DNA of 64,000 nucleotides from assembly GCF_007827275.1 (NCBI RefSeq), contig NZ_VISE01000001.1, positions 2,356,001-2,420,000 on the forward strand. Direction: 5' to 3'. The notes beneath the pieces were generated by a model, which worked only from the letters and a program-made list of their open reading frames with translations, had not been told where the DNA came from and searched no databases. Below are positions 1-64,000 of this stretch, in pieces (position 1 is the first letter of the stretch; the number at the start of each line of letters is the position of its first letter). The DNA is from Gillisia sp. Hel_I_86 (GTDB lineage Bacteria; Bacteroidota; Bacteroidia; Flavobacteriales; Flavobacteriaceae). Both the position numbers and the translations under genes were made by a program.

Positions 1-1
1 A

Positions 2-1687
2 TTGGATCAGTTAAACAATGAAAAGACCGGGATTTTACAGACCGGGCCCAATCAAAACATTCCAAATAAAACATCTTCTTCCACTGAAAGAATACAAGGG
101 TTTAAGTCTCGAATTTATAATGGAGAAAACACTCTTGAAGAAACCCAAAGATCCAAGGGTTGGATAGATATTTCTGATTCCTCAAAGGGGATTAGTGTTG
201 GAATAAAAAACTTTTTTAAGGAATATCCCAAAGAACTCCAAGTAGATCACAATAATAACACTATGAGTGGCTATATCTGGCCATCTGGAATTGAACCAAT
301 GAGTTTTGAAAGAAAACATACAGAAAAAGATGGAGGAATGCTGGGTAATTTTGCACAGGGAATTACTAAAACAACAGAATTTATCTATTATTTTCATGGA
401 AAACCCGAATTAGGAAAAATAAAAAATGTGATTGACTATTCTTTGCAAGCTCCGGTTGCCCATGCTTCTCCTCAATGGTATACCCAAACTAAGGTTTACG
501 GAAACATGGCTCCTTTTTCCTCAAAACATGAAGAATTTGAAAATGCATTACAATATAAATATGATTGGTGGGCCTTTAATCAAAAATGGGAACCTTGGTA
601 TGGAATGTTCGATTATGGAGACGGAAAAAATTATTACATTGGAGAGGAATGGTACCAGTGGAACAACAATGAACCTATGGTGGATTTTCAATTATGGACT
701 AATTTTATGAGAACGGGAGATGCAAAATATTACTATTTAGCAGAAGGAATTAGTAAACATACCATGGATGTGGATAATGTTCACTGGCCGAGGAAAAGAA
801 CCTATTTAGGTCAAATCAATGATGCTGTAGACTATTGGGATTACAAAGACGAACCCGAATCCACTCCTTATTTGGGAATTGGAAGAAGACATGCAGAAGA
901 ACATTGGTATGCTCTATTGAGCGCACATGTTTGGATACAAGGATGGATAGCCTCCTATTACCTAACTGGCGATCATAGAGCTTTGGAGGTGGCAAAAATG
1001 ACAGGGGACACCTACTTAAAAAGAATTTGGGGGGAGCATGATCTAAGGGGGAGGCGTCTCTACCTTTCAGTTTTAAATTTAGTCGAACTATATGATGCAA
1101 CAAAAAGCCCAAAATATAAGAAGGAGCTAGACGAGAGAGTAGAAATAATGCTGGAGCTTCAAAAGGAGCAGGGTGGTAATATTTTAATAGATAGATATGG
1201 TTATAGCCAAACTTATGTAGTTCAAGGCCTTTATAAGTATTATCAATTAACCGGCGATGAGAGCGTTAAAAAAGCACTTTTAGACCATGCAAGATGGGTC
1301 TTAAATGTTCCTCCTTATAACCATCAGATGGAATCTTATTTGGCCACAATTTATCCATTACTTTTAGGCTATGAATTCAGTGGCAATAAAATTTACTTAA
1401 ATGAAGCCAAAAAAAGGGCTCAATATCTCAAGGTTGATAAACTTCCAAAACCAAATAATGAATTTGCTAACCAAAAAGAATATAGCCAAGCGCTACTTAA
1501 AATTTCTCACCTCCCGAAAGATATAAGCGAAAGGTTTACCAATTGGGAAACCAATCAGGGTTTAAGGGTTTTTGGGTGGACTCATGCCCACAATATTCCA
1601 TATTTACTCTACTGGTTGGATAAAGAGGTCGAGAAAGAAAAGGGAATCACCAATAGGCCCAAAACAAATAAATTTTCCGGGGAATAA
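2..1687 (+). CDS. PcRGLX/YetA-like polysaccharide-degrading enzyme, 5'-truncated by the window edge
   Basis: The frame is open from the first bases of the window, so this is the C-terminal part (about 561 residues) of a longer protein; family members are usually around 900 residues. The segment around residues 60-100 (KGISVGIKNFF, then SGYIWPSGIEPMSFER) is characteristic of the central beta-sandwich of the PcRGLX/YetA-like family. That family contains exo-acting rhamnogalacturonan lyases (PL26) and uncharacterised Bacillus YetA proteins. The C-terminal half is helix-rich with many Trp and Tyr residues, as expected of an alpha/alpha-toroid. No signal peptide can be judged because the N-terminus is missing. 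The DASS transporter follows after 43 bases. The family call is fairly firm; the exact substrate is an inference. Confidence 0.75.
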   Translation: MDQLNNEKTGILQTGPNQNIPNKTSSSTERIQGFKSRIYNGENTLEETQRSKGWIDISDSSKGISVGIKNFFKEYPKELQVDHNNNTMSGYIWPSGIEPMSFERKHTEKDGGMLGNFAQGITKTTEFIYYFHGKPELGKIKNVIDYSLQAPVAHASPQWYTQTKVYGNMAPFSSKHEEFENALQYKYDWWAFNQKWEPWYGMFDYGDGKNYYIGEEWYQWNNNEPMVDFQLWTNFMRTGDAKYYYLAEGISKHTMDVDNVHWPRKRTYLGQINDAVDYWDYKDEPESTPYLGIGRRHAEEHWYALLSAHVWIQGWIASYYLTGDHRALEVAKMTGDTYLKRIWGEHDLRGRRLYLSVLNLVELYDATKSPKYKKELDERVEIMLELQKEQGGNILIDRYGYSQTYVVQGLYKYYQLTGDESVKKALLDHARWVLNVPPYNHQMESYLATIYPLLLGYEFSGNKIYLNEAKKRAQYLKVDKLPKPNNEFANQKEYSQALLKISHLPKDISERFTNWETNQGLRVFGWTHAHNIPYLLYWLDKEVEKEKGITNRPKTNKFSGE

Positions 1688-1730
1688 GCAAGGGCTCGTG
1701 CAGTTTTTTGAAATGTATTAGAACAATAGA

Positions 1731-3221
1731 ATGATGGATAAAATGATTTTTAGCCGAAATAATATTTTAATATTAACAGGTCCTTTACTTTTCTTTTTAC
1801 TGCAGCTAAACACTCCTAACGGCATTTCAGAGCCTGCCTATGATATGTTGTGCATAACATTATGGATGGCAGTTTGGTGGGTTACAGAGGCTGTTTCTAT
1901 TAGTGTTACAGCGCTTTTGCCTATTGTGCTTTTTCCTCTAACAGGGACTGTTGACCTTGAAACCACTACAGCTTCCTATGGCAATAAATACATTTTTCTT
2001 TTTATGGGAGGCTTTATTTTGGCAATCGCAATTCAAAAATGGAACTTGCATAAAAGAATTGCTCTGAATATTATCAATTCTATTGGAACCAACATTTTTA
2101 ATATTATTTTAGGTTTTATGGTCGCGACGGCGTTCCTTTCCATGTGGATTTCTAATACAGCCACCGTGGTTATGTTGTTGCCAATGGGTCTCTCTATTAT
2201 TGCCTTATTAGAAGATAATCCATCTACTATAAAAAAAGAAAATGAGCGGTTTGGGAAAGCCTTAATGTTAGGGATGGCTTATGCTGCTTCCATAGGTGGG
2301 ATTGCGACGCTCATAGGAACTCCCCCTAATCTAATTTTTGCAGGATTTCTTAGTGAAAGTTATGGAATTGATATTTCATTTTGGCAATGGTTCAAATATG
2401 GATTTCCAATTTCAATTATTTTATTGATAATTGCATGGATCTATCTAACAAGATTTGCTTTTAATTTTAAACAAACAGAATTTCCTGGAGGTAAAAAAGA
2501 GGTGAACAAACTTTTAGCGGAATTGGGACCACTTACAAGAGAGGAAAAATCTGTGTTAGCAGTTTTCATTTTAACCGCCTTTTTCTGGATCACCCGTTCA
2601 TTTCTTTTTATGGGAATTTTTCCAAAACTTGATGATACCATTATTGCAATGGGTTTTGCCATTCTTTTATTTACAATACCGGCAAATAGCACAGGCGAAA
2701 GAATTATAACTTGGAAAGATGCTGTTAAAATGCCTTGGGGAATTATTATTTTATTTGGTGGGGGAATGGCATTGGCTGCTGGGTTCCAAGAGACTGGTTT
2801 AGCGGAGTGGTTTGGGGGACAAATTTCCTTACTACAAAATTTATCTCTCTTTTTATTGATTGTAGTGATAGTTGCTTTAGTAAATTTTTTGACAGAAGTT
2901 ACATCAAATACGGCTTCTACCGCCATGCTATTGCCAATAGTTGCTCCTGTTGCAATCGCATTGGAAATTAATCCTTATTTGCTTCTTGTAGCGACTACTA
3001 CAGCTGCCTCCTGTGCTTTTATGTTGCCAGTAGCTACCCCGCCTAATGCAGTAGTATTTAGTTCTGGCTATCTTTCAATTCCAGATATGATTAAATCAGG
3101 ATTATTCATGAATTTTATTTCAATAATTCTTTTATCGCTCGTGGTATATTTCTTACTGCCTTTTCTCTGGAATTTTGATCCTTTTGATTATAATTTTTTT
3201 AATCCCTCATCGAAGGTTTAA
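1731..3221 (+). CDS. SLC13/DASS-family sodium:carboxylate (anion) symporter
   Basis: This is a 496-residue polytopic inner-membrane protein with about 11-12 hydrophobic segments. It has the two pseudo-symmetric DASS signatures: SNT at residues 141-143 with GTPPN at 196-200, and TSNTAST around 391-397 with ATPPN at 435-439. In VcINDY-type transporters these build the sodium and dicarboxylate sites. It probably imports C4-dicarboxylates or related organic acids, sulfate being less likely. Its position between a polysaccharide enzyme and a ROK regulator suggests uptake of an acidic sugar breakdown product, which is inference. Starts at 1731 or 1734 are both possible. The last six residues (NPSSKV) and the stop codon come from a copy of interspersed repeat family A. 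Confidence 0.9.
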   Translation: MMDKMIFSRNNILILTGPLLFFLLQLNTPNGISEPAYDMLCITLWMAVWWVTEAVSISVTALLPIVLFPLTGTVDLETTTASYGNKYIFLFMGGFILAIAIQKWNLHKRIALNIINSIGTNIFNIILGFMVATAFLSMWISNTATVVMLLPMGLSIIALLEDNPSTIKKENERFGKALMLGMAYAASIGGIATLIGTPPNLIFAGFLSESYGIDISFWQWFKYGFPISIILLIIAWIYLTRFAFNFKQTEFPGGKKEVNKLLAELGPLTREEKSVLAVFILTAFFWITRSFLFMGIFPKLDDTIIAMGFAILLFTIPANSTGERIITWKDAVKMPWGIIILFGGGMALAAGFQETGLAEWFGGQISLLQNLSLFLLIVVIVALVNFLTEVTSNTASTAMLLPIVAPVAIALEINPYLLLVATTTAASCAFMLPVATPPNAVVFSSGYLSIPDMIKSGLFMNFISIILLSLVVYFLLPFLWNFDPFDYNFFNPSSKV

Positions 3222-3298
3222 TTCCCCGAGGCTTGCCTCGAATTTTTAAAAATAGTTTCCTACGCATACCTCGTGGGCTTGCCCCGAGGTTCTTGATT
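3200..3298 (+). repeat. Interspersed repeat family A, copy 1
   Basis: A unit of about 100 bp beginning AATCCCTCATCG and ending CCCCGAGGTTCTTGATT, also found at 5290, 11055 and 62361. It carries short hairpins such as CGAGGCTTGCCTCG and CCTCG...CGAGG. This copy lacks the internal TCCCGATATTTCGGGA hairpin present in copies 2 and 3. Its left end lies inside the DASS transporter gene and provides the last codons and stop. Confidence 0.85.
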
Positions 3299-3384
3299 AA
3301 TCTACCCCTTAAAGTTATAAATTAAAAAATCTCACATTTTCTAGGAGAAATTTAAAGCATAGCGGGAGTAAAAGAGCTTTAAAA

Positions 3385-4653
3385 TCAATTAAGATCTGCT
3401 TTTATAGCTGAAATTTTATCTGTGAATATTTGATTCATTACAGCAAGGGAAACTCCTAGGAGACTTGATTTCTTTCCTAGTTCTGAAAGGGTTACTTCTG
3501 TTCTATCCTTTAATTGAATCTTGGCATAGGTGTTTATGGACTGCTGAACGGGGGTGGTAATAAATTGTGCCGCTTCTGCTATTTGACCTCCAAGGATGAT
3601 CAATTCCGGGTTAAATATTTGAATCAGTATCGCAAGCCCCTTTCCTAAATTTCTACCAATTTCTGATAGTAAGTTAATTGCAAATTGATCTCCCTGATTT
3701 GCTGCTTCAATGATCAATTCTGGTTCTAAATTTTTTAAATCCTCATTTACCAACCTGCTTAGAATTGTTGGTTGACCATCAATTATACGCTCTTTGGCTT
3801 TATTGACTAAAGCTATTCCAGAGGCTATAGTTTCTAAACACCCAGCTTTTCCACAATAGCATAGAGTTCCGTTTTCCACAATAGGGATATGGCCAAATTC
3901 CCCAGCAAAACCCGATGTGCCAGTTTGTAATTTTCCTCCCATTATTATTCCCAATCCTATTCCCCAATCCATGGAGATGACCAAAACATCTTTTTTGTTC
4001 TTAGCAAGCCCAAATCTAAATTCTGCAAGACAAGCACTATTAGCATCATTGATAATGACCACTGGTTTTAAGAACTTTTTTTCTAGAGCCTCTTTTAAGG
4101 AATCCTTTTCTTGATCTTCTAGAAAATAAGTAAGATTCTTCCCTTCTTCGGTGGAAACTAATCCTGGCATACTAATGCCAATTCCCATTAATAAATTTGT
4201 ACAAATTTTTGATTTTACAATCAAGTCCTTGGCATTATCGAATAAAATATCAACAATTTTAGTATTTGCCGAAATGGTAATAGGTATCGTTTTTTCGAAT
4301 AAAATTTTGTGAGCGTTATTGAGAATAGCCATTCTAATTTTAAACCTTTCAATATGGATGCTTAGCACCAAAAATGTATTTTCTTCCAAGCCAAATAAAT
4401 CTGGCTTTCTTCCACCTATAGAATTTCCTTGTCCATTTTTTTTAACAATTTCCTCTTTGGTTAATTGGTTTAAAAGTGACATAGAAGTAGGAAGGCTAAT
4501 TTTAAAAGTATTGCAAATTTCGCTGTTAGTAGTATCTCCTTCAAAATACAGATGTTTTATAATCTTTAACTTTTGTAAAGTTTTTTTTCTTTCGATATTA
4601 CTGATGGTGCTGTCGGTATGATTTTTAAATATCAAATCCTTTAAATAAGTCAT
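3385..4653 (-). CDS. ROK-family transcriptional regulator
   Basis: This 422-residue protein has an N-terminal winged helix-turn-helix (about residues 20-75, LYFEGDTTNSEICNTFKISL region) followed by a ROK sugar-kinase-like domain. Visible signatures are DWGIGLGIIMGG, the glycine-rich GTSGFAGEFGHIP, and the zinc motif HIP...CYCGKAGCLE, typical of NagC/XylR/Mlc-type repressors that sense a sugar or phosphosugar. It is convergent with the transporter and polysaccharide enzyme and probably regulates that locus, judging from neighbourhood only. The ATG at 4653 is the first start in frame. The long non-coding region upstream could hold its promoter and operator. Confidence 0.9.
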   Translation of the reverse strand: MTYLKDLIFKNHTDSTISNIERKKTLQKLKIIKHLYFEGDTTNSEICNTFKISLPTSMSLLNQLTKEEIVKKNGQGNSIGGRKPDLFGLEENTFLVLSIHIERFKIRMAILNNAHKILFEKTIPITISANTKIVDILFDNAKDLIVKSKICTNLLMGIGISMPGLVSTEEGKNLTYFLEDQEKDSLKEALEKKFLKPVVIINDANSACLAEFRFGLAKNKKDVLVISMDWGIGLGIIMGGKLQTGTSGFAGEFGHIPIVENGTLCYCGKAGCLETIASGIALVNKAKERIIDGQPTILSRLVNEDLKNLEPELIIEAANQGDQFAINLLSEIGRNLGKGLAILIQIFNPELIILGGQIAEAAQFITTPVQQSINTYAKIQLKDRTEVTLSELGKKSSLLGVSLAVMNQIFTDKISAIKADLN

Positions 4654-5289
4654 GAATAGTTTGTATTGGACGTAACTGAGCTAGAAATCGCCCATAATTT
4701 TTATATTAACAAATTAATTTTTATCAAATTTTAAAATAAAAATTTTTTCTGATCAGAGGCGCTTAGCTTATATAAATCAAAAATAACTTTTTTTTCTTCT
4801 GCTCCTTGTTCAATTTTGGAAATTTATGGGGAGCAAGCATAATATGCTCCAAATAACACTTAGAATACTAAACTTCACTTAGATATAACAAAATTATTTT
4901 TAAATTCTCTACTTATAATAGCTATTCAAAAACCCTTGATATTGAATCATTCAAGTTTTTATTGGTCTCAAAAAAGTAGTTAAAACTATGCGCTTTAGTG
5001 CATTTCGCTTTAGCTTCTAAAAAACCTATCTTTGGGTTTATGCCAGATTAGAGAACAAATGCCCATAGCGTTTCAAGATTAGCTGCCCCTATAGGTTGGA
5101 GTGCCCAGTATCGCTACGATGTTCTAGTAGGGGGTATTTAAATACGGTGCAGGATGTTTTGCTCGAGATATGTGGCTCTCGTTATAATAGGCTGACTAAA
5201 AATTAAACACTTTTAGCAATCTATGGAAACACAAAAGAATGGTACCTGCCGAAAAAAAAGTATCAAAAAGTAAATTTCGATAAGCAATC
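4654..5289. other. Non-coding stretch, no recognisable gene
   Basis: AT-rich DNA with stop codons in all frames. A short inverted repeat GGAGCA...TGCTCC is centred near 4840. I see no convincing ORF, RNA gene or pseudogene fragment. It may contain the promoter of the ROK regulator and scraps of decayed genes. Confidence 0.5.
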
Positions 5290-5404
5290 TTTTAATCCCT
5301 CATCGAGGGTTTAATTCCCCGAGGCTTGGCTCGAATCTTTTAAAAATAGTTTCTCCCGATATTTCGGGACATACCTCGTGGGCTTGCCCCCGAGGTTCTT
5401 GATT
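5290..5404 (+). repeat. Interspersed repeat family A, copy 2
   Basis: About 115 bp and nearly identical to the copy at 11055, including three hairpins: CCCTCATCGAGGG, TCCCGATATTTCGGGA and CCTCG...CGAGG. It lies in a stretch without genes. Confidence 0.85.
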
Positions 5405-5691
5405 GTAAAGGTAGAATTATAAAAATGGCTCGACCCTGCTTTTCAAGAACATTTCCCGCCCAACAACAAAATTGTACAGGGGATCCTGTTTTTAAAATTG
5501 AAGAAAAGTGGGCTTCTGGCCCGTGAAAACAGTAGATCTATTCAATCCTAAAAACGTTTAGGACAGGATTGATGGAGGCACAACATTTGTTGATTTTAAA
5601 CGGTATTATTTAATATTAAACCTTATTACTTTATATATAAATAATCGATAATCAGTATGTTTGGGTTATTTTGTTCTATAACGGGAAAATA

Positions 5692-5736
5692 TTCATGATC
5701 CGAAGGTCACTGATCCGAGTCCCGTTCCCGCTACTA
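5692..5736 (+). pseudogene. 3'-half of an initiator tRNA(fMet) gene, degenerate (possible integration scar)
   Basis: These 45 bases align without gaps to the 3' half of bacterial initiator tRNA. They show an anticodon loop with CAT at 5694-5696, the CCGAAGGTC anticodon-stem/variable segment, a T-arm of the right length (loop TCCGAGT), the acceptor strand TCCCGCT, and an A plus CTA end. The 5' half (acceptor, D-arm, anticodon-stem partner) is absent, and the T-stem has two mismatches, so it cannot be a functional tRNA. A fragment starting at the anticodon loop is what a tRNA-targeting integrase leaves at the far end of an inserted element. A strong terminator follows directly. The match is seen; the integration history is inferred. 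Confidence 0.65.
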
Positions 5737-5738
5737 GG

Positions 5739-5770
5739 AAAACCCTTTCAGGAAACTGAGAGGGTTTTTT
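5739..5770. terminator. Bidirectional intrinsic terminator
   Basis: A 13-bp stem (AAAACCCTTTCAG paired with CTGAGAGGGTTTT, one G-U) with a GAAA tetraloop and T-tracts on both strands. It sits behind the tRNA remnant and just beyond the stop of the HTH gene on the other strand. Confidence 0.8.
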
Positions 5771-5807
5771 GGTTTTTATAAGTTTAAGACTTATAACCTA
5801 AATAAGT

Positions 5808-5999
5808 CTAATCATTCTGAAAAATTTCTTCAATATTCATATTGAATAATTTTGAAATTTTGAATGCCAAAGGTAGACTGGGATCAAACTTACCTTTTTC
5901 AATTGCATTAATCGTTTGCCTAGATACTTCCACTTTAGAAGCAAGTTGCTTCTGGGTTAATTCATGCTCTGCTCTAAGTACTTTTAGTTTATTTTTCAT
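5808..5999 (-). CDS. Small XRE-family helix-turn-helix regulator
   Basis: This 63-residue protein consists almost entirely of a Cro/C1-type HTH (residues 4-58), including TQKQLASKVEVSRQTINAIEKGK. It resembles the YozG-type mini-regulators that are often coupled to a small membrane protein. Its ATG overlaps the end of the upstream membrane-protein gene by 4 bp, so the two are translationally coupled. The pair probably forms a self-regulating two-gene unit. The regulated target is unknown. Confidence 0.85.
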   Translation of the reverse strand: MKNKLKVLRAEHELTQKQLASKVEVSRQTINAIEKGKFDPSLPLAFKISKLFNMNIEEIFQND

Positions 6000-6409
6000 C
6001 GGTATCTAGAATTTCCAATAAGGATTCCAGCCATATAGGTCACACCAATTAGTATTACTAAATGTGAAATCTCTGCGTTATAGCTAATTATATTTGTTTG
6101 GTCCAAGGAGGAATAGGAAATACCGGCTACTACCGCAAGGCCAAGTGCAATTCCAATTGCTTCCAATTGAATTTTGCGTTGTAGTTCATCCAATCCCTTG
6201 ATATGCCTAACATTCGCTAATATCATTCCAATTCCAACGATAAAATTAACCAAGATAGCAATGATGATAGCTACATCATTTCCTTTCCATATGAGCAATG
6301 ATCCAAAAGTGCTTATCGCCAAGGTTAATACCCACGCTCCGGTCCATACAGCCAAATTAATAGTGTTTTTCTTTGTGAGCACAACTCGTGTTTCTTCTTT
6401 TCCCTTCAT
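5996..6409 (-). CDS. Four-helix membrane protein coupled to the HTH regulator
   Basis: A 137-residue protein with four predicted membrane helices (about residues 17-40, 46-68, 80-102, 113-133). A cytoplasmic segment DELQRKIQLEA lies between helices 2 and 3, a motif I associate with small membrane proteins paired with YozG-like HTH regulators. There is no signal peptide or enzymatic motif. The gene order membrane protein then HTH, with a 4-bp overlap, makes them one operon. Function is unknown; a role as membrane-bound sensor or anti-regulator is only a possibility. Confidence 0.7.
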   Translation of the reverse strand: MKGKEETRVVLTKKNTINLAVWTGAWVLTLAISTFGSLLIWKGNDVAIIIAILVNFIVGIGMILANVRHIKGLDELQRKIQLEAIGIALGLAVVAGISYSSLDQTNIISYNAEISHLVILIGVTYMAGILIGNSRYR

Positions 6410-6591
6410 AATTTATAATTTTTAGATGTAAAGTTTGTTTTACAAACATATAAATAATAATTCAATTATGGCAAGTTTTGATTACAAAATGTAAATAAAA
6501 CTTTACTTTTTATTTTTTAAATGGGTTAAAGTCTAAAGGCTCGTTAAATTGTAATATTGGAAGCTTGATTTTTCAAATCATTCTGTGCCAA

Positions 6592-6863
6592 TTGTTAAAG
6601 TTACTTTTCGTAAGATTCATATATTTTGGTATAATCGTTCTAATATTCTTAATTCCAAGGAAACCCATAGGAGAAAACAATAATGCGGAGGCTTTACTGC
6701 TTGATACTGGTATCGGAGCTGTTTTTGGTGGACTGGCGCTATAGTCAATAGGGATTTAGGCAAGAAAACAAGAAAAGTATTCTTTAGAATTACGGCGCAA
6801 GGGGCTTTGTGTGGTTATTTGGTTTATGAAGGTAAAATGTTAGTAGGTGAAATTCCAATTTGA
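6592..6863 (+). pseudogene. Frameshifted small membrane protein
   Basis: From 6592 one frame encodes a hydrophobic segment (LLFVRFIYFGIIVLIFLIP) followed by RKPIGENNNAEALLLDTGIG and AVFGGLA, then hits a stop at 6742. Shifting frame near 6738 continues sensibly as AIVNRDLGKKTRKVFFR, then ITAQGALCGYLVYEGKM, ending at 6861-6863. No ATG lies at the front in either frame. The smooth join across the shift indicates a once-intact membrane protein of about 90 residues now inactivated by an indel. I do not recognise the family. Confidence 0.6.
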
Positions 6864-7097
6864 GATTAATTCGTTCGCACAATTTCTAAATTCAGTAGGT
6901 ACTTCAATAATCTAAAATCCTTCTTTAAACAGAAATTTTTAGGAACAATGGAGCCTGAACATGGATCCGTTTTTGCCTAAGCGGCAACAAACGTCCTACC
7001 ATAAGATTACCGATATTGGCGGTGCGTTTTTATAGGATTAATTTGGGTTTAACATATTTTAAGTTTTCATTTTTAAATTGTGTTCTTAAAGTCGTGT
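6864..7097. other. Intergenic stretch without a recognisable gene
   Basis: Separates the membrane-protein pseudogene from the GNAT gene on the other strand. No ORF of convincing composition and no obvious terminator was seen. Confidence 0.4.
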
Positions 7098-7382
7098 TTA
7101 TGCCAAGACGTCTCCTAAGTTTTTATCCTTATCGAACCTGCTTTTTGTATAAGGGCAAAGTGGAATGATTTTTAAGTTGTTTTTCCGCGCATACGCAACG
7201 CCTTCCATTACCAGTTGTTTTGCAAATCCTCGGCCGCCAAATTTTTCCTCCACACTGGTATGGTCAATTATAAATTTTTCCTTATCTGCCCAGGTATAAG
7301 TCATTTCCCCAGCGAATTCATCATTTTCATAAATGATAAACCGGCCCTTTTTACCATTATCTTCTCGTTCTATTTTTGCCAT
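7098..7382 (-). CDS. Small GNAT-type N-acetyltransferase (YjdJ/NATD1-like)
   Basis: A 94-residue single-domain protein. It shows the short GNAT core typical of YjdJ/NATD1-like proteins: FIIYENDEFAGEMTY, DHTSVEEKFGGRGFAKQLV (the acetyl-CoA pyrophosphate loop GGRGFA) and a C-terminal IIPLCPYTKSRF segment. The length equals the family norm, so it looks complete. The substrate is unknown. It is followed after 56 bp, in the direction away from its start, by the DUF5996 remnant on the same strand, which may once have been in one transcript with it. Confidence 0.88.
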   Translation of the reverse strand: MAKIEREDNGKKGRFIIYENDEFAGEMTYTWADKEKFIIDHTSVEEKFGGRGFAKQLVMEGVAYARKNNLKIIPLCPYTKSRFDKDKNLGDVLA

Positions 7383-7438
7383 AATTTTTTGTTTTTATAA
7401 TTTATTGATTTTTTTGGAAGTTGGAGAACCAATATTTT

Positions 7439-8154
7439 CTACCAAATCCTTTCTATTCTTCTCAATCCATCACGCCTGTACAATTCCAAATTTTTTGCTT
7501 CAATATTCCAATTGGCTTTTTTGGCTCCCGTCTGGTAGGTCGCTTCTAAAAACCCAAGCAAATCTTTTTTCGGATTCCCTGTATGCAACAAGTTTTTGTA
7601 TTTTAGAATAGCCATAGGACTACCGTTGTTATGAATCCATTCTGCAGAAGAATGTTTTATGGCATCTTCTTCCAAACCATCGGGCGAAGGAAAAGTATAG
7701 GAATGGGAAACCGGTTCTGGAATATTTTTATCGCCTGGCCAAAAGCCAAAACTGATGTATTCGTAAGTGTAAACATCTTTATCCGAGATTCGTGCATCCG
7801 CCGCCGTAGGTGGTGCTTCATTACCAGAGAATCGTGCTACTGCTAAATCCATAGAATGCCAATAAAGATGAACCGGACAGGTTTTTCCGTAAAAACGACC
7901 GCTGAATTCTTTAAAAATATTGTTTATCCATAGCAGTGCCCTCCCTAACTCCTTGGTGTAATCGGTATCATAGTGATGGTATTCTGTGATTTCATCAAAG
8001 GGCTTGTCAATACTCAAATCAAAAGGGACATCCACAATGGAAACCGAAATATTGAGTTTTTGGATTATCCCCATAGGCTTTTGATAAGAATTTGCAACAG
8101 TAAGCTTGTCGTGAATGTCTTGTACTTGAAATGGTTACGTGTATTATCCGCCAT
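7439..8154 (-). pseudogene. DUF5996 family gene with an N-terminal deletion and frameshift
   Basis: The open frame 8074-7439 encodes 211 residues with clear DUF5996 features (FKEFSGRFYGKTCPVHLYWHS, DLAVARFSGNEAPP, SFGFWPGD). It lacks roughly the first 80-100 residues seen in complete family members. Upstream on the same strand an ATG at 8154 begins MADNTRNHF, a normal-looking N-terminus, which then runs out of frame. The family frame resumes as FQVQDIHDKLTVANSYQKPMG before the ATG at 8074. An internal deletion that also shifted the frame explains this. The shortened product might still be made, but the gene is most likely inactive. Confidence 0.7.
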
Positions 8155-8468
8155 AATGGTTAGATTTAACAAACTAAAAATACTTAAAATTTATTGGGTG
8201 AATATATGATAAAAGTCAGGTTTTTTGAAAAAATATTGGGAAAAGCAAGGATTTTAAGGGCAAGTAAAACGAAGAGCTGTTCTTGAAATATATCCATCTC
8301 AAATTACAATCTTTTTTTGGAAACTGATGTAAGTCATATTCTGTTAATTTAACATATAGGTAATTTGCAGCTATCGCTGCCAAGAGAGATCGAGTGAAGT
8401 GTCAAAAATGATATTCCGATCAAACTTTATTTATGAAAAATTCAATCTCTAATTAAATAGTTGCCAAA

Positions 8469-9743
8469 ATGAAAAAATTATTTTCCCTTTTTATTGCATT
8501 AATGCTAGGTTTTCCTGTCATGGCTCAGCAGTTCGATTTGGGGCTGGAATTGAGGCCCCGATATGAATTTAGGAACGGTTATAAATCCCTGCTTTCTGAA
8601 CCTCAAGATCCTGCTTCTGTAGTTACCCAACGTTCCCGACTCAATTTTGATTATAAACATGAAAAATTGGAAGCAAAGGTTTCAGTACAAAATATTAGGG
8701 CCTGGGGCGATGTGCCTACATTAAATACTTCCGATGAAAATGGGATCGCAATTTTTGAAGCCTATGGAATTTATCGGCCAACCGAAACTATCGGTTTCAA
8801 AGTGGGACGACAAGTAATTTCGTATGACAATGAGCGTATGTTTGGCGAGGTGAACTGGACGCAGCAGGCCCGCAGCCACGATGCACTCGTTTTTATGTTT
8901 ACCCCCGCGGCAAATCAGCAACTGCACATTGGGGCGGCCATTAACAATGAAGGAGAAACGCTTGTTGATGTGCCTTACACCCTTAACAACTATAAAAATA
9001 TGCAGTATGCCCGGTATCATTTAAACTGGCAAAAATCGGCTTTGAGCCTTTTGGTTCTAAATACAGGATATGAATATCAGATTGGCGAGGTAGACAAAGT
9101 ACAATATAAAGTGACTTTTGGGCCCTATTTTAAATTCAACAATAATGGCTGGAGCGGGGATCTTTCTGCGTACGGGCAGCTGGGAACTCAGCAAGACCGT
9201 GATGTGGAAGCCTGGTATGCGGGAGCCAACCTTAATTATTCCCTGTCCAAAGAGTGGGGTGCGGGCATTGGTGCCGAATATCTTTCGGGAACCGACATGA
9301 ACCAGATCGGCGGCGACAGCAATTCCTTTAATCCTCTTTTTGGAACAAACCATGGTTTTAATGGGTTTATGGACTATTTTTATGTAGGGAACCACATAAA
9401 TTCTGTGGGACTGGCAGATATGTATGCCAAACTAACATACACCAAAAATAAGCTGAAACTTACTGCCATTCCACATGTATTTAATGCTGCGGCCGATGTT
9501 TATGATGCAAGTGGCAAAAAGCAGGACAGCTATTTAGGTACAGAAGTGGATTTAATGCTCGGATATAGTTTATATAAAGACCTTTCTTTAGGTATGGGCT
9601 ATTCACATATGTTTGCTGATGATTCTCTAGAAGTGTTAAAAGGCGGGGATGCCGGTGAAATTCAAAACTGGGCTTGGGTGAGCCTCACTTTTAAACCAAC
9701 TTTGTTTTCATGGAACAATAACAGCCAACCTGCTAATTTTTAG
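8469..9743 (+). CDS. Outer-membrane porin of the alginate-export (AlgE-like) family
   Basis: A 424-residue protein with a signal peptide (MKKLFSLFIALMLGFPVMAQ, cleavage after AQ). The rest is a series of amphipathic beta strands rich in Tyr, Trp and Gly. The segments LRPRYEFRNGYKSL, RSRLNFDYKHEKLEAKVSVQNIR and KVGRQVISYDNERMFGEVNW match the alginate_exp beta-barrel family common in Bacteroidota. It should form a channel for small anionic or neutral solutes in the outer membrane. It stands alone between pseudogenes and a Usp gene, so the substrate cannot be inferred. The name does not imply alginate secretion here. Confidence 0.85.
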   Translation: MKKLFSLFIALMLGFPVMAQQFDLGLELRPRYEFRNGYKSLLSEPQDPASVVTQRSRLNFDYKHEKLEAKVSVQNIRAWGDVPTLNTSDENGIAIFEAYGIYRPTETIGFKVGRQVISYDNERMFGEVNWTQQARSHDALVFMFTPAANQQLHIGAAINNEGETLVDVPYTLNNYKNMQYARYHLNWQKSALSLLVLNTGYEYQIGEVDKVQYKVTFGPYFKFNNNGWSGDLSAYGQLGTQQDRDVEAWYAGANLNYSLSKEWGAGIGAEYLSGTDMNQIGGDSNSFNPLFGTNHGFNGFMDYFYVGNHINSVGLADMYAKLTYTKNKLKLTAIPHVFNAAADVYDASGKKQDSYLGTEVDLMLGYSLYKDLSLGMGYSHMFADDSLEVLKGGDAGEIQNWAWVSLTFKPTLFSWNNNSQPANF

Positions 9744-10195
9744 TTAGTTTGTTTTTAAAAATTATTTTAGTTGAAACTTGATGAAGAAGGGATTGGTTTA
9801 TCAGCAAAGATTTCCACATAACCTCTTAATTCAAATTTTTAAGTTAAATAGGCAACTTTTGAGGTGAAAACTGTTTGAAATTCACCCGGTTTCATGTCAT
9901 TTTCAGGTTAAGATTACAAAAATTCTTGCTTTTAGAACATAACAAAAAAACGAACAAATAGGGAATTTTGAAATTAAAAACCCTCTCTGCCCCAGCCATT
10001 CCCCAAGTGAAGTGGATAAATATGTTCTCATTATCAAGGCTTCTCTACACAAGAGCTTATTTGTGGTGTTCTAAGTCCATTTATACTTCTTCCAAGGAAT
10101 CAACTTTCTGGTTGAACCCAAAATACGTGGTGATTTATATCATGTTTTAAAATAGAATTGTACGTTAGTTTTGACGGTGATAAAATCACCTTGCA
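9744..10195. other. Intergenic region without a supported gene
   Basis: About 450 bp of AT-rich sequence between the porin and Usp genes. The only long frame (9968-10150) has no recognisable features. No clear terminator or repeat was found. Confidence 0.5.
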
Positions 10196-11035
10196 ATGAA
10201 AACAATCCTTATTCCAATAGATTTTTCAAAAGAATCAGAGAAGGCACTTTCTGTAGGCGCCACCATCGCAAAACGTATATCGGCCAAACTTGTCCTAGCG
10301 CATATGACAGGTTTAAATGATAGCTCTTTGGGGACAGCTCCTGTACATAATGCCACTAAGAAACTTTATTATTCTAAACTCGCGACAAAACGCTTTGATG
10401 AATTTTTGGAAAAAGATTTTCTAAAAGATGTTCTAGTTGAACCTATAATGCAGCACCATGTTGACTTTAGTAGTATAAGCTTACTTGCCGATGATATTTC
10501 AGCAGCTCTAATTGTTATGGGCTCAAGTGGCAGTAATGGACTGTCAGAAGTCACCACTGGAAGCAATACCGAGAAAGTAGTTCGTAGGTCGAATGTGCCA
10601 GTCTTGGTAGTCAAGAAAAACAAACTTAATTTTTCATCAGAGACCATATTGTTCGCAAGTGATTTTAAAGAAGAAAGTCTCGATGCGTATAAGCGAGTCT
10701 CGGAAATTGCTAAAATGTTGAAAGCCAAAATCAATCTTCTTTATATTAATCTTCCAGGAAAAGACTTTAGGAGTACCAAAGAAATGGATGAAGTTTTGTT
10801 TGCTTTTTTCACTAGAGCGCAACATCCAGATCCTGTAGGAGCTATTAAAATAGTTAATCGTTATGCTGATTTTTCAATTGAAGAAGGAATCTATAATTTT
10901 TCGCAGTTGGTTGCTGCCGATATTATCGCAATTCCCACCCACGGTAGAAAAGGGATATCACATTTAATTCACGGCAGCATAAGCGAGGATGTGGCAAACC
11001 ACTCAATAATCCCTGTGCTTACTTTAAGGATATAA
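10196..11035 (+). CDS. Tandem universal stress protein (UspA family)
   Basis: A 279-residue cytoplasmic protein with two Usp domains. The first (about 1-141) begins KTILIPIDFSKESEKAL and contains VMGSSGSNGLSEVTTGSNTEKVV, an ATP-binding-type GxxGx(9)G(S/T) loop. The second (about 148-279) starts ETILFASDFKEESLDAY and ends IPTHGRKGISHLIHGSISEDV. Such tandem proteins are typical of Bacteroidota and respond to starvation or oxygen and redox stress. The precise role is unknown. Repeat family A copy 3 follows 20 bp after the stop. Confidence 0.93.
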   Translation: MKTILIPIDFSKESEKALSVGATIAKRISAKLVLAHMTGLNDSSLGTAPVHNATKKLYYSKLATKRFDEFLEKDFLKDVLVEPIMQHHVDFSSISLLADDISAALIVMGSSGSNGLSEVTTGSNTEKVVRRSNVPVLVVKKNKLNFSSETILFASDFKEESLDAYKRVSEIAKMLKAKINLLYINLPGKDFRSTKEMDEVLFAFFTRAQHPDPVGAIKIVNRYADFSIEEGIYNFSQLVAADIIAIPTHGRKGISHLIHGSISEDVANHSIIPVLTLRI

Positions 11036-11054
11036 TTTCAATTACTCCCAGGTA

Positions 11055-11166
11055 TTTAATCCCTCATCGAGGGTTTAATTCCCCGAGGCTTGCCTCTAAT
11101 TTTTAAAAATAGTTTCTCCCGATATTTCGGGACATACCTCGTGGGCTTGCCCCGAGGTTCTTGATT
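11055..11166 (+). repeat. Interspersed repeat family A, copy 3
   Basis: About 112 bp, nearly identical to the copy at 5290, with the CCCTCATCGAGGG, TCCCGATATTTCGGGA and CCTCG...CGAGG hairpins. It lies directly behind the Usp gene and could act as its transcript 3' end. Confidence 0.85.
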
Positions 11167-11329
11167 TTAAGAATATGTTCAGTTAATTTCAAAATATGAC
11201 AGAGCCAATTTCTATAGCCAAGCAATTCTCAATTAGATTAAATCTAAAAATTCCCCGATGGCTCTGCCTGGGGGGGCGATTCACCTTATTGATCCTTAGT
11301 TTTATAAGATTCTGAAACTCCCGAACGGT

Positions 11330-12786
11330 CCTATCGTGTGGACACAATTATTTAATATTTTAAGGGATTAGCATTAATTTTACTCAAAAAATGAGAAGGG
11401 GGTTCACAGGCTTAGGGGATAAACGGTTGGTTTATCGGGGCAACAAGATTTTATCGGACCTGTTCAGCAAGAGCGTCCATTCGATCCGTCAGCTCAGCAG
11501 GAACGAATCAGACGCAAAGGCCGTTTACCGTTTTTTGCAGAACGATAGGGTCAGTGAAGGAGATATAGTAGAGAACTTGGTACATAATTGCCAGATGGCT
11601 TGTGCGGGCAAATTTGTTGTCTGTATCCAAGATACCACGGAGGTCAACCTAAGCAGCCATGGTAATAGGATCAATAAAGATGGCTTTGTGGGCACGACCA
11701 ATGCGAAGAATTCCCAGGGACTGGGGTTCTTCATCCACCCAAGTTTGGTCTTGGATGCCGTGAGCGGCACCCCCTACGGCTATTCTGATATAAAGATCTG
11801 GAACAGGCCCTTGGAGTTCGCATCAAAGCATGAAAGACAGTACGGCAAGCTGCCCATAGAAGAAAAAGAGTCCTATAAGTGGATAGAAGTTTCCAAAAAC
11901 ACACAGGCCTCGCTAAGGGGCGTGGTAGCGGGAATGGTGATCGTACAAGATAGGGAAGGCGATATCTACGAACAGTTTGCAACCATACCAGATGCACAAA
12001 CAGATCTATTGATAAGGGCCCGTACGGATAGGACCTTGGCGGATGGGTCAAAATTGTTTAGCTGCCTGGCGGACCAACCCTATCAAGGATCCTATGAGGT
12101 ACAGGTGGATGCCTGTGCAAAGACCAGAAGAAAAAAAAGGATTGCAAAAATTGAAATCAGATATAAAGAGGTGGAACTTAAAAGGACCAGGGCGGCAAGC
12201 AAAGCAGTGGCACCCAGCATAAAACTATACCTGGTAGAGGCCAAAGAGGCGAACCGTACCGGGCCGGACAGGGTGTGCTGGAGGTTGTTGACAAGCCTGC
12301 CCATAGAGACTCTGGAAATGGCAGAAATGTGCGTGGAATGGTATAAGTGGAGGTGGACCATAGAAGAGGTGTTCAAGATATTAAAAAAAGAGGGCTACAA
12401 TATCGAGGCGTCAGAGCTGGAGTATGGGTCATCGGTAAGAAAACTGAGCTTGTTGATAATGGAGGTCATCATCAAACTGTTCTTGATGCGGCTGGCGTAT
12501 GCGGTACCAGAAGGAGAGATGAGCGCCGATAGCTGTTTCACGGAAGAAGAACAAACGTTTTTAGAGCACCAGATAATAAGACTGGAAGGTAGGACAGAGA
12601 AACAAAAAAACCCGTATAAGGAAAAAGGGCTAAAGAGATATGTTTGGGCGATAGCAAGACTTGGCGGATGGAAAGGCTATGAAAGCAAAAGGCATCCGGG
12701 CATAACGACCCTATGGATAGGATTGAAATATTTTAAGGCTGCCATGGAAGGGTGGACCATTCATAAAGATGTGTCCACACGATAGG
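11330..12786 (+). mobile_element. Complete IS4-family (Tn5/IS50-like) insertion sequence, 1457 bp
   Basis: The ends carry a perfect 17-bp inverted repeat, CCTATCGTGTGGACACA, at 11330-11346 and inverted at 12770-12786. The element is flanked by a 6-bp direct repeat AACGGT (11324-11329 and 12787-12792). Because the next base pair is also complementary, an 18-bp repeat with a 4-bp duplication is equally consistent. Removing the element and one repeat restores the palindrome CCCGAACGGTCGGG of repeat family B. Perfect ends, an intact transposase and a visible target duplication point to recent insertion. Confidence 0.9.
11391..12785 (+). CDS. IS4-family transposase (Tn5-like)
   Basis: A 464-residue DDE transposase. 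Visible features are an N-terminal DNA-binding region (DAKAVYRFLQNDRV), the first acidic motif QDTTEVN (about residues 80-86), the second QDREGDIYE, and the IS4 signature WYKWRWTIEEVFKILKKEG carrying the catalytic Glu. The C-terminal part matches the Tn5 transposase dimerisation region. The gene is visibly richer in GC than its neighbours, consistent with recent arrival. Its stop codon TAG (12783-12785) and the codons just before it lie inside the right inverted repeat. It is intact and presumably active. Confidence 0.92.
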   Translation: MRRGFTGLGDKRLVYRGNKILSDLFSKSVHSIRQLSRNESDAKAVYRFLQNDRVSEGDIVENLVHNCQMACAGKFVVCIQDTTEVNLSSHGNRINKDGFVGTTNAKNSQGLGFFIHPSLVLDAVSGTPYGYSDIKIWNRPLEFASKHERQYGKLPIEEKESYKWIEVSKNTQASLRGVVAGMVIVQDREGDIYEQFATIPDAQTDLLIRARTDRTLADGSKLFSCLADQPYQGSYEVQVDACAKTRRKKRIAKIEIRYKEVELKRTRAASKAVAPSIKLYLVEAKEANRTGPDRVCWRLLTSLPIETLEMAEMCVEWYKWRWTIEEVFKILKKEGYNIEASELEYGSSVRKLSLLIMEVIIKLFLMRLAYAVPEGEMSADSCFTEEEQTFLEHQIIRLEGRTEKQKNPYKEKGLKRYVWAIARLGGWKGYESKRHPGITTLWIGLKYFKAAMEGWTIHKDVSTR

Positions 12787-12854
12787 AACGGTCGGGACAG
12801 AATGACGTTGTTTTTCATTTTATGATACTTTACGGATAAAAAAAACAATAAAAG

Positions 12855-12888
12855 CAAAAGGGGGAAACAATAAATTTTCCCCCTTTTT
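12855..12888. terminator. Intrinsic terminator downstream of nrdJ
   Basis: Stem AAAAGGGGGAAA / TTTTCCCCCTTTT with a short A-rich loop and T-tracts on both strands. It lies 23 bp past the nrdJ stop on the minus strand and faces the IS element on the other side. Confidence 0.8.
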
Positions 12889-12910
12889 TAAATTGTTCAT
12901 TTCAGTTGAA

Positions 12911-15460
12911 TTATCCGCACTTGGAAGAGCCACAGTCTTTGCATGTTAAGCAACCTTCCTGATAAATAAGATTGGTGGAATTACAATTGGCGCACTTCTG
13001 GCCTTTTGCTTCGGTACCATCTGCTACATATCTTTTTAATGCTCTTGCCACTCCGTTTTTCCAAGTATTGATGGATTCGTTATCCAGTTGCAGACTGTTG
13101 ATAAGATCTACTGCTTTTTCAATGGGCATTCCATGACGAAGGGTACTGGAGATCAGTTTGGCATAGTTCCAAAATTCGGGATCAAATTTATGGGACAGGC
13201 CTTCAATGGTTGTTTTATAGCCCCGCTGATTTTGATATTGAAAATCATAACGGGAATTTCCCCCTCCATCTTTGTTCTTAATGATCACTCCCTGATTTAC
13301 CCATCTCGGAATCAAAATTCCATCCTCATCATCGGCAAAACCAGTAAAGATCTCATAAGGGCGATCATCCATCAACCCTATAAAAGCGATCCATTTTTCT
13401 TTATTGTTTTGGAACCTAACAACGTCTGCCTCCAGCGTCTGCGGACGCTTTGTTGGAAAATTCGTAAATTCATTTTTCTCGTCTTTCTTCTCTTCATTAG
13501 AGATCAAAACCCCCGATCTGGATCCATCACGATATACGGTAACGCCTTTGCAGCCTTCTTCCCAAGCTTTCATATATAGATTGCCCACCAATTCTTCGGT
13601 GGCATCATTTGGTAAATTAATTGTCACGCTTATGGAGTGATCTACCCATTTTTGTACTGCTCCCTGCATTTTTACCTTGCTCATCCAGTCAATATCATTG
13701 GATGTGGCCTTGTAATAAGGTGATTTTTTTACCAGCTTGTCCAGATCTTTTTGGGTGTAATTTTTATCGATTTCATATCCGTTTACTTCCATCCATTCTT
13801 TAAATCTATGATGGAAAACTACATATTCTTCCCAAGAATCCCCAGTTTCATCAACATAATCTACACGGACCTCTTTATCATTTGGATTTACTTTTCTTCT
13901 TCTTTTATAGACCGGTAGGAATACCGGTTCAATTCCAGAGGTGGTTTGGGTCATTAAACTTGTGGTACCCGTAGGGGCAATGGTCAATAATGCAACATTT
14001 CTACGACCATATTCCATCATTTCAAAATAAAGTTTTTCATCTTCATTTTTGATCCTCTGGATAAAAGGATTGTTCTTTTCCCTTTCTGAATCGTAAAAAC
14101 TAAAAGCTCCGCGTTCTTTGGCCATGGTAACCGAACTTCTATATGCTTCGATCGCAAGGGTTTTATGGATTTTTACTGAAAATTCTATTCCTTTCTCACT
14201 ACCGTACTTTATTCCCAGTCCTGCAAGCATATCGCCTTCAGCAGTTATGCCAACCCCTGTGCGCCTTCCTTCCCGTGCTTTTTTCCTGATCTCCAACCAT
14301 AAATTTCTTTCTACCCTTTTAATCTCTTCATTTTCCGGATCGGCATCAATTTTTGCCAAGATATTGTCAATTTTTTCAAGCTCCAGGTCAATAATGTCGT
14401 CCATGATCCTTTGGGCAGCTGCTACGTGTTTCTTGAACAAATCAAAATTAAAGGAAGCTTGCTCTGTAAAAGGATTTTCGACATACGAAAATAAATTGAT
14501 TGCGAGAAGCCTACAAGAATCATAAGGACATAAGGGAATTTCCCCACAAGGATTGGTTGAAACGGTTTTATACCCAAGGTCTGCATAGCAATCGGGCACA
14601 GATTCACGGGTAATGGTATCCCAAAACAGGATTCCGGGCTCTGCAGATCGCCAAGCGTTATGAACGATTTTATCCCAGATTTTCCCTGCCTCTATTTCCT
14701 TGGTATATTTTGGGGCCTCACTATGAATGGGGTACTTTTGTACATAGCTGCTTTTGTTTTTTACTGCTTTCATGAAGTCGTCATCGATCCTCACTGAAAC
14801 ATTTGCTCCTGTAACCTTTCCCTGCTCCATCTTTGCATCTATGAAACTCTCGGCATCGGGATGATTGATGGAGACAGAAAGCATTAGGGCGCCTCTTCTC
14901 CCGTCCTGTGCGACTTCCCTGGTGGAGTTGGAATATCGCTCCATAAAAGGAACGAGCCCGGTAGAGGTGAGGGCAGAATTCTTTACAGGGGATCCTTTTG
15001 GGCGAATATGTGAAAGATCGTGGCCCACGCCCCCGCGCCTTTTCATCAACTGCACCTGTTCCTGGTCAATTTTCATAATACTACCATAGGAATCGCTGTC
15101 GCCTTCATTGCCTATCACAAAGCAGTTTGATAAAGACCCTATCTGGTACTTGTTTCCTATTCCTGCCATTGGACTTCCCTGTGGCACGATATATTTGAAA
15201 TTTTCTATCAAACCCAAAATTTCTTCCTCGGTCATGGGATTGGCATAATTTGCTTCGATCCGTGCAATTTCCTTTGCTAGCCTAATATGCATTTCGTGCG
15301 GAGTGCTTTCATAAATATTGCCGTAGGAATCCTTTAAAGCATACTTGTTGATCCAAACCCTCGCTGCGAGTTCATCTCCTTTAAAATATGCTACAGAAGC
15401 TTTAAAAGCCTCCTCTTGTGTATAGGTTTTGGCCGGGATTTTTGGGGTTGTGGTTTTCAT
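12911..15460 (-). CDS. nrdJ: Adenosylcobalamin-dependent (class II) ribonucleotide reductase
   Basis: This 849-residue enzyme reduces ribonucleotides to deoxyribonucleotides without needing oxygen, using adenosylcobalamin as radical source. Residues 303-307 (NPCGE) are the conserved active-site Asn, Cys and Glu, and C113 in LSNCFVIG is the first redox cysteine. APTGTTSLM is the typical barrel segment. The C-terminus (CANCN...CLTCKDCGSSKCG) forms a Cys-rich zinc ribbon plus the shuttle cysteine pair. Length and domain order are normal for the family. No cobalamin riboswitch was recognised upstream. The gene stands alone, with a terminator downstream. Confidence 0.95.
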   Translation of the reverse strand: MKTTTPKIPAKTYTQEEAFKASVAYFKGDELAARVWINKYALKDSYGNIYESTPHEMHIRLAKEIARIEANYANPMTEEEILGLIENFKYIVPQGSPMAGIGNKYQIGSLSNCFVIGNEGDSDSYGSIMKIDQEQVQLMKRRGGVGHDLSHIRPKGSPVKNSALTSTGLVPFMERYSNSTREVAQDGRRGALMLSVSINHPDAESFIDAKMEQGKVTGANVSVRIDDDFMKAVKNKSSYVQKYPIHSEAPKYTKEIEAGKIWDKIVHNAWRSAEPGILFWDTITRESVPDCYADLGYKTVSTNPCGEIPLCPYDSCRLLAINLFSYVENPFTEQASFNFDLFKKHVAAAQRIMDDIIDLELEKIDNILAKIDADPENEEIKRVERNLWLEIRKKAREGRRTGVGITAEGDMLAGLGIKYGSEKGIEFSVKIHKTLAIEAYRSSVTMAKERGAFSFYDSEREKNNPFIQRIKNEDEKLYFEMMEYGRRNVALLTIAPTGTTSLMTQTTSGIEPVFLPVYKRRRKVNPNDKEVRVDYVDETGDSWEEYVVFHHRFKEWMEVNGYEIDKNYTQKDLDKLVKKSPYYKATSNDIDWMSKVKMQGAVQKWVDHSISVTINLPNDATEELVGNLYMKAWEEGCKGVTVYRDGSRSGVLISNEEKKDEKNEFTNFPTKRPQTLEADVVRFQNNKEKWIAFIGLMDDRPYEIFTGFADDEDGILIPRWVNQGVIIKNKDGGGNSRYDFQYQNQRGYKTTIEGLSHKFDPEFWNYAKLISSTLRHGMPIEKAVDLINSLQLDNESINTWKNGVARALKRYVADGTEAKGQKCANCNSTNLIYQEGCLTCKDCGSSKCG

Positions 15461-16545
15461 AGGCGGAAATATATTAGGTTTTTTAGACGAGTTTGAGTGG
15501 GTTAAAAGTATAAAAAAATTAACGGTAATGGATTTTTATTTTTCAAAAAGTTTACAGCAAATAAAAGTTAAAGTACTGTAAATAAGATATTTATAAATTT
15601 ATGAACATTCTAATGTTGACAAATAATTTAATTTTTTTTGTACCCTGAATCAGAAGCAGATAGCGTTTTTAGGGAATCCCTTATGGGATATTGTTGTTCT
15701 TGCAATTATAAAAATTAGTTGGAAGAACCTTTAAAAGGGATTTTTATTTTTGGGCATTCATTTTTGTTAATGGGAAAGATGATCCATCCAAAACTGGCAA
15801 TATTATGTTTTTTTATATTGACCAATAATTTTGAAACACCTCTTAAATTACCATTTTTCGCGTTTAAAAAATGGGATTTCCGGTTTTTGGAATGGACTTG
15901 AGTGCATTAAAACTAAAATCTTTTTAATTAGGGAAATACAATATGTGGCTTATGGAGCAAAGGTTCGAAAGCCTATTGTTATTCGAATATTACGATGAAT
16001 TTTCCCAACTGAATAGTTGTCATTTGGAAATAATGGAATCCGAGGAAGATTATTCTTACTATTAAAATATGAACACCATTGCTATTGGAAAGTTGTTTAA
16101 CAAGCTTATTCCCATCACGCTTCTTTAATTTTTAGCCTTCAAATAACCGGGATCCATACTATATCCAAGCAAGGTTGAAAAAGCAAGACCCACTTTCTTC
16201 AAATTTGCATTATAATCTGGAATGTAAAAAATAGCTGGAATTTATTAAAAAAAATGCTCAAAAGATATATCAGTTTCAAAATTTGTAACTAAAGGATTGC
16301 AAGTATTTTGATTGAACAGGAAATGTTGCAACCTGAACCCACGCATTGCAAGTTCGTAGAATGTTTAAAATGTGATGCGGGCATTTCAAGAAACAAGAAC
16401 CTGTTTGAATGAATTTTAAAATAGTTTTTAATCGTTCAATTGAGGAGGCTGTTATTACAATTAATTCACTTTTCAAAATTAACTGCTGAAGATTTCCTGA
16501 AATCAGGTATTTTTTTTTGTAATTTAATACCTTAGATAGATTTTA
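15461..16545. other. Long intergenic region, no supported gene
   Basis: About 1.1 kb of AT-rich DNA between divergent nrdJ and glgA. Small frames such as 15719-15901 and 15943-16065 have neither a recognisable family nor coding-like composition. A weak inverted repeat CCTGAAATCAGG followed by a T-run lies just before glgA (about 16497-16520). It may hold the promoters of both flanking genes and remnants of lost genes. Confidence 0.5.
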
Positions 16546-17958
16546 ATGAAGATTATACATATTAGTGCCGAATGTTATCCCATTGCTAAAGTTGGAGGAC
16601 TGGCAGATGTTGTAGGGGCTTTGCCCAAATATCAAAATAATACGGGGACCACGAGCCGTGTGGTGATGCCGTTCTATAACAACAAGTTCAGTAAAGAACA
16701 TAAGTTTAAAACCGTTCATGAGGGGAATTTAGAATTGGGAACCGACTTCTTGAGTTTTAAAATTTTAATTCCGGAAAACAGTGACTTGGGATTTGAACTC
16801 TTTTTAGTAGATATCCCCAATTTATTATTTAAAGATTATGTGTATTCTGAAAAGGACACCGAAAGGTTTTTGGCTTTTCAGATTGCTGCCTTGGATTGGA
16901 TCCTTCAGAACAAGCAATTGCCGGAAATAGTACATTGTCATGATCATCATACAGGGTTAATTCCTTTTATGATGTCTCATGCAATTAAGTATAAAAAGTT
17001 AAAGAATATCCCTTCCGTATTTACCATTCATAATGCCCAATATCAGGGCTGGTTTTCACACGATAAAATAGAGTTGATCCCTGCGTTTCCTTTGTCCCAC
17101 ATCGGATTATTGGATTGGGACAATTGTATAAATCCGTTGGCCACAGCAATTAAGTGTGCTTGGCGGGTTACTACTGTTTCCCCAAGTTATATGGAAGAAT
17201 TGAAGTTGAAGGCAAATGGGTTGGAAAGTTTAATTAATTCAGAAAGTCAGAAATGTATTGGGATCTTGAACGGAATAGATACAAAAGTTTGGAACCCTGG
17301 AGACGATGATCTAATTGTGGCGAAATATGGAACTGACGATTGCGATGCCGGGAAACAGGCTTCAAAGGAGTGGTTGTGTAAAAAATTCAATCTAGATTTT
17401 AAAAAACCCTTATTTGTTTTTATTGGTAGGCTTGTGGAGGAAAAAGGTGCCGATCTTTTCCCTGAACTATTTGACTTGGCATTGAAAAGACTAGATATTT
17501 CTATCTTATTATTGGGTTCCGGAAACAAAGAAGTAGAAAAGCAATTGATGCAACTCACCAATAAGTATCCTAAAAACTATAATGCTTTTATCGGCTATGA
17601 TGAGGCGCTCTCGCATAAAATGTATGCAGGCGCCGATTTTTTGTTAATGCCTTCTCGCGTGGAGCCTTGCGGACTTAACCAGATGTACTCACTTAGATAT
17701 GGCACCATCCCTATTGTAAATAAAATAGGAGGTTTAAAAGATACTGTGGTTGATATCTCCGATGGTGGATTTGGATTTTTGCATACTGAAAACACGGTCA
17801 AGGGGATTTTTGATTCCATAAAAAGAGCAACCAAATATTATAGCGATTCTTCAAAATTTAAAGAAACCAGAAAAACGATCATGCAAATAGATCATTCCTG
17901 GGATGAGTCTGCACAGCAATATGTTACTTTATATAAATCTTTAATTAAGCAAACATGA
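16546..17958 (+). CDS. glgA: Glycogen synthase (ADP-glucose, GT5)
   Basis: This 470-residue cytoplasmic enzyme transfers glucose from ADP-glucose to alpha-1,4-glucan. The GT5 signature K15-V-G-G-L19 in YPIAKVGGLADVVGALPK binds the ADP-glucose phosphates. VHCHDHHTG, FTIHNAQYQGWF and the C-terminal MPSRVEPCGLNQMYSLRYGTIP retaining-transferase motif are all present. Its TGA overlaps the ATG of glgC (ATGA), so the two are translationally coupled. It is the first gene of the glgA-glgC-glgB-GH31 glycogen cluster. Confidence 0.95.
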   Translation: MKIIHISAECYPIAKVGGLADVVGALPKYQNNTGTTSRVVMPFYNNKFSKEHKFKTVHEGNLELGTDFLSFKILIPENSDLGFELFLVDIPNLLFKDYVYSEKDTERFLAFQIAALDWILQNKQLPEIVHCHDHHTGLIPFMMSHAIKYKKLKNIPSVFTIHNAQYQGWFSHDKIELIPAFPLSHIGLLDWDNCINPLATAIKCAWRVTTVSPSYMEELKLKANGLESLINSESQKCIGILNGIDTKVWNPGDDDLIVAKYGTDDCDAGKQASKEWLCKKFNLDFKKPLFVFIGRLVEEKGADLFPELFDLALKRLDISILLLGSGNKEVEKQLMQLTNKYPKNYNAFIGYDEALSHKMYAGADFLLMPSRVEPCGLNQMYSLRYGTIPIVNKIGGLKDTVVDISDGGFGFLHTENTVKGIFDSIKRATKYYSDSSKFKETRKTIMQIDHSWDESAQQYVTLYKSLIKQT

Positions 17959-19220
17959 TCAATGACAAAGTATTAGCAATTATTATGGGAGGTGGGCAAG
18001 GTTCCAGATTGTATCCGTTAACTGCAACAAGGTCAAAGCCGGCAGTACCCATAGCTGGAAAATACAGGCTGGTGGATATTCCTATTTCCAATTGTATCAA
18101 CTCCGATATAAAGCGGATGTTCGTGCTTACACAGTTTAACTCGGCATCATTGAACACGCATATCAAGAACACCTATCATTTTAGTTTTTTTAGTGCTGCT
18201 TTTGTAGATGTGTTGGCAGCAGAACAAACGCTTCAAAACAATACGTGGTTTCAAGGAACTGCAGATGCGGTGAGACAGAGCATGCACCATTTTTTAAATC
18301 ATGATTTTGAATATGCGCTAATACTTTCTGGAGATCAATTGTATCAAATGGATTTTAATGATATGCTGGAAGCACATGTAAAAAGCAACGCAAAAATATC
18401 TATAGCCACTTTGCCGGTTTCCGAAAAGGATGCCACTTCCTTTGGAATTCTTAAAACTGATGAAAGCAACTTGATAACCTCATTTATAGAAAAACCCAAG
18501 ACAGATCTTCTAAAGGATTGGACTTCGCCTGTAAGTGACGAGATGAAAGCAGAAGGAAGAAATCATTTGGCTTCCATGGGGATCTATATCTTTAATAAAG
18601 ACCTTTTGGTGGATCTCATGAATGATCCCAATACCGTTGACTTTGGAAAAGAAATTATTCCGCAGAATATCCAGAAACATAAAACGCTTAGCTATCAATT
18701 TGAAGGTTATTGGACAGATATAGGAAATATCGAGTCCTTTTTTGAAGCTAATCTGGGCTTAACCGATGATATCCCGGAATTTGATCTATATAATAATTCC
18801 AAGCGAATATATACCCACGCTAGGTTACTACCTACCACCAAGATCTCTGGCACTGTTCTTAACAAAGCCGTAATTGCCGATGGTTGTTTGATAAATGCTG
18901 CCAAAATAGAGCGATCCGTAATTGGAATTCGTTCCAGAATTGGTAGTGGAACTCAAGTAAGCAATACCTATATGATGGGATGTGATAGTTACCAAACTTT
19001 AAAGGAACTGAGTGAGAGGGACACTAAGATCCCAATGGGAATTGGAGAAAACTGTAGTATCAACAATGCTATTTTAGATAAGAACTGTTGTATTGGTAAT
19101 AATGTAAAGATAAATGGTAATGTGCAATTGGAAGAAAAGGAAACAGAGACCTACTATATAAAAGAAGGAATTGTGGTTATAAAAAAAGGAGCCGTCATTC
19201 CAGATGACTATGAGATTTAA
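17955..19220 (+). CDS. glgC: Glucose-1-phosphate adenylyltransferase (ADP-glucose pyrophosphorylase)
   Basis: This 421-residue enzyme makes ADP-glucose from glucose-1-phosphate and ATP, the committed step of glycogen synthesis. The N-terminal nucleotidyl-transferase domain shows GGGQGSRLYPLTATRSKPAVP, with the usual Arg and Lys around it. ALILSGDQLYQMD is the metal-binding Asp region, and IEKPK carries the glucose-1-phosphate Lys. The C-terminal third is a left-handed beta-helix with repeated V/I-I-G segments. It overlaps glgA by 4 bp. A family B repeat follows before glgB and may separate the transcripts. Confidence 0.95.
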   Translation: MINDKVLAIIMGGGQGSRLYPLTATRSKPAVPIAGKYRLVDIPISNCINSDIKRMFVLTQFNSASLNTHIKNTYHFSFFSAAFVDVLAAEQTLQNNTWFQGTADAVRQSMHHFLNHDFEYALILSGDQLYQMDFNDMLEAHVKSNAKISIATLPVSEKDATSFGILKTDESNLITSFIEKPKTDLLKDWTSPVSDEMKAEGRNHLASMGIYIFNKDLLVDLMNDPNTVDFGKEIIPQNIQKHKTLSYQFEGYWTDIGNIESFFEANLGLTDDIPEFDLYNNSKRIYTHARLLPTTKISGTVLNKAVIADGCLINAAKIERSVIGIRSRIGSGTQVSNTYMMGCDSYQTLKELSERDTKIPMGIGENCSINNAILDKNCCIGNNVKINGNVQLEEKETETYYIKEGIVVIKKGAVIPDDYEI

Positions 19221-19235
19221 AATTCATTTTTTCAT

Positions 19236-19372
19236 GGAAAGTGATTTCGTCACCTTGAATTTATTTCAGGGTCTAAACTAAATTTATAGAGTTATGAGAT
19301 TCTGATACTCCCGAAGCGTCGGGACAGAATGACGCCCTTTATCAGTTTATGACACTTTATGAACAATCAATC
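19236..19372 (-). repeat. MITE-like repeat family B, copy B
   Basis: About 140 bp between glgC and glgB. It contains a degenerate CACCTTGAATTTATTTCAGGGTC hairpin, then GAGATTCTGATACTCCCGAAGCGTCGGGAC and the end ATGACACTTTATGAACAA. It is the reverse orientation of the copies at 32233 and 60592. The loop of the palindrome differs (AAGCGT instead of AACGGT). Confidence 0.75.
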
Positions 19373-19393
19373 TTTTAATTAGCAGTCTAAAAT

Positions 19394-21301
19394 ATGTCTC
19401 AGGTAATAGCTTACAGTTTGTTTACAGAATTTGATATTTCTTTATTTAAAGCTGGTAAACATTTTAAACTTTACGAAAAGTTTGGTGCACACCCCATGCA
19501 ATTGGACGGGGAAGATGGCGTATATTTTTCGGTTTGGGCTCCTTCTGCAAAAGGTGTTGCAGTGATTGGTGATTTTAATTTTTGGGATGGCAAGGAGCAT
19601 CTGCTTAATGTGCGCTGGGATTCTTCTGGAATTTGGGAAGGATTTATTCCAGTCGCCAAAAAGGGAATGCGCTATAAATTCAAGATCAGTTCTACGCATA
19701 ATGACGAGGTTACAGAGAAAATAGATCCTTATGCGCTTTATTTTGAAAAATCTCCAAACACCGCTTCTATTATATGGAACATTAAAGATTATAATTGGAA
19801 GGATAAAAATTGGATGGGTTATAGGAAAGATAAAAACAATCTGGACAAGCCTTATTCTGTATACGAAGTACAATTAGGATCCTGGAAAAAAAACGCTGAA
19901 GGTGAATTTTTAACCTATAGGGAACTGGCCATAGATTTGGTAAATTATGTGAAGGAAATGAATTTCACGCATGTGGAACTTATGCCAATTATGGAATATC
20001 CATATGATCCCTCTTGGGGATATCAACTTATAGGATATTTTGCGCCAACTTCCCGCTTTGGGTCTCCTCAGGATTTCATGTTTTTAATAGATGCATTTCA
20101 TCAAAATGATATCGGAGTCATCTTGGACTGGGTGCCCGCCCATTTCCCTTCAGATGAACATGGATTGGGATTGTTCGATGGCACTCATCTTTATGAACAT
20201 CCAGACACCAAAAAAGGATATCACCCGGATTGGAAAAGTTTGATTTTTAATTATGAACGCAATGAAGTGCGCTCTTTTTTAATTAGCAATGCCCTTTTTT
20301 GGCTCGAAAATTATCATATAGATGGACTGCGTGTAGATGCGGTAGCTTCAATGATCTACTTGGATTATTCTAGGGAAGAAGGGGAGTGGGACCCCAATAT
20401 ATTTGGAGGGAACCAAAATTTGGATGCCATTTCTTTCTTAAAGGAATTCAATACTGCGGTTTACAATAATTTTGAGGGAGTGCAAACCATCGCGGAAGAA
20501 TCCACGGCCTTTCCCGGTGTTACCAAACCTGTAGATCAGGGTGGTTTGGGCTTTGGAATGAAGTGGATGATGGGATGGATGCACGATACACTGGCTTATT
20601 TTAGCAAAGATCCTATACATAGAAAATTTCATCAAAATGAGATCACATTTAGCTTAGCCTATGCATTTACAGAAAATTTTATGTTGCCACTTTCCCATGA
20701 TGAGGTGGTACACGGTAAAAAATCGCTCTTAAGCAAACAGCCCGGGGATGAGTGGCAACGTTTTGCGAATTTAAGAAGCTTGTACGCTTTTATGGTCATG
20801 CATCCGGGTGCGAACCTCTTGTTTATGGGAGCCGAATTTGCCCAGTATGAGGAATGGAATTTCGAGAAAGGTTTAGATTGGAACTTATTGGATTTTTTAC
20901 CGCATAAAGGAATGCTGAATTTTATAAAAGACCTCAATCTGTTTTATAAAGAAACCCCGGCTTTGTATGAAAAAGCGTTTAGCCCTGAAGGATTTGAGTG
21001 GATCGCCTATGATGACAATGAAAACTCGGTACTTTCCTTTTTAAGAAAAGGGCACGATGTCCAAAACGATGTACTAGTGGTTTGTAATTTCACGCCCACT
21101 GTAAAAAAGGAATATAAAATAGGACTTGGTCAAAAAGTGCAAATCAAGGAGATCTTCAATAGTGATTTATTGGCTTATGGAGGTAGCGGAATTTGTAATG
21201 CAGGGACCATAAAGATATCTGATGAAGCCTGGAATCAAAGGAACTTTTCCGCAACCATAACGCTTCCGCCTTTAGGAGTGGTAGTTTTTCAATACATTTA
21301 A
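19394..21301 (+). CDS. glgB: 1,4-alpha-glucan branching enzyme (GH13)
   Basis: A 635-residue enzyme that introduces alpha-1,6 branches into glycogen. An N-terminal CBM48 domain (GVYFSVWAPSAKGVAVIGDFN, about residues 40-130) precedes the GH13 barrel. Catalytic motifs are DGLRVDAVASM (nucleophile Asp), TIAEES (acid/base Glu) and LSHDEVVHGK (transition-state Asp), and a C-terminal beta domain closes the protein. DWVPAHFPSDEHGL and the branching-enzyme-specific NIFGGNQN are also present. It is slightly shorter at the N-terminus than E. coli GlgB, as is usual in this phylum. Confidence 0.95.
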   Translation: MSQVIAYSLFTEFDISLFKAGKHFKLYEKFGAHPMQLDGEDGVYFSVWAPSAKGVAVIGDFNFWDGKEHLLNVRWDSSGIWEGFIPVAKKGMRYKFKISSTHNDEVTEKIDPYALYFEKSPNTASIIWNIKDYNWKDKNWMGYRKDKNNLDKPYSVYEVQLGSWKKNAEGEFLTYRELAIDLVNYVKEMNFTHVELMPIMEYPYDPSWGYQLIGYFAPTSRFGSPQDFMFLIDAFHQNDIGVILDWVPAHFPSDEHGLGLFDGTHLYEHPDTKKGYHPDWKSLIFNYERNEVRSFLISNALFWLENYHIDGLRVDAVASMIYLDYSREEGEWDPNIFGGNQNLDAISFLKEFNTAVYNNFEGVQTIAEESTAFPGVTKPVDQGGLGFGMKWMMGWMHDTLAYFSKDPIHRKFHQNEITFSLAYAFTENFMLPLSHDEVVHGKKSLLSKQPGDEWQRFANLRSLYAFMVMHPGANLLFMGAEFAQYEEWNFEKGLDWNLLDFLPHKGMLNFIKDLNLFYKETPALYEKAFSPEGFEWIAYDDNENSVLSFLRKGHDVQNDVLVVCNFTPTVKKEYKIGLGQKVQIKEIFNSDLLAYGGSGICNAGTIKISDEAWNQRNFSATITLPPLGVVVFQYI

Positions 21302-21438
21302 ACGTAATGATAAAATATTTGAATTTCGTTGCTTTCATTGCATTTAATTCAATTAAATGGCTATATTTTTATGGAATAGCAGCTGCCGAACATTGCTTTT
21401 TTTAGTACGTTTACAGCTTATTTTTTAGCACCCTAACT

Positions 21439-23841
21439 ATGATCACTAATACCGAATTGGAATTAAAAGGAAATCAGTTTCCAAACCAAATAGTTTCCTA
21501 TAATAAGAACATCGATGTTCTGGATTTTAGAACAGAAAATGATGTCACACTTCAAATAACAATTGTTAGGGATAGTGTTATAAGATTTCGATATTCAACA
21601 ACCTCCAATTTCGATAAAGATTTTTCGTATGCCATTACGAAATATGCGAGTACCGGTTATAATTTTTTGGAGATTGAAGAAACCGATGGAGAGTATATAA
21701 TTACAACCCAAAAACTTATTTGCCATGTAAATAAACTGGATCTAAAAGTGAATATTTACGATGCGAAGGATAAGAGCCTGATAAGTCATGATGAACTAGG
21801 TTTTCACTGGGAAGAAAGTTATGAATTTGGAGGTAATATCGTAAAAATGAGCAAGACCTCCCAAGACGGGGAAAGCTATTATGGGCTTGGGGACAAACCC
21901 TCCCATCTAAACCTTAAAGGAAAACGTTTCGAGAATTGGGTTACGGATTCCTACGCTTATGGCAAGGAAACAGATCCTATTTATAAAGCAATTCCTTTTT
22001 ATACCGGTTTACACCATGGAAAATCGTACGGGATCTTTTTCGATAATACCTTTAGATCCTATTTTGATTTCGCCCATGAACGTAAAAATGTTACCAGCTT
22101 TTGGGCACAGGGCGGAGAAATGAACTACTATTTTATTTACGGCCCAAAAATGACAGATGTGGTCGCCAATTATACCGATCTAACAGGAAAGCCACATCAG
22201 CTCCCCGCGCTTTGGACGCTAGGGTACCATCAATGTAAATGGAGTTATTATCCAGAGTCGAAGGTGAAAGAGGTGACCGCTAAATTCAGGGAGCTTCAAA
22301 TACCTTGTGATGCGATCTACTTGGATATAGATTATATGGAAGGTTTTAGATGCTTTACCTGGAACAAGGAATACTTTCCAGATCCAAAAGGAATGGTGCA
22401 GGAGCTGCTGGAAGATGGATTTAAAACCATCGTGATCATAGATCCGGGAATAAAAATAGATAAAGATTACGAGGTCTTTAAAGAAGGCCTGGAAAACGAT
22501 TATTTCTGTAGGCGTGCCGATGGTCCCTATATGAAAGGAAAGGTCTGGCCAGGAGAATGCTATTTTCCAGATTTTACCAATCCAAAAGTGAGAGATTGGT
22601 GGGCTGGTTTATTTAAAGAACTTATCGAAGATATTGGGGTAAAAGGTGTGTGGAACGATATGAATGAACCTGCGGTAATGGAGGTCCCCAATAAGACCTT
22701 TCCCAATGACGTAAGACATGATTACGATGGAAACCCTTGTAGCCATAGAAAGGCACATAATGTTTACGGAATGCAAATGGCAAGGGCTACCTATCAAGGC
22801 TTAAAAAAGTTTGGATATCCTAAGAGGCCCTTTGTTATTACCCGTGCGGCATATTCCGGTACGCAACGTTACACTTCTTCTTGGACAGGAGATAACATAG
22901 CGACCTGGGAGCATTTATGGATCGCCAATGTACAGGCACAGCGAATGGCACTTTCAGGATTTTCATTTATAGGAAGCGATATTGGCGGATTTGCAGAACA
23001 GCCCAATGGAGAACTTTATGCACGTTGGATCCAATTGGGGGTTTTTCATCCTTTTTGCAGAACACATTCTTCCGGAGATCATGGTGAGCAAGAACCTTGG
23101 ATGTTTGGAGAAGAGATCACTGGAATAGTGAAGAAATTTATTGAGCTTAGATATCAATTGCTACCCTATTTATATACGTCGTTTTGGCATTATTTAAACG
23201 AAGGTACCCCTATTTTAAAATCCTTGGTTTTATATGACCAAGAAGATATTCAAACCCACTACAGGACAGATGAATTTATATTTGGAGAACAGCTCCTTGT
23301 TTGCCCAATTATTGAAGCCAATTCTCAAGGGCGACGATTATACCTCCCAAAAGGAAATTGGTATAATTACTGGAAAAATGAAGTTAGCGCTGGTGGCAAG
23401 GAGATTTGGGTAGACGCAGATCTGGATAGTATGCCGCTCTTTGTAAAAGAAGGTGCAATCATTCCTAAATATCCAATTCAACAGTATGTTGGCGAAAAAT
23501 TGATTGAGGAAATCACTTTGGAGGTCTATTACAAAAAAGGGAAAGAAAACTCAACCTTATTTGACGATGCCCATGATGGGTACGATTATACAAAAGGGAG
23601 ATATAGTTTAAGAACCTTCAAACTTACCGGGAAAACAAATGAATTGATCATTCAGCAGCATAAATCCGGAACATTTATCACAGGATATAAAACCTTTAAA
23701 TTAAAATTGATTGGAATGCCGTTCCAGATCTCCAAAATTCAGATAGATAACGAGGAAATAGCATTTGAGGCGGTAAAGGTAAATGGGGACAACACCTTAA
23801 TTGTGGACAAAGAGTTCACTGAGCTGCATATAATGGAATAG
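21439..23841 (+). CDS. GH31 family alpha-glucosidase
   Basis: An 800-residue glycoside hydrolase with an N-terminal beta-sandwich (residues about 30-240), a GH31 barrel with WNDMNEPAV (nucleophile Asp near residue 411) and SWTGDN (acid/base Asp), and C-terminal beta domains ending in a DUF5110-like segment. There is no signal peptide, so it probably acts in the cytoplasm, releasing glucose from the non-reducing ends of maltodextrin or glycogen. Its place right after glgB supports a role in glycogen turnover. Alpha-xylosidase activity, also found in GH31, is less likely in this context. Confidence 0.9.
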   Translation: MITNTELELKGNQFPNQIVSYNKNIDVLDFRTENDVTLQITIVRDSVIRFRYSTTSNFDKDFSYAITKYASTGYNFLEIEETDGEYIITTQKLICHVNKLDLKVNIYDAKDKSLISHDELGFHWEESYEFGGNIVKMSKTSQDGESYYGLGDKPSHLNLKGKRFENWVTDSYAYGKETDPIYKAIPFYTGLHHGKSYGIFFDNTFRSYFDFAHERKNVTSFWAQGGEMNYYFIYGPKMTDVVANYTDLTGKPHQLPALWTLGYHQCKWSYYPESKVKEVTAKFRELQIPCDAIYLDIDYMEGFRCFTWNKEYFPDPKGMVQELLEDGFKTIVIIDPGIKIDKDYEVFKEGLENDYFCRRADGPYMKGKVWPGECYFPDFTNPKVRDWWAGLFKELIEDIGVKGVWNDMNEPAVMEVPNKTFPNDVRHDYDGNPCSHRKAHNVYGMQMARATYQGLKKFGYPKRPFVITRAAYSGTQRYTSSWTGDNIATWEHLWIANVQAQRMALSGFSFIGSDIGGFAEQPNGELYARWIQLGVFHPFCRTHSSGDHGEQEPWMFGEEITGIVKKFIELRYQLLPYLYTSFWHYLNEGTPILKSLVLYDQEDIQTHYRTDEFIFGEQLLVCPIIEANSQGRRLYLPKGNWYNYWKNEVSAGGKEIWVDADLDSMPLFVKEGAIIPKYPIQQYVGEKLIEEITLEVYYKKGKENSTLFDDAHDGYDYTKGRYSLRTFKLTGKTNELIIQQHKSGTFITGYKTFKLKLIGMPFQISKIQIDNEEIAFEAVKVNGDNTLIVDKEFTELHIME

Positions 23842-23865
23842 TGCTGATTTAACTCTTGAACATTT

Positions 23866-24695
23866 TCCTGACTTCCGCACTCAATTTTCTTAAAAAACAT
23901 AAAGCATTGGAATCAATTGTTTTGTTGCCTACTGATACTGGTTGAGGGGGTTAATTTGATTATTACCTTTGATTTATGTTTGTCCGTAAATTAAACTCAA
24001 AGAATTCTAAAACCTATATTCAGGCTGTCAAGGACAAAATAGGGGCCCTTGATTTAAACCATGGAAAGAGCACTGTCATCAAGAAAGGGGATCTAAAGCT
24101 CATTGTTGCCTACTCTGAACGGGCCAAAAAAGACCGCTACAATCGCGAAAAAGGCCTTAGAAGACTGGAAAAAATATCCGTAGAGGGAAGCCAACCAAAT
24201 CCCATATCAATAATAGAGGCTATCACAAATTCCTGAAACTAGAAGGAGGGATAAGTGTGGCTATTGATCATGAGAAGCTCAAACAGGATGCCAAGTGGGA
24301 CGGGCTTAAAGGGTACTTGGCCAATACCGGCCTATCCAAAGATCAAATCATTGAAAATCACCAACACCTTTGGCAAATGGAATATGCCTTTAGGATTGCC
24401 AACACAGATTTAAAGATCCGGTGCATTTACCATAGATTGCAAAGACGCATAGAGGCACATATATGTATATCATTTGTTGCCTATAAAGTATTCAAAGAAC
24501 TGGAGCGGCAGCTCAAGGCCAAAAAAGGCAAAATAAGTGCGAACGAAGCAATTGAAATTGCTGAGAATGTCATGGAAGTGGAAGTAAAATCACCCCAGAG
24601 CGAAAATATCAAGAAAAAAACACTGCTATTAACAGGGTAACAGAAATACTTAAACTCACTTTTTGATTTTGGGTGTTAAAATGCGGAAGTCAGGA
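23866..24695 (+). mobile_element. Decayed IS1634-type insertion sequence remnant, about 830 bp
   Basis: The ends are the 14-bp inverted repeat TCCTGACTTCCGCA (23866-23879) and its complement at 24682-24695. Inside is a transposase reduced by an internal deletion and a frameshift, far shorter than the 1.5-2 kb of complete family members. It cannot transpose by itself, but with both ends kept it could be mobilised in trans. No clean target duplication is visible, because the left neighbour of the split YihY gene is missing. Confidence 0.75.
23976..24640 (+). pseudogene. IS1634-family transposase remnant
   Basis: An N-terminal piece starting MFVRKL is joined to an internal transposase segment (LKLIVAYSERAKKDRYNREKG, residues 47-67 of the first frame). 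After a frameshift near 24195 the sequence continues as HINNRGYHKFLKLEG, DHEKLKQDAKWDGLKGYLANT, LWQMEYAFRIANTDLKIR and IYHRLQRRIEAHICISFVAYK. That is the C-terminal DDE region of IS1634-type transposases (DGLKGY...FRI...IEAH). Most of the N-terminal catalytic part is missing. Two separate open frames (23976-24236 and 24257-24640) result. Confidence 0.8.
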
Positions 24696-25133
24696 AGAAA
24701 TCGGTTGGGGACTGGCGATAAGTGTGCTGGTGAGTATTTGGAGTGCCAATAAAGGTACAAGTACTCTTTTTGAGGGCGTAAATATCGCGTATGATGAAAT
24801 CGATACTCGAGGTATTATCAAAAAGAATTTATTAACCCTTCTCTTTACTTTGGGTGGAGTTGTAATTGGACTTATCAGTTTATTGATCGTGATACTTTTT
24901 CCTTTACTTATTAAAAACATTGGCCTTGCACCGCAAATAGAACATGTTTTAACTTGGTTTCGTTGGGTTTTGCTGCGGTAGCTGTTTTAATGCTATGGCT
25001 CTTTCTAACTGCATTTATTGTCCTTATGGGTGACGAATTAAATTCTGAAATGGAGCATCAAACCCGATATGATACTACTATTGGAGAAGAAAGACCTATG
25101 GGAGAGCGAAATGCTCATCACGCAGATCGTTGA
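24696..25133 (+). pseudogene. Decayed YihY/BrkB-family membrane protein gene
   Basis: Directly after the IS remnant the frame reads IGWGLAISVLVSIWSANKGTS, TLFEGVNIAYDEIDTRGI and a hydrophobic GGVVIGLISLLIVILFPLLI. These are typical of the YihY/virulence-factor-BrkB family. Near 24975 the reading frame breaks, and another frame gives AAVAVLMLWLFLTAFIVLMGDELNSEMEH and the family C-terminus up to the TGA at 25131. The N-terminal third is absent on the other side of the IS, and a middle portion is deleted. The gene has therefore suffered IS insertion plus deletions. Confidence 0.8.
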
Positions 25134-25267
25134 GCGGTAAAGTATTTGGATGATGAATAATAGTGCCAGATAGAAAATTAAAAACTCTTGCGTATTTCAG
25201 CAATTGTTTTTAGCTGATTTCTTATTTTTAGAAAATATATAGTATTGCATTTTAGAAAGAGCTTAGC

Positions 25268-26092
25268 ATGAAACAATATCACGATCTTGTAAAACACGTT
25301 TTGGAAAACGGAACCCAAAAAGGAGATAGAACCGGAACAGGTACAAAAAGTGTTTTCGGTTACCAGATGCGCTTCGATTTAAGTGAAGGTTTTCCAATGG
25401 TCACCACCAAAAAACTACATCTTAAATCTATTATTTATGAGCTCCTGTGGTTTTTAAATGGCGATACCAATATTGAATACCTTCAAGAAAATGGGGTGCG
25501 TATTTGGAATGATTGGGCCGATGAAAATGGAGATCTTGGGCCAGTGTATGGCCATCAATGGAGGAATTGGAATAGTGAGGATATAGACCAGATCAAGGAA
25601 TTAATAGATACTTTAAAGAATAATCCCAATAGTAGAAGGATGCTGGTTTCTGCTTGGAACCCTTCGGTATTGCCAGATACAACTAAATCCTTTTCTGAAA
25701 ATGTGGCCAATGGCAAAGCAGCCTTACCACCTTGTCATGCCTTTTTTCAGTTTTATGTAGCCGAAGGAAAACTGTCTTGCCAGCTATACCAACGCAGTGC
25801 CGATATATTTCTGGGTGTGCCGTTTAATATTGCCTCCTATGCCTTGTTTACCATGATGGTAGCGCAAGTATGTGGGTATGAAGCTGGCGATTTTATTCAT
25901 ACCTTTGGGGATGCTCATATTTATAACAATCATATCGAGCAACTGGAACTTCAGTTAAGCAGGGATCTAAGAGCCTTACCCCAAATTAGGATCAACCCGG
26001 AAGTAACAGATATTTTTGATTTCAAGTTTGAAGATTTCAGCCTTGAAAATTACGATCCGCATCCACATATAAAAGGAAAGGTTGCGGTTTAG
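25268..26092 (+). CDS. thyA: Thymidylate synthase
   Basis: This 274-residue enzyme methylates dUMP to dTMP using methylenetetrahydrofolate, which is oxidised to dihydrofolate. The catalytic Cys is C156 in [12 protein letters not shown]. The dUMP-binding segments [30 protein letters not shown] and [10 protein letters not shown]-like [13 protein letters not shown] are all present. A short insertion before the active site (around residues 134-152) is usual in Bacteroidota. Dihydrofolate reductase, which regenerates its cofactor, lies about 5 kb downstream on the same strand. Confidence 0.96.
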
Positions 26093-26147
26093 CCCTCATG
26101 GAGGAATTAGTTGCTTGAGGGAAACCTCGATTTAAAAACACCTACTT

Positions 26148-26564
26148 ATGAAAAACTTACTTTTTATTGCCTCTTTTTTTATCCTTACCGCTAGTTCTCA
26201 AGCCCAAGAAGGAGTTACCGTTAAGGGTAATACCATCACTATGAAAGAGATTGGGCCCGTATGGCCTGGTTGTGGGAAAAGTGAGCTTTCCGGGGATGAT
26301 TGTTTTAACAAGCAACTCGCCAAGCATATTAAAACCAACTTTAAATACCCGAAAGATGCCAACGGAAAGATCGTAAGAGGGAGGTCTGTGATCACTTTTT
26401 ATATAGATGAAAATGGAAAGGTTTGCAAGGTATCTGCTGAAGGTCCTCAAAAATTGGTAAATCAAGAGGCAGTGCGTATCACAAAATTATTTCCTGTGAT
26501 GAAACCCGGGCACAGAGGTGGTAAAAGGATTGAAGTAAAATATAAGATGCCATTTAACTTCTAA
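26148..26564 (+). CDS. Secreted TonB C-terminal-domain protein
   Basis: A 138-residue protein with a signal peptide (cleavage near SSQAQ, residues 17-20). The rest is a single TonB C-terminal-like fold: PVWPGCGKSELSGDDCFNKQLAKHI, FKYP, GRSVITFYIDENGKVCKV and the final MKPGHRGGKRIEVKYKMPFNF. It lacks the membrane anchor and proline-rich linker of true energising TonB proteins. It is probably a periplasmic or cell-surface protein of the 'energy transducer TonB' group that is abundant in flavobacteria. Two cysteines (PGCGK, DDCFN) may form a disulfide. It lies 55 bp after thyA. Confidence 0.8.
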   Translation: MKNLLFIASFFILTASSQAQEGVTVKGNTITMKEIGPVWPGCGKSELSGDDCFNKQLAKHIKTNFKYPKDANGKIVRGRSVITFYIDENGKVCKVSAEGPQKLVNQEAVRITKLFPVMKPGHRGGKRIEVKYKMPFNF

Positions 26565-26692
26565 AAACTTTTTGGCTTTTTATTTATAAGAAAGCACCTT
26601 ATTTCTTAAATTTTTGTTTCCTTTTTTAATCAATGAAGTCGACTTTAACTTTGCATTAACTCGTTTGAATTTCACCCGTTCCCGAAAAACAG

Positions 26693-26700
26693 TAACTTTG
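26693..26700 (+). promoter_or_regulatory. TAACTTTG -7-type promoter box upstream of egtB
   Basis: It matches the Bacteroidota TANNTTTG element 30 bp before the egtB start. A TTG lies at 26665-26667, slightly farther than the usual 17-23 bp. A second TAACTTTG occurs at 26646-26653. Confidence 0.4.
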
Positions 26701-26729
26701 GATGATAGCCTTATTTTATCAACCCATCT

Positions 26730-27896
26730 ATGATCTCAAAGGAAAATTTATTTCAACTTTTTATTGAAACCAGAGCACAAACCGAAATTATTTGTGCGCC
26801 CTTGGAAATCGAAGATTATGTAGTGCAACCTATTGTAGATGTTTCTCCTCCAAAATGGCATTTAGGACATACCACCTGGTTTTTTGAAGAATTTGTTCTG
26901 AAGAAATATCAGAAGGACTACAAGTTGTTTGATGAAAACTCGGCGTTTGTTTTCAATAGTTATTACGAAAGTGTAGGGGAGAAGGTGGTAAGAACCGATA
27001 GGGGGAATTTATCCCGACCAACAGTAGCTTGGATCTACGAGTATAGAGCGTATGTAACCAAAGCAATTTCAGAATTTTTCAATAATACCGATAGGTTTTC
27101 AGAGGAAATATCGAATGTTTTGGAAATAGGTTGCCATCACGAAAAGCAGCATCAGGAATTGTTGCTTACAGATATTAAATACATTCTTGGGAACAATCCG
27201 CTTCTCCCAATATATCAAAGTAATTTCAATGAAAACCCAGTGCAAAGCTTTCCGCAGGAATGGTTAACTGTTCCAGAAGGAATTTATGAAATAGGGCATA
27301 AAGGAGGTTCCTTCTTTTATGATAATGAGATAGGGAGGCATAAGGTATATTTAAATCAATATCAGACCTCCAATAGGTTGGTTACGAATGGGCAATATTT
27401 GGAATTCATCAAGGCCGGCGGCTATAAAGATGTGCTCTTATGGCACGCAGAAGCTTGGGATTGGATAAATACAGAAAATATTACAGCTCCTTCTTATTGG
27501 CATAATATCGATAATAAATGGAAGCAGTACACCTTAAGTGGACTACAAGATTTAGATCTTGAAGCTCCGCTCACCCATGTTTCCTATTATGAAGCTTTCG
27601 CTTTTGCCCAATGGAAACAAATGCGGTTGCCCACAGAATTTGAATGGGAAGTTGCACAAGAAAAGTTTAAATGGGGAAGCCGCTGGGAATGGACAGAAAG
27701 TTCTTATAACCCATACCCCAATTATAAAAAAGCCAATGGGGCTTTAGGGGAATACAACGGGAAATTTATGGTGAATCAAAAAGTGCTTCGTGGAGGATCT
27801 GTTGCTACTGCTGCAAACCATACTCGTGCTACCTACCGAAACTTTTTTCATCCGCATTTAAGATGGCAATTTACCGGTGTAAGATTGGCCAAATAA
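26730..27896 (+). CDS. egtB: Ergothioneine biosynthesis enzyme EgtB (iron-dependent sulfoxide synthase)
   Basis: A 388-residue non-heme iron enzyme that joins hercynine to a thiol donor (gamma-glutamylcysteine or cysteine) as a sulfoxide. The N-terminal DinB-like domain supplies the iron ligands: His in KWHLGHTTWFFEE and the HxxxH pair in GCHHEKQHQELLLTD. The C-terminal FGE/sulfatase-modifying domain contains APLTHVSYYEAFAFAQW, RLPTEFEWE and VLRGGSVAT...RATYRNFF. EgtD follows 15 bp downstream, so they form one operon. The length is a little below the 420-440 residues of many relatives, but all key motifs remain. Confidence 0.92.
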   Translation: MISKENLFQLFIETRAQTEIICAPLEIEDYVVQPIVDVSPPKWHLGHTTWFFEEFVLKKYQKDYKLFDENSAFVFNSYYESVGEKVVRTDRGNLSRPTVAWIYEYRAYVTKAISEFFNNTDRFSEEISNVLEIGCHHEKQHQELLLTDIKYILGNNPLLPIYQSNFNENPVQSFPQEWLTVPEGIYEIGHKGGSFFYDNEIGRHKVYLNQYQTSNRLVTNGQYLEFIKAGGYKDVLLWHAEAWDWINTENITAPSYWHNIDNKWKQYTLSGLQDLDLEAPLTHVSYYEAFAFAQWKQMRLPTEFEWEVAQEKFKWGSRWEWTESSYNPYPNYKKANGALGEYNGKFMVNQKVLRGGSVATAANHTRATYRNFFHPHLRWQFTGVRLAK

Positions 27897-27911
27897 TCCG
27901 ACTTTTAGTAC

Positions 27912-28880
27912 ATGAAAAATAATATAAAAACGCGCTTTGCTTCTGCCTTCGAGGAAGATGTTTACAATGGCCTAACCAGTTGTCCCAAGCATTTGTCATC
28001 TAAATATTTTTATGATAAAAAAGGGGATAAACTGTTTAAGGATATTATGGATTTGCCTGAATATTATCTCACCAACTGCGAGTACAATATTTTAAAGGAC
28101 AATATCCAAGAGATTGCAGATGTTTTTTGGGGCACCAATGGTTTCGATCTCATTGAGTTGGGCGCGGGAGATGGAAAAAAGACAAAGTTATTGTTGAGGT
28201 ATTTAAGCGAAAACCGCATAGATTTTGATTATTTGCCTGTGGATATCAGTCAGAATGCATTGGATGAATTGCAGGAATCTCTCAAAAAAGAGTTGCCTAC
28301 AGTTTCTGTGAAGCTGCAACAAGGCACTTATTTTGATACCTTGGCGCGCTTATCTGATTATAACTCCAGAAAAAAAGTGATCTTGGTGCTTGGATCCAAT
28401 ATTGGAAACCTGCTACATAAAGATGCTATAGATTTTCTGATACAAATTCACGAAGCAATGAGCCCGGATGATATGCTTTTTATGGGCTTCGACCAGAAGA
28501 AGGATCCGCAAATCATTTTAGATGCATACAACGATTCAACTGGGGTGACAGCGGCTTTCAATAAAAATTTATTGGAAAGGATCAATACAGAATTGGGAGG
28601 TAATTTTAATTTGGACTCCTTTGGTCACTGGGAAACCTATAACCCTGAAACCGGAACAGCAAAAAGCTTTTTGATAAGTAGCCAAAAACAAACGGTAACT
28701 ATCAAAGATTTAGAGCTTAAGGTGGAATTTGAAGCTTGGGAGAGCATACATACCGAAATCTCCCAGAAATACGACGATATGATCGTGGAGTGGCTTGCAA
28801 ACCAAGCAGATCTTAAGGTTACTGATTCTTTTACAGATGAAAAGGATTATTACAAGAATTACATCTTCAGAAAAAAGTAG
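27912..28880 (+). CDS. egtD: L-histidine N-alpha-methyltransferase EgtD
   Basis: A 322-residue SAM-dependent methyltransferase that trimethylates histidine to hercynine, the first step of ergothioneine synthesis. Motif I is DLIELGAGDGKKTKLLL (about residues 75-91), and FDYLPVDISQNALDEL and VLVLGSNIGNL-like VILVLGSNIGNLLHKDA are the family's SAM and substrate segments. MGFDQKKDP and YNDSTGVTAAFNKNLLERIN are also EgtD-typical. It is co-transcribed with egtB. Family B repeat copy E begins 11 bp after its stop. Confidence 0.93.
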   Translation: MKNNIKTRFASAFEEDVYNGLTSCPKHLSSKYFYDKKGDKLFKDIMDLPEYYLTNCEYNILKDNIQEIADVFWGTNGFDLIELGAGDGKKTKLLLRYLSENRIDFDYLPVDISQNALDELQESLKKELPTVSVKLQQGTYFDTLARLSDYNSRKKVILVLGSNIGNLLHKDAIDFLIQIHEAMSPDDMLFMGFDQKKDPQIILDAYNDSTGVTAAFNKNLLERINTELGGNFNLDSFGHWETYNPETGTAKSFLISSQKQTVTIKDLELKVEFEAWESIHTEISQKYDDMIVEWLANQADLKVTDSFTDEKDYYKNYIFRKK

Positions 28881-28891
28881 ATTTCTGAAAT

Positions 28892-29130
28892 TGTATATCC
28901 ATAAAGTATCATAAAATAATAAATAACAGTTCATTCTGAGCTTGTTTCAGAATCTTATAACACTAAGAATCAATACGGTAAATAGAGACCCTGAAACACG
29001 TTCAGGGTGACGATGCGGAATTGTCGTCAGCTGAACTGTGAGTTCTGGGGAGACCCTGAAATAATCCCGAAAGCCTTCGGGACAGGGTGACGAGATAATC
29101 CGAAGCATTTCAGGACATAGGACGGATATA
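28892..29130 (+). repeat. MITE-like repeat family B, copy E (extended, two hairpin units)
   Basis: It starts GTATATCCATAAAGTATC and ends GGACGGATATA, i.e. imperfect terminal inverted repeats. Inside are three hairpins: ATTCTGA...TCAGAAT (28932-28954), CCCTGAAACACGTTCAGGG and CCCTGAAATAATCCCGAAAG...CGGGACAGGG. It fills the gap between egtD and the DUF427 gene. Confidence 0.7.
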
Positions 29131-29155
29131 TTAATAAAAAATAAAATTATTGGAT

Positions 29156-29437
29156 ATGAAAGCTATTTGGAACAACACAATAATCGCAGAAAGTAAGGAT
29201 ACAAAAGTGGTGGAAAGCAACCATTATTTTCCACAAGAATCCATAAAGTCTGAATATTTTAAACCGAGCGACACCACTTCCAGATGTCCTTGGAAAGGGG
29301 AGGCCTCATATTACAATGTGGAAGTCGATGGAAAAACCAATAAAGACGCTGCATGGTACTATCCGCAAGCCAGTCATGCTGCAAAACCAATTGAAAATTA
29401 TGTAGCTTTTTGGAAAGAGATCAAGGTGACCGAATAA
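29156..29437 (+). CDS. DUF427 domain protein
   Basis: A 93-residue single-domain protein. The family features are MKAIWNNTIIAES, VVESNHYFPQESI, SRCPWKGEASYYNV and AAWYYPQASHAAKPIENYVAFW. The ATG at 29156 is preferred over the in-frame TTG at 29150. No enzymatic activity is firmly assigned to DUF427, which has a small beta fold with a conserved CPWKG segment. It follows the ergothioneine genes after a repeat, and its stop abuts the stop of the convergent PLP enzyme. Confidence 0.9.
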   Translation: MKAIWNNTIIAESKDTKVVESNHYFPQESIKSEYFKPSDTTSRCPWKGEASYYNVEVDGKTNKDAAWYYPQASHAAKPIENYVAFWKEIKVTE

Positions 29438-30532
29438 CTACTTTTTAAAATATTCTTTTAGGACTTTTACCAAAAGATCGATTTCTTCTTCGGTATTAAA
29501 ATAGTGGAAACTTACACGAACGCCAGAATCTTTTAAGGAGCATATAATATTTTTACCGTTCAAGAACTGAAAGAGTTCTGCATCCCCGCCAATATTAAAA
29601 ATGGAAGAATGCTGAACTCTTTTTACTACCATTTTCTCTAGCAGTCCAAGTTTTTCAAATTCTTCTTTAGCTTTCTTGGATAATAGTTTGATTCGTTCTT
29701 CAATAAGATCTATTCCAACCGAATTTATATATTTTATAGCGGCCATTAGGCTTCCAAAATTCAAAGTATCCTGATGGCCAGGTTCAAACTTTCCAAGAAA
29801 ATTCCCTTCATGAGCTTTGTATTTGCCCTGTAAGGAGTTAAAACCGCAACTTTTCGGGTCTATTTTTTTGGGAACGTCTTCTTGAAACAACATTACGGCA
29901 TTGCCATAACCTGCATTCATCCATTTGTAACAACTGGCAATGACGACATCTAATTTTGATGCATCAAAATCGAATTTTTCGGTGCCTATAAACTGAGTGC
30001 CATCTGCAACGAAAAGTGTTTCAGGGAATTTCTCCTTCATTTCCTTCAGAAAAGCAGGGGTTAATTTTATTCCGTTTTCATATTGAACAATGCTGAAGCA
30101 AAATAAGTCTGGTCTATTTTCTGAAAGTGCTTTTTTAATGTTTTGTTCTAAATCCTCATCGATCTGAGCATAGCAAACTTCAAACTCCCGGGAGTTCACC
30201 GCCCAAAAAATAGAAGGATAATCCTCTTTCAGTAATAATATTTTACTTGCTTTATCTATGCCTTCCAAAAGCGTGTTGAATCCGCTGGAAAAATTGTGGA
30301 TCAGGCCAACTCTATTAGGTGAGCAGTTGAAAAAATCTCCCACTGTTTCACGAACTTCTTCCAAAACCTTTCCATGCTGATCCCTAAACATACTACCTGA
30401 AATAAGCAGGTCCAAATCGTGATCTTGGCGATATTCAAACACCTTTTCAGATAATAACCCGCAGGAAGCATTGTTCAAATAAGTATATTGGCGTAGGACA
30501 GGAAAGACTTTTCTTAAATTCTTCATAAGCAT
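29438..30532 (-). CDS. Class V aminotransferase-fold PLP enzyme
   Basis: A 364-residue PLP enzyme of fold type I. The PLP lysine lies in VVIASCYKWMNAGYGNA, the cofactor-binding Asp in TLFVADGTQFIG, and an N-terminal YTYLNNASCG is typical of class V (cysteine desulfurase/kynureninase-like) proteins. There is no loop with an active-site Cys as in IscS/SufS. Actual chemistry is unknown: C-S lyase, desulfurase-like or aminotransferase activity are all possible. It sits convergently beside egtB-egtD, and mycobacterial EgtE belongs to the same superfamily. ATG at 30532 or 30526 are both possible starts. Confidence 0.8.
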   Translation of the reverse strand: MLMKNLRKVFPVLRQYTYLNNASCGLLSEKVFEYRQDHDLDLLISGSMFRDQHGKVLEEVRETVGDFFNCSPNRVGLIHNFSSGFNTLLEGIDKASKILLLKEDYPSIFWAVNSREFEVCYAQIDEDLEQNIKKALSENRPDLFCFSIVQYENGIKLTPAFLKEMKEKFPETLFVADGTQFIGTEKFDFDASKLDVVIASCYKWMNAGYGNAVMLFQEDVPKKIDPKSCGFNSLQGKYKAHEGNFLGKFEPGHQDTLNFGSLMAAIKYINSVGIDLIEERIKLLSKKAKEEFEKLGLLEKMVVKRVQHSSIFNIGGDAELFQFLNGKNIICSLKDSGVRVSFHYFNTEEEIDLLVKVLKEYFKK

Positions 30533-30556
30533 TTTAACAATAGACCAAAAAATCTG

Positions 30557-30564
30557 TAAATTTG
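30557..30564 (+). promoter_or_regulatory. TAAATTTG -7-type box before the 2TM-domain gene
   Basis: It matches TANNTTTG, 25 bp before the ATG at 30589. This argues that the upstream in-frame TTG at 30562 is not the translation start. No clear TTG -33 element was seen. Confidence 0.35.
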
Positions 30565-30588
30565 GTAGACACTAAAGTACTTTTTATT

Positions 30589-31047
30589 ATGTTTTCTAAA
30601 AAGAAAAATACTTCTAAACTAGACTCAGACCAACGCCAGTTATATGAAAATGCCCGCGCAAGGGCCCTTCAGAAGAAAAGATTGTTTCAGCATTTTGTGA
30701 TTTTTTTAGTGGGTGCTGTATTGCTGATCGTTCTAAATGTGGTGATTGGATACCAAGAAGATTTCATGCCATTGGGCTACAATTGGTTTGTTTGGGCAAT
30801 TTTGGCCTGGTCTTTTTTCTTCCTTATACATGTTATTAATGTGTGGGTAACCAACAGTTTTATGGGGAAAGAATGGGAGCAAAAGCAATTGGAAAAATTA
30901 GTTGCAAGACAAAAGGAGCGTATTGCAGAACTCCAACAGCAAGTAGATCATGATTACCCGCTATCAAAGGATTCGGGAAATAATATTGTTATTGATAAAA
31001 CAGAGCCTAGAGTTATAGATCCAAATACACCAGATAAAAACTATTAG
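30589..31047 (+). CDS. 2TM domain-containing membrane protein
   Basis: A 152-residue protein with a charged N-terminus (YENARARALQKKRLFQHFVIF) followed by two membrane helices (about residues 37-57 and 70-90) and a cytoplasmic, probably coiled-coil, tail (KEWEQKQLEKLVARQKERIAELQQQ). This is the 2TM domain of Bacteroidota, in other proteins found attached to histidine kinases. Function is unknown. The gene is 4 bp upstream of folA and surely in one transcript with it. The start at 30589 fits the promoter-like box upstream. Confidence 0.85.
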   Translation: MFSKKKNTSKLDSDQRQLYENARARALQKKRLFQHFVIFLVGAVLLIVLNVVIGYQEDFMPLGYNWFVWAILAWSFFFLIHVINVWVTNSFMGKEWEQKQLEKLVARQKERIAELQQQVDHDYPLSKDSGNNIVIDKTEPRVIDPNTPDKNY

Positions 31048-31051
31048 AACG

Positions 31052-31534
31052 ATGCTAACAATTATTGCAGCTGCAGGAGAAAATAATGAATTAGGAAAGG
31101 ATCGTGGCTTGGTGTGGCATTTGCCAGATGACTTTAAGCGATTTAAAAAACTCACAACAGGGCATCATATAATAATGGGTCGAAAAACTTTCGATACGTT
31201 TCCACAACCATTGCCAGATAGAACCCATGTGGTAATTACCAGAAAGGATAACTTAAAAAAAGAGGGAATTGTAACCGTGCATTCTTTGGAGCGTGCCATA
31301 GATTTTAGCAAGGGAGATCCCCAGCCCTTTATTATTGGAGGAGGTGAAATATATAAAATGGCGATGGATGTGGTAGATAAAATTGAACTTACCAGAGTGC
31401 ACGGCACTTTTAAGGCAGATACTTTTTTCCCGGAGATCGATGAAAAGATATGGGTTTTGGAAAAGGAAGAATTTCACAAAAAAGACGAAAAACATAAATA
31501 TGCGTTTACTTACTTGACATATGTTCGTCGCTAG
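31052..31534 (+). CDS. folA: Dihydrofolate reductase
   Basis: A 160-residue NADPH-dependent enzyme that regenerates tetrahydrofolate after thymidylate synthesis. Family motifs are IIAAAGENNELGKDRGLVWHLPDDFKRFK (substrate site with Trp and the Asp after LP), HHIIMGRKTFDT (NADPH site), PLPDRTHVVITRK and IIGGGEIYKMAM. Length is standard. It pairs functionally with thyA at 25268. Confidence 0.95.
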   Translation: MLTIIAAAGENNELGKDRGLVWHLPDDFKRFKKLTTGHHIIMGRKTFDTFPQPLPDRTHVVITRKDNLKKEGIVTVHSLERAIDFSKGDPQPFIIGGGEIYKMAMDVVDKIELTRVHGTFKADTFFPEIDEKIWVLEKEEFHKKDEKHKYAFTYLTYVRR

Positions 31535-31659
31535 ATGTTTATAGAATTCCTCCTTATATTCTAAGCTTCACGCCATTAAATAAGTGCTTTTATTTTATTC
31601 TGAAATAATTGTGATTCTCTAAATTGTTTTTACAATTCTTAACAAAACTGGTCTAAGAA

Positions 31660-31688
31660 TTGGCTTTTCCTTAGTTCTATAACTTTTG
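31660..31688 (+). promoter_or_regulatory. Putative TTG-N17-TAACTTTT promoter of the flavin-binding stress protein
   Basis: TTG at 31660-31662 and TAACTTTT at 31680-31687 are spaced by 17 bp, matching the Bacteroidota consensus in all but the last base. The ATG at 31717 lies about 30 bp downstream. Confidence 0.4.
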
Positions 31689-31716
31689 TTTGATTGGTAT
31701 CTTGCAAATAAAAAAT

Positions 31717-32217
31717 ATGAGCACAGAAAACTTAGACAACACGGAAGCCTTAAAAAAAATGAGAAAATTGGTAGATGATATCGATTTTTGCATGATGCTA
31801 ACAGATCTGGATACTAAACCAATTAGTGCCATTCCCATGTCTACCAAGAAAGTGGATGAAGCTGGTAACATTTGGTTTTTGAGCGGAAAAAATAGCGCGC
31901 ATAACGCTAATATTTCCAAAGATTCAAAAACACAACTTTTGTACAGCGATAACTCAGATATGGAGTTTATCAGCATTTATGGTTCAGCTACCATTCACTC
32001 AGATAAAAATATTATCCATGAACTATACAGTAAGAGCGATGATGCGTGGTTCGATGATAAAAATGATCCAAATATTACCGCAATAAAGTTTGTGCCTTCT
32101 GAAGCATATTATTGGGACACAAAACAAAACAAATACATTGCCCTATTAAAAATGGGAATGGCAACCCTTACCGGAGATAAAGCAGATGTTGGTGAAAAAG
32201 GAAAATTGAGCCTTTAA
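31717..32217 (+). CDS. Pyridoxamine 5'-phosphate oxidase-like (general stress protein 26) flavin-binding protein
   Basis: A 166-residue split-barrel protein. DIDFCMMLTDLDTKPISAIPMSTKKVDEAGNIWFLSGKNS is the characteristic beta-barrel opening, and the rest (YSDNSDMEFISIYGSATI, FVPSEAYYWDTKQNK) matches the GSP26 subgroup of PNPOx-like proteins, which bind FMN or F420-type cofactors. It is likely a stress-related oxidoreductase; the substrate is unknown. The start at 31717 follows from the promoter position and from homology of the N-terminus; the TTG at 31690 is unlikely. Confidence 0.88.
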   Translation: MSTENLDNTEALKKMRKLVDDIDFCMMLTDLDTKPISAIPMSTKKVDEAGNIWFLSGKNSAHNANISKDSKTQLLYSDNSDMEFISIYGSATIHSDKNIIHELYSKSDDAWFDDKNDPNITAIKFVPSEAYYWDTKQNKYIALLKMGMATLTGDKADVGEKGKLSL

Positions 32218-32232
32218 TTCAAGAAATTATTT

Positions 32233-32392
32233 TCGTTTGTCCGTAAAGTATCCTAAACTGAAAAATGACGTCATTCTGTCCCGACCGTTCGGGAGTATCA
32301 GAATCTCATTTCAATGTACATCAATGCAATATGGAGACCCTGAAATAAATTCAGGGTGACGAAAGAACTATTAGGACAAAAAACGGATATAC
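32233..32392 (+). repeat. MITE-like repeat family B, copy C
   Basis: It begins TTTGTCCGTAAAGTATCC and ends AAAACGGATATAC. It contains the palindrome CCCGACCGTTCGGG and the hairpin GACCCTGAAATAAATTCAGGGT. It is nearly identical to the copy at 60592, about 28 kb away. Confidence 0.85.
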
Positions 32393-32406
32393 AAAATCAT
32401 TTTAAT

Positions 32407-32445
32407 AAAAGACCTCTAACTTTAAGTTATGAGGTCTTTTTTTTT
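32407..32445 (+). terminator. Intrinsic terminator before fabD
   Basis: The stem AAAGACCTC/GAGGTCTTT, extended by TAAC/GTTA around a small loop, is followed by nine T. It ends transcripts coming from the stress-protein gene. Confidence 0.8.
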
Positions 32446-32476
32446 ATTTCTATTTTAGCCCTACTAAATTGAAAAT

Positions 32477-33358
32477 ATGAAAGCATATATATTTCCCGGT
32501 CAGGGAGCACAGTTTTCCGGAATGGGTCTGGATCTTTATGAGAAATATCCAGAAGCTCAAGCACTCTTTGAAAGAGCCAACAAAATATTGGATTTTTCGA
32601 TTACAGATGTAATGTTTCAAGGATCTGCCGAAGATCTTAAGCAAACCAAAGTGACACAACCCGCCATATTTTTACATTCGGTGATTATGAGCAAGATAAT
32701 GGGAGAGGCGTTTAAGCCAGATATGGTGGCAGGACATTCCCTTGGTGAAATATCTGCTTTAGTGGCAAATAACACATTGGAATTTGAAGATGCATTAAAA
32801 TTAGTGTACAAACGTGCCTTAGCTATGCAAGAAGCTTGTGAATTGGAGCCTTCTACTATGGCAGCCGTATTGGGAATGGATGATGAGTTGGTAGAAGCAA
32901 TATGTGCAGAGATTGAAGGAACAGTAGTCGCCGCAAATTACAATTGTCCAGGACAATTGGTGATTTCTGGCGATCTGGCAGCTGTAGAAAAAGCATGTGA
33001 AGTTTTAAAAGAAAGAGGGGCAAAGCGCGCACTAATGCTTCCTGTAGGCGGAGCTTTTCACTCTCCATTGATGGAGCCTGCTAGAAAACAATTGGCAGAG
33101 GCGATTGAGGCAACCACTTTTAGTACTCCAATCTGTCCAATTTATCAGAACGTAAGTACGTTTGCGGTAACAGATCCAGAGGAGATCAAAAAGAATTTGG
33201 TATTTCAATTAACAGCACCAGTAAAATGGACGCATTCGGTTAAAAATATGATTGCCGATGGCGCAACAGAATTTATTGAAGTTGGTCCCGGTAAAGTCTT
33301 ACAAGGATTGGTGAAGAAAATAGATAGAAGTGTCAACACGAGTTCTGCGGAAGTATAA
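32477..33358 (+). CDS. fabD: Malonyl-CoA:ACP transacylase
   Basis: A 293-residue enzyme that loads malonyl groups onto acyl carrier protein for fatty-acid synthesis. It starts with the diagnostic AYIFPGQGAQFSGMG. The nucleophile is S88 in GHSLGE, with the oxyanion Gln in PGQG, the catalytic His in GAFHSPLM and the Arg in YKRALAMQE. It stands alone here, away from other fab genes. The 144-bp duplicated unit begins right at its stop. Confidence 0.95.
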   Translation: MKAYIFPGQGAQFSGMGLDLYEKYPEAQALFERANKILDFSITDVMFQGSAEDLKQTKVTQPAIFLHSVIMSKIMGEAFKPDMVAGHSLGEISALVANNTLEFEDALKLVYKRALAMQEACELEPSTMAAVLGMDDELVEAICAEIEGTVVAANYNCPGQLVISGDLAAVEKACEVLKERGAKRALMLPVGGAFHSPLMEPARKQLAEAIEATTFSTPICPIYQNVSTFAVTDPEEIKKNLVFQLTAPVKWTHSVKNMIADGATEFIEVGPGKVLQGLVKKIDRSVNTSSAEV

Positions 33359-33502
33359 TACTTTTTTTTATATGTCATCCCGACAAAAGGTTGGATCTCT
33401 TTTATAGAAATAATGCTTCATTGAGATTCTTCACTACGCTACGCTGCGTTCAGAATGACACTTTCCATCCTTTTTCATTCCGACGATGGAGGAATCTCCT
33501 TT
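33359..33502 (+). repeat. 144-bp duplicated unit, first copy
   Basis: It starts at TACTTTTTTTTATATGTC and runs to GAGGAATCTCCTTT. It recurs at 33654-33797 with only a handful of mismatches. The unit contains CATTCCGACGATGGAGGAATCTCC and short inverted repeats. It overlaps the stop region of fabD. Confidence 0.85.
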
Positions 33503-33653
33503 AGACTGACTTCCTGATATTCTTCACTTCGCTTCGCTGCGTTCAGAATGACATTTCCCGGCTTTGTCCCTTCGAGCCCTTCGGCTGCACTCAGAATAAA
33601 ATAAAGTCGGGAAGTACTTCCTTTCATTCAGGAACATGCCACGAATACACGAA
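33503..33653. other. Spacer with related hairpin sequences
   Basis: It contains another TTCACTTCGCTTCGCTGCGTTCAGAATGACA-type segment (split here at 33522-33554) and the inverted repeat CCTTCGAGCCCTTCGG. No gene. It appears to be a degenerate third part of the same repeat cluster. Confidence 0.5.
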
Positions 33654-33797
33654 TACTTTTTTTTATATGTCATCCCGACAAAAGGTTGGATCTCTTTTAT
33701 AGAAATAATGCTCCATTGAAATTCTTCACTTCGCTACGCTGCATTCAGAATGACATTTTCCATCCTTTGTCATTCCGACGAAGGAGGAATCTCCTTT
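33654..33797 (+). repeat. 144-bp duplicated unit, second copy
   Basis: Displaced exactly 295 bp from the first copy. It ends 2 bp before the stop codon of the amidohydrolase gene on the other strand, so the unit fills the gap between the two convergent genes. Confidence 0.85.
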
Positions 33798-33798
33798 G

Positions 33799-35079
33799 TT
33801 AATTTTTATAAATTTTCCCTTCTTTCATTACAAATCTCACATCTTCTAGAGTTTTTATGTTTTTGGTTGGATCTTCTTTTACAGCAATAATATCTGCATA
33901 AAAACCTGTTGCTAGTTGTCCGGATTCGATTTCCATATTTAAAATTTTAGCCGGAGTGATAGTTGCACTTTGAATGGCTGCCATAGCTGGCATTCCTGCT
34001 TCAACCATAAATCCAAATTCCTTACCGTTTTGCCCGTGGGGATAAACTCCTGCATCTGTTCCAAAGGCGATACCTACACCTTTTTTATATGCTTTGCTAA
34101 AGGTGGCCTGAATTTTTGGCCCTATTTCCAAGGCTTTGGGCACAATGATTTCAGGATAGTAGCCTTTGATCTTTGCTTTTGCGCTCACTTCTTTTCCGGC
34201 TGTTATGGTAGGTACCAAATAGGCATCATATTCTTTCATAAGGTCCATTGTTTGCTCGCTCATTAAAGTTCCATGCTCTATGGTTTTTACCCCACCTTTC
34301 ACCGCGCGTTGCATTCCTTCGTCTCCATGGGCATGCGCTGCTACATGAAATCCATAGTCTTTTGCAGTTTCTGTAATAGCTTTTATTTCTTCAATAGAAA
34401 ATTGAGGATTGGAACTCGATTTAGCTACACTTAAAACTCCCCCGGTAGCAGTGATCTTAATAAGATCGGCTCCATTTTTATAACGTTGTCTTACTGCTTT
34501 TTTTGCGTCTTCTGGCCCATTTACAACTCCCTCTTTAGGACCTGGATCTCCCACTAAAATATGATTATACCCATTTGTAGGATCTGCATGGCCTCCTGTG
34601 GTTGCTAAAGATTTTCCTGCGGTAAATATTCTAGGACCAACGACTTTACCTTGATTTGTGGCATTTCGCAATGCTATATTCACACCGCTCCCGCCAAGGT
34701 CTCTCACAGTAGTAAATCCAGCCATGAGCGTTACTTTTGCAAAACTCAAGGAATTAAAGGCAAGATCTGCCTCATTTAAGGTAAATGGCTCTAAATAGGC
34801 ACCCGGATTGGATTCTCCCTCCATATGTACATGCATATCTGTTAAGCCAGGCAAAACAATCATTCCACGAAGGTCTATTAAACTATCACCTTCATTTTTA
34901 GGCTGAATATATCCATCTTCGACACTTTTAATTCGTTCTCCCGAAACAATAATAGTCTTTTCCGTTAGAATTTTTCCGTTTTTAGTGTCTACTATTTTTC
35001 CACTTTGGATATAGAGATCTTGGGCATTTACAGTTGAAGTGAGTACGATTCCGCAGATAATCGATAAGAGTTTTTTCAT
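33799..35079 (-). CDS. Secreted metal-dependent amidohydrolase (imidazolonepropionase/prolidase-like)
   Basis: A 426-residue protein with a signal peptide (MKKLLSIICGIVLTSTVNAQ). It is an amidohydrolase-superfamily TIM barrel: metal ligands HxH in LTDMHVHMEG, a candidate carboxylated Lys region (GADLIKITATGG), His in GFHVAAHAHGDEG and TIEHGTLM, and the Asp in FGTDAGVYPHG. This subgroup includes periplasmic Xaa-Pro dipeptidases and related peptidases; the substrate here is not known. A C-terminal beta segment (GFYADIIAVKEDPTKN) completes the fold. Confidence 0.9.
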   Translation of the reverse strand: MKKLLSIICGIVLTSTVNAQDLYIQSGKIVDTKNGKILTEKTIIVSGERIKSVEDGYIQPKNEGDSLIDLRGMIVLPGLTDMHVHMEGESNPGAYLEPFTLNEADLAFNSLSFAKVTLMAGFTTVRDLGGSGVNIALRNATNQGKVVGPRIFTAGKSLATTGGHADPTNGYNHILVGDPGPKEGVVNGPEDAKKAVRQRYKNGADLIKITATGGVLSVAKSSSNPQFSIEEIKAITETAKDYGFHVAAHAHGDEGMQRAVKGGVKTIEHGTLMSEQTMDLMKEYDAYLVPTITAGKEVSAKAKIKGYYPEIIVPKALEIGPKIQATFSKAYKKGVGIAFGTDAGVYPHGQNGKEFGFMVEAGMPAMAAIQSATITPAKILNMEIESGQLATGFYADIIAVKEDPTKNIKTLEDVRFVMKEGKIYKN

Positions 35080-35088
35080 AGAGTGATA

Positions 35089-36222
35089 TTAATTATTTAC
35101 AAATTCAATAATAGTTTTAGTGATATGATCTATCTGGTCGGTATCCAACTCGGTATGCATAGGCAAGGAGATCACTTCTTTTACCAATTGATTGGTAACG
35201 GGAAAATCCGTTTCGTTATATCTGGAGTCTTTATAGGCTTTTTGATTATGCAGCGGAATAGGATAATACACCCCACATGGAATATTGTTTTCGTTTAGGT
35301 GCTTTACCAAAGCATCTCTTTTCCCGTTAGTGATCTTTAAAGTGTATTGGTGAAACACATGGGCATCCCTATTTCCAGATCTTACAGGAATTTTAATGTA
35401 TTCTTGCCCTTTTAGAGCTTCATCATATTTAAAAGCAGCTGCTTTTCTAGCTTCATTATACATGTCTAATTTTGGCAACTTTGCGCGAAGCACTGCTGCC
35501 TGAAAGCTGTCCAACCTGGAATTCACACCCACCACATCATGATGATAGCGTTCATACATTCCATGATTTACCACTCCTCTTAGCGTATGAGCAAGAGCAT
35601 CATCGTTGGTAAAAATAGCCCCGCCATCCCCATAGCAACCAAGGTTTTTTGAAGGAAAAAACGAAGTAGAACCGGCATGTCCAATAGTTCCTGCTTTGTA
35701 TGTTTTTCCTTCTTTGGCATGGAAATCGGCGCCGATAGCTTGTGCATTATCCTCGATCACATATAAATTATGTGCTTTTGCAATTTCCATAATGGCATCC
35801 ATATTGGCGGTTTGGCCAAAAAGATGCACCGGAACAATGGCTTTGGTTTTTGGGGTAATTGCTTTTTTAATCGCCTCCGGATCTATGTTGAAGGTATCTG
35901 GATCTACATCTACCAAAACAGGTGTTAGTTGCAATAAGGCAATTACTTCTACAGTGGCAGCAAAGGTGAAATCTGCAGTAATTACTTCGTCCCCTGGCTT
36001 TAATCCCAATCCCATCATTGCTATTTGAAGGGCGTCTGTTCCATTTGCACATGGTATAACATGTTTCACACCGAGGTATTCTTCCAATTCTTTTTGAAAA
36101 TTTTGAACTTCGGGCCCATTTATAAATGCCGAAGTGTTCATTATTTCTTGAAGAGAGTTGTTAATTTGATCTTTTATGGAAGCGTATTGACCTTGAAGGT
36201 CAACCATTTGTATCTTTTTCAT
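35089..36222 (-). CDS. DegT/DnrJ/EryC1/StrS-family sugar aminotransferase
   Basis: A 377-residue PLP enzyme of the nucleotide-sugar aminotransferase family. The cofactor lysine is in STSFFPSKNLGCYGDGGA. The substrate and PLP segments CANGTDALQIAM, VITADFTFAATVE and VIEDNAQAIGADF are present. It probably makes an amino sugar for lipopolysaccharide or another surface glycan, which fits the Kdo transferase gene starting divergently about 100 bp away. The ATG at 36222 (MKKIQMVDLQGQYA) is preferred to the TTG at 36243. It may be co-transcribed with the amidohydrolase 9 bp downstream. Confidence 0.92.
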   Translation of the reverse strand: MKKIQMVDLQGQYASIKDQINNSLQEIMNTSAFINGPEVQNFQKELEEYLGVKHVIPCANGTDALQIAMMGLGLKPGDEVITADFTFAATVEVIALLQLTPVLVDVDPDTFNIDPEAIKKAITPKTKAIVPVHLFGQTANMDAIMEIAKAHNLYVIEDNAQAIGADFHAKEGKTYKAGTIGHAGSTSFFPSKNLGCYGDGGAIFTNDDALAHTLRGVVNHGMYERYHHDVVGVNSRLDSFQAAVLRAKLPKLDMYNEARKAAAFKYDEALKGQEYIKIPVRSGNRDAHVFHQYTLKITNGKRDALVKHLNENNIPCGVYYPIPLHNQKAYKDSRYNETDFPVTNQLVKEVISLPMHTELDTDQIDHITKTIIEFVNN

Positions 36223-36319
36223 GTATTTTTTATTGTAATCCAACGAAAATACAAAATATCGCTCCTACCACCAATGCTATTTTTAGGAAAGAGGTATTTT
36301 AGCAATCAAATAAAAAAGC

Positions 36320-37570
36320 TTGCAAACACTATACAACATATTTATATGGATAGTTGAAAAACTGCTGCCTATTTCAACATTTTTCAGCCCTAAAATGAAA
36401 TTATTTGTTGAGGGAAGAAAAAGCACCTTTTCGATATTAAAAGCGGGAATTCAAAAGCACGATAGGGTTGTTTGGTTTCACATGGCATCATTGGGAGAAT
36501 ATGAGCAAGGAGTGCCGGTTATGGAAAAAGTCAGGCAGTTATATCCGCAACATAAAATTATAGTGAGTTTCTATTCTCCTTCGGGCTACGAAATCAAGAA
36601 AAAATCGCCTTTAGCAGATGTTGTGGTTTATTTGCCTTTGGATACCGCTAAGAATGCAAACTCATTTTTGGATTTGGTTCACCCTGGGCTAGCAATTTTT
36701 GTAAAATATGAATTCTGGCCAAATATTCTGAATGAACTCCATAACAGGGATGTTCAAACAATTTTAATCTCTGGCGGATTCAGGGAAGACCAACTTTTTT
36801 TTAGGATGAATAACGATTGGTTTAAAAAACCTTTGGAAGCCTTTGAGCATTTCTTTGTTCAGAATGAAAATTCTAAATTATTGCTAAATTCTATAGGATT
36901 CCAAAATGTAACCATTGGCGGGGATACTAGATTCGATCGAGTTGCTAATCAGCTTCAGCAGGATAATACATTGGATTTTATCGAAGAATTCGTAGATAAT
37001 AAATTGTGCATTGTTGCCGGAAGTACTTGGCCAGAAGATGAATCGTTTTTAAAGGAATTCATAGTTCAAAAAGACTTGGACCTCAAGATCATTATAGCGC
37101 CACATACCATTCACCTGGAGAGAATCAGGAATTTTCAGAAAAGCATTTCAGTTCCATCTGTGCTATTTTCAGAAAAAGCAGGAAAACAATTATCAGATTT
37201 TAAGGTGATGATTGTAGATACTATAGGCATGTTGACGAAAATATATAGTTATGCCGATATTGCTTACGTTGGAGGGGCAGTTGGACACACAGGACTTCAT
37301 AATATTTTGGAACCGGCCACCTTCGGGATTCCGATTATAACAGGCCCCAATATTGAAAAATTCCCAGAAGCTATTAAGTTGAAGGCTCTCAAAGGTTTGT
37401 ATACTGTGAATTCTGAAGAGGAGCTCATTTCTATTCTAAATACGTTTATGAATGAGCCAGGATTTAGACTGGAGGCGGGGAGAATTTCAAGAAATTATAT
37501 TCAGGAAAATGGTGGTGCAACGGAACTGATCCTAAACTATTTGAAGAAAAATTTTGTTAAAACTCCTTAG
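36320..37570 (+). CDS. waaA: 3-deoxy-D-manno-octulosonic acid (Kdo) transferase
   Basis: A 416-residue GT30 enzyme that transfers Kdo to lipid A at the inner membrane. It has an N-terminal membrane anchor (LYNIFIWIVEKLLPI), the WFHMASLGEYEQGVPV motif with the catalytic Glu, and FVKYEFWPNILNEL and YVGGAVGHTGLHNILEPATFGIP in the donor domain. Translation must start at the TTG at 36320: a stop codon lies six bases upstream in frame, no ATG occurs before conserved residues, and the ATG at 36353 is out of frame. Single-Kdo transfer is usual in Bacteroidota but cannot be read from sequence. Confidence 0.93.
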   Translation: MQTLYNIFIWIVEKLLPISTFFSPKMKLFVEGRKSTFSILKAGIQKHDRVVWFHMASLGEYEQGVPVMEKVRQLYPQHKIIVSFYSPSGYEIKKKSPLADVVVYLPLDTAKNANSFLDLVHPGLAIFVKYEFWPNILNELHNRDVQTILISGGFREDQLFFRMNNDWFKKPLEAFEHFFVQNENSKLLLNSIGFQNVTIGGDTRFDRVANQLQQDNTLDFIEEFVDNKLCIVAGSTWPEDESFLKEFIVQKDLDLKIIIAPHTIHLERIRNFQKSISVPSVLFSEKAGKQLSDFKVMIVDTIGMLTKIYSYADIAYVGGAVGHTGLHNILEPATFGIPIITGPNIEKFPEAIKLKALKGLYTVNSEEELISILNTFMNEPGFRLEAGRISRNYIQENGGATELILNYLKKNFVKTP

Positions 37571-37683
37571 AATTAACTTCGATTTGCGAATTATATCACC
37601 TTTTTTGCTAAAATATTCTAAAAAAATAGGTGCTCCATTTAATAATGTAGTAATTTCGAAGATTAAATTATAATACAAATTAT

Positions 37684-37920
37684 ATGAAACGAGTTATTTA
37701 TTTGACAGCTTTAATTTCAATAGGTGCTACAACCTTGATTTCTTGTAGGGATACGGCTGAAAAAGAAACCGTGGTAGTAAAGGAAGTTCGAGTAGAAACT
37801 GAAAAAGCCGAACCTGTAGAGGAACGCAAAGGAATTTTAGAACGTACCGCAGAGAAAGTTGATAAAGAGGTAAACAAAGAGATAGATAAAGAAATTGAAA
37901 AAATAGGGGACGATAACTAG
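37684..37920 (+). CDS. Small lipoprotein 1 (charged, helical)
   Basis: A 78-residue protein with a lipoprotein signal peptide (lipobox LISC, Cys21) followed by RDT and a strongly charged, probably helical tail (DKEVNKEIDKEIEKIG). It is the first of three consecutive small genes whose mature N-termini all begin Cys-Arg-Asp/Glu. No family is recognised. Likely anchored in the inner or outer membrane, facing the periplasm. A similar signal and start in its two neighbours suggests a local duplication series. Confidence 0.75.
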   Translation: MKRVIYLTALISIGATTLISCRDTAEKETVVVKEVRVETEKAEPVEERKGILERTAEKVDKEVNKEIDKEIEKIGDDN

Positions 37921-38028
37921 GTATCACTTTATATGGATGAAATTTAGGATTTTATTCAATTTTATATATATTTATAAAGAATTGAGAACCAATTACCAGA
38001 CAAACCAATAATTATAAAATTTAAACTT

Positions 38029-38301
38029 ATGAGAAAATCGATTTTAGTATTAGCAACAGCATTTACACTTACCGCATTTTTTACTTCATGTAGAGACACA
38101 AAAAAAGCAAATGATGATATGGAGATGAGTGATGATATGGACGGTATGAACGACGATATGGATGATGTAGGTGATGACCTAGAAGAAGCTGCAGAGGATA
38201 CTGGAGATGCTATTGAAAAGGCCGCCAATAAAACTGGTGATGCCGTAAAAAATGCAGCTAACGAAGTAGAAGCAGAAGTTGAAGGTACAGATGACATGTA
38301 A
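38029..38301 (+). CDS. Small lipoprotein 2 (Asp/Met-rich, LEA-like repeats)
   Basis: A 90-residue protein with lipobox FTSC followed by RDTKK. The middle (DDMEMSDDMDGMNDDMDDV) is very rich in Asp and Met, which could bind metal ions. The end has 11-residue-type amphipathic repeats (EKAANKTGDAVKNAANEVE) like those of LEA and stress-protective proteins. It is a lipid-anchored periplasmic protein, function unknown. It lies 108 bp after lipoprotein 1 and 103 bp before lipoprotein 3. Confidence 0.75.
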   Translation: MRKSILVLATAFTLTAFFTSCRDTKKANDDMEMSDDMDGMNDDMDDVGDDLEEAAEDTGDAIEKAANKTGDAVKNAANEVEAEVEGTDDM

Positions 38302-38404
38302 TTTATTGTGCTAAAGCGACAATAGATCAACTTTCAAAACTAGCTACAGAATATCAAGATTAGAAATAATTAGGTATTCTAAAACAACCACTAAACCTTA
38401 AATT

Positions 38405-38524
38405 ATGAAAAAAATTGTTTTTTTATTGGCGCTAACCTTTAGTACAAGTATTTTATTTACTTCTTGTAGAGAGAAATCTACAGTAGAAAAGGTAGCTGAT
38501 GATGTTGAAGATGCTGTAGATTAG
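38405..38524 (+). CDS. Small lipoprotein 3 (39 residues)
   Basis: A very short gene starting MKKIVFLLALTFS with lipobox LFTSC (Cys21), then REKS and the acidic tail KVADDVEDAVD. The mature part has only 19 residues. The identical architecture and Cys-Arg-acidic start shared with the two preceding genes support that it is real rather than a chance frame. A perfect 12-bp terminator follows 29 bp downstream. Function unknown. Confidence 0.65.
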   Translation: MKKIVFLLALTFSTSILFTSCREKSTVEKVADDVEDAVD

Positions 38525-38553
38525 CATTAGATTAAAAATCATCTAGAATATTT

Positions 38554-38584
38554 AAAAATCCATCTCTAACCCAGATGGATTTTT
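38554..38584. terminator. Bidirectional intrinsic terminator
   Basis: A perfect 12-bp stem AAAAATCCATCT / AGATGGATTTTT with a 7-base loop. It serves the lipoprotein genes on the plus strand and overlaps the stop codon of the S24-type regulator on the minus strand. Confidence 0.85.
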
Positions 38585-39383
38585 AGTGTTTAAAAGTTTT
38601 AAATTCACTCTTTAGTTCTTCCATAGATTCTTGTAGCTGTCTTAATAACCCACTTTCTGAAGTGGCATCTATACTAAAAGTAAGCTTGCTGTTAACCTGC
38701 CAAAGTTCCTGGATATCACTTATTTTAACTTCCACTGGTGCATATTCCTCATTAATAGAAACGAGCACCACCTTAAAAGGATCGTCTAGTTTCTGGATCT
38801 TTTTTACAAGGACCGAATCATATAGAACAACCACATAAATCTTATTTGCACTGATTTCGGTAATACTGGGAATTCCTTTTCCCAAGACCCATTCCCCGGG
38901 GCGTAAATTAGGCATCATACTATCTCCTTCTACTTGAAATCCGCGATAGGAAGCATTTCTGTATTCGGGTAAAGGAATGTCAAAAGCCGGCAATCGCTGG
39001 TACCATTCCACATCTTGTACATTATGGGGGTATCCGGCTGCAGCTTTTTGATTTACCAGAATTATATTTTCTTCTTCTCCACTATTTACGGTGATAACCT
39101 TGGGACTAACATCTCCTTTATGGATTTGTAGCAATTTTTGGGCACTCTCCCCAAATAACCAAAGGGGATTAACACCAAACTGACTTAATAATTCGGCCAC
39201 CACTTTACCCGAAAGCTTGGTACGACCGCGTTCAATATCGGCGGTAGAATTTCTAATGCCCAACAGCTCTGCAAATTCACTTTGCGTAAAATTATGATCG
39301 TCGCGAATTTCCTTAAATCGCTTTATTTCAAGTGTTACATTTGTACCCATATCCAAATATAGCATTTTTCGGAATAAATCCAT
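38583..39383 (-). CDS. XRE-type repressor with S24 (LexA/CI-like) peptidase domain
   Basis: A 266-residue regulator with an N-terminal HTH (FKEIRDDHNFTQSEFAELLGIRNSTADIERG region, about residues 20-75) and a C-terminal S24 peptidase-like domain. The Ser is in GFQVEGDSMMPNL and the Lys in DSVLVKKIQ, with an AAAGYPH segment where self-cleavage would be expected. Such LexA/CI-like proteins may respond to DNA damage. The first Met codons (39383, 39365, 39350) are all possible starts; MGTNVTLEIKRF at 39350 looks most natural. No phage genes surround it. Confidence 0.88.
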   Translation of the reverse strand: MDLFRKMLYLDMGTNVTLEIKRFKEIRDDHNFTQSEFAELLGIRNSTADIERGRTKLSGKVVAELLSQFGVNPLWLFGESAQKLLQIHKGDVSPKVITVNSGEEENIILVNQKAAAGYPHNVQDVEWYQRLPAFDIPLPEYRNASYRGFQVEGDSMMPNLRPGEWVLGKGIPSITEISANKIYVVVLYDSVLVKKIQKLDDPFKVVLVSINEEYAPVEVKISDIQELWQVNSKLTFSIDATSESGLLRQLQESMEELKSEFKTFKH

Positions 39384-39423
39384 TTTTTATACTGGAATAT
39401 TTCCTATGTATTTGTTTGTCATA

Positions 39424-39462
39424 AAAAAACTCCCTGCGAATTAATATCATAGAGAGCTTTTT
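39424..39462 (-). terminator. Intrinsic terminator after the YciF-like gene
   Basis: On the minus strand AAAAAGCTCTCT pairs with AGGGAGTTTTTT (two G-U pairs) across a 15-base loop, followed by T. It lies 22 bp past the stop at 39485. Confidence 0.6.
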
Positions 39463-39484
39463 AAATTTTCACAATTTTTTTGAA

Positions 39485-39973
39485 CTATGCTTTAGCTTTT
39501 TTATTCAATCTTCGTTCTGCAAGGTCATCCAATTTTTGATCGGCGTTATACTCCTCATCTAGTGTTTTTTGCAACTTTTTAGCAATGCTGTCATGTCCAA
39601 GCTCTTTTGCAAAACGTACCGCAGTCCCATATCCGGAGATTTCATAATGTTCCACTCGTTGAGCTTCGGCAATTAATCCTGCATCTTTCACTTCAGGATC
39701 TGATTTTTCATCTATCATGGATTGTGCTTCTTTTATCAAACCTTCCATGGCTTTACATTTTTCACCAGTAGGTTTAATGGACAGCTCCTTGCAAATCTCT
39801 TCAACGCGTTGCTTATGCGTTTTTGTTTCTTCTAAATGATCTTCGAAGGCTTTTTTTAATTTTGAATCATGTGATGCTTTTACCATTTTTGGCAATGCCT
39901 CTATCAGCTGGTTTTCTGCACTGTAAAGATCTTTTAATTGATGTTCGAACAACTCTTCTAAATTTTTCATCAT
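39485..39973 (-). CDS. YciE/YciF-type ferritin-like protein (DUF892)
   Basis: A 162-residue four-helix ferritin-like protein. Carboxylate and His metal ligands are visible as ELFEHQLKDLYSAENQLIEALPKM, FEDHLEETKTHKQRVEEI, EAQRVEHYEISGYG and LDEEYNADQKLDDLAE, matching the di-iron centre of the YciE/YciF family. Members are linked to osmotic and oxidative stress. Length is typical. The gene is solitary, with its own terminator. Confidence 0.93.
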   Translation of the reverse strand: MMKNLEELFEHQLKDLYSAENQLIEALPKMVKASHDSKLKKAFEDHLEETKTHKQRVEEICKELSIKPTGEKCKAMEGLIKEAQSMIDEKSDPEVKDAGLIAEAQRVEHYEISGYGTAVRFAKELGHDSIAKKLQKTLDEEYNADQKLDDLAERRLNKKAKA

Positions 39974-40276
39974 AATATATTTTAATGGTTAAAGAGCTAA
40001 TTTACTGAGTAAGGAATTTATATTTAGTTAAGCACATCGTAATTAAAACCCGCCTTTAGTGAAATATTTGTTAATCGGAGTTGGCAGCAGATAAAATATA
40101 ATTATCTATAATATTTCGGATATTTTAATAAAATACTTCCAAAAATTCTATTGTATCAGCAATAATTGGAATAGCTACCCTTCTTAAAGTTTATCTAAAA
40201 TTGGTGGTATTTTCCCTGCAAATATTCGATTAATCTTAAATTACCGCTCTATTGGATGTAGAACTAAACTGAAGGA

Positions 40277-41311
40277 ATGCTTAGAAGAGTAAAGAAGTTG
40301 TTAGGTTGGAATAAAATTGAAAATGTTTTAATTACACCTTATAGAAGTTATGGCACGAAAAATCACTTATATCTTTTAGGAAGGGCATTGGATGATAATC
40401 CATTGAAGATTGTAGAGAACCAGTCCTTTTTTAATACCCTAAAAAACACCTATAAGCAATTTGATAGTTTTGAAATTCCAGAAGCTAAAATCGAATTGAA
40501 AATTCCGGGGCTGCTTCAGCTTAAAACCGTTTCTGATTGTGAAGGTTATTTCTTATTTGAAGAAACCACCCAAAAAGATCTTTCTACCGTGGCCAACGAA
40601 GAAGGTTGGGTAACAATGAATTTATTGTTCCAAGAAAGTGAAGATTCTCCTCCTTCCGAAGAAAGAAAAAAATTTCAAGCAGAGGTTCTTATTCCCGAAG
40701 ATAAGGCGGAATATGGAGTTATAAGCGATATTGATGATACTATTTTACATACCGGAGTTACTTCTTTTTTAAAGTGGAAACTGCTAAAGAATTCATTGCT
40801 TACCAATGCGTATAAAAGAATTCCATTTAAAGGCGCTGCCGATTTTTATCAGAAACTGCATTTAGGAAAAAATGGAGAGAACAAGAACCCATTGTTCTAT
40901 TTAAGCAATAGCCCGTGGAACATGTACCAGTACCTGAAGCTTTTTCTGGATTTCAATAAATTCCCTAAAGGGCCAATTCTACTCAGAAATTTTCGAACCC
41001 CTTTTGATAGGTCTATAAAACCAGAAAAACCGCACAAACAAAAAGAGATCATAAATATTTTAAAGACCTATCCACAGCTACGGTTCATTTTAATTGGAGA
41101 TAGTGGAGAGCACGATGCTTCTATCTATACAGAAATTGCTGCCCAATACCCAGATAGGATCCTAGCGATTTATCTAAGAAGCGTAAACCATAAAAAGCAG
41201 ATGAAGCGGGTGAGAAGTATTATAACCGAATTTGAAACTACCCCCGTGCTATTAATCGATAATTCTGTTGCTGCCGAAAAGCATGCGAGGCAAAGTGGCT
41301 TTATAAAATAA
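40277..41311 (+). CDS. APP1-like phosphatase domain protein (DUF2183)
   Basis: A 344-residue protein with an N-terminal beta-rich part and a C-terminal HAD-like phosphatidate phosphatase APP1 domain. The catalytic DxDxT-type motif is D151-I-D153-D-T in GVISDIDDTILHTGV. Further motifs are PLFYLSNSPWNMY and a conserved HKQKEIINIL...RFILIGDSGEHDASIY. It presumably dephosphorylates phosphatidic acid or a related phospholipid; no signal peptide is seen. A strong terminator begins 2 bp after the stop. Confidence 0.88.
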   Translation: MLRRVKKLLGWNKIENVLITPYRSYGTKNHLYLLGRALDDNPLKIVENQSFFNTLKNTYKQFDSFEIPEAKIELKIPGLLQLKTVSDCEGYFLFEETTQKDLSTVANEEGWVTMNLLFQESEDSPPSEERKKFQAEVLIPEDKAEYGVISDIDDTILHTGVTSFLKWKLLKNSLLTNAYKRIPFKGAADFYQKLHLGKNGENKNPLFYLSNSPWNMYQYLKLFLDFNKFPKGPILLRNFRTPFDRSIKPEKPHKQKEIINILKTYPQLRFILIGDSGEHDASIYTEIAAQYPDRILAIYLRSVNHKKQMKRVRSIITEFETTPVLLIDNSVAAEKHARQSGFIK

Positions 41312-41313
41312 AA

Positions 41314-41340
41314 AAAGATCCCGCCAAAAGCGGGATCTTT
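41314..41340 (+). terminator. Intrinsic terminator after the APP1-like gene
   Basis: The stem AAAGATCCCGC / GCGGGATCTTT with loop CAAAA is followed by T-rich DNA. It lies right behind the stop codon and works toward the convergent hydroxylase gene as well. Confidence 0.85.
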
Positions 41341-41377
41341 TATAAAACTGAAAATTTTATTGGTGCGAAGCACTTGC

Positions 41378-42013
41378 TTATTCCTGTACAGGAGCTTTTC
41401 TAGGCATGGTCCTAAAGATCACATCCCAGAGTGGGGAAGAAACTCCAAAAGCTCTATCCGGCTCACGATAGTGATGGATACTATGATGATGCCAGAGGAT
41501 TTTTAGAAAGTTATTAGGAACCTTAAAGGCATGGACCGAATAATGAACTCCCAAATAAGCAGTATATCCCATAAGAAACCCTGCAAGGAACCCAAATGCG
41601 TAATCTCCCATCACACTGCGATAGATCACAAAAAAGATAGTGGCAAGAATTAAACTTAAAATAGGTGGCATCGCCAATCTGTTCTTATCTTTTGGAAAAT
41701 CATGGTGCACCCCATGCATGGTATACACAAATTTCTCCCTTTTTGGGTTGGTAACAGGTAGGTGATAAAGATACCTGTGCATTAAATATTCTATAAAAGT
41801 AAAGAAGAAAAATCCTCCTAAGAAAAGCAAGATCATACTGGGCACTTCAAATCCTTTTTCAACGATCCCAAAATAAATTAAAATGGCAGAGATCACTGTA
41901 AAAATTATTAAAGGTGCAGCAATATGGGTGTGCGTAAGCTTTTCCAAAATTGGATTTTTAAAAAGTTTGGCAGAGCCCTTGTGTTTTGGTCTTTTGTGCT
42001 TGGTAGCCTCCAT
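41378..42013 (-). CDS. Fatty-acid hydroxylase / sterol desaturase superfamily membrane protein
   Basis: A 211-residue integral membrane di-iron protein. Four His clusters supply the iron ligands: EYLMHRYLYH, HGVHHDFP, HYSVH and HHHSIHHY. The arrangement and the final GVSSPLWDVIFRTMP resemble fatty-acid 2-hydroxylases (FA2H/Scs7 type) without the cytochrome b5 domain, so it may hydroxylate fatty acids of sphingolipids or lipid A. The ATG at 42013 is preferred over the in-frame TTG at 42022. The upstream kinase gene ends only 11 bp before, so the two form an operon. Confidence 0.9.
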   Translation of the reverse strand: MEATKHKRPKHKGSAKLFKNPILEKLTHTHIAAPLIIFTVISAILIYFGIVEKGFEVPSMILLFLGGFFFFTFIEYLMHRYLYHLPVTNPKREKFVYTMHGVHHDFPKDKNRLAMPPILSLILATIFFVIYRSVMGDYAFGFLAGFLMGYTAYLGVHYSVHAFKVPNNFLKILWHHHSIHHYREPDRAFGVSSPLWDVIFRTMPRKAPVQE

Positions 42014-42024
42014 TGTTGTCAAAA

Positions 42025-42639
42025 TTAAAATAACCCGTGCAATTGAGCATCTATCTTGCTAATGATATCTCCCAAATCCTCCGGATTGTCTACAAAATTT
42101 ATATTATCTACATCTATAACGAGCAAGTTTCCTTTATCATATGTATGGACCCAAGCTTCGTAACGTTCATTCAGTCTGCTAAGATAATCAATAGAGATAG
42201 AATTTTCATATTCTCTACCACGTTTATGTATCTGGGCCACTAAATTTGGAATACTGCTTCTTAGATATATAAGAAGATCCGGGCCTTTTACCACACTTTC
42301 CATGAGATCGAACAAAGATCTATAATTTTCGAAATCCCTATTGGTCATCAAACCCATTGCATGAAGGTTGGGAGCGAAAATATGAGCATCTTCATAGATG
42401 GTCCTATCTTGGATTATCTTATTACCACTTTCCCTAATTTGTAAGATTTGCCTAAACCTACTATTAAGGAAATATATTTGAAGATTAAAGGACCAGCGCT
42501 CCATTTTATTGTAGAAATCCTCCAAATAGGGGTTTTCAAGAACATCTTCGTATTGTGCTTCCCATTTAAAATGTTTTGCTAATAATTTTGTGAGGGTGGT
42601 TTTACCAGACCCAATATTTCCCGCAATGGCTACGTGCAT
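42025..42639 (-). CDS. Deoxynucleoside kinase
   Basis: A 204-residue P-loop kinase of the dCK/dGK family. The Walker A motif is GNIGSGKTT (residues 7-15). The ERS/DRT-type motif is DRTIYEDAHIFA, and LIYLRSSIPNLVAQIHKRGREYE is the LID arginine region. It phosphorylates deoxynucleosides for salvage; purine or pyrimidine preference cannot be told. It is the first gene of a two-gene unit with the hydroxylase. Confidence 0.92.
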   Translation of the reverse strand: MHVAIAGNIGSGKTTLTKLLAKHFKWEAQYEDVLENPYLEDFYNKMERWSFNLQIYFLNSRFRQILQIRESGNKIIQDRTIYEDAHIFAPNLHAMGLMTNRDFENYRSLFDLMESVVKGPDLLIYLRSSIPNLVAQIHKRGREYENSISIDYLSRLNERYEAWVHTYDKGNLLVIDVDNINFVDNPEDLGDIISKIDAQLHGLF

Positions 42640-42861
42640 ATGTAATTCTTTATGGCTGATTATTTGTTGAGGCTCATGAAATTAATTCAAAGACGATAAA
42701 GATACAAGTTTTAGACTAAAAATAGCTGATTGGGCTAATTCCAACCAAGCAATATTTTTGTTTCGTTCTTCCAACATATTTAACATTATTGGTTAAAGAA
42801 TTATAAAGTTGAAGCTTTAAGCAAGCCAATTATATATATTGAATGAAAATCTATATTCATC

Positions 42862-43782
42862 ATGATTAAAATTATATCCTTCTTTAGCTTTCTGCTCATT
42901 CTAAACTCTTGCAATAATGATGATCCTGGAGATGTGGTCCTTTCTTCTGAGGAATTGAATATTAGCGGGACAAAATATGCAGAAAGCAAAAATAATTTTG
43001 ACAATACCTACGCCATATTTAAAGACTCCCTTACTGCCAATGAAGCCATTTCTATAGTTGCAGAGGTAGATCACGCAGCCAATGCAAGAACTGTGGGGCG
43101 AGTTCTTAATCCTACGAAAATTGTATTCTTTGGAAATCCAGTTTTAGGAACTCCTTTGATGCAAAAAAATCAGTTGGCAGGTTTGGACCTACCTCAAAAA
43201 GTAGTGTTTTTCCAGAATTCTTCAAATACTGTCTATGCGCTTTATAACAGTGTTCCGTATCTGGAATCCAGATATAACCTTCAAGGAGTTGCCACCTTGC
43301 CGCAAATCTCCACAGCTTTGGAAAATTTAACCCAAGCGGCAACCTCTTCCGAGATAAATAGGGCGATAGAACTTGCCGTGGAAATTGGGGAAGGAGTGAT
43401 TACATTGGAAAGTGCCCAGGATTTCGAAACCACTTATAGTAGCCTAAAAAGTTCAATTTCAACTAATGAAAACTTAAGCATTGTTGCAGAATTGGATCAT
43501 CAAGCAAATGCTGCATCGGTAGATTTGGAATTAAGGCCCACGAAAATCATCATTTTTGGAAATCCCAATCTGGGTTCCCCTCTAATGCAAAACAAACAAA
43601 CCACAGGATTGGACTTGCCACAAAAAATGTTGGTTTGGGAAGCAGCAAATGGAACAGTGAATATATCTTATAATGATCCTCTATACCTAGCAACAAGACA
43701 TAAAATTGAAGGGAATGCGGATGTTTTGGATCAGATTTCCACCGCATTGGACAACTTGGCAAAGACGGCTGCTGGCAATTAA
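42862..43782 (+). CDS. Lipoprotein with two DUF302 domains
   Basis: A 306-residue protein with lipobox LNSC (Cys17). Two similar halves of about 125 residues each carry the DUF302 signatures: first FFGNPVLGTPLMQKNQLAGLDLPQK, second IFGNPNLGSPLMQNKQTTGLDLPQK (around residues 92-116 and 230-254). DUF302 is a small alpha/beta domain of unknown function, sometimes linked to redox or metal contexts. The tandem arrangement shows internal duplication. It is convergent with the AraC-type gene with a 19-bp gap. Confidence 0.88.
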   Translation: MIKIISFFSFLLILNSCNNDDPGDVVLSSEELNISGTKYAESKNNFDNTYAIFKDSLTANEAISIVAEVDHAANARTVGRVLNPTKIVFFGNPVLGTPLMQKNQLAGLDLPQKVVFFQNSSNTVYALYNSVPYLESRYNLQGVATLPQISTALENLTQAATSSEINRAIELAVEIGEGVITLESAQDFETTYSSLKSSISTNENLSIVAELDHQANAASVDLELRPTKIIIFGNPNLGSPLMQNKQTTGLDLPQKMLVWEAANGTVNISYNDPLYLATRHKIEGNADVLDQISTALDNLAKTAAGN

Positions 43783-43801
43783 AAAGCCTGACACTTGCTT
43801 G

Positions 43802-44719
43802 TTAAATTTGAGGAGAATTAAATAAGCTGCGATATTGGTTGGGAGTGATCTTCTCCAGTCTTTTAAATTGTCTGTTGAAGTAACTAATGTTATTGAAGCC
43901 GGATTTAAAGGCGATATCTGCAAATTTCCAATTAGTATCCCGGATTAATCGTTTTGCAAATTTAATGCGTTCAGCATTCAAATAATCTATAGGGGATTCC
44001 CCCAAAGTATTTCTAAAGGTTTTATAAAAATTGGAAGTACTCATGCAGGCTTTATCGGCAAGTTTATCTACAGAAATATTTTCTGTAAGATGATTTCTCA
44101 TGTATTTCACGATAAATGCCATTCTATTGTTATCGAAAAGCGTAGAATTATCCACCAACATCAATTTAGCCTTAGTTTGAAGCAATCGAATAATTAACTC
44201 TTTTACCATTAGATCTACCAACACATCTTTTGCTTTATTTCCGCTTAAAAAGGTTTGAAAGATCCTATCCAAGACAAATTGTACTTGTTCATTGTTATGT
44301 AAATGGATAGAATTAGCGTCAAAATTATGGGCATCGTTTTCGAATTCTATTCTGCTATTCTCATTGAATAGTGCCACCGTTTCTTTTATCTTATCGGGAT
44401 CTATTCCTAAAGCAAGACATTGGGTCGGTTTTTCGATAGTTGCCAATGGAAAATCGATTATCATTTTTTCATTGGCAGGTAAAACAACAGATTCTCCCGG
44501 ATAAAATTCGAAAGCATCTTTGTTTTTAAGGTGCATTACTTTTTTACCGGTAAGCATACTGGCAATAATAGGAAATCCGAATTGAAGATCTACCTTTTCA
44601 GCCGCTTGCTGGGTTTCAAAAACATTGAGCTCTGCATGTGCGGCACTATAAATAGTTCTATTTTCTATAAACGTATTTAGTTTTCTGGAACTCTTGTATT
44701 TTAACAAATTTGTGTTCAA
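43802..44719 (-). CDS. AraC-family transcriptional regulator
   Basis: A 305-residue regulator with an N-terminal effector/dimerisation part and a C-terminal pair of HTH motifs (ISVDKLADKACMSTSNFYKTFRNTLGESPIDYLNAERI and WKFADIAFKSGFNNISYFNRQFKR). It is divergent from the aldehyde dehydrogenase gene with about 110 bp between, so it probably controls that operon. The start appears to be the TTG at 44719: a stop codon lies three codons upstream, and no in-frame ATG precedes the conserved region. Confidence 0.9.
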   Translation of the reverse strand: MNTNLLKYKSSRKLNTFIENRTIYSAAHAELNVFETQQAAEKVDLQFGFPIIASMLTGKKVMHLKNKDAFEFYPGESVVLPANEKMIIDFPLATIEKPTQCLALGIDPDKIKETVALFNENSRIEFENDAHNFDANSIHLHNNEQVQFVLDRIFQTFLSGNKAKDVLVDLMVKELIIRLLQTKAKLMLVDNSTLFDNNRMAFIVKYMRNHLTENISVDKLADKACMSTSNFYKTFRNTLGESPIDYLNAERIKFAKRLIRDTNWKFADIAFKSGFNNISYFNRQFKRLEKITPNQYRSLFNSPQI

Positions 44720-44831
44720 GGTATTCTAAAATTATGGAATTGATAGAAATGTAATAGTATAAAGTAGAAATGTTCAATTAATTATAGGTTTAAATATAGA
44801 GATTTATAATCATAAAATTTAATAAAAGATC

Positions 44832-46331
44832 ATGAATTATTCAAAACCAAAGTTCAAAGAAAAATACGGCAATTTTATAAACGGAAAATTTGAGGCTCCA
44901 GATGATGGAGAGTATTTCGAAAATCATTCTCCTATAGATAATAAATTATTGGCGAAATACCCTCGTTCCAAAGCGAGCGATGTGAAAAAGGCAATTGAAG
45001 CTGCTAATAATGCTAAAGGGGCTTGGGGAAAAACCTCTGTAGGAGAGAGATCGGCTATTTTAATGAAGATAGCAGATGTTATTGAAGCAAACCTGAATGA
45101 ATTTGCGCAGATGGAAACCGCAGATAACGGGAAAGCAATTAGAGAGACGGTAAATGCCGATGTTCCTTTGGCAATAGACCACTTTAGATATTTTGCTTCT
45201 GTGATTAGGGCTGAGGAAGGATCTGCCACAGAACTTAATGAGAATACAGTTTCTTTAATTATTAGGGAACCTCTGGGAGTGGTTGCGCAGATAATTCCGT
45301 GGAACTTTCCACTTCTAATGCTTGCCTGGAAAGTGGCTCCGGCATTAGCTTCAGGAAACTGTGTAGTTTTAAAACCAGCGGAACAAACTCCTGCCTCTGC
45401 AACCTTTCTTGCTGAAAAGATAGGAGACCTTTTACCTCCAGGAGTCTTCAATGTTATCCATGGTTTTGGACCCGAAGCCGGGAAACCATTAGCTTCCAGT
45501 GGGAAAGTAGATAAAGTGGCTTTTACAGGGGAGACCACTACAGGACAGTTGATTATGCAATATGCATCTAAGAATTTAAATCCTGTTACAATGGAACTGG
45601 GAGGAAAATCTCCAAATGTCTTTTTTAGCAGCATCATGGACCATGATGATGATTTTCTTGATAAATGTATAGAAGGTGCTGTATTGTTTGCCTTTAATCA
45701 AGGGGAAGTATGTACCGCCCCTTCAAGGTTATTAATTCAGGAGGATATTTATGATGCCTTTATAGAAAAGGTAATTGCCAGGACCGAGGCTATAAAAATG
45801 GGAGATCCATTCGATATGAACACCATGATGGGGGCACAGGCTTCTAACGATCAGCATGAAAAGATCCTGTCCTATATCGAAATAGGAAAAGAAGAAGGTG
45901 CAGAAGTTTTAACAGGGGGAGCAGCTAAAAAACTAGAAGGAGATCTTTCCAAAGGCTTCTATGTGCAACCCACTATTTTAAAAGGACATAATAAAATGCG
46001 GGTTTTTCAGGAAGAGATCTTTGGACCGGTAGTGGCAGTTTGTACCTTTAAAGATGAAGCAGAAGCTATTGAAATAGCCAATGATACTTTATATGGATTG
46101 GGAGCAGGAGTATGGACAAGAGATGCACATCAACTTTATCAAGTGCCTCGTGCCATTAAGGCCGGTAGGGTATGGGTGAATTGCTACCACGATTATCCGG
46201 CACATGCACCGTTTGGAGGTTATAAAAAATCTGGCTTTGGTCGTGAGAACCACTTAATGATGCTGAACCACTATAGACAAACCAAAAACATGTTGATCTC
46301 CTATGACAAGAAGAAACTAGGCTTCTTTTAG
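44832..46331 (+). CDS. NAD-dependent aldehyde dehydrogenase (ExaC/AldB-like)
   Basis: A 499-residue enzyme oxidising aldehydes to acids. Catalytic residues are visible as [12 protein letters not shown] (general-base Glu) and [13 protein letters not shown] (nucleophile Cys). The cofactor segment is [34 protein letters not shown]. The sequence resembles the ExaC/acetaldehyde dehydrogenase II group often followed by a DUF779 gene, as it is here 14 bp downstream. Likely substrates are acetaldehyde or other short aldehydes, from context. Confidence 0.94.
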
Positions 46332-46345
46332 AAAACGAGCTTACT

Positions 46346-46711
46346 ATGGAATATAATCGGGTTGAAATTACAGAGGAGGCAGCATTGGTGGTGGAGAAGC
46401 TAAAGCAGCAGCACGGAGAAGTAATCTTTCATCAGAGCGGTGGATGTTGTGATGGATCCTCACCAATGCTATTGCCAAAAGAAGATTTCTACATAGACGA
46501 TAATGATATTTTGTTGGGAGAAGTTGCCGGGGTTTCGTTTTATATGAGCCATGATCAATTCGAATATTGGAAGCATACGCATCTCACCGTTGCATTAACC
46601 AATGGGAGGGGAGCCAGTTTTTCACTGGAAATCCCTTTAGGCAAGCGATTTATTGTTAGATCTCGGTTGCTTAAGGAAGAAGAAATAGCCTACCTCAATA
46701 AAAATGAATGA
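46346..46711 (+). CDS. DUF779 domain protein
   Basis: A 121-residue protein of the small family that regularly accompanies AldB/ExaC-type aldehyde dehydrogenases. The conserved segment is VIFHQSGGCCDGSSPMLLPKEDF (residues 27-49) with a Cys pair, then LLGEVAGVSFYMSHDQFEYWKHTHLTV and GRGASFSLEIPLGKRF. The Cys pair could bind a metal or hold a redox role. Function is unknown; the fixed neighbourhood suggests it supports the dehydrogenase. Confidence 0.93.
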   Translation: MEYNRVEITEEAALVVEKLKQQHGEVIFHQSGGCCDGSSPMLLPKEDFYIDDNDILLGEVAGVSFYMSHDQFEYWKHTHLTVALTNGRGASFSLEIPLGKRFIVRSRLLKEEEIAYLNKNE

Positions 46712-46717
46712 GCAGAT

Positions 46718-46752
46718 AGAGGCCCTAAAGCGAACGTTATAGGGTCTCTTTA
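46718..46752. terminator. Bidirectional intrinsic terminator
   Basis: The stem AGAGGCCCTA / TAGGGTCTCT (one G-U) is followed by T. It ends the aldehyde dehydrogenase operon and reaches the stop of the convergent DUF6122 gene. Confidence 0.75.
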
Positions 46753-47133
46753 ATTTCTGAAAAATGAACCCCAACGATGGATTTCAGATTTTAAATAACA
46801 TTCCCGGCATTCTGAAAACATCCAGATACAATCTATGCTGTCTGTAATCATATGGAAAAGTAAGCCGATAAAGATCAATTTTATGATTCTGTTCTTGATT
46901 AAAAACACTCCTAAAATATATCCAAATATGGCAATTTCAGAATGTAATGGGTGAAAACCAATTCCGCATCTATTGGGATCAAAAAGAGGGGTTGCAAAAA
47001 CATGATCTAGGTCCACCAACATGGTAGCTATTAGAATGAGCCAATTTCGTTTCCAGTTTTCCTTATCGTACCAATAGGCAATTGCACCAATGGCAATAAA
47101 ATGCAGCGAATAGTGGGTTATGGACTGAAGCAT
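46750..47133 (-). CDS. DUF6122 family membrane protein
   Basis: A 127-residue protein with four hydrophobic helices. Conserved polar spots are HYSLHF near the start, MLVDLDHVFATPLFDPNRCGIGFHPLHS and LLFHMITDSIDC. The His and Asp pattern inside membrane helices recalls YdjM/MBL-fold-like membrane hydrolases, but no activity is known. It follows the DUF202 gene with 3 bp between, on the same strand. Confidence 0.8.
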   Translation of the reverse strand: MLQSITHYSLHFIAIGAIAYWYDKENWKRNWLILIATMLVDLDHVFATPLFDPNRCGIGFHPLHSEIAIFGYILGVFLIKNRIIKLIFIGLLFHMITDSIDCIWMFSECRECYLKSEIHRWGSFFRN

Positions 47134-47136
47134 TTG

Positions 47137-47478
47137 TTAAAGATCGGGCTCAAATTCTTCGTCCCTTGAAGCATCATTCTTTTCTGTCCTAAGTAATTTA
47201 TGGAGCTTTCTATTTAAGTGAATGTATCTATAGACGCCAATACTAATAAAAATCACACATATCACCAGGGATAAATATCCTAGCCATTGCACATGCGCAT
47301 ATTCCTTGATTTGTAAAATTGCCAAGCCCCCAATAAAAAGGTACAAGGAAGATCGAATGTAGGAAAGCAAGGTGCGCTCATTAGCCAATTTGGTTCGTTC
47401 CAGTGCCAAATGTTCCCGAATTAGATTTTCATCTATCATCCGGACTTTAAATGGATTGTATAATTTAACTCGTCTCAT
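47137..47478 (-). CDS. DUF202 membrane protein
   Basis: A 113-residue protein. Its N-terminal LIREHLALERTKLANERTLLSYIRSSL is the defining DUF202 segment, followed by two or three membrane helices (SLYLFIGGLAILQI and GYLSLVICVIFISIGVYRYIH) and a charged tail. Related VTC-type proteins act in eukaryotic polyphosphate metabolism, but bacterial DUF202 proteins have no set role. It is first in a two-gene unit with DUF6122. Confidence 0.9.
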   Translation of the reverse strand: MRRVKLYNPFKVRMIDENLIREHLALERTKLANERTLLSYIRSSLYLFIGGLAILQIKEYAHVQWLGYLSLVICVIFISIGVYRYIHLNRKLHKLLRTEKNDASRDEEFEPDL

Positions 47479-47658
47479 TTATAAAATTAAAATCTTTCGG
47501 TTTTGATGGGATTGGTATTTTTTGAAAATACCGTTGAAGAAATAATTAATAAAGCATAGGGCAACAAATATTTTTCAAACATATTTATCAATTTAAAGGA
47601 TAGCTAAAGATACTATTTCTTTTATTTTTACAGAACTAATAATCCTCAAGCTATTAAA

Positions 47659-48159
47659 ATGCAACAGCCCGAATATTGGTTACGCGGTAAAATAGAGCAT
47701 ATTCCGGACCTTCTTCAGCCAGTGGCACATTCTTTAATGCAATCCAAGGAAGAAGTGAGAAACTATATGGATGGATTTCCAGAACATAGGTTATGGGAGA
47801 AACCAGCGGAAAGAGCCTCGATAGGCTTTCATTTACAGCATTTATTTGGAGTGTTGGATAGGTTGCTTTCCTATACTAAAAAGGAGAATTTAAGTGAGGA
47901 GCAATTCTTATATTTTAAAAAGGAAGGTGTACCTGACAGTAGTATTTCTTCAGAAATGCTCATAAAGAAATTTGAAGATAAAGTATTGGAAACAATAAAA
48001 TTGTTGGAAGAAATTCCTCCCTCTAGTTTAACTGAATTTAGGGGAGTAGGGAGAAAACAAATGCCAAGTACCGTTATAGGATTGCTTTTTCACGCAGCAG
48101 AGCATACCCAACGACATATTGGCCAACTTCTGGTTACGGCAAGTGTTTTAAAGTCCTAA
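47659..48159 (+). CDS. DinB-family protein
   Basis: A 166-residue four-helix DinB/YfiT-like protein. Putative metal-binding His residues occur in IGFHLQHLFGVLDRLL (residues about 55-70) and near the C-terminus in LLFHAAEHTQRHIGQLLV, the typical three-His arrangement. These proteins are often thiol transferases, but the substrate is not known. It is convergent with a Usp gene with only 2 bp between the stops. Confidence 0.9.
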   Translation: MQQPEYWLRGKIEHIPDLLQPVAHSLMQSKEEVRNYMDGFPEHRLWEKPAERASIGFHLQHLFGVLDRLLSYTKKENLSEEQFLYFKKEGVPDSSISSEMLIKKFEDKVLETIKLLEEIPPSSLTEFRGVGRKQMPSTVIGLLFHAAEHTQRHIGQLLVTASVLKS

Positions 48160-48161
48160 AA

Positions 48162-48611
48162 TCAATTCTCATCTATAGGAATTGTAAGCAATGGGATATT
48201 GCCATTTTTCAGCAATTCCAGGGAAACGCTTTCAGAAATTAGATTATGCAAAAAACTGTGTTTATGATTGCCAACAATCAATAGGTCGGCATTTAATTTT
48301 TCGGCTTCTTTTAGAACAGTTTCAACAGTGGATCCCTGAATTAGCAGGGCTGTAGAATCGATTTTCTTATCCAAGAACATCTTGCTAAAATGTTGTAGCT
48401 GCCTGTGTTCTTCCCTTAATTCATCGGCTTTAAAATCCCTAATATATTGGGGTCCCGGTTCATAGCCTACAAAATCCGGATCTGGGTCGGTCACATGAAC
48501 TACCCATACTTTCGATTCAAATTTAAGGGCTAAATCTTCGGCATAACTAAGTATTTTTCCCACTGCATCGTTAAAATCTACTGCGACTATAATATTCTTG
48601 AATCCACTCAT
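48162..48611 (-). CDS. Universal stress protein (single domain)
   Basis: A 149-residue UspA-domain protein. It begins FKNIIVAVDFNDAVGKILSYAEDLA, with the ATP-type loop region DLLIVGNHKHSFLHNLISESVSLELL and a C-terminal GNIPLLTIPI. The loop has HKHS instead of the standard GxxGx(9)G(S/T), so ATP binding may be weak or absent. It lies 99 bp after the hydroxyacid dehydrogenase gene on the same strand. Confidence 0.93.
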   Translation of the reverse strand: MSGFKNIIVAVDFNDAVGKILSYAEDLALKFESKVWVVHVTDPDPDFVGYEPGPQYIRDFKADELREEHRQLQHFSKMFLDKKIDSTALLIQGSTVETVLKEAEKLNADLLIVGNHKHSFLHNLISESVSLELLKNGNIPLLTIPIDEN

Positions 48612-48710
48612 AATTTCTTGGTTTAGGCCCTCCTTGGGCGTTTCATTTCATTTCGATTTTAAATTAGTTTTAAAACCCTATGCTTTCTCAATTTGCATCG
48701 GGTTGGTGCC

Positions 48711-49631
48711 CTAATATCCCTTTTTGAGTTCTACTATATTGTTTAGGGGCTTGTTGGCCAACATTCTATTATAGTTATCAAGTAACTGGTTTACAGCATT
48801 TTTAGGATCAGTTATGCTGGCAATATGCGGGGTGATTTGTATATTTGGATGCTTCCAAAATGGATGTTCCTGAGGTAACGGTTCAATCCTAAAAACATCC
48901 AAACTGGCGCCAGAGAGGTGGTTTTTATCCAGCATTTCCAAAAGGTCATGTTCCACCAGATGCTCTCCTCTTGCCACGTTTATAAGATAAGCTCCCTTAG
49001 GAAGTTTTTCAAACAATTCCTTATTGAGAATGCATTCTGTTTCTAAAGTCAAGGGCAACAAACAGATAAGTATGCTCGTATTTTTTAGAAAATCGTTTAA
49101 ATCTCTTTCCCCGTGATAAGTGGATACGCCATCAATGTGTTTTTTTGTCTTCGACCAACCAGATACTTTAAAACCATTTTTAGACAAGTTTAATGCCGCA
49201 GATTTTCCAAGCACCCCGAGGCCCATGATGCCAATATTTTCTTCTTCTACAGTCTGATAGGGTTTTGGGCCCCATTTTTTTTCGCTGTGATGCAGTGAGA
49301 TGTTTCTTATCTTATCTAATACCAGGGCCAATACAAAAGTGCTCATATCCTTGGTGAGCTGCTCATCTATAACACGAGTAACCAGCGCACTTTTAGGGAT
49401 TTCAGGATCACAGATAATATGGTCCACTCCTGCACCAATAGAGGCGATAACCTTTAAATTAGGGTATTTGTTGAATACTCTTTTTGGGTGTCTCCAAGTT
49501 ACAGCATAAGTGATCTCTTTAGGATCATGCGCTTCTGGATATACATACAACTTAACATTTGGCTGCTGTTCCCTTATGGCATTTACCCAAACCTGCGGAT
49601 CTCTTCCCGTACATATTAATAAGACCGACAT
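48711..49631 (-). CDS. Glyoxylate/hydroxypyruvate reductase A-like 2-hydroxyacid dehydrogenase
   Basis: A 306-residue NAD(P)H-dependent enzyme of the GhrA group. The Rossmann motif is NIGIMGLGVLGKSAALNL. The catalytic Arg is in INVARGEHLVEHDLL, the Glu in SLDVFRIEPLP, and the His in HPNIQITPHIASIT. It reduces glyoxylate and hydroxypyruvate in relatives. It is 11 bp downstream of the acyl-CoA dehydrogenase gene and probably in its operon. Confidence 0.9.
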   Translation of the reverse strand: MSVLLICTGRDPQVWVNAIREQQPNVKLYVYPEAHDPKEITYAVTWRHPKRVFNKYPNLKVIASIGAGVDHIICDPEIPKSALVTRVIDEQLTKDMSTFVLALVLDKIRNISLHHSEKKWGPKPYQTVEEENIGIMGLGVLGKSAALNLSKNGFKVSGWSKTKKHIDGVSTYHGERDLNDFLKNTSILICLLPLTLETECILNKELFEKLPKGAYLINVARGEHLVEHDLLEMLDKNHLSGASLDVFRIEPLPQEHPFWKHPNIQITPHIASITDPKNAVNQLLDNYNRMLANKPLNNIVELKKGY

Positions 49632-49642
49632 TTTTGTTTTTT

Positions 49643-51007
49643 TTAATTCACGAAGGCACTGTAACCGGTAATGGCACGTCCTACAATGAGTGTATTTATT
49701 TCTTTGGTTCCTTCATAGCTATAAATTGCCTCGGCATCTGCTACAAATCGAGCCACATCATATTCCAACAGAATTCCATTTCCGCCTAATACTTCCCGAG
49801 CTCTACTTACCACATCGCGCATTCTCATGCTGCAATATACTTTAGCTAAAGATGCATGTTCATCTGTGAGAAGTTCTTGATCTTGCAATTCTGAAAGTCT
49901 AAAAACCATGGTTTGCATGGCCGTTAAGTTGGAAAGCATTTCTACCAAATGATTCTGAATTAATTGATATGACGCGATAGGTCGTCCAAATTGTTCCCTC
50001 TTTTTGGTGTATTTCAAGGCACTTTCATAAGCTCCACGTGCACAACCAACGGCTTGCCATGCAACTCCCGCCCGTGTCATTTTTAAAATTTTTGCAGTAT
50101 CTCTAAATGAATTGGCTTTCTGAAGTCTATCGCTTTCCGGAATTTTACATTCTGTTAAAGTAATTAGTGCATTTTGCACGATTCTAAGGGCCATTTTATC
50201 TTTCATTTTTTCGGCGACAAAGCCTGGATTCTCTTTCCTAACTATGAAACCTTTCACCTTATTGGAATCTTCATCTCGTGCCCAAATAATAATTACATCG
50301 GCAAAAGTGGCATTTCCTATCCACTTTTTCTGTCCGTTCAAGATCCAATTCTCCCCATCAAATTTACAGGTTGTTTCCATGCCCTGTGAAACTCCAGATC
50401 CTCCCTCGGGTTCTGTAAGTCCAAAGGCACCAATCTTCTCCAATTTCTGCATGGGTGGCAACCATTCCTGCTTTTGTTCCTCACTTCCGCATAGATAAAT
50501 GGAACCCATTGCCAGTCCGCTATGCACCCCGAAAAATGTGGAAATGGATACATCTACCCTGGCAATTTCTTGTGCGATGATACCTTCCATCAAAAATGGC
50601 AAATTGGGACAACCGTAGCCTTCGTAGGGAATCCCTGCAAGATTGAGTTTTTTGAATTTCTCAATAACTTCAAACGGAAATTTTGCCCTGTTCCAATGAT
50701 CGTTTACCAATGGTTTCACCTCATCTTCCATAAAGTTACGCACATTTAGCTGAAGCTCTCTCTGCTCTGGGGAAAGTTTGAGATCTAAATTGTAAAAATC
50801 CCCATCGATGGGAGGGAGGTTGTGTTGCCCCTTTTTCTTTTTGGTCTTTAGCATTTTCATGAGGCCTTTTAACTGGCGTTCATCAAGATTGCCCAAAGCA
50901 TCCATAGCTTCAGGAATATCTATGGTTTCACTTATTTTCGCCAGCTGATTCATATCTACCGACTTTAAAAGATTGATCGTATTTTTTACTTTTCCGAAAA
51001 GCGACAT
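49643..51007 (-). CDS. Acyl-CoA dehydrogenase family protein (glutaryl-CoA dehydrogenase-like)
   Basis: A 454-residue flavoenzyme. An unusual N-terminal extension of about 65 residues (ending KMLKTKKKKGQHNLPP) precedes the normal fold. Family signatures are FGLTEPEGGSGVSQGMETTCKFDGENWILNGQKKWIGNATFADVIIIW, ALKYTKKREQFGRPIASYQLIQNHL and the catalytic-Glu region YSYEGTKEINTLIVGRAITG. The FxxYEGT-type end fits glutaryl-CoA-like dehydrogenases. The extension may guide assembly; its role is unknown. It is the first gene of a unit with the hydroxyacid dehydrogenase. Confidence 0.92.
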   Translation of the reverse strand: MSLFGKVKNTINLLKSVDMNQLAKISETIDIPEAMDALGNLDERQLKGLMKMLKTKKKKGQHNLPPIDGDFYNLDLKLSPEQRELQLNVRNFMEDEVKPLVNDHWNRAKFPFEVIEKFKKLNLAGIPYEGYGCPNLPFLMEGIIAQEIARVDVSISTFFGVHSGLAMGSIYLCGSEEQKQEWLPPMQKLEKIGAFGLTEPEGGSGVSQGMETTCKFDGENWILNGQKKWIGNATFADVIIIWARDEDSNKVKGFIVRKENPGFVAEKMKDKMALRIVQNALITLTECKIPESDRLQKANSFRDTAKILKMTRAGVAWQAVGCARGAYESALKYTKKREQFGRPIASYQLIQNHLVEMLSNLTAMQTMVFRLSELQDQELLTDEHASLAKVYCSMRMRDVVSRAREVLGGNGILLEYDVARFVADAEAIYSYEGTKEINTLIVGRAITGYSAFVN

Positions 51008-51109
51008 AGGTAAGGTTTTGTTGAATCTTAAAATTAGGTATTTAATGCGCGCTTCCTTGTTAAAGGTTTAAGAAGATATTATTGAGAACAGGATTTTCTT
51101 GGGTTAATT

Positions 51110-51793
51110 TCAAGCAATAAGTTTGTATCCATACCCGCGTACATTCAGAATTTGGATATTGGGATCCTTGTTCAATTTTTTTCTCAATTTGCTAATAAAA
51201 ACGTCCATACTCCTTGCGTTAAAAAAATCATCACTGCCCCATAGTTTGTTGAGGATAAGGGAGCGGTCCAGAACCCGGTTTTGGTTTTTACATAAGTGAA
51301 AAAGCAAATGTGCTTCCCGATGGGTAAGTGATTGTTTATTTTCACCTTTATACTGAAGACTCTGCTTGGGAAAATCGAATAAATAATTTCCTATCGTAAT
51401 AATTTCTGAATCCGGTTGATTGTCTTTTCGTTTAAGTTGGTTGTGAATCCTAACGATAAGCTCCTCCATGCTAAACGGCTTTTTTAAATAATCGTTGCCT
51501 CCTACAGTAAAACCCTCAACAACATCGGCCGGTTGAGATTTTGCAGTTAAAAATAATATTGGAATTTTATCATCTAACTGTCTTATTTCCTTTGCAAGGG
51601 TAAAGCCATCTTTTTTTGGCATCATAACATCTAAAACTAATAACTCTGGATTAAGCTCTTGGAAGAGCTCAAGCGCTTTTCTACCATCGTGGGCAAGATG
51701 CACAACAAAACCTCTTGTTTCCAGACTTTCTTTAACAATAGATGCCAATGCTATTTCGTCTTCTGCGAAAATAATATGCGTTTTTTTATCCAT
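51110..51793 (-). CDS. OmpR-family response regulator
   Basis: A 227-residue regulator with a receiver domain (phosphoacceptor Asp55 in ELLVLDVMMPKKDG, acidic pair ED at residues 11-12, Lys in LKKPFS) and a C-terminal winged-helix DNA-binding domain (LTHREAHLLFHLCKNQNRVLDRSLILNKLWG ... MDVFISKLRKKLNKDPNI). Its start overlaps the histidine-kinase gene by 8 bp, so the two are co-translated and certainly partners. Candidate operators are described at 53331 and 54626. Confidence 0.95.
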   Translation of the reverse strand: MDKKTHIIFAEDEIALASIVKESLETRGFVVHLAHDGRKALELFQELNPELLVLDVMMPKKDGFTLAKEIRQLDDKIPILFLTAKSQPADVVEGFTVGGNDYLKKPFSMEELIVRIHNQLKRKDNQPDSEIITIGNYLFDFPKQSLQYKGENKQSLTHREAHLLFHLCKNQNRVLDRSLILNKLWGSDDFFNARSMDVFISKLRKKLNKDPNIQILNVRGYGYKLIA

Positions 51794-53291
51794 GGGGCAA
51801 ACAGATTTTAAAAATAGTTCCTTGATTTATAAGCACCTCGATTGTTCCCTCATGTTTTTCAATAATATTTTTGGTGTAGTACAACCCAATGCCATACCCC
51901 TTTACATCATGGGTATTGCCTTTTGGCACCCTGTAAAATTTCTCGAAGATATGATTTGACTGATCTTGAGTGAGGGAATTTCCATCGTCTTTAATTTCTA
52001 TTTGTAGCAGATTTTTTTTATCCACAATTGAAACTGAAATTTGGTCACCCCCATATTTTACAGCATTATCAAGAATATTATTTAAAGCATTTTCTAAATG
52101 AAAAGCATCTGCAAAAATTTCTAAAGGTGTACCAGTGCCAGTGAAAGTAATTGTCTTTGCTGTTTCCAAATTCTTATATTTTGTAATCAATCTATTTATA
52201 ATCTCATCTATATAAAAATTAGATTTCTCCAATTTAATCTTATTTCCTTCTAACATAGCTGTCTCAAGCAATTTTTCTACCATGATATTAAGCCGGGTTA
52301 ATTGCTCTTTTGAGGTGTTCAAATAATTTCTGTTTTTTTCGGGATCGTTTTCTTTATTGAAACTTTCCATGCCTTCCAGGGCAACATGGATTACCGAAAT
52401 GGGCGTTTTAAATTCGTGGGTAATATTGCTGATCAAATCGTTTTTCATTTCTGCCAATTGTTTTTGGCGGTTTATAATATTCAGCAAAAACAACAAACAA
52501 CCCATCACCCCAATAATTAAAATAGCTGAAAGCAGCAAACCCAACATATTGCGCTTTAAAATAAGTGCCGTGTTTGTTGTGAAAAATATTTTAAATGAAC
52601 TGTTCTTAGGCAAGTAAGCCGATTTGGAAGTGGTGTTCAGACTTACTTTATTTGTAATTTGAGGATTATGTTTCTGAATTTTTCCATTACCGTTTTCAAA
52701 AATATAACCATAGTCAATATCAATTTTTTTTTGATTTAACTGTTCATCAATAAAAGTGTTTAAACTGGATGTTTGTAAAGTATCGGTTGTCATGGAAATT
52801 ATGATCTTTGATGCCAATTTAAACACACTGTCACCTGGAAATTTTGGGTTTTTCACATTCCCGAAAAAATTTTCAACTTTATTTTCTTTGTTGCTGTCTT
52901 GTGAATGTCTTTTTAAAACTAACTTAGAACTATCCCTGAATGTTGATCTTTTCAATATTTTAAGACCTGCTATTTTTTTTGGATCTAAACTATCAATACT
53001 ACTTATTAGATCTGTTTTTGAATTATCCAAAAATTTAAAAAGACCCTCCAATTCTGCATTTTTCGTAATATCCCCCCCGCCATTTTTTAAAGTCACTCCA
53101 ATGGTGTTTTTATCAGCAAGGTCTACATAATAAGCATCTATGGCATTGTCCAGGCTGGTTTGTACCTCATTGATCAATTGCTGTTTTCCGGCCTGAAAAT
53201 TTTTATAGTTCCAATACAATTGTATGCCAAGGGTGATCAGGATCACTGCTGCTATAAAATAGAGGATTATTTTAAAATTGCCATTTTGCAT
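51786..53291 (-). CDS. Sensor histidine kinase
   Basis: A protein of about 501 residues with an N-terminal membrane helix (residues about 8-27), an extracytoplasmic sensor of about 200 residues, a second helix (LGLLLSAILIIGVMGCLLFLL), then the HisKA H-box NITHEFKTPISVIHVALEG and HATPase motifs NALNNILDNAVKYGG, IKDDG and GYGIGLYYTKNIIEKHEG. The sensor shows no known domain. The ATG at 53291 is preferred over the TTG at 53297. A direct-repeat element lies just upstream, so autoregulation is possible. Confidence 0.93.
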   Translation of the reverse strand: MQNGNFKIILYFIAAVILITLGIQLYWNYKNFQAGKQQLINEVQTSLDNAIDAYYVDLADKNTIGVTLKNGGGDITKNAELEGLFKFLDNSKTDLISSIDSLDPKKIAGLKILKRSTFRDSSKLVLKRHSQDSNKENKVENFFGNVKNPKFPGDSVFKLASKIIISMTTDTLQTSSLNTFIDEQLNQKKIDIDYGYIFENGNGKIQKHNPQITNKVSLNTTSKSAYLPKNSSFKIFFTTNTALILKRNMLGLLLSAILIIGVMGCLLFLLNIINRQKQLAEMKNDLISNITHEFKTPISVIHVALEGMESFNKENDPEKNRNYLNTSKEQLTRLNIMVEKLLETAMLEGNKIKLEKSNFYIDEIINRLITKYKNLETAKTITFTGTGTPLEIFADAFHLENALNNILDNAVKYGGDQISVSIVDKKNLLQIEIKDDGNSLTQDQSNHIFEKFYRVPKGNTHDVKGYGIGLYYTKNIIEKHEGTIEVLINQGTIFKICLPHG

Positions 53292-53330
53292 ATTCAAAAG
53301 TATGATATTTTAAAGCCGTTATCCAAAACG

Positions 53331-53386
53331 CTTAACACTCGTTAACCTTGGTTAACCTTATTATTTGTTTATAAGAAGCAAATTTG
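53331..53386 (+). promoter_or_regulatory. Candidate response-regulator operator and promoter, site 1
   Basis: Three tandem half-sites of 10-bp period, CTTAACACTC, GTTAACCTTG and GTTAACCTTA (53331-53360), are followed by CAAATTTG at 53379-53386. OmpR-type regulators bind such head-to-tail repeats. The distance from the second half-site to the CAAATTTG box is 38 bp, exactly as at site 2. It lies between the kinase gene and the divergent ORF at 53409. Confidence 0.6.
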
Positions 53387-53408
53387 AAAATCTTAAAAAC
53401 TCAAAAAA

Positions 53409-53657
53409 ATGAAATACACAGTCCTATTATTTATCATTCTTTTCTTTTCAGAAATCAGGGCGCAGAATGGGATTGAACTAAAGTTGGAAAACGGCGTAGA
53501 GAATAGGGAATTACAAACAATCTTGATGTTTGAGAACATCATTTTTGAAGCCTTGAGTTTTAATGGCGCATTAAAAGACTTTCTGGGCGAAGAAAACAAA
53601 ATGCTTGTTCCATCGGAAAACAGTTTTCCCATTTATGGTATAATTCCCCCAATCTAA
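53409..53657 (+). CDS. Small secreted protein of unknown function
   Basis: An 82-residue protein with a signal peptide (MKYTVLLFIILFFSEIRAQ, cleavage after AQ) and a mature part of about 63 residues (containing GIELKLENGVENRELQTI and ending SFPIYGIIPPI). No family is recognised, and it may be a truncated relative of a longer protein. A repeat-type operator/promoter lies directly upstream, shared in design with the GLPGLI gene at 54708, which supports expression under the adjacent two-component system. Confidence 0.55.
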   Translation: MKYTVLLFIILFFSEIRAQNGIELKLENGVENRELQTILMFENIIFEALSFNGALKDFLGEENKMLVPSENSFPIYGIIPPI

Positions 53658-53689
53658 TATAAAGAAGGCAACAATAAAACAAAATAAAA

Positions 53690-54388
53690 ATGAGACTAAA
53701 TACTATTATTTCAATAATAACAATATTTTTAATTTTCAGTTGTGGAAATAAAAAAACTGAGAAAATCATATATTATAAAACCCCTAATGGAAAAATTATA
53801 ACATCAAAAGCTTTTGATTCAATGAAAGTAAAACTTTCTGAGCACGGAAAGTTAGATAAAGTTATTATTACCTCAATGATTGAAAAAGGAGATTCAATTA
53901 TTAAATCGTACCTAATAGGTGTTGTGCCAACAGATTCAGATGGAAAGCCTATTAACCCTTTTGGTAACGCTGAAAAATTCATAGAAAAAAAACTTCCTTT
54001 CAATTCACTCACTACTATAAAAGGCGAATTACTGAACATTGATGACCTCAAAGGAAAGCCAACATTGATTAATTTTTGGTTTATAAACTGCCCACCGTGT
54101 ATTAAAGAAATGCCTGAGTTAAATGCAATTAAGGAGCATTATGGTAATTCTGTAAATTTTTTAGCTATAACTTTTGATACCAAAGAAAAGGTTTCTGTTT
54201 TCTTAAAGAAAATGAAATTTGATTTTATTCATATTACTGATTCTAAAAATGAAATAGATAAAATTGGGAATGAAGCCTACCCAATGAATATGTTTTTAGA
54301 TAAAAATGGAGTTGTAAGATTTGTGAGGGGGAATTTAACCGAAAAAGATGGAAAAGATTTTAAAATGATAATTGATAAATTACTGTAG
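53690..54388 (+). CDS. TlpA/thioredoxin-like lipoprotein
   Basis: A 232-residue protein with lipobox FSC (Cys17-18) and a C-terminal thioredoxin fold. GKPTLINFWFINCPPCIKEMPELN carries the redox motif CPPC, with a cis-Pro segment in NEAYPMNMFLDKNGVVRFVRG. It presumably reduces or exchanges disulfides in the periplasm. The long N-terminal part (about residues 20-115) is of unknown fold. It is AT-rich and is followed by an imperfect palindromic element of 121 bp, so the gene may have arrived as a cassette. Confidence 0.88.
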   Translation: MRLNTIISIITIFLIFSCGNKKTEKIIYYKTPNGKIITSKAFDSMKVKLSEHGKLDKVIITSMIEKGDSIIKSYLIGVVPTDSDGKPINPFGNAEKFIEKKLPFNSLTTIKGELLNIDDLKGKPTLINFWFINCPPCIKEMPELNAIKEHYGNSVNFLAITFDTKEKVSVFLKKMKFDFIHITDSKNEIDKIGNEAYPMNMFLDKNGVVRFVRGNLTEKDGKDFKMIIDKLL

Positions 54389-54390
54389 CA

Positions 54391-54511
54391 CACCGTATAA
54401 AATTAATTGCTAGTGCAAGCTTACTTACGAAAATTCTCGCGGATTTTCTATTCGATTTGTATTTGCTGAATTTTTTGATGAAACATGCACTAACCTTATA
54501 CAACAACGGTG
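54391..54511. repeat. Large imperfect palindrome behind the TlpA-like gene
   Basis: The outer arms CACCG...TATAA...TAGTGCA and TGCACTA...TTATA...CGGTG are complementary over about 30 bp with gaps. A smaller hairpin GAAAAT...ATTTTC lies inside. The shape recalls integron-type recombination sites (attC) or a transcript-ending structure; the integron core consensus is not clearly met. Confidence 0.45.
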
Positions 54512-54625
54512 GAAGCAGTTCTTATTGTGCAGTTGCCCAAGCTGGTGTGCCACTGGAAAAGTTGGCTGAGGAATTTGATATTCCCCATTATTTTTTAATC
54601 CAAATGAGATTTCTATAAGCTGATA

Positions 54626-54681
54626 AATAAGACTCGTTAACCTTGGTTAACCCAATTTAAGCTTCACTTTTCTCAATTTTG
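54626..54681 (+). promoter_or_regulatory. Candidate response-regulator operator and promoter, site 2
   Basis: The half-sites GTTAACCTTG and GTTAACCCAA (54636-54655), preceded by a weaker AATAAGACTC, are followed by CAATTTTG at 54674-54681. GTTAACCTTGGTTAACC is identical to site 1, and the spacing to the -7-like box is again 38 bp. It precedes the GLPGLI gene. Confidence 0.6.
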
Positions 54682-54707
54682 AAATTATAAATCCAAAAAA
54701 TACGATC

Positions 54708-55535
54708 ATGAAAACTTTAATTATTTATGTACTTATTAGCATTTTTAGTACCCAGCTATTTTTCTCACAAAACTTTCAAGGCATTGCGGTATACAAAACC
54801 AAGCGTCAAGTGCAAATTAAAATGGATAGCAGTAAGGTGGATAATGAAATGAATAAAAGCATTCAGGAACAATTAAACCGTCAATTTCAAAAAGACTATA
54901 CCTTAAAATTTGATGGAAAAGAATCTATTTATACCGAAAATGAAAAACTGGAAGCACCTTCAACGCAAGCTAATAAAGGGATTCAAATTAAAATATTGGG
55001 TGGAAATGATATTGTGTACAGGAATATATCCGATAAAACATTCGTAAACCAAAAGGAATTTATGGGAAAGTTTTTTTTAATCAAAGATTCATTGAAGTCA
55101 ATGGATTGGAAATTGGAAAGCGAGACCAAACAAATTGGAAATTATGTTGCGTATAAAGCAACATTTACAAGGGATGTAAAAGTTAAAGAGTTTAATTCAT
55201 TAGACGATGAAATTATAGAAACTACAAAGCAGAGAACCACCACAGCTTGGTACACCCCAGAGATTCCCGTAAGCATTGGCCCTGCAGGGTATTGGGGCTT
55301 ACCAGGCTTGATTCTAGAGGTTCAGGAAGATAAACAGGTGTTCTTATGTACTGAAATCATTTTAAATCCTTCAGAAAAATTTAGGATAGAAGTACCTTCA
55401 AAAGGGAAAGTGGTATCTCAAGAAGAATTTAATGCCATTCAACAAGAAAAAAAAGAGGAATGGATAGAACGTAATACTGGCGGACGCACGAAAGGCGGGA
55501 ATAAAATAATTTCCATTAAAACAAGTGGGAAATAG
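54708..55535 (+). CDS. GLPGLI-family protein
   Basis: A 275-residue secreted or periplasmic protein with a signal peptide (MKTLIIYVLISIFSTQLFFSQ). The defining motif is SIGPAGYWGLPGLILEVQ, with WYTPEIPVS before it. This Bacteroidota family is of unknown function and is often found next to TonB-dependent receptors and two-component systems, as here. An operator-like repeat upstream links it to the adjacent kinase and regulator pair. The next gene in the same direction is the TonB receptor. Confidence 0.92.
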   Translation: MKTLIIYVLISIFSTQLFFSQNFQGIAVYKTKRQVQIKMDSSKVDNEMNKSIQEQLNRQFQKDYTLKFDGKESIYTENEKLEAPSTQANKGIQIKILGGNDIVYRNISDKTFVNQKEFMGKFFLIKDSLKSMDWKLESETKQIGNYVAYKATFTRDVKVKEFNSLDDEIIETTKQRTTTAWYTPEIPVSIGPAGYWGLPGLILEVQEDKQVFLCTEIILNPSEKFRIEVPSKGKVVSQEEFNAIQQEKKEEWIERNTGGRTKGGNKIISIKTSGK

Positions 55536-55909
55536 CTGAAGGTTTTAAAACCGAGCTCTAAAATGTTGAACAGAAAATTTATTTAAATGATGTCAGTTTT
55601 TTTTATTCTAATAATTCTTTCTTAACCCTTATACAGATGATAAAAAAATTCACTTAACATAAGAATTTGACAAATTTATTAGGTTACATGTAGATGCTGA
55701 AACAAGTTCAGCATGACGGTAATTCTAATTTCGGTATCATCATCATAAACTTGGCTCAGGGTCTCTATTATGTTAAAAATAAAATAATAAAGGGTGTTTT
55801 TCTCAAGCTCACCCTTATTGGAACCGGTTTAAATAGCTTTTGAGATTCTGATTCAAATTAGGAATAACATCCATAATTAATTTTCCATTCTTACTAATAG
55901 TACTTAAAT
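55536..55909. other. Intergenic region with a family-B-type hairpin
   Basis: It contains the hairpin ATGCTGAAACAAGTTCAGCAT (55694-55714, 8-bp stem), a degenerate piece of repeat family B, and a GGCTCAGGGTCTC segment. No gene. Confidence 0.5.
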
Positions 55910-58612
55910 ATGAAATCCATTCTTTTAATTTCGGCAGTATTTCTATGTTCCTTTTTGAACGCCCAAAATGTAAAAATAGAAGGTACCGTACAAGACAGTC
56001 TGGGAAATGGGTTGGAAATGGTGAATATTATTGCCACTAAAAAGCTGGATGGCAGTATGGATAGTTATGCCATTTCCAATTTTGAAGGCAGATTTTCACT
56101 TTTATTGCCAGAAGGGAACTCATATTTATTAACAGCTTCTTATCTGGGAATGAAAGCCACCGCTGTGGAGGTCGACCTCCTAAACAATGCAGCTGTGGAA
56201 CCATTGAAACTTGTTTTAAGGGAAGATGAGCAACTATTGGATGGTGTGGAGCTTGTTTATGAAATGCCGGTTGTGGTAAGAGGGGACACCATTGTTTATA
56301 ATACCGATTCTTTTACTAATGGCAACGAGAGAAAGCTTGCGGATGTTTTAAAAAAACTGCCAGGAATACAGGTAGACGATGATGGCGGAATTAAAGTGGA
56401 AGGTAAAACGGTTTCAAAAGTAATGATTGATGGCAAAGATTTTTTTGATGGCGATTCTAAACTGGCAACAAAAAATATCCCAGCAGATGCCTTGAGCAAA
56501 ATAGAGGTCTTAAAAAATTACAATGAGGTTAGCCAAATGCGGGGATTGGGAAATGATGAAGACAATGTCGCCATCAACATTAAATTAAAAGAAGGAAAAA
56601 AGAACTTTTGGTTTGGGGATGTAGAAGGCGGATTGGGTTATGGCGGGGAAACAAGGTATTTAGGCAGTTCAAAGTTATTTTATTACAGCCCTGAGACCAG
56701 CGTGAACTTAATTGGAAAAAGCAACAACACCGGCGATGTTCCTTTTACTTTCAGGGATTATTTTAGATTTTCGGGAGGATTTAAAAACTTTAACAGTGGC
56801 GGGGGAACTTCCTTTAATATCAATGACAGCGGACTTGGATTTCTTTTTGCGCAAAACGATCGTGCCAACGAATTGCAAAGCCATTTTGGTGCGGCCAATG
56901 CCACCCACCAATTTTCAAAAAAACTGAGTTTTAGCGCATTCATTATTTATAGTGACAATCAAACCCGGTTTATAAATCAATCCATTAAAAACTATATACT
57001 AACAGGAGCAACCGAACTCACTTCAAACAATAGTGATCAACAAAACCGTTTGGGGTTGTTAAAATTCAGCAGCGTTTATAAACCCAATGACCGCTTTCAG
57101 CTGGATTACGATATTTTTCTAAAAAATATAGATCAGACAGAAAAAGGAGGGATAATTTCTGAATTTTTCGATGAAAACGGAAGTGTGGAAAACCCTATTC
57201 AGGAGCAAAAACAGAACAAACCCTTATCTATAAATCAAAATATCAATGCCTATTATACCTTAGATGCCAATAATATTTTTGCCGGTTATTTTCAGCACTT
57301 GTACCACAATGAAGATCCATTTTATAAGGCTATTTTGGGTTTACAGCCTTTTATGTCTATTCTGCCGTTGGATGAAAATCAGGATGCCTTCAACATCAAT
57401 CAAAACAGGAATATTTTAACCAGTAAATTTGATGCTAAAATCGAGTATTATCATATCATAAATAAGTTGAGCAATATCAATCTAAACCTTGGAAGCCTTC
57501 AAAGCAATCAGGAATTTAATTCTTTCATTTTTGAAATTCTGGATAACGGTAGCATAAATTATTTTGAGGATCAGGTTTTAGCAAACGATGTGAAATATAG
57601 ATTTTCGGATGTTTTTTTTGGGGCAAAATATAAATTGAAAACAGGGATTTTTACGTTCACCCCGGGATTGACCTTACATAATTTCAATAGTTACCTAAAC
57701 GATCAAAAAGGGGAAAGGGAAAATAATATGACCTTACTTTTGCCGAACTTTCATACAAACCTTCAATTTAGGCAGAGTGAACGTTTAACTTTTGCCTACA
57801 ATATGATAGCCGATTTTACCGATATCAACAATGTTGCTGAAGGTTTTATCTTTAGTAACTATAACAGGTTGTTTAAAGGGAACAGGGATATTGAAAATGG
57901 CATTTTTCATAACCTTAACCTCAACTATTCCAATTTCAGCAGTTTTAATTTTACCAGTATTTATGGGAATATAAGCTATAGCAAAAGGATAAATGCCATT
58001 AGGAACAGCACATTTATTGAAAAAATCAATCAGATAAGCTCGGTAATAAACAGTGATTTTGTAGATGACAATTTATCGGTATCTGGAAGTTTTCAGAAAA
58101 AATTCAGAAAATTCAATGTTAATGCAGAAAGTACTCTTGCTCTAAGCACATTGAACATAGTTGTAAACGATCTAAATAAGGAATCCCGAAATTTCTCCCA
58201 AAATTACAAAGCGAGCGGGGAGACCAATTTTAAAACTTTTCCAAATTTCGAGATTGGGTATAATTTGTCCAGTAATTCCTATAATAATGGAGGGGTGAAA
58301 AGTACATATATTACCCACCGCCCGTTCGCTAATATAGAGTACAATTTCTTGAACGCTTTTAGCTTCATGGCAGATTACAGCTATTTTAATTACAGTGATT
58401 TGGCTGGTAGCATAGCGAACGAATATTCTTTTCTCAATGCCAAATTATATTATCAAAAATCGGAAAGCCCCTATGAGTTGAGCTTTAACGCCTCAAACTT
58501 GCTGAATGTTCGAACAATTAACCGAGATAGTTTTAATGAAAATTTTAATGTTACCTCACAATTTTTTGTACAACCACGTATAATAATGGTGGGGGTGAAA
58601 TATAATTTATAA
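55910..58612 (+). CDS. TonB-dependent receptor-like outer-membrane protein with carboxypeptidase-like domain
   Basis: A 900-residue protein. A signal peptide (ending SFLNAQ) is followed by a CarboxypepD_reg-like beta-sandwich (VKIEGTVQDSLGNGLEMVNI, residues about 20-105), a plug-like segment (KLADVLKKLPGIQVDDDGGIKVEGKTVSKVMIDGKDFFDGD) and a large beta-barrel ending in an aromatic-rich C-terminus (QPRIIMVGVKYNL). It lacks a clear TonB box. With the upstream GLPGLI protein and two-component system it probably forms a uptake or sensing locus for an unidentified ligand. Confidence 0.9.
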   Translation: MKSILLISAVFLCSFLNAQNVKIEGTVQDSLGNGLEMVNIIATKKLDGSMDSYAISNFEGRFSLLLPEGNSYLLTASYLGMKATAVEVDLLNNAAVEPLKLVLREDEQLLDGVELVYEMPVVVRGDTIVYNTDSFTNGNERKLADVLKKLPGIQVDDDGGIKVEGKTVSKVMIDGKDFFDGDSKLATKNIPADALSKIEVLKNYNEVSQMRGLGNDEDNVAINIKLKEGKKNFWFGDVEGGLGYGGETRYLGSSKLFYYSPETSVNLIGKSNNTGDVPFTFRDYFRFSGGFKNFNSGGGTSFNINDSGLGFLFAQNDRANELQSHFGAANATHQFSKKLSFSAFIIYSDNQTRFINQSIKNYILTGATELTSNNSDQQNRLGLLKFSSVYKPNDRFQLDYDIFLKNIDQTEKGGIISEFFDENGSVENPIQEQKQNKPLSINQNINAYYTLDANNIFAGYFQHLYHNEDPFYKAILGLQPFMSILPLDENQDAFNINQNRNILTSKFDAKIEYYHIINKLSNINLNLGSLQSNQEFNSFIFEILDNGSINYFEDQVLANDVKYRFSDVFFGAKYKLKTGIFTFTPGLTLHNFNSYLNDQKGERENNMTLLLPNFHTNLQFRQSERLTFAYNMIADFTDINNVAEGFIFSNYNRLFKGNRDIENGIFHNLNLNYSNFSSFNFTSIYGNISYSKRINAIRNSTFIEKINQISSVINSDFVDDNLSVSGSFQKKFRKFNVNAESTLALSTLNIVVNDLNKESRNFSQNYKASGETNFKTFPNFEIGYNLSSNSYNNGGVKSTYITHRPFANIEYNFLNAFSFMADYSYFNYSDLAGSIANEYSFLNAKLYYQKSESPYELSFNASNLLNVRTINRDSFNENFNVTSQFFVQPRIIMVGVKYNL

Positions 58613-58784
58613 AAAAGGATAAATGTGTAAATATACCAATGTAATAATTTGAAAATGTACCTATTTGAAGAGTTGAAAATTTTCTGAACTTTCTCCTCTA
58701 TTGCTTATTCTGCGTTCGTTTTTTATCTGAAATTCATACATCATCACATCATCACATCATCAAATCTTCACTTTTTTCAATTTC

Positions 58785-60041
58785 CTAGAGCCCAAAAACT
58801 TCCTTTACCCTACCTACATAATCCAATTTTTCCCAAGTAAACAGTTCCACTTTTTTGGAGATCTTACCTGAATACGGACTTTCGAAAATCTTGGTTATGG
58901 TGCGAGGTTCTTTCCCCATATGGCCATAAGCCGCAGTTTCCCTATAGATAGGGTTTCTTAACTTCAATCTGTTTTCTATACTTGCAGGGCGCATATCAAA
59001 GATTTCAGCTACTTTTTTGGCGATCTCCCCATTGGAAAGTTTCACTTTAGAGGAACCATACGTATCTACCGAGATGGAAGTTGGTTTTACAACCCCTATG
59101 GCATAAGAAACCTGAACCAAAACCTCGTCTGCTACTCCTGCTGCAACCAGATTCTTGGCAATATGTCTTGCAGCATAGGCTGCAGACCTATCTACTTTAC
59201 TAGGGTCTTTTCCAGAAAATGCACCCCCACCGTGGGCTCCTTTTCCACCATAAGTATCCACGATGATCTTTCTTCCTGTAAGCCCGGAATCTCCATGAGG
59301 CCCACCAATTACAAATTTCCCGGTGGGGTTAATATGATAGGTGATCTCCTCATTGAACAATTCCTGTACATGCTGAGGGAATAGTTTTATTACACGCGGA
59401 ATCAATATTTCCTTCATGTCCTTTTTGATCTTATCCAGCATGGTTTTATCATCACCGTTAAAATCGTCATGTTGCGTAGAGATCACGATAGCTTCTATGC
59501 GTTGTGGCACATTCTCATCGCTATATTCAATAGTCACCTGACTTTTGGAATCGGGTCTTAAATAAGTGATCTCTTTTTCTTCCCGGCGTAATTTTGCAAG
59601 TTCTATCAAGATCTTGTGAGAGATATCCAGGGCCAAAGGCATGTAATTTTCGGTCTCGTTGGTTGCGTAACCAAACATCATCCCTTGATCTCCTGCACCT
59701 TGTTCCTCCTTTTCACCACGATCCACCCCTTGGTTGATTTCCTGGGATTGTTCATGGATCAAAGAAATAACCCCACAAGAGTCGCCGCTAAATTTGTAGG
59801 CTCCTTTGGTATATCCAATATCGTTAATTACCTCACGGGCAATATTTTGAACGTCTATATACGTGTTGCTTTTCACTTCTCCAGCAAGTACAACTTGTCC
59901 TGTAGTCACAAGGGTTTCACAAGCAACCTTGGAATTTTCATCAAAAGCTAAAAAATTATCTAGTAAGGTATCACTGATTTGGTCAGCTATTTTATCTGGA
60001 TGTCCCTCAGAAACACTCTCTGAAGTGAATAAATACGCCAT
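58785..60041 (-). CDS. metK: S-adenosylmethionine synthetase
   Basis: A 418-residue enzyme making SAM from methionine and ATP. Hallmarks are SESVSEGHPDKIADQISD (methionine/ATP site), GDQGMMFGYATNE, GGPHGDSGLTGRKIIVDTYGG and GGGAFSGKDPSKVDRSAAY. Length is normal. It is convergent with the TonB receptor gene and divergent from the methionine operon, with a structured leader upstream (60085-60133). Confidence 0.96.
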   Translation of the reverse strand: MAYLFTSESVSEGHPDKIADQISDTLLDNFLAFDENSKVACETLVTTGQVVLAGEVKSNTYIDVQNIAREVINDIGYTKGAYKFSGDSCGVISLIHEQSQEINQGVDRGEKEEQGAGDQGMMFGYATNETENYMPLALDISHKILIELAKLRREEKEITYLRPDSKSQVTIEYSDENVPQRIEAIVISTQHDDFNGDDKTMLDKIKKDMKEILIPRVIKLFPQHVQELFNEEITYHINPTGKFVIGGPHGDSGLTGRKIIVDTYGGKGAHGGGAFSGKDPSKVDRSAAYAARHIAKNLVAAGVADEVLVQVSYAIGVVKPTSISVDTYGSSKVKLSNGEIAKKVAEIFDMRPASIENRLKLRNPIYRETAAYGHMGKEPRTITKIFESPYSGKISKKVELFTWEKLDYVGRVKEVFGL

Positions 60042-60084
60042 TCTTGTCTTTTTAATTAGTAGATAAGGAAACTCTTTGACGGGA

Positions 60085-60133
60085 ATTGCTAGCGAAGTTT
60101 ACACTGCTTTAGCATTTTTGTAAGGGTAGCAAT
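60085..60133 (-). ncRNA. Structured 5' leader element of metK
   Basis: On the minus strand the outer stem ATTGCTA / TAGCAAT encloses TTACA / TGTAA and an inner TGCT-AA-AGCA hairpin, 43 to 92 bp before the metK start. A TACATTTG promoter box lies just upstream. It does not match the SAM-I or SAM-II layout as I know them. It could be a regulatory leader or only a stabilising hairpin. Confidence 0.4.
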
Positions 60134-60164
60134 CAGTCAAATCAATCCCTGTAATCGTATGGGG

Positions 60165-60172
60165 CAAATGTA
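60165..60172 (-). promoter_or_regulatory. TACATTTG -7-type promoter box of metK
   Basis: On the minus strand it matches TANNTTTG, 124 bp before the metK start. No good TTG -33 box was seen. Confidence 0.4.
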
Positions 60173-60399
60173 TAAAATTAGATTGAATGTCGTCATTCTT
60201 TAACTTCTTTTTTAATATTTGTTTGGCGCTCCGCTTTGCCAAAAGGCTCGCGTCAGGCTTTCACGACTCGCTTCCCGATAAAAAAGTTCGGGAGAGCTCA
60301 AACAATCGCTCAATCCTTAGCGCAAAAGAAAATGATTCCTTCCGTATTATTGATATTCAGTAGGTTAGTTGAGTTTTTTAAAAATAATTGAAAATAAAT

Positions 60400-60431
60400 T
60401 TGTTTTATAAAGGATTCTGTCGTTAAATTTG
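60400..60431 (+). promoter_or_regulatory. Promoter of the methionine leader region
   Basis: TTG (60400-60402) and TAAATTTG (60424-60431) with a 21-bp spacer match the TTG-N17-23-TANNTTTG consensus fully. Transcription should start about 60436-60438, leaving only a short untranslated leader before the ATG at 60451. Confidence 0.7.
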
Positions 60432-60450
60432 TGACATAGATTTTAATAAG

Positions 60451-60519
60451 ATGAATCAAGTAATGTGCAATATGTGTATGATGATGTTGGGGCAACCCGC
60501 AGCGTTCACTATTGCATAA
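60451..60519 (+). CDS. Met/Cys-rich leader peptide 1
   Basis: A 22-codon frame beginning MNQVMCNMCMMMLG, with 6 Met and 2 Cys codons in its first 12, then GQPAAFTIA and a stop. A consensus promoter lies just upstream and a strong terminator begins 22 bp after its stop. GCAGCG (60499-60504) inside the frame can pair with CGCTGC (60547-60552) of the terminator's 5' arm. This is the arrangement of a ribosome-stalling attenuator for methionine genes. The expected role is control of the metY operon. Confidence 0.7.
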   Translation: MNQVMCNMCMMMLGQPAAFTIA

Positions 60520-60540
60520 AACTTAAATTATAAGAATTGC

Positions 60541-60572
60541 AAAAGCCGCTGCCAACCGCAGCGGCTTTTTTT
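60541..60572 (+). terminator. Attenuator terminator 1
   Basis: The stem AAAAGCCGCTGC / GCAGCGGCTTTT with a five-base loop (CAACC) is followed by a T-tract. The leader peptide's CAACCCGCAGCG copies the loop and 3' arm, giving a competing partner for the 5' arm. Confidence 0.85.
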
Positions 60573-60591
60573 GTTTATATAATTTAACCAT

Positions 60592-60750
60592 TGTTTGTCC
60601 GCTAAGTGTCCTATACTGAAAAAGAACGTCATTCTGTCCCGACCGTTCGGGAGTTTCAGAATCTCATTATAATGTAAATCAATTTGATATTGAGACCCTG
60701 AAATAAATTCAGGGTGACGAAAGAACAATTACGACGAATAACGGATATAC
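60592..60750 (+). repeat. MITE-like repeat family B, copy D
   Basis: It begins TTTGTCCGCTAAGTGTCC and ends AATAACGGATATAC. It contains CCCGACCGTTCGGG and GACCCTGAAATAAATTCAGGGT. It lies between the two leader-peptide units and is almost the same as the copy at 32233. Confidence 0.85.
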
Positions 60751-60791
60751 ATTTTAACCAAATCAAAAATTTAATATTCAAAAAATCAAGC

Positions 60792-60896
60792 ATGATTAAA
60801 AATTTAGCAATAGCAACTATAATGGGAATGATGATGCAAATGTGTATGATGTACGCAACAAGCCGCTATCGCCAAAAAATTCAGGATGTAAATTAG
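60792..60896 (+). CDS. Met-rich leader peptide 2
   Basis: A 34-codon frame with 8 Met codons; residues 11-20 read MGMMMQMCMM. The tail YATSRYRQKIQDVN precedes the TAG at 60894. A strong terminator starts 22 bp after its stop, and metY follows 111 bp after it. This is the second such unit in series. A potential antiterminator (GCCA at 60871-60874 and GGAT at 60884-60887 pairing with TGGC and ATCC of the terminator's 5' arm) is weaker than in unit 1. Confidence 0.7.
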   Translation: MIKNLAIATIMGMMMQMCMMYATSRYRQKIQDVN

Positions 60897-60917
60897 TTTT
60901 ATATAGTTCAATTCCTA

Positions 60918-60951
60918 AATCCCTCTGGCAAACTAGCCAGAGGGATTTTTT
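60918..60951 (+). terminator. Attenuator terminator 2
   Basis: A perfect 12-bp stem AATCCCTCTGGC / GCCAGAGGGATT with loop AAACTA, then a T-run. It lies 56 bp before the metY start, so only read-through reaches the operon. Confidence 0.85.
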
Positions 60952-61006
60952 ATTTCAGCAAAATCAAGATCATTCAATTTCAAAATAAACCTTTAAAATA
61001 AAAATC

Positions 61007-62299
61007 ATGAGCACGCAACAATTTTCAACAAACGCACTGCACGCAGGTCACGATGTAACCATCAACGGAGGAACCAGAGCTGTTCCCTTGTATCAAACTA
61101 CTTCTTATGTTTTTAAAAATTCAGACCATGCAGCAAATCTCTTTGCCTTGGCAGAACCGGGATTTATTTACACCAGGCTCAACAATCCCACCAACGATAT
61201 TCTCGAGCAGCGTTTAGCCGCTTTGGAAGGTGGGATTGGAGCTGTGGTAACTGCTTCAGGAACTGCAGCCATTAACACCACTTTATTAACCTTGTTAAGA
61301 TCTGGAGATCATATCGTGGCTTCCAGTAGTCTTTATGGAGGCACCTATAATCTTTTAAATGTAACCTTGCCAAGATTTGGGATCACCACCACTTTTGTAG
61401 ATCCGTCCAATCCGGAAAACTTTCAAAAAGCAGCCCAAGAAAACACCAGGGTCTTTTTTATAGAATCTCTTGGGAACCCAAAATTGGATGTATTGGATAT
61501 CAAGGCTATTTCCAAACATGCAAAATCACATAAAGTTCCTTTGATCGTGGATAACACGGTAGCAACCCCTTCACTTTTAAACCCGATCCAGCACGGGGCA
61601 GATATTGTTATTCATTCCCTTACCAAATATATCAACGGGAATGGAACTTCTCTTGGCGGGGTTATCATTGATGCCGGAAAATTTGATTGGGCCAATGGCA
61701 AATTTCCTGAATTTACAGAGCCTTCTGCGGGGTATCATGGCCTTGTGTATCATGATGCTTTAAAGGAAGCAGCCTTCATTGCCAGAGTAAGAATAGAAGG
61801 ATTGCGGGATCATGGCGCGGCATTAAGTCCGTTCAATGCATTCCAGATCATTCAGGGATTGGAGACTTTGGAAATTAGGATCAAAAGACACAGTGAAAAC
61901 GCTTTGGCATTGGCCAAATGGTTACAAGAACAGGAGCAGGTGAAATGGGTGAATTATCCGGGATTGGAGAGTAGTGAATATTATGAACTTGCACAGCAAT
62001 ATTTACCTAAAGGGCAAAGCGGGGTTGTGACCTTTGGAGTGGATGGCGGTTTTGATGCTGCGAAAGTAATTGCCGATGAGACTACTATTTTCTCCTTGCT
62101 TGCAAATATTGGGGATACCAAATCTTTGATAATTCACCCTGCCAGTACAACCCATCAACAACTGGATGATGAACAACAGGAATCTACCGGAGTTACCAAA
62201 GATCTCATCAGGCTTTCTGTAGGATTGGAGGATCTGGAGGACCTGAAGACCGATCTAAAACAAGCATTTTCCAAGATTGGTAAAAAGGTTTTAAAATAA
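61007..62299 (+). CDS. metY: O-acetylhomoserine aminocarboxypropyltransferase (sulfhydrylase)
   Basis: A 430-residue PLP enzyme of the Cys/Met metabolism family that makes homocysteine from O-acetylhomoserine and sulfide. Typical features are TNALHAGHDVTINGGTRAVPLYQTTSYVF, IYTRLNNPTNDILEQRLAALEGG, the PLP lysine in VIHSLTKYINGNGTSLGG (about K207), and a C-terminal SVGLEDLEDLKTDLKQA. It is the first structural gene downstream of two attenuator-like units. metX and hom follow in the same direction. Confidence 0.95.
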   Translation: MSTQQFSTNALHAGHDVTINGGTRAVPLYQTTSYVFKNSDHAANLFALAEPGFIYTRLNNPTNDILEQRLAALEGGIGAVVTASGTAAINTTLLTLLRSGDHIVASSSLYGGTYNLLNVTLPRFGITTTFVDPSNPENFQKAAQENTRVFFIESLGNPKLDVLDIKAISKHAKSHKVPLIVDNTVATPSLLNPIQHGADIVIHSLTKYINGNGTSLGGVIIDAGKFDWANGKFPEFTEPSAGYHGLVYHDALKEAAFIARVRIEGLRDHGAALSPFNAFQIIQGLETLEIRIKRHSENALALAKWLQEQEQVKWVNYPGLESSEYYELAQQYLPKGQSGVVTFGVDGGFDAAKVIADETTIFSLLANIGDTKSLIIHPASTTHQQLDDEQQESTGVTKDLIRLSVGLEDLEDLKTDLKQAFSKIGKKVLK

Positions 62300-62360
62300 T
62301 TGGTCGATTTAGGAAGGCAATTGGAATGAGCAAATCCTCATGCGTGATTTCCGATTGCTC

Positions 62361-62462
62361 TTTATAATCCCTCATTGAGGGTTTAATTACCCGTGGGCTT
62401 GCCTCTCATATAAAAAATGTTTTCCAATTCTTACCTCATGGCTTATTTAGAGGTTCTTGATA
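62361..62462 (+). repeat. Interspersed repeat family A, copy 4 (degenerate)
   Basis: It starts AATCCCTCATTGAGGGTTTAAT and ends AGAGGTTCTTGATAT between metY and metX. The CCCTCATTGAGGG hairpin is kept (with T instead of C in the loop), but the inner GGCTTG part has diverged. Confidence 0.7.
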
Positions 62463-62489
62463 TAATAAAAATGTAAAAATAGATAGAAA

Positions 62490-63497
62490 ATGCTTCAAAA
62501 GATAAAAATCTCAAATTTCAAGAACAGTGCGGGAACCATTCAGGAGCTCCAATTAACCTATCAAATTTTTGGTAGGGAATTAGGAACTGCGCCGATAGTT
62601 CTGGTGAATCATGCGCTTACGGGAAATTCAGCAGTAACAGGGAAAAATGGCTGGTGGAAAGAAATAATTGGAATTGATAAAAGTATCGATCTTAAAGACT
62701 ATACCGTTCTGGCATTTAATATTCCGGGGAATGGTTTTGATGGAGAGGAGTCTCATTTATTATTAAATTATAAAGATTTCAACCTAAGGGATATTGCTAA
62801 ACTTTATTCTGAAGCATTAAAACAATTAGGGGTCTCTAAAATATTTGCAGGAATTGGAGGGTCTGTTGGGGGAGCACTCTTATGGGAGCAGGCAGTTTTA
62901 GATCCAGATCTTTTTGAACATTTAATTCCCATTGCAACAGATTATAAAGCAACTCCGTGGGTGAAGGCACAATGTAAGGTGCAGGAACAGATTTTAAATA
63001 ATTCTGTAAGTCCTGTTGCAGATGCCAGAATGCATGCAATGACAATTTATAGAAGTCCGGAATCTTTCGTCTTTAAATTTGCTTCAAGTCAAAACCATAA
63101 AAGCGGAAATATTGAAGGCTGGTTGGAACATCATGGTAAAAAATTGGAAAACAGGTTTCAATTGGCATCCTACAAACTAATGAATCATTTGCTTTCTACA
63201 TCAGATATAAGCCTGGGGCGTGGAGATCACTTAAATTCCGCATCAAAAATCACAGGAGACATACATATTATCACCATAAATTCTGATGGCTTGTTTACAC
63301 CCAGTGAGAATTGGGATACTTATGTAAATCTGTCCCTTATCAAAGAAAACATAAGCATCCATGAAATTAGATCCATCCATGGGCATGATGCTTTTCTAAT
63401 TGAGAATTCTCAAGTAGCATCCTTTATAAACCCAATCTTCAACGCAGGTAACAAACAAAATGAAAAAAATAAACATAGTTCTATTCGGAGTAGGTAA
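62490..63497 (+). CDS. metX: Homoserine O-acetyltransferase-like alpha/beta-hydrolase fold enzyme
   Basis: A 335-residue enzyme. The nucleophile elbow is GGSVGG (GIGGSVGGALLWEQAVLDP, Ser near residue 129), the Asp is in INSDGLFTPSENWD and the His in IHGHDAFLIE. QLTYQIFGRE and VNHALTGNSAVTG are the family's opening. The residue after the nucleophile is Val rather than the more usual Met. It activates homoserine to O-acetylhomoserine for metY. Its last 38 bp overlap the homoserine dehydrogenase gene in another frame. Confidence 0.9.
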   Translation: MLQKIKISNFKNSAGTIQELQLTYQIFGRELGTAPIVLVNHALTGNSAVTGKNGWWKEIIGIDKSIDLKDYTVLAFNIPGNGFDGEESHLLLNYKDFNLRDIAKLYSEALKQLGVSKIFAGIGGSVGGALLWEQAVLDPDLFEHLIPIATDYKATPWVKAQCKVQEQILNNSVSPVADARMHAMTIYRSPESFVFKFASSQNHKSGNIEGWLEHHGKKLENRFQLASYKLMNHLLSTSDISLGRGDHLNSASKITGDIHIITINSDGLFTPSENWDTYVNLSLIKENISIHEIRSIHGHDAFLIENSQVASFINPIFNAGNKQNEKNKHSSIRSR

Positions 63498-64000
63498 TGT
63501 AGGGAGTTCCTTAATAAATCAGATATTGAAAGCCCGATCCAAAATTTTAAATTCCTCTCAATTAGAGATCAACCTTGTGGTTTTGGTAAATTCTAAAATC
63601 GCTTTTTATAACCATGACACATTAAAAAATTCATGGCTGGCAGATTTTAAAGCCCATGGATACCCTTATAAATTGTCACATATTATAAATCATGTCAAAA
63701 AAGAGAAACTCACCAATCTAATTGCCGTAGATGCAACTGCAAGCGAGAAGTTTGTAAAGAATTATAAGGAATTAATAAGAAACGGATTTCATATAGTGGC
63801 CGCCAATAAAACCGCTAACACGCTCTCTGATATTTTTTATAAGGAATTGAGGGGAGAGTTGAAAAAATATGACAAACAATTCTTATATGAAACCAATGTT
63901 GGAGCTGGGTTACCGGTAATTAAAACCTTACAGGATCTCCATTTGGCTGGGGAGGAAGTAACCAGAATAAGAGGGATCTTCTCGGGGTCTTTAAGTTATA
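63460..64000 (+). CDS. hom: Homoserine dehydrogenase, 3'-truncated by the window edge
   Basis: From the ATG at 63460 the frame stays open to the end of the window (about 180 residues). The start MKKINIVLFGVGNVGSSLINQI holds the GxGxxG nucleotide-binding loop. NLIAVDATASEKFVKNYKELIRNGFHIVAANKTAN is the typical aspartate-semialdehyde/homoserine segment, and FLYETNVGAGLPVIKTLQDL is the catalytic region. No aspartokinase domain precedes it, so it is the monofunctional or C-terminal form. It overlaps metX by 38 bp and completes the homoserine to homocysteine route. Confidence 0.93.
   Translation, partial: MKKINIVLFGVGNVGSSLINQILKARSKILNSSQLEINLVVLVNSKIAFYNHDTLKNSWLADFKAHGYPYKLSHIINHVKKEKLTNLIAVDATASEKFVKNYKELIRNGFHIVAANKTANTLSDIFYKELRGELKKYDKQFLYETNVGAGLPVIKTLQDLHLAGEEVTRIRGIFSGSLSY

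Follow-up and report, generated by a model that had tools for sequence, protein, structure and literature searches.

Candidate tandem methionine leader-peptide attenuators upstream of the metY-metX-hom operon in Gillisia and related Flavobacteriaceae

The classical amino-acid leader attenuators are those of trp, his, leu, thr and phe, several of which are represented by leader families in Rfam, Phe_leader, Thr_leader and His_leader among them. Methionine genes have mostly been described under the control of repressors, SAM riboswitches or T-boxes, and methionine lends itself poorly to attenuation, since initiation too is at risk when its tRNA runs short. According to the accessible text of their paper, Naville and Gautheret (2010) knew of amino-acid leader-peptide systems only in Proteobacteria and Actinobacteria before their own case in Firmicutes (PMC2965389). 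For methionine, metL upstream of metNIQ in Streptomyces lividans has been put forward as a leader-peptide candidate in the available part of PMC8079986. The consulted portions of two further papers contain a general remark on leader-peptide attenuation before amino-acid operons in Flavobacterium psychrophilum, with details given in supplements (PMC9723704), and a comment that short ORFs of Bacteroides thetaiotaomicron bring leader peptides to mind (PMC7366714). Here, based on comparative sequence analysis of a Gillisia genome, we estimate at about 0.88 the probability that ribosome-mediated transcription attenuation, acting through two units in series, controls the metY-metX-hom operon.

The window, that is, the whole stretch of 64,000 nucleotides that was analyzed, lies in a 4.2-Mb genome whose metY has its nearest named relatives in Gillisia (94–97% identity). 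This gene, encoding O-acetylhomoserine sulfhydrylase (61007–62299, + strand; TIGR01326, 638 bits, above cut-off), is followed by a metX-like homoserine O-acyltransferase gene (62490–63497, + strand; TIGR01392, 168 bits, short of the 500 bits set as its curated cut-off) and by a gene for a homoserine dehydrogenase domain protein that runs off the window (63460–64000, + strand; partial, below cut-offs). The operon downstream of both leaders, metY-metX-hom, belongs to the cognate, methionine-making pathway. The genes past the window end encode a further PLP sulfhydrylase-like protein, another homoserine dehydrogenase, an Rrf2-type regulator and then MetH. Divergent from metY, metK (methionine adenosyltransferase; 58785–60041, − strand; TIGR01034, 508 bits) is preceded by a SAM-II riboswitch located outside the attenuator (60099–60156, − strand; RF01726, 54.7 bits). 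The original prediction had seen no SAM-II motif nearby and was mistaken on this point; a SAM-II divergent from metY is present in many relatives as well. In addition, an S-box (RF00162, 85.3 bits) sits immediately 5′ of metH in the same genome (L148:13976–14080, G000:C1, ~13.5 kb past the window end). One pathway in one genome is served by three RNA sensing logics, namely an S-box at metH, SAM-II at metK and Met leaders at metY.

Unit 1 begins with a promoter of the Bacteroidota sigma-A type, TTG-N21-TAAATTTG, which was anticipated and can be read directly at 60400–60431 on the + strand (TTG at 60400–60402, TAAATTTG at 60424–60431); transcription would start near 60436. The sigma-A consensus for Flavobacterium psychrophilum, as given in the accessible text of PMC9723704, is TAnnTTTG at −12 to −5. 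Leader ORF 1, identified from the sequence and its relatives, spans 60451–60519 (+ strand) and encodes the 22-codon peptide MNQVMCNMCMMMLGQPAAFTIA, with Met at codons 1, 5, 8, 10, 11 and 12 and Cys at codons 6 and 9, in agreement with the expected six Met and two Cys in the first 12 codons when the start Met is counted. The strong intrinsic terminator foreseen 22 nt past the stop is likewise present (60541–60572, + strand), with a 12-bp stem (60541–60552/60558–60569) and a T-run to 60572, as indicated by sequence, folding and covariation. Folding of 60430–60580 yielded z = −4.49, and 0 of 200 shuffles were equally stable.

Together, these elements form a full trp-type strand set, comprising 1:2, a two-helix antiterminator 2:3 and the terminator 3:4, all on the + strand. 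Strand 1 (UGCAAUA; 60466–60472, codons 6–8) has strand 2b (UAUUGCA; 60510–60516, the last codons of the ORF) as its partner, based on covariation and folding. Strand 2b may instead pair with strand 3b (UGCAA; 60538–60542), as judged by the duplex test and folding, and the same two approaches point to strand 2a (GCAGCG; 60499–60504) as the antiterminator partner of strand 3a (CGCTGC; 60547–60552), the complementarity of which had been predicted correctly. Strand 3a is located inside the 5′ arm of the terminator, and strand 4 is its 3′ arm (60558–60569). The proposal that CAACCCGCAGCG repeats the terminator loop and 3′ arm needs correcting, as the match to CAACCGCAGCGG is inexact by an additional C and relatives do not conserve the part from the loop. 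Strand 1, the second antiterminator helix and the family-wide Cys enrichment reported below were not part of the original prediction.

We considered and rejected a chance origin of the Met-rich ORFs. Five of 644 ATG ORFs of 12–45 codons in the window contain at least five non-start Met, and two of these five are units 1 and 2; on the + strand, such an ORF appeared in 0 of 2000 dinucleotide shuffles of 60042–61006. The Met-Cys-Met-Met DNA pattern ATGTGYATGATG has three copies in the 4.2-Mb genome, two of them in units 1 and 2. We also rejected the possibility that terminators 1 and 2 mark the end of an upstream gene, because metK is divergent and no other + strand gene is listed upstream within the stretch. 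Similarly, a known riboswitch on the + strand was rejected, with no Rfam riboswitch match there: covariance models for SAM-I (S-box) and SAM-II gave no match on the + strand of 60050–61010 at E values up to 5, and no T-box match was listed in the leader by Rfam, including a relaxed-threshold scan. No Rfam family reached threshold on the two leaders in the window, and unit 1 yielded sub-threshold scores only (Phe_leader 24.1 and Thr_leader 23.6 bits; gathering 55).

The original prediction had called for an alignment of the region upstream of metY across Flavobacteriaceae, which we carried out and in which both the Met-rich frames and the competing hairpin proved to be conserved. Across 42 distinct relatives, ORF 1 is 22, 23 or 24 codons long, changing in whole-codon steps, and the frame remains open with either TAA (31) or TGA (11) as the stop. 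Met accounts for 20.4% of non-start residues in unit 1 and 23.1% in unit 2 (37 and 35 distinct peptides, respectively) versus 1.0% in four window proteins, and Cys for 9.0% and 11.6% versus 0.2%, an enrichment that is family-wide. The peptides drift, as exemplified by MNQVMCNMCMMMLGQPAAFTIA, MYLGINNMMMRMMMGKSPAARSIV and MNFTMCNMCMMMWNNPQRKPIA, with Met/Cys richness being retained as order and number shift. Some residues of the unit 1 peptide are conserved (Cys-Asn-Met, Ala-Ala and Ile-Ala), and these coincide with the pairing strands. Between near-identical ORF 1 pairs, synonymous differences made up 13 of 43 distinct cases, versus 13.6% expected.

Next, we examined the switching strands in an alignment of 38 of the 48 unit-1 loci, with 10 Flavobacterium near-copies left out. 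L059, L075 and L089 are outside the unit-1 set, and the sets for both units exclude repeat genomes (L031–L036 and L100, on the same contigs as L003–L009 and L002). Among 37 distinct sequences, 96.1% of the alignment cells in 1:2 and 3:4 are paired, and both-sided changes occur in 8 of 19 pairs (3 in 1:2 and 5 in the terminator), a count reached in 0 of 500 shuffles and compared with at most 3 in slid controls. Because related sequences are not independent, we take these counts as support and not as a probability. Compensatory changes in 1:2 include AACAAT:ATTGTT (L082) and TGTAAT:ATTACA (L067 and L069). The 2a:3a pair GCAGCG:CGCTGC of Gillisia is replaced in Flavobacterium by GCAGAGG with CCTCTGC or CCTCTGT, in a different frame (Pro-Ala-Ala versus Pro-Gln-Arg), and L024 carries GCAAGGGC:GCCCTTGC as its antiterminator arm pair.

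The competing 2:3 pairing that was expected to break the terminator was supported among the relatives and not by the window's sequence alone. Of the 42 distinct sequences, several of them Flavobacterium near-copies, 35 had a 2:3 duplex energy better than that of nucleotide shuffles (P ≤ 0.05) and only 18 had one better than that of codon shuffles at the same level; the window's own unit 1 was not significant in either comparison (P = 0.06 and 0.34, respectively). In an exchange of arms among five lineages, the cognate partner paired best in four of five rows, with L067 preferring a foreign arm. The evidence for strand 3b comes from duplex structures, the automatic extraction having missed strands that overlap the terminator A-run. 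The distance between the last control Met codon and strand 2a is 11–12 nt in 40 of 42 sequences. The two deviating rows are L104, in which the last Met codon is changed to Leu, and L081, whose strand 2a, we think, escaped the script because of a change in the 3′ arm of its terminator.

With a Met composition that is kept, a competing strand at a near-fixed distance and co-changes with the terminator (in Flavobacterium and L024), the data support the leader-peptide attenuation originally proposed. From the sequence elements, we infer translation of the leaders, ribosome stalling, termination and a response to Met or Cys, with the level of charged Met-tRNA as the likely signal and Cys-tRNA perhaps read as well. 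RNA polymerase would transcribe the short Met/Cys-rich ORF with a ribosome trailing. If charged Met-tRNA is plentiful, the ribosome would reach the stop and cover strand 2, allowing the 3:4 terminator to form and end transcription. If it is scarce, the ribosome would stall on the Met run and mask strand 1, leaving strand 2 free just ahead to capture strand 3 while strand 4 is still to be synthesized, so that the polymerase would read on. Without a ribosome, 1:2 would form and the terminator would act.

Constrained folding of the RNA up to 60553, using assumed ribosome footprints, gave 1:2 in the absence of a ribosome, 2a:3a and 2b:3b with probabilities of 0.92–1.0 for a ribosome at the last Met, and at most 0.05 for these two helices for a ribosome at the stop. 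Along with the 11–12-nt gap, these results agree with the prediction that a stall at the last Met would free the arm and that a ribosome at the stop would cover it. Once the terminator is complete, equilibrium folding favors it in all three ribosome states; antitermination must therefore be kinetic and decided during transcription, a genuine limitation of the model. A further point against it is that starvation for Met would be expected to reduce initiator fMet-tRNA as well, which would push the leader toward the no-ribosome, terminating state.

Leader ORF 2 (MIKNLAIATIMGMMMQMCMMYATSRYRQKIQDVN; 60792–60896, + strand), recognized from the sequence and its relatives, contains seven non-start Met and one Cys. 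An intrinsic terminator is found downstream by sequence and folding (60917–60951, + strand; stem 60917–60948, then TTT). Because this Met-rich ORF and its terminator also stand before metY, the attenuator is a tandem, and we infer a two-step logic from this layout, in which repression by units 1 and 2 in series should multiply. Relatives, folding and the pairing test suggest a strand 1 (GCAAUAGC; 60807–60814, + strand), whose proposed partner is strand 2 at 60865–60872 with one mismatch here, and a strand 2 (GCUAUCGCCA...CAGGA; 60865–60884, + strand) as a putative antiterminator weaker than that of unit 1. In Gillisia relatives, the proposed strands read GCAATAGC (strand 1), GCTATTGCCA...CAGGAT (strand 2) and ATCC...TGGCAA (strand 3). 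The unit 2 alignment covers 34 of 36 unit-2 loci (L059 and L075 left out), and the pairing test lost L082, for which the script found no perfect terminator. Pairing reached P ≤ 0.05 in 20 of 34 for 1:2 and in 18 of 34 for 2:3, and arm swaps favored the cognate arm in only two of five rows. Compared with other Gillisia, the window's unit 2 (60865–60896) has an inserted A that shifts the frame, moves the stop downstream and alters the peptide end, and its strand 2 differs from that of close relatives by a T-to-C change; the unit's function, which is putative, is less sure on account of both changes. In one Flavobacterium group (L072, L084, L086, L090, L091, L101, L104 and L109), a conserved Cys-rich ORF, MKIAIYNPRRCCRMCS (MKIEIY... 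in L072), occupies the place of the second Met unit ~115 nt before metY, without an evident terminator.

We then surveyed the region upstream of metY in 110 loci (30 plus 80 named ones, several from the same genomes). A Met-rich leader with a terminator precedes metY in 45 of the 80 named loci, a count that includes L055, whose upstream sequence ends after 167 bases and shows unit 2 alone, and the weaker cases L059, L075 (Cys outnumbering Met) and L089. The genera bearing the leader are Gillisia, Salinimicrobium, Salegentibacter, Christiangramia/Gramella and Flavobacterium, together with unclassified relatives. A covariance model of unit 1, R1, matched 29 of 397 family genomes at E < 1e-6 and one more genome at 3.2e-6. 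At E ≤ 0.01 there were matches in 260 of the 397, most at ~35–45 bits; we took these weak matches to be ordinary terminators, allowing that some may be real leaders, and restricted the counts to E ≤ 3.2e-6. All of the best 30 R1 loci (L111–L140) contain an ORF with at least four Met; in 29 of them it is at the match itself, and L136 has it in its second unit only. Downstream of 26 of these 30 lies metY in the same direction; among the four without it, L119 and L128 are described below, L121 is at a contig edge and L127 precedes a PLP-enzyme paralogue with 35% identity to MetY. Searching 295 genomes of the class, family members included, gave nine R1 matches at 1e-5, of which six belonged to the family. 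The three from outside it (L155–L157) were rejected as leaders on reading, L155 being an Asp repeat that mimics Met out of frame. The module therefore looks confined to Flavobacteriaceae at the sensitivity used, both genome searches with R1 having been run with stricter filters at which weak matches are lost.

Leaders of this type are also found at other genes. In G674, a unit-1 leader (MMLFVCNMCCMMWKNPQSISIA; L152:1500–1640) precedes serine acetyltransferase and cysteine synthase genes, and the same genome has a tandem before metY; the serine acetyltransferase matched its EpsC model above cut-off and the cysteine synthase, its gene clipped by the locus end, scored below. Met/Cys leaders lie 5′ of metX-like genes (assigned by eye) in G621 and G648, with an OsmC-like gene in between in G621. 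The window's genome itself contains a third R1 copy 1.8 kb past the window (G000:C1:2421820–2421943, L141; 86.5 bits; MDKVIRNMYKLMWEAPTAAAFA) before the second homoserine dehydrogenase gene, and with just two non-start Met it is perhaps decayed. At L128:1500–3126, a Met leader unit is followed by a TonB-dependent receptor gene and is divergent from a metK with SAM-II.

Where the Met leader is missing from metY, a SAM riboswitch is usually found. The 35 named metY loci of this kind comprise 33 in which the metY strand bears an S-box (RF00162) no more than ~0.4 kb upstream, one with SAM-II (L110) and one cut off 182 bases before metY (L057). In the 30-locus set, in which the upstream sequence of L013 is cut at 383 bases, an S-box is present in L015–L020 (6/6) and in seven of the nine leaderless loci among L021–L030; the remaining two have SAM-II close to metY (L021) or, 1.3 kb upstream, SAM-II only (L030). 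On a metY tree of 123 rows, built by a quick method with 41 open forks of 118 and with leader labels assigned by hand, the leader label changes six times, at least three of these changes being forced by well supported branches, and 0 of 500 shuffles were as low. An exchange of the metY sensor between Met leader and SAM riboswitch, in one direction or both, has therefore probably taken place on several occasions. Among 31 leader-bearing loci scanned with Rfam, only L119 (− strand) has an S-box between leader and gene, with Met unit 1, the S-box and a metX-like gene (by eye) in that order, placing leader and riboswitch in series. An S-box just 3′ of metY was seen in three leader-bearing loci (L024:1304–1417, −; L129:3007–3119, +; L134:1–101, −), an arrangement that would suit SAM control of the following gene alongside Met-leader control of metY.

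The recurrence of an S-box at the same site upstream of metY in related genera raises the question of whether the RNA binds SAM, methionine or homocysteine itself, as an undescribed riboswitch in which the ORF is incidental and the conserved 1:2 hairpin part of the fold. Such a riboswitch would not account for an ORF whose length changes by whole codons (22, 23 and 24) in an open frame with varying stops, nor for a Met/Cys composition that is kept while sequence and order drift. Moreover, we see no conserved core beyond the start codon, the Met run and the switching strands, and no Rfam riboswitch on the + strand, and we thus regard this explanation as very improbable.

Two other explanations retain a role for the peptide. 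The nascent TnaC peptide arrests the ribosome for Trp, and a comparable arrest in response to Met or SAM could explain why Cys-Asn-Met, Ala-Ala and Ile-Ala are conserved. These residues, however, overlap the pairing strands and change with their partners (ATTGCA to ATTGTT or ATTACA), and Flavobacterium has exchanged Ala-Ala for Gln-Arg while retaining the RNA element, so that an arrest peptide appears slightly less credible still. Met/Cys-rich motifs also resemble copper-binding peptides, and the ORFs might encode functional small metal-binding proteins of this type, the hairpins being just transcript ends. We consider this the least plausible of the three, given that 26 of the best 30 R1 loci are followed by a codirectional metY, that the order of Met and Cys is not preserved, and that no role is left for the antiterminator strand and its fixed spacing.

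Ribosome-mediated attenuation remains our preferred reading, and its extension to a sulfur amino-acid leader regulon of the Flavobacteriaceae is put forward tentatively, at somewhat less than even odds. This regulon would be modular and often tandem, would read Met-tRNA and Cys-tRNA, and would include metY, metX, cysE-cysK and perhaps homoserine dehydrogenase and a TonB receptor, its leaders having repeatedly changed places with the SAM riboswitches of the same gene and, in one case, been joined to one. If so, related species would decide the same step either by tRNA charging or by SAM. Conserved, often tandem Met leaders that are swapped with S-boxes would offer a natural experiment comparing elongator tRNA charging with a SAM readout, and such leaders can be annotated with the element's covariance model.

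Our literature search for earlier descriptions of Met leader peptides, with most subscription papers and supplements outside its reach, returned one candidate, S. lividans metL, and the general remark on F. psychrophilum. Relative to classical attenuation, the Met specificity, the tandem layout and the Bacteroidota host are therefore filed as new, a status that a supplement or paper beyond the search could lower. Based on the parts of the sources available, the S. aureus met leader likewise couples Met-tRNA charging to methionine synthesis via premature transcription termination, but it is a T-box riboswitch that binds uncharged initiator tRNA directly (PMC3771891). The accessible text on the tandem attenuators of Salmonella mgtCBR describes two short ORFs in one leader acting on transcription of the coding region, in an operon that is not for amino-acid synthesis (PMC3641672). 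Actinobacterial cysteine leader peptides, in the portions consulted, share runs of sulfur amino-acid codons in a leader ORF before cognate genes (PMC1262725; PMC13236596) but are restricted to Cys, and conserved terminator hairpins were not found, with Rho being suggested instead (PMC1262725). The proposed S. lividans metL leader also contains several Cys (...CMCRRMCAF); as presented in the available text, it is a single prediction from an actinobacterium at a transporter gene, is leaderless and, per its authors, has no typical Rho-independent terminator (PMC8079986). The F. psychrophilum leaders belong to the same bacterial family and to amino-acid biosynthesis operons, but the word methionine is absent from the main text (PMC9723704). 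With the classical attenuators, the Gillisia locus shares a short ORF rich in codons for the end product, the 1:2, 2:3 and 3:4 pairings and an intrinsic terminator before the cognate operon, and it differs from them in its Met (and Cys) control codons, which lie largely between strands 1 and 2, in its tandem arrangement and in its occurrence in Bacteroidota.
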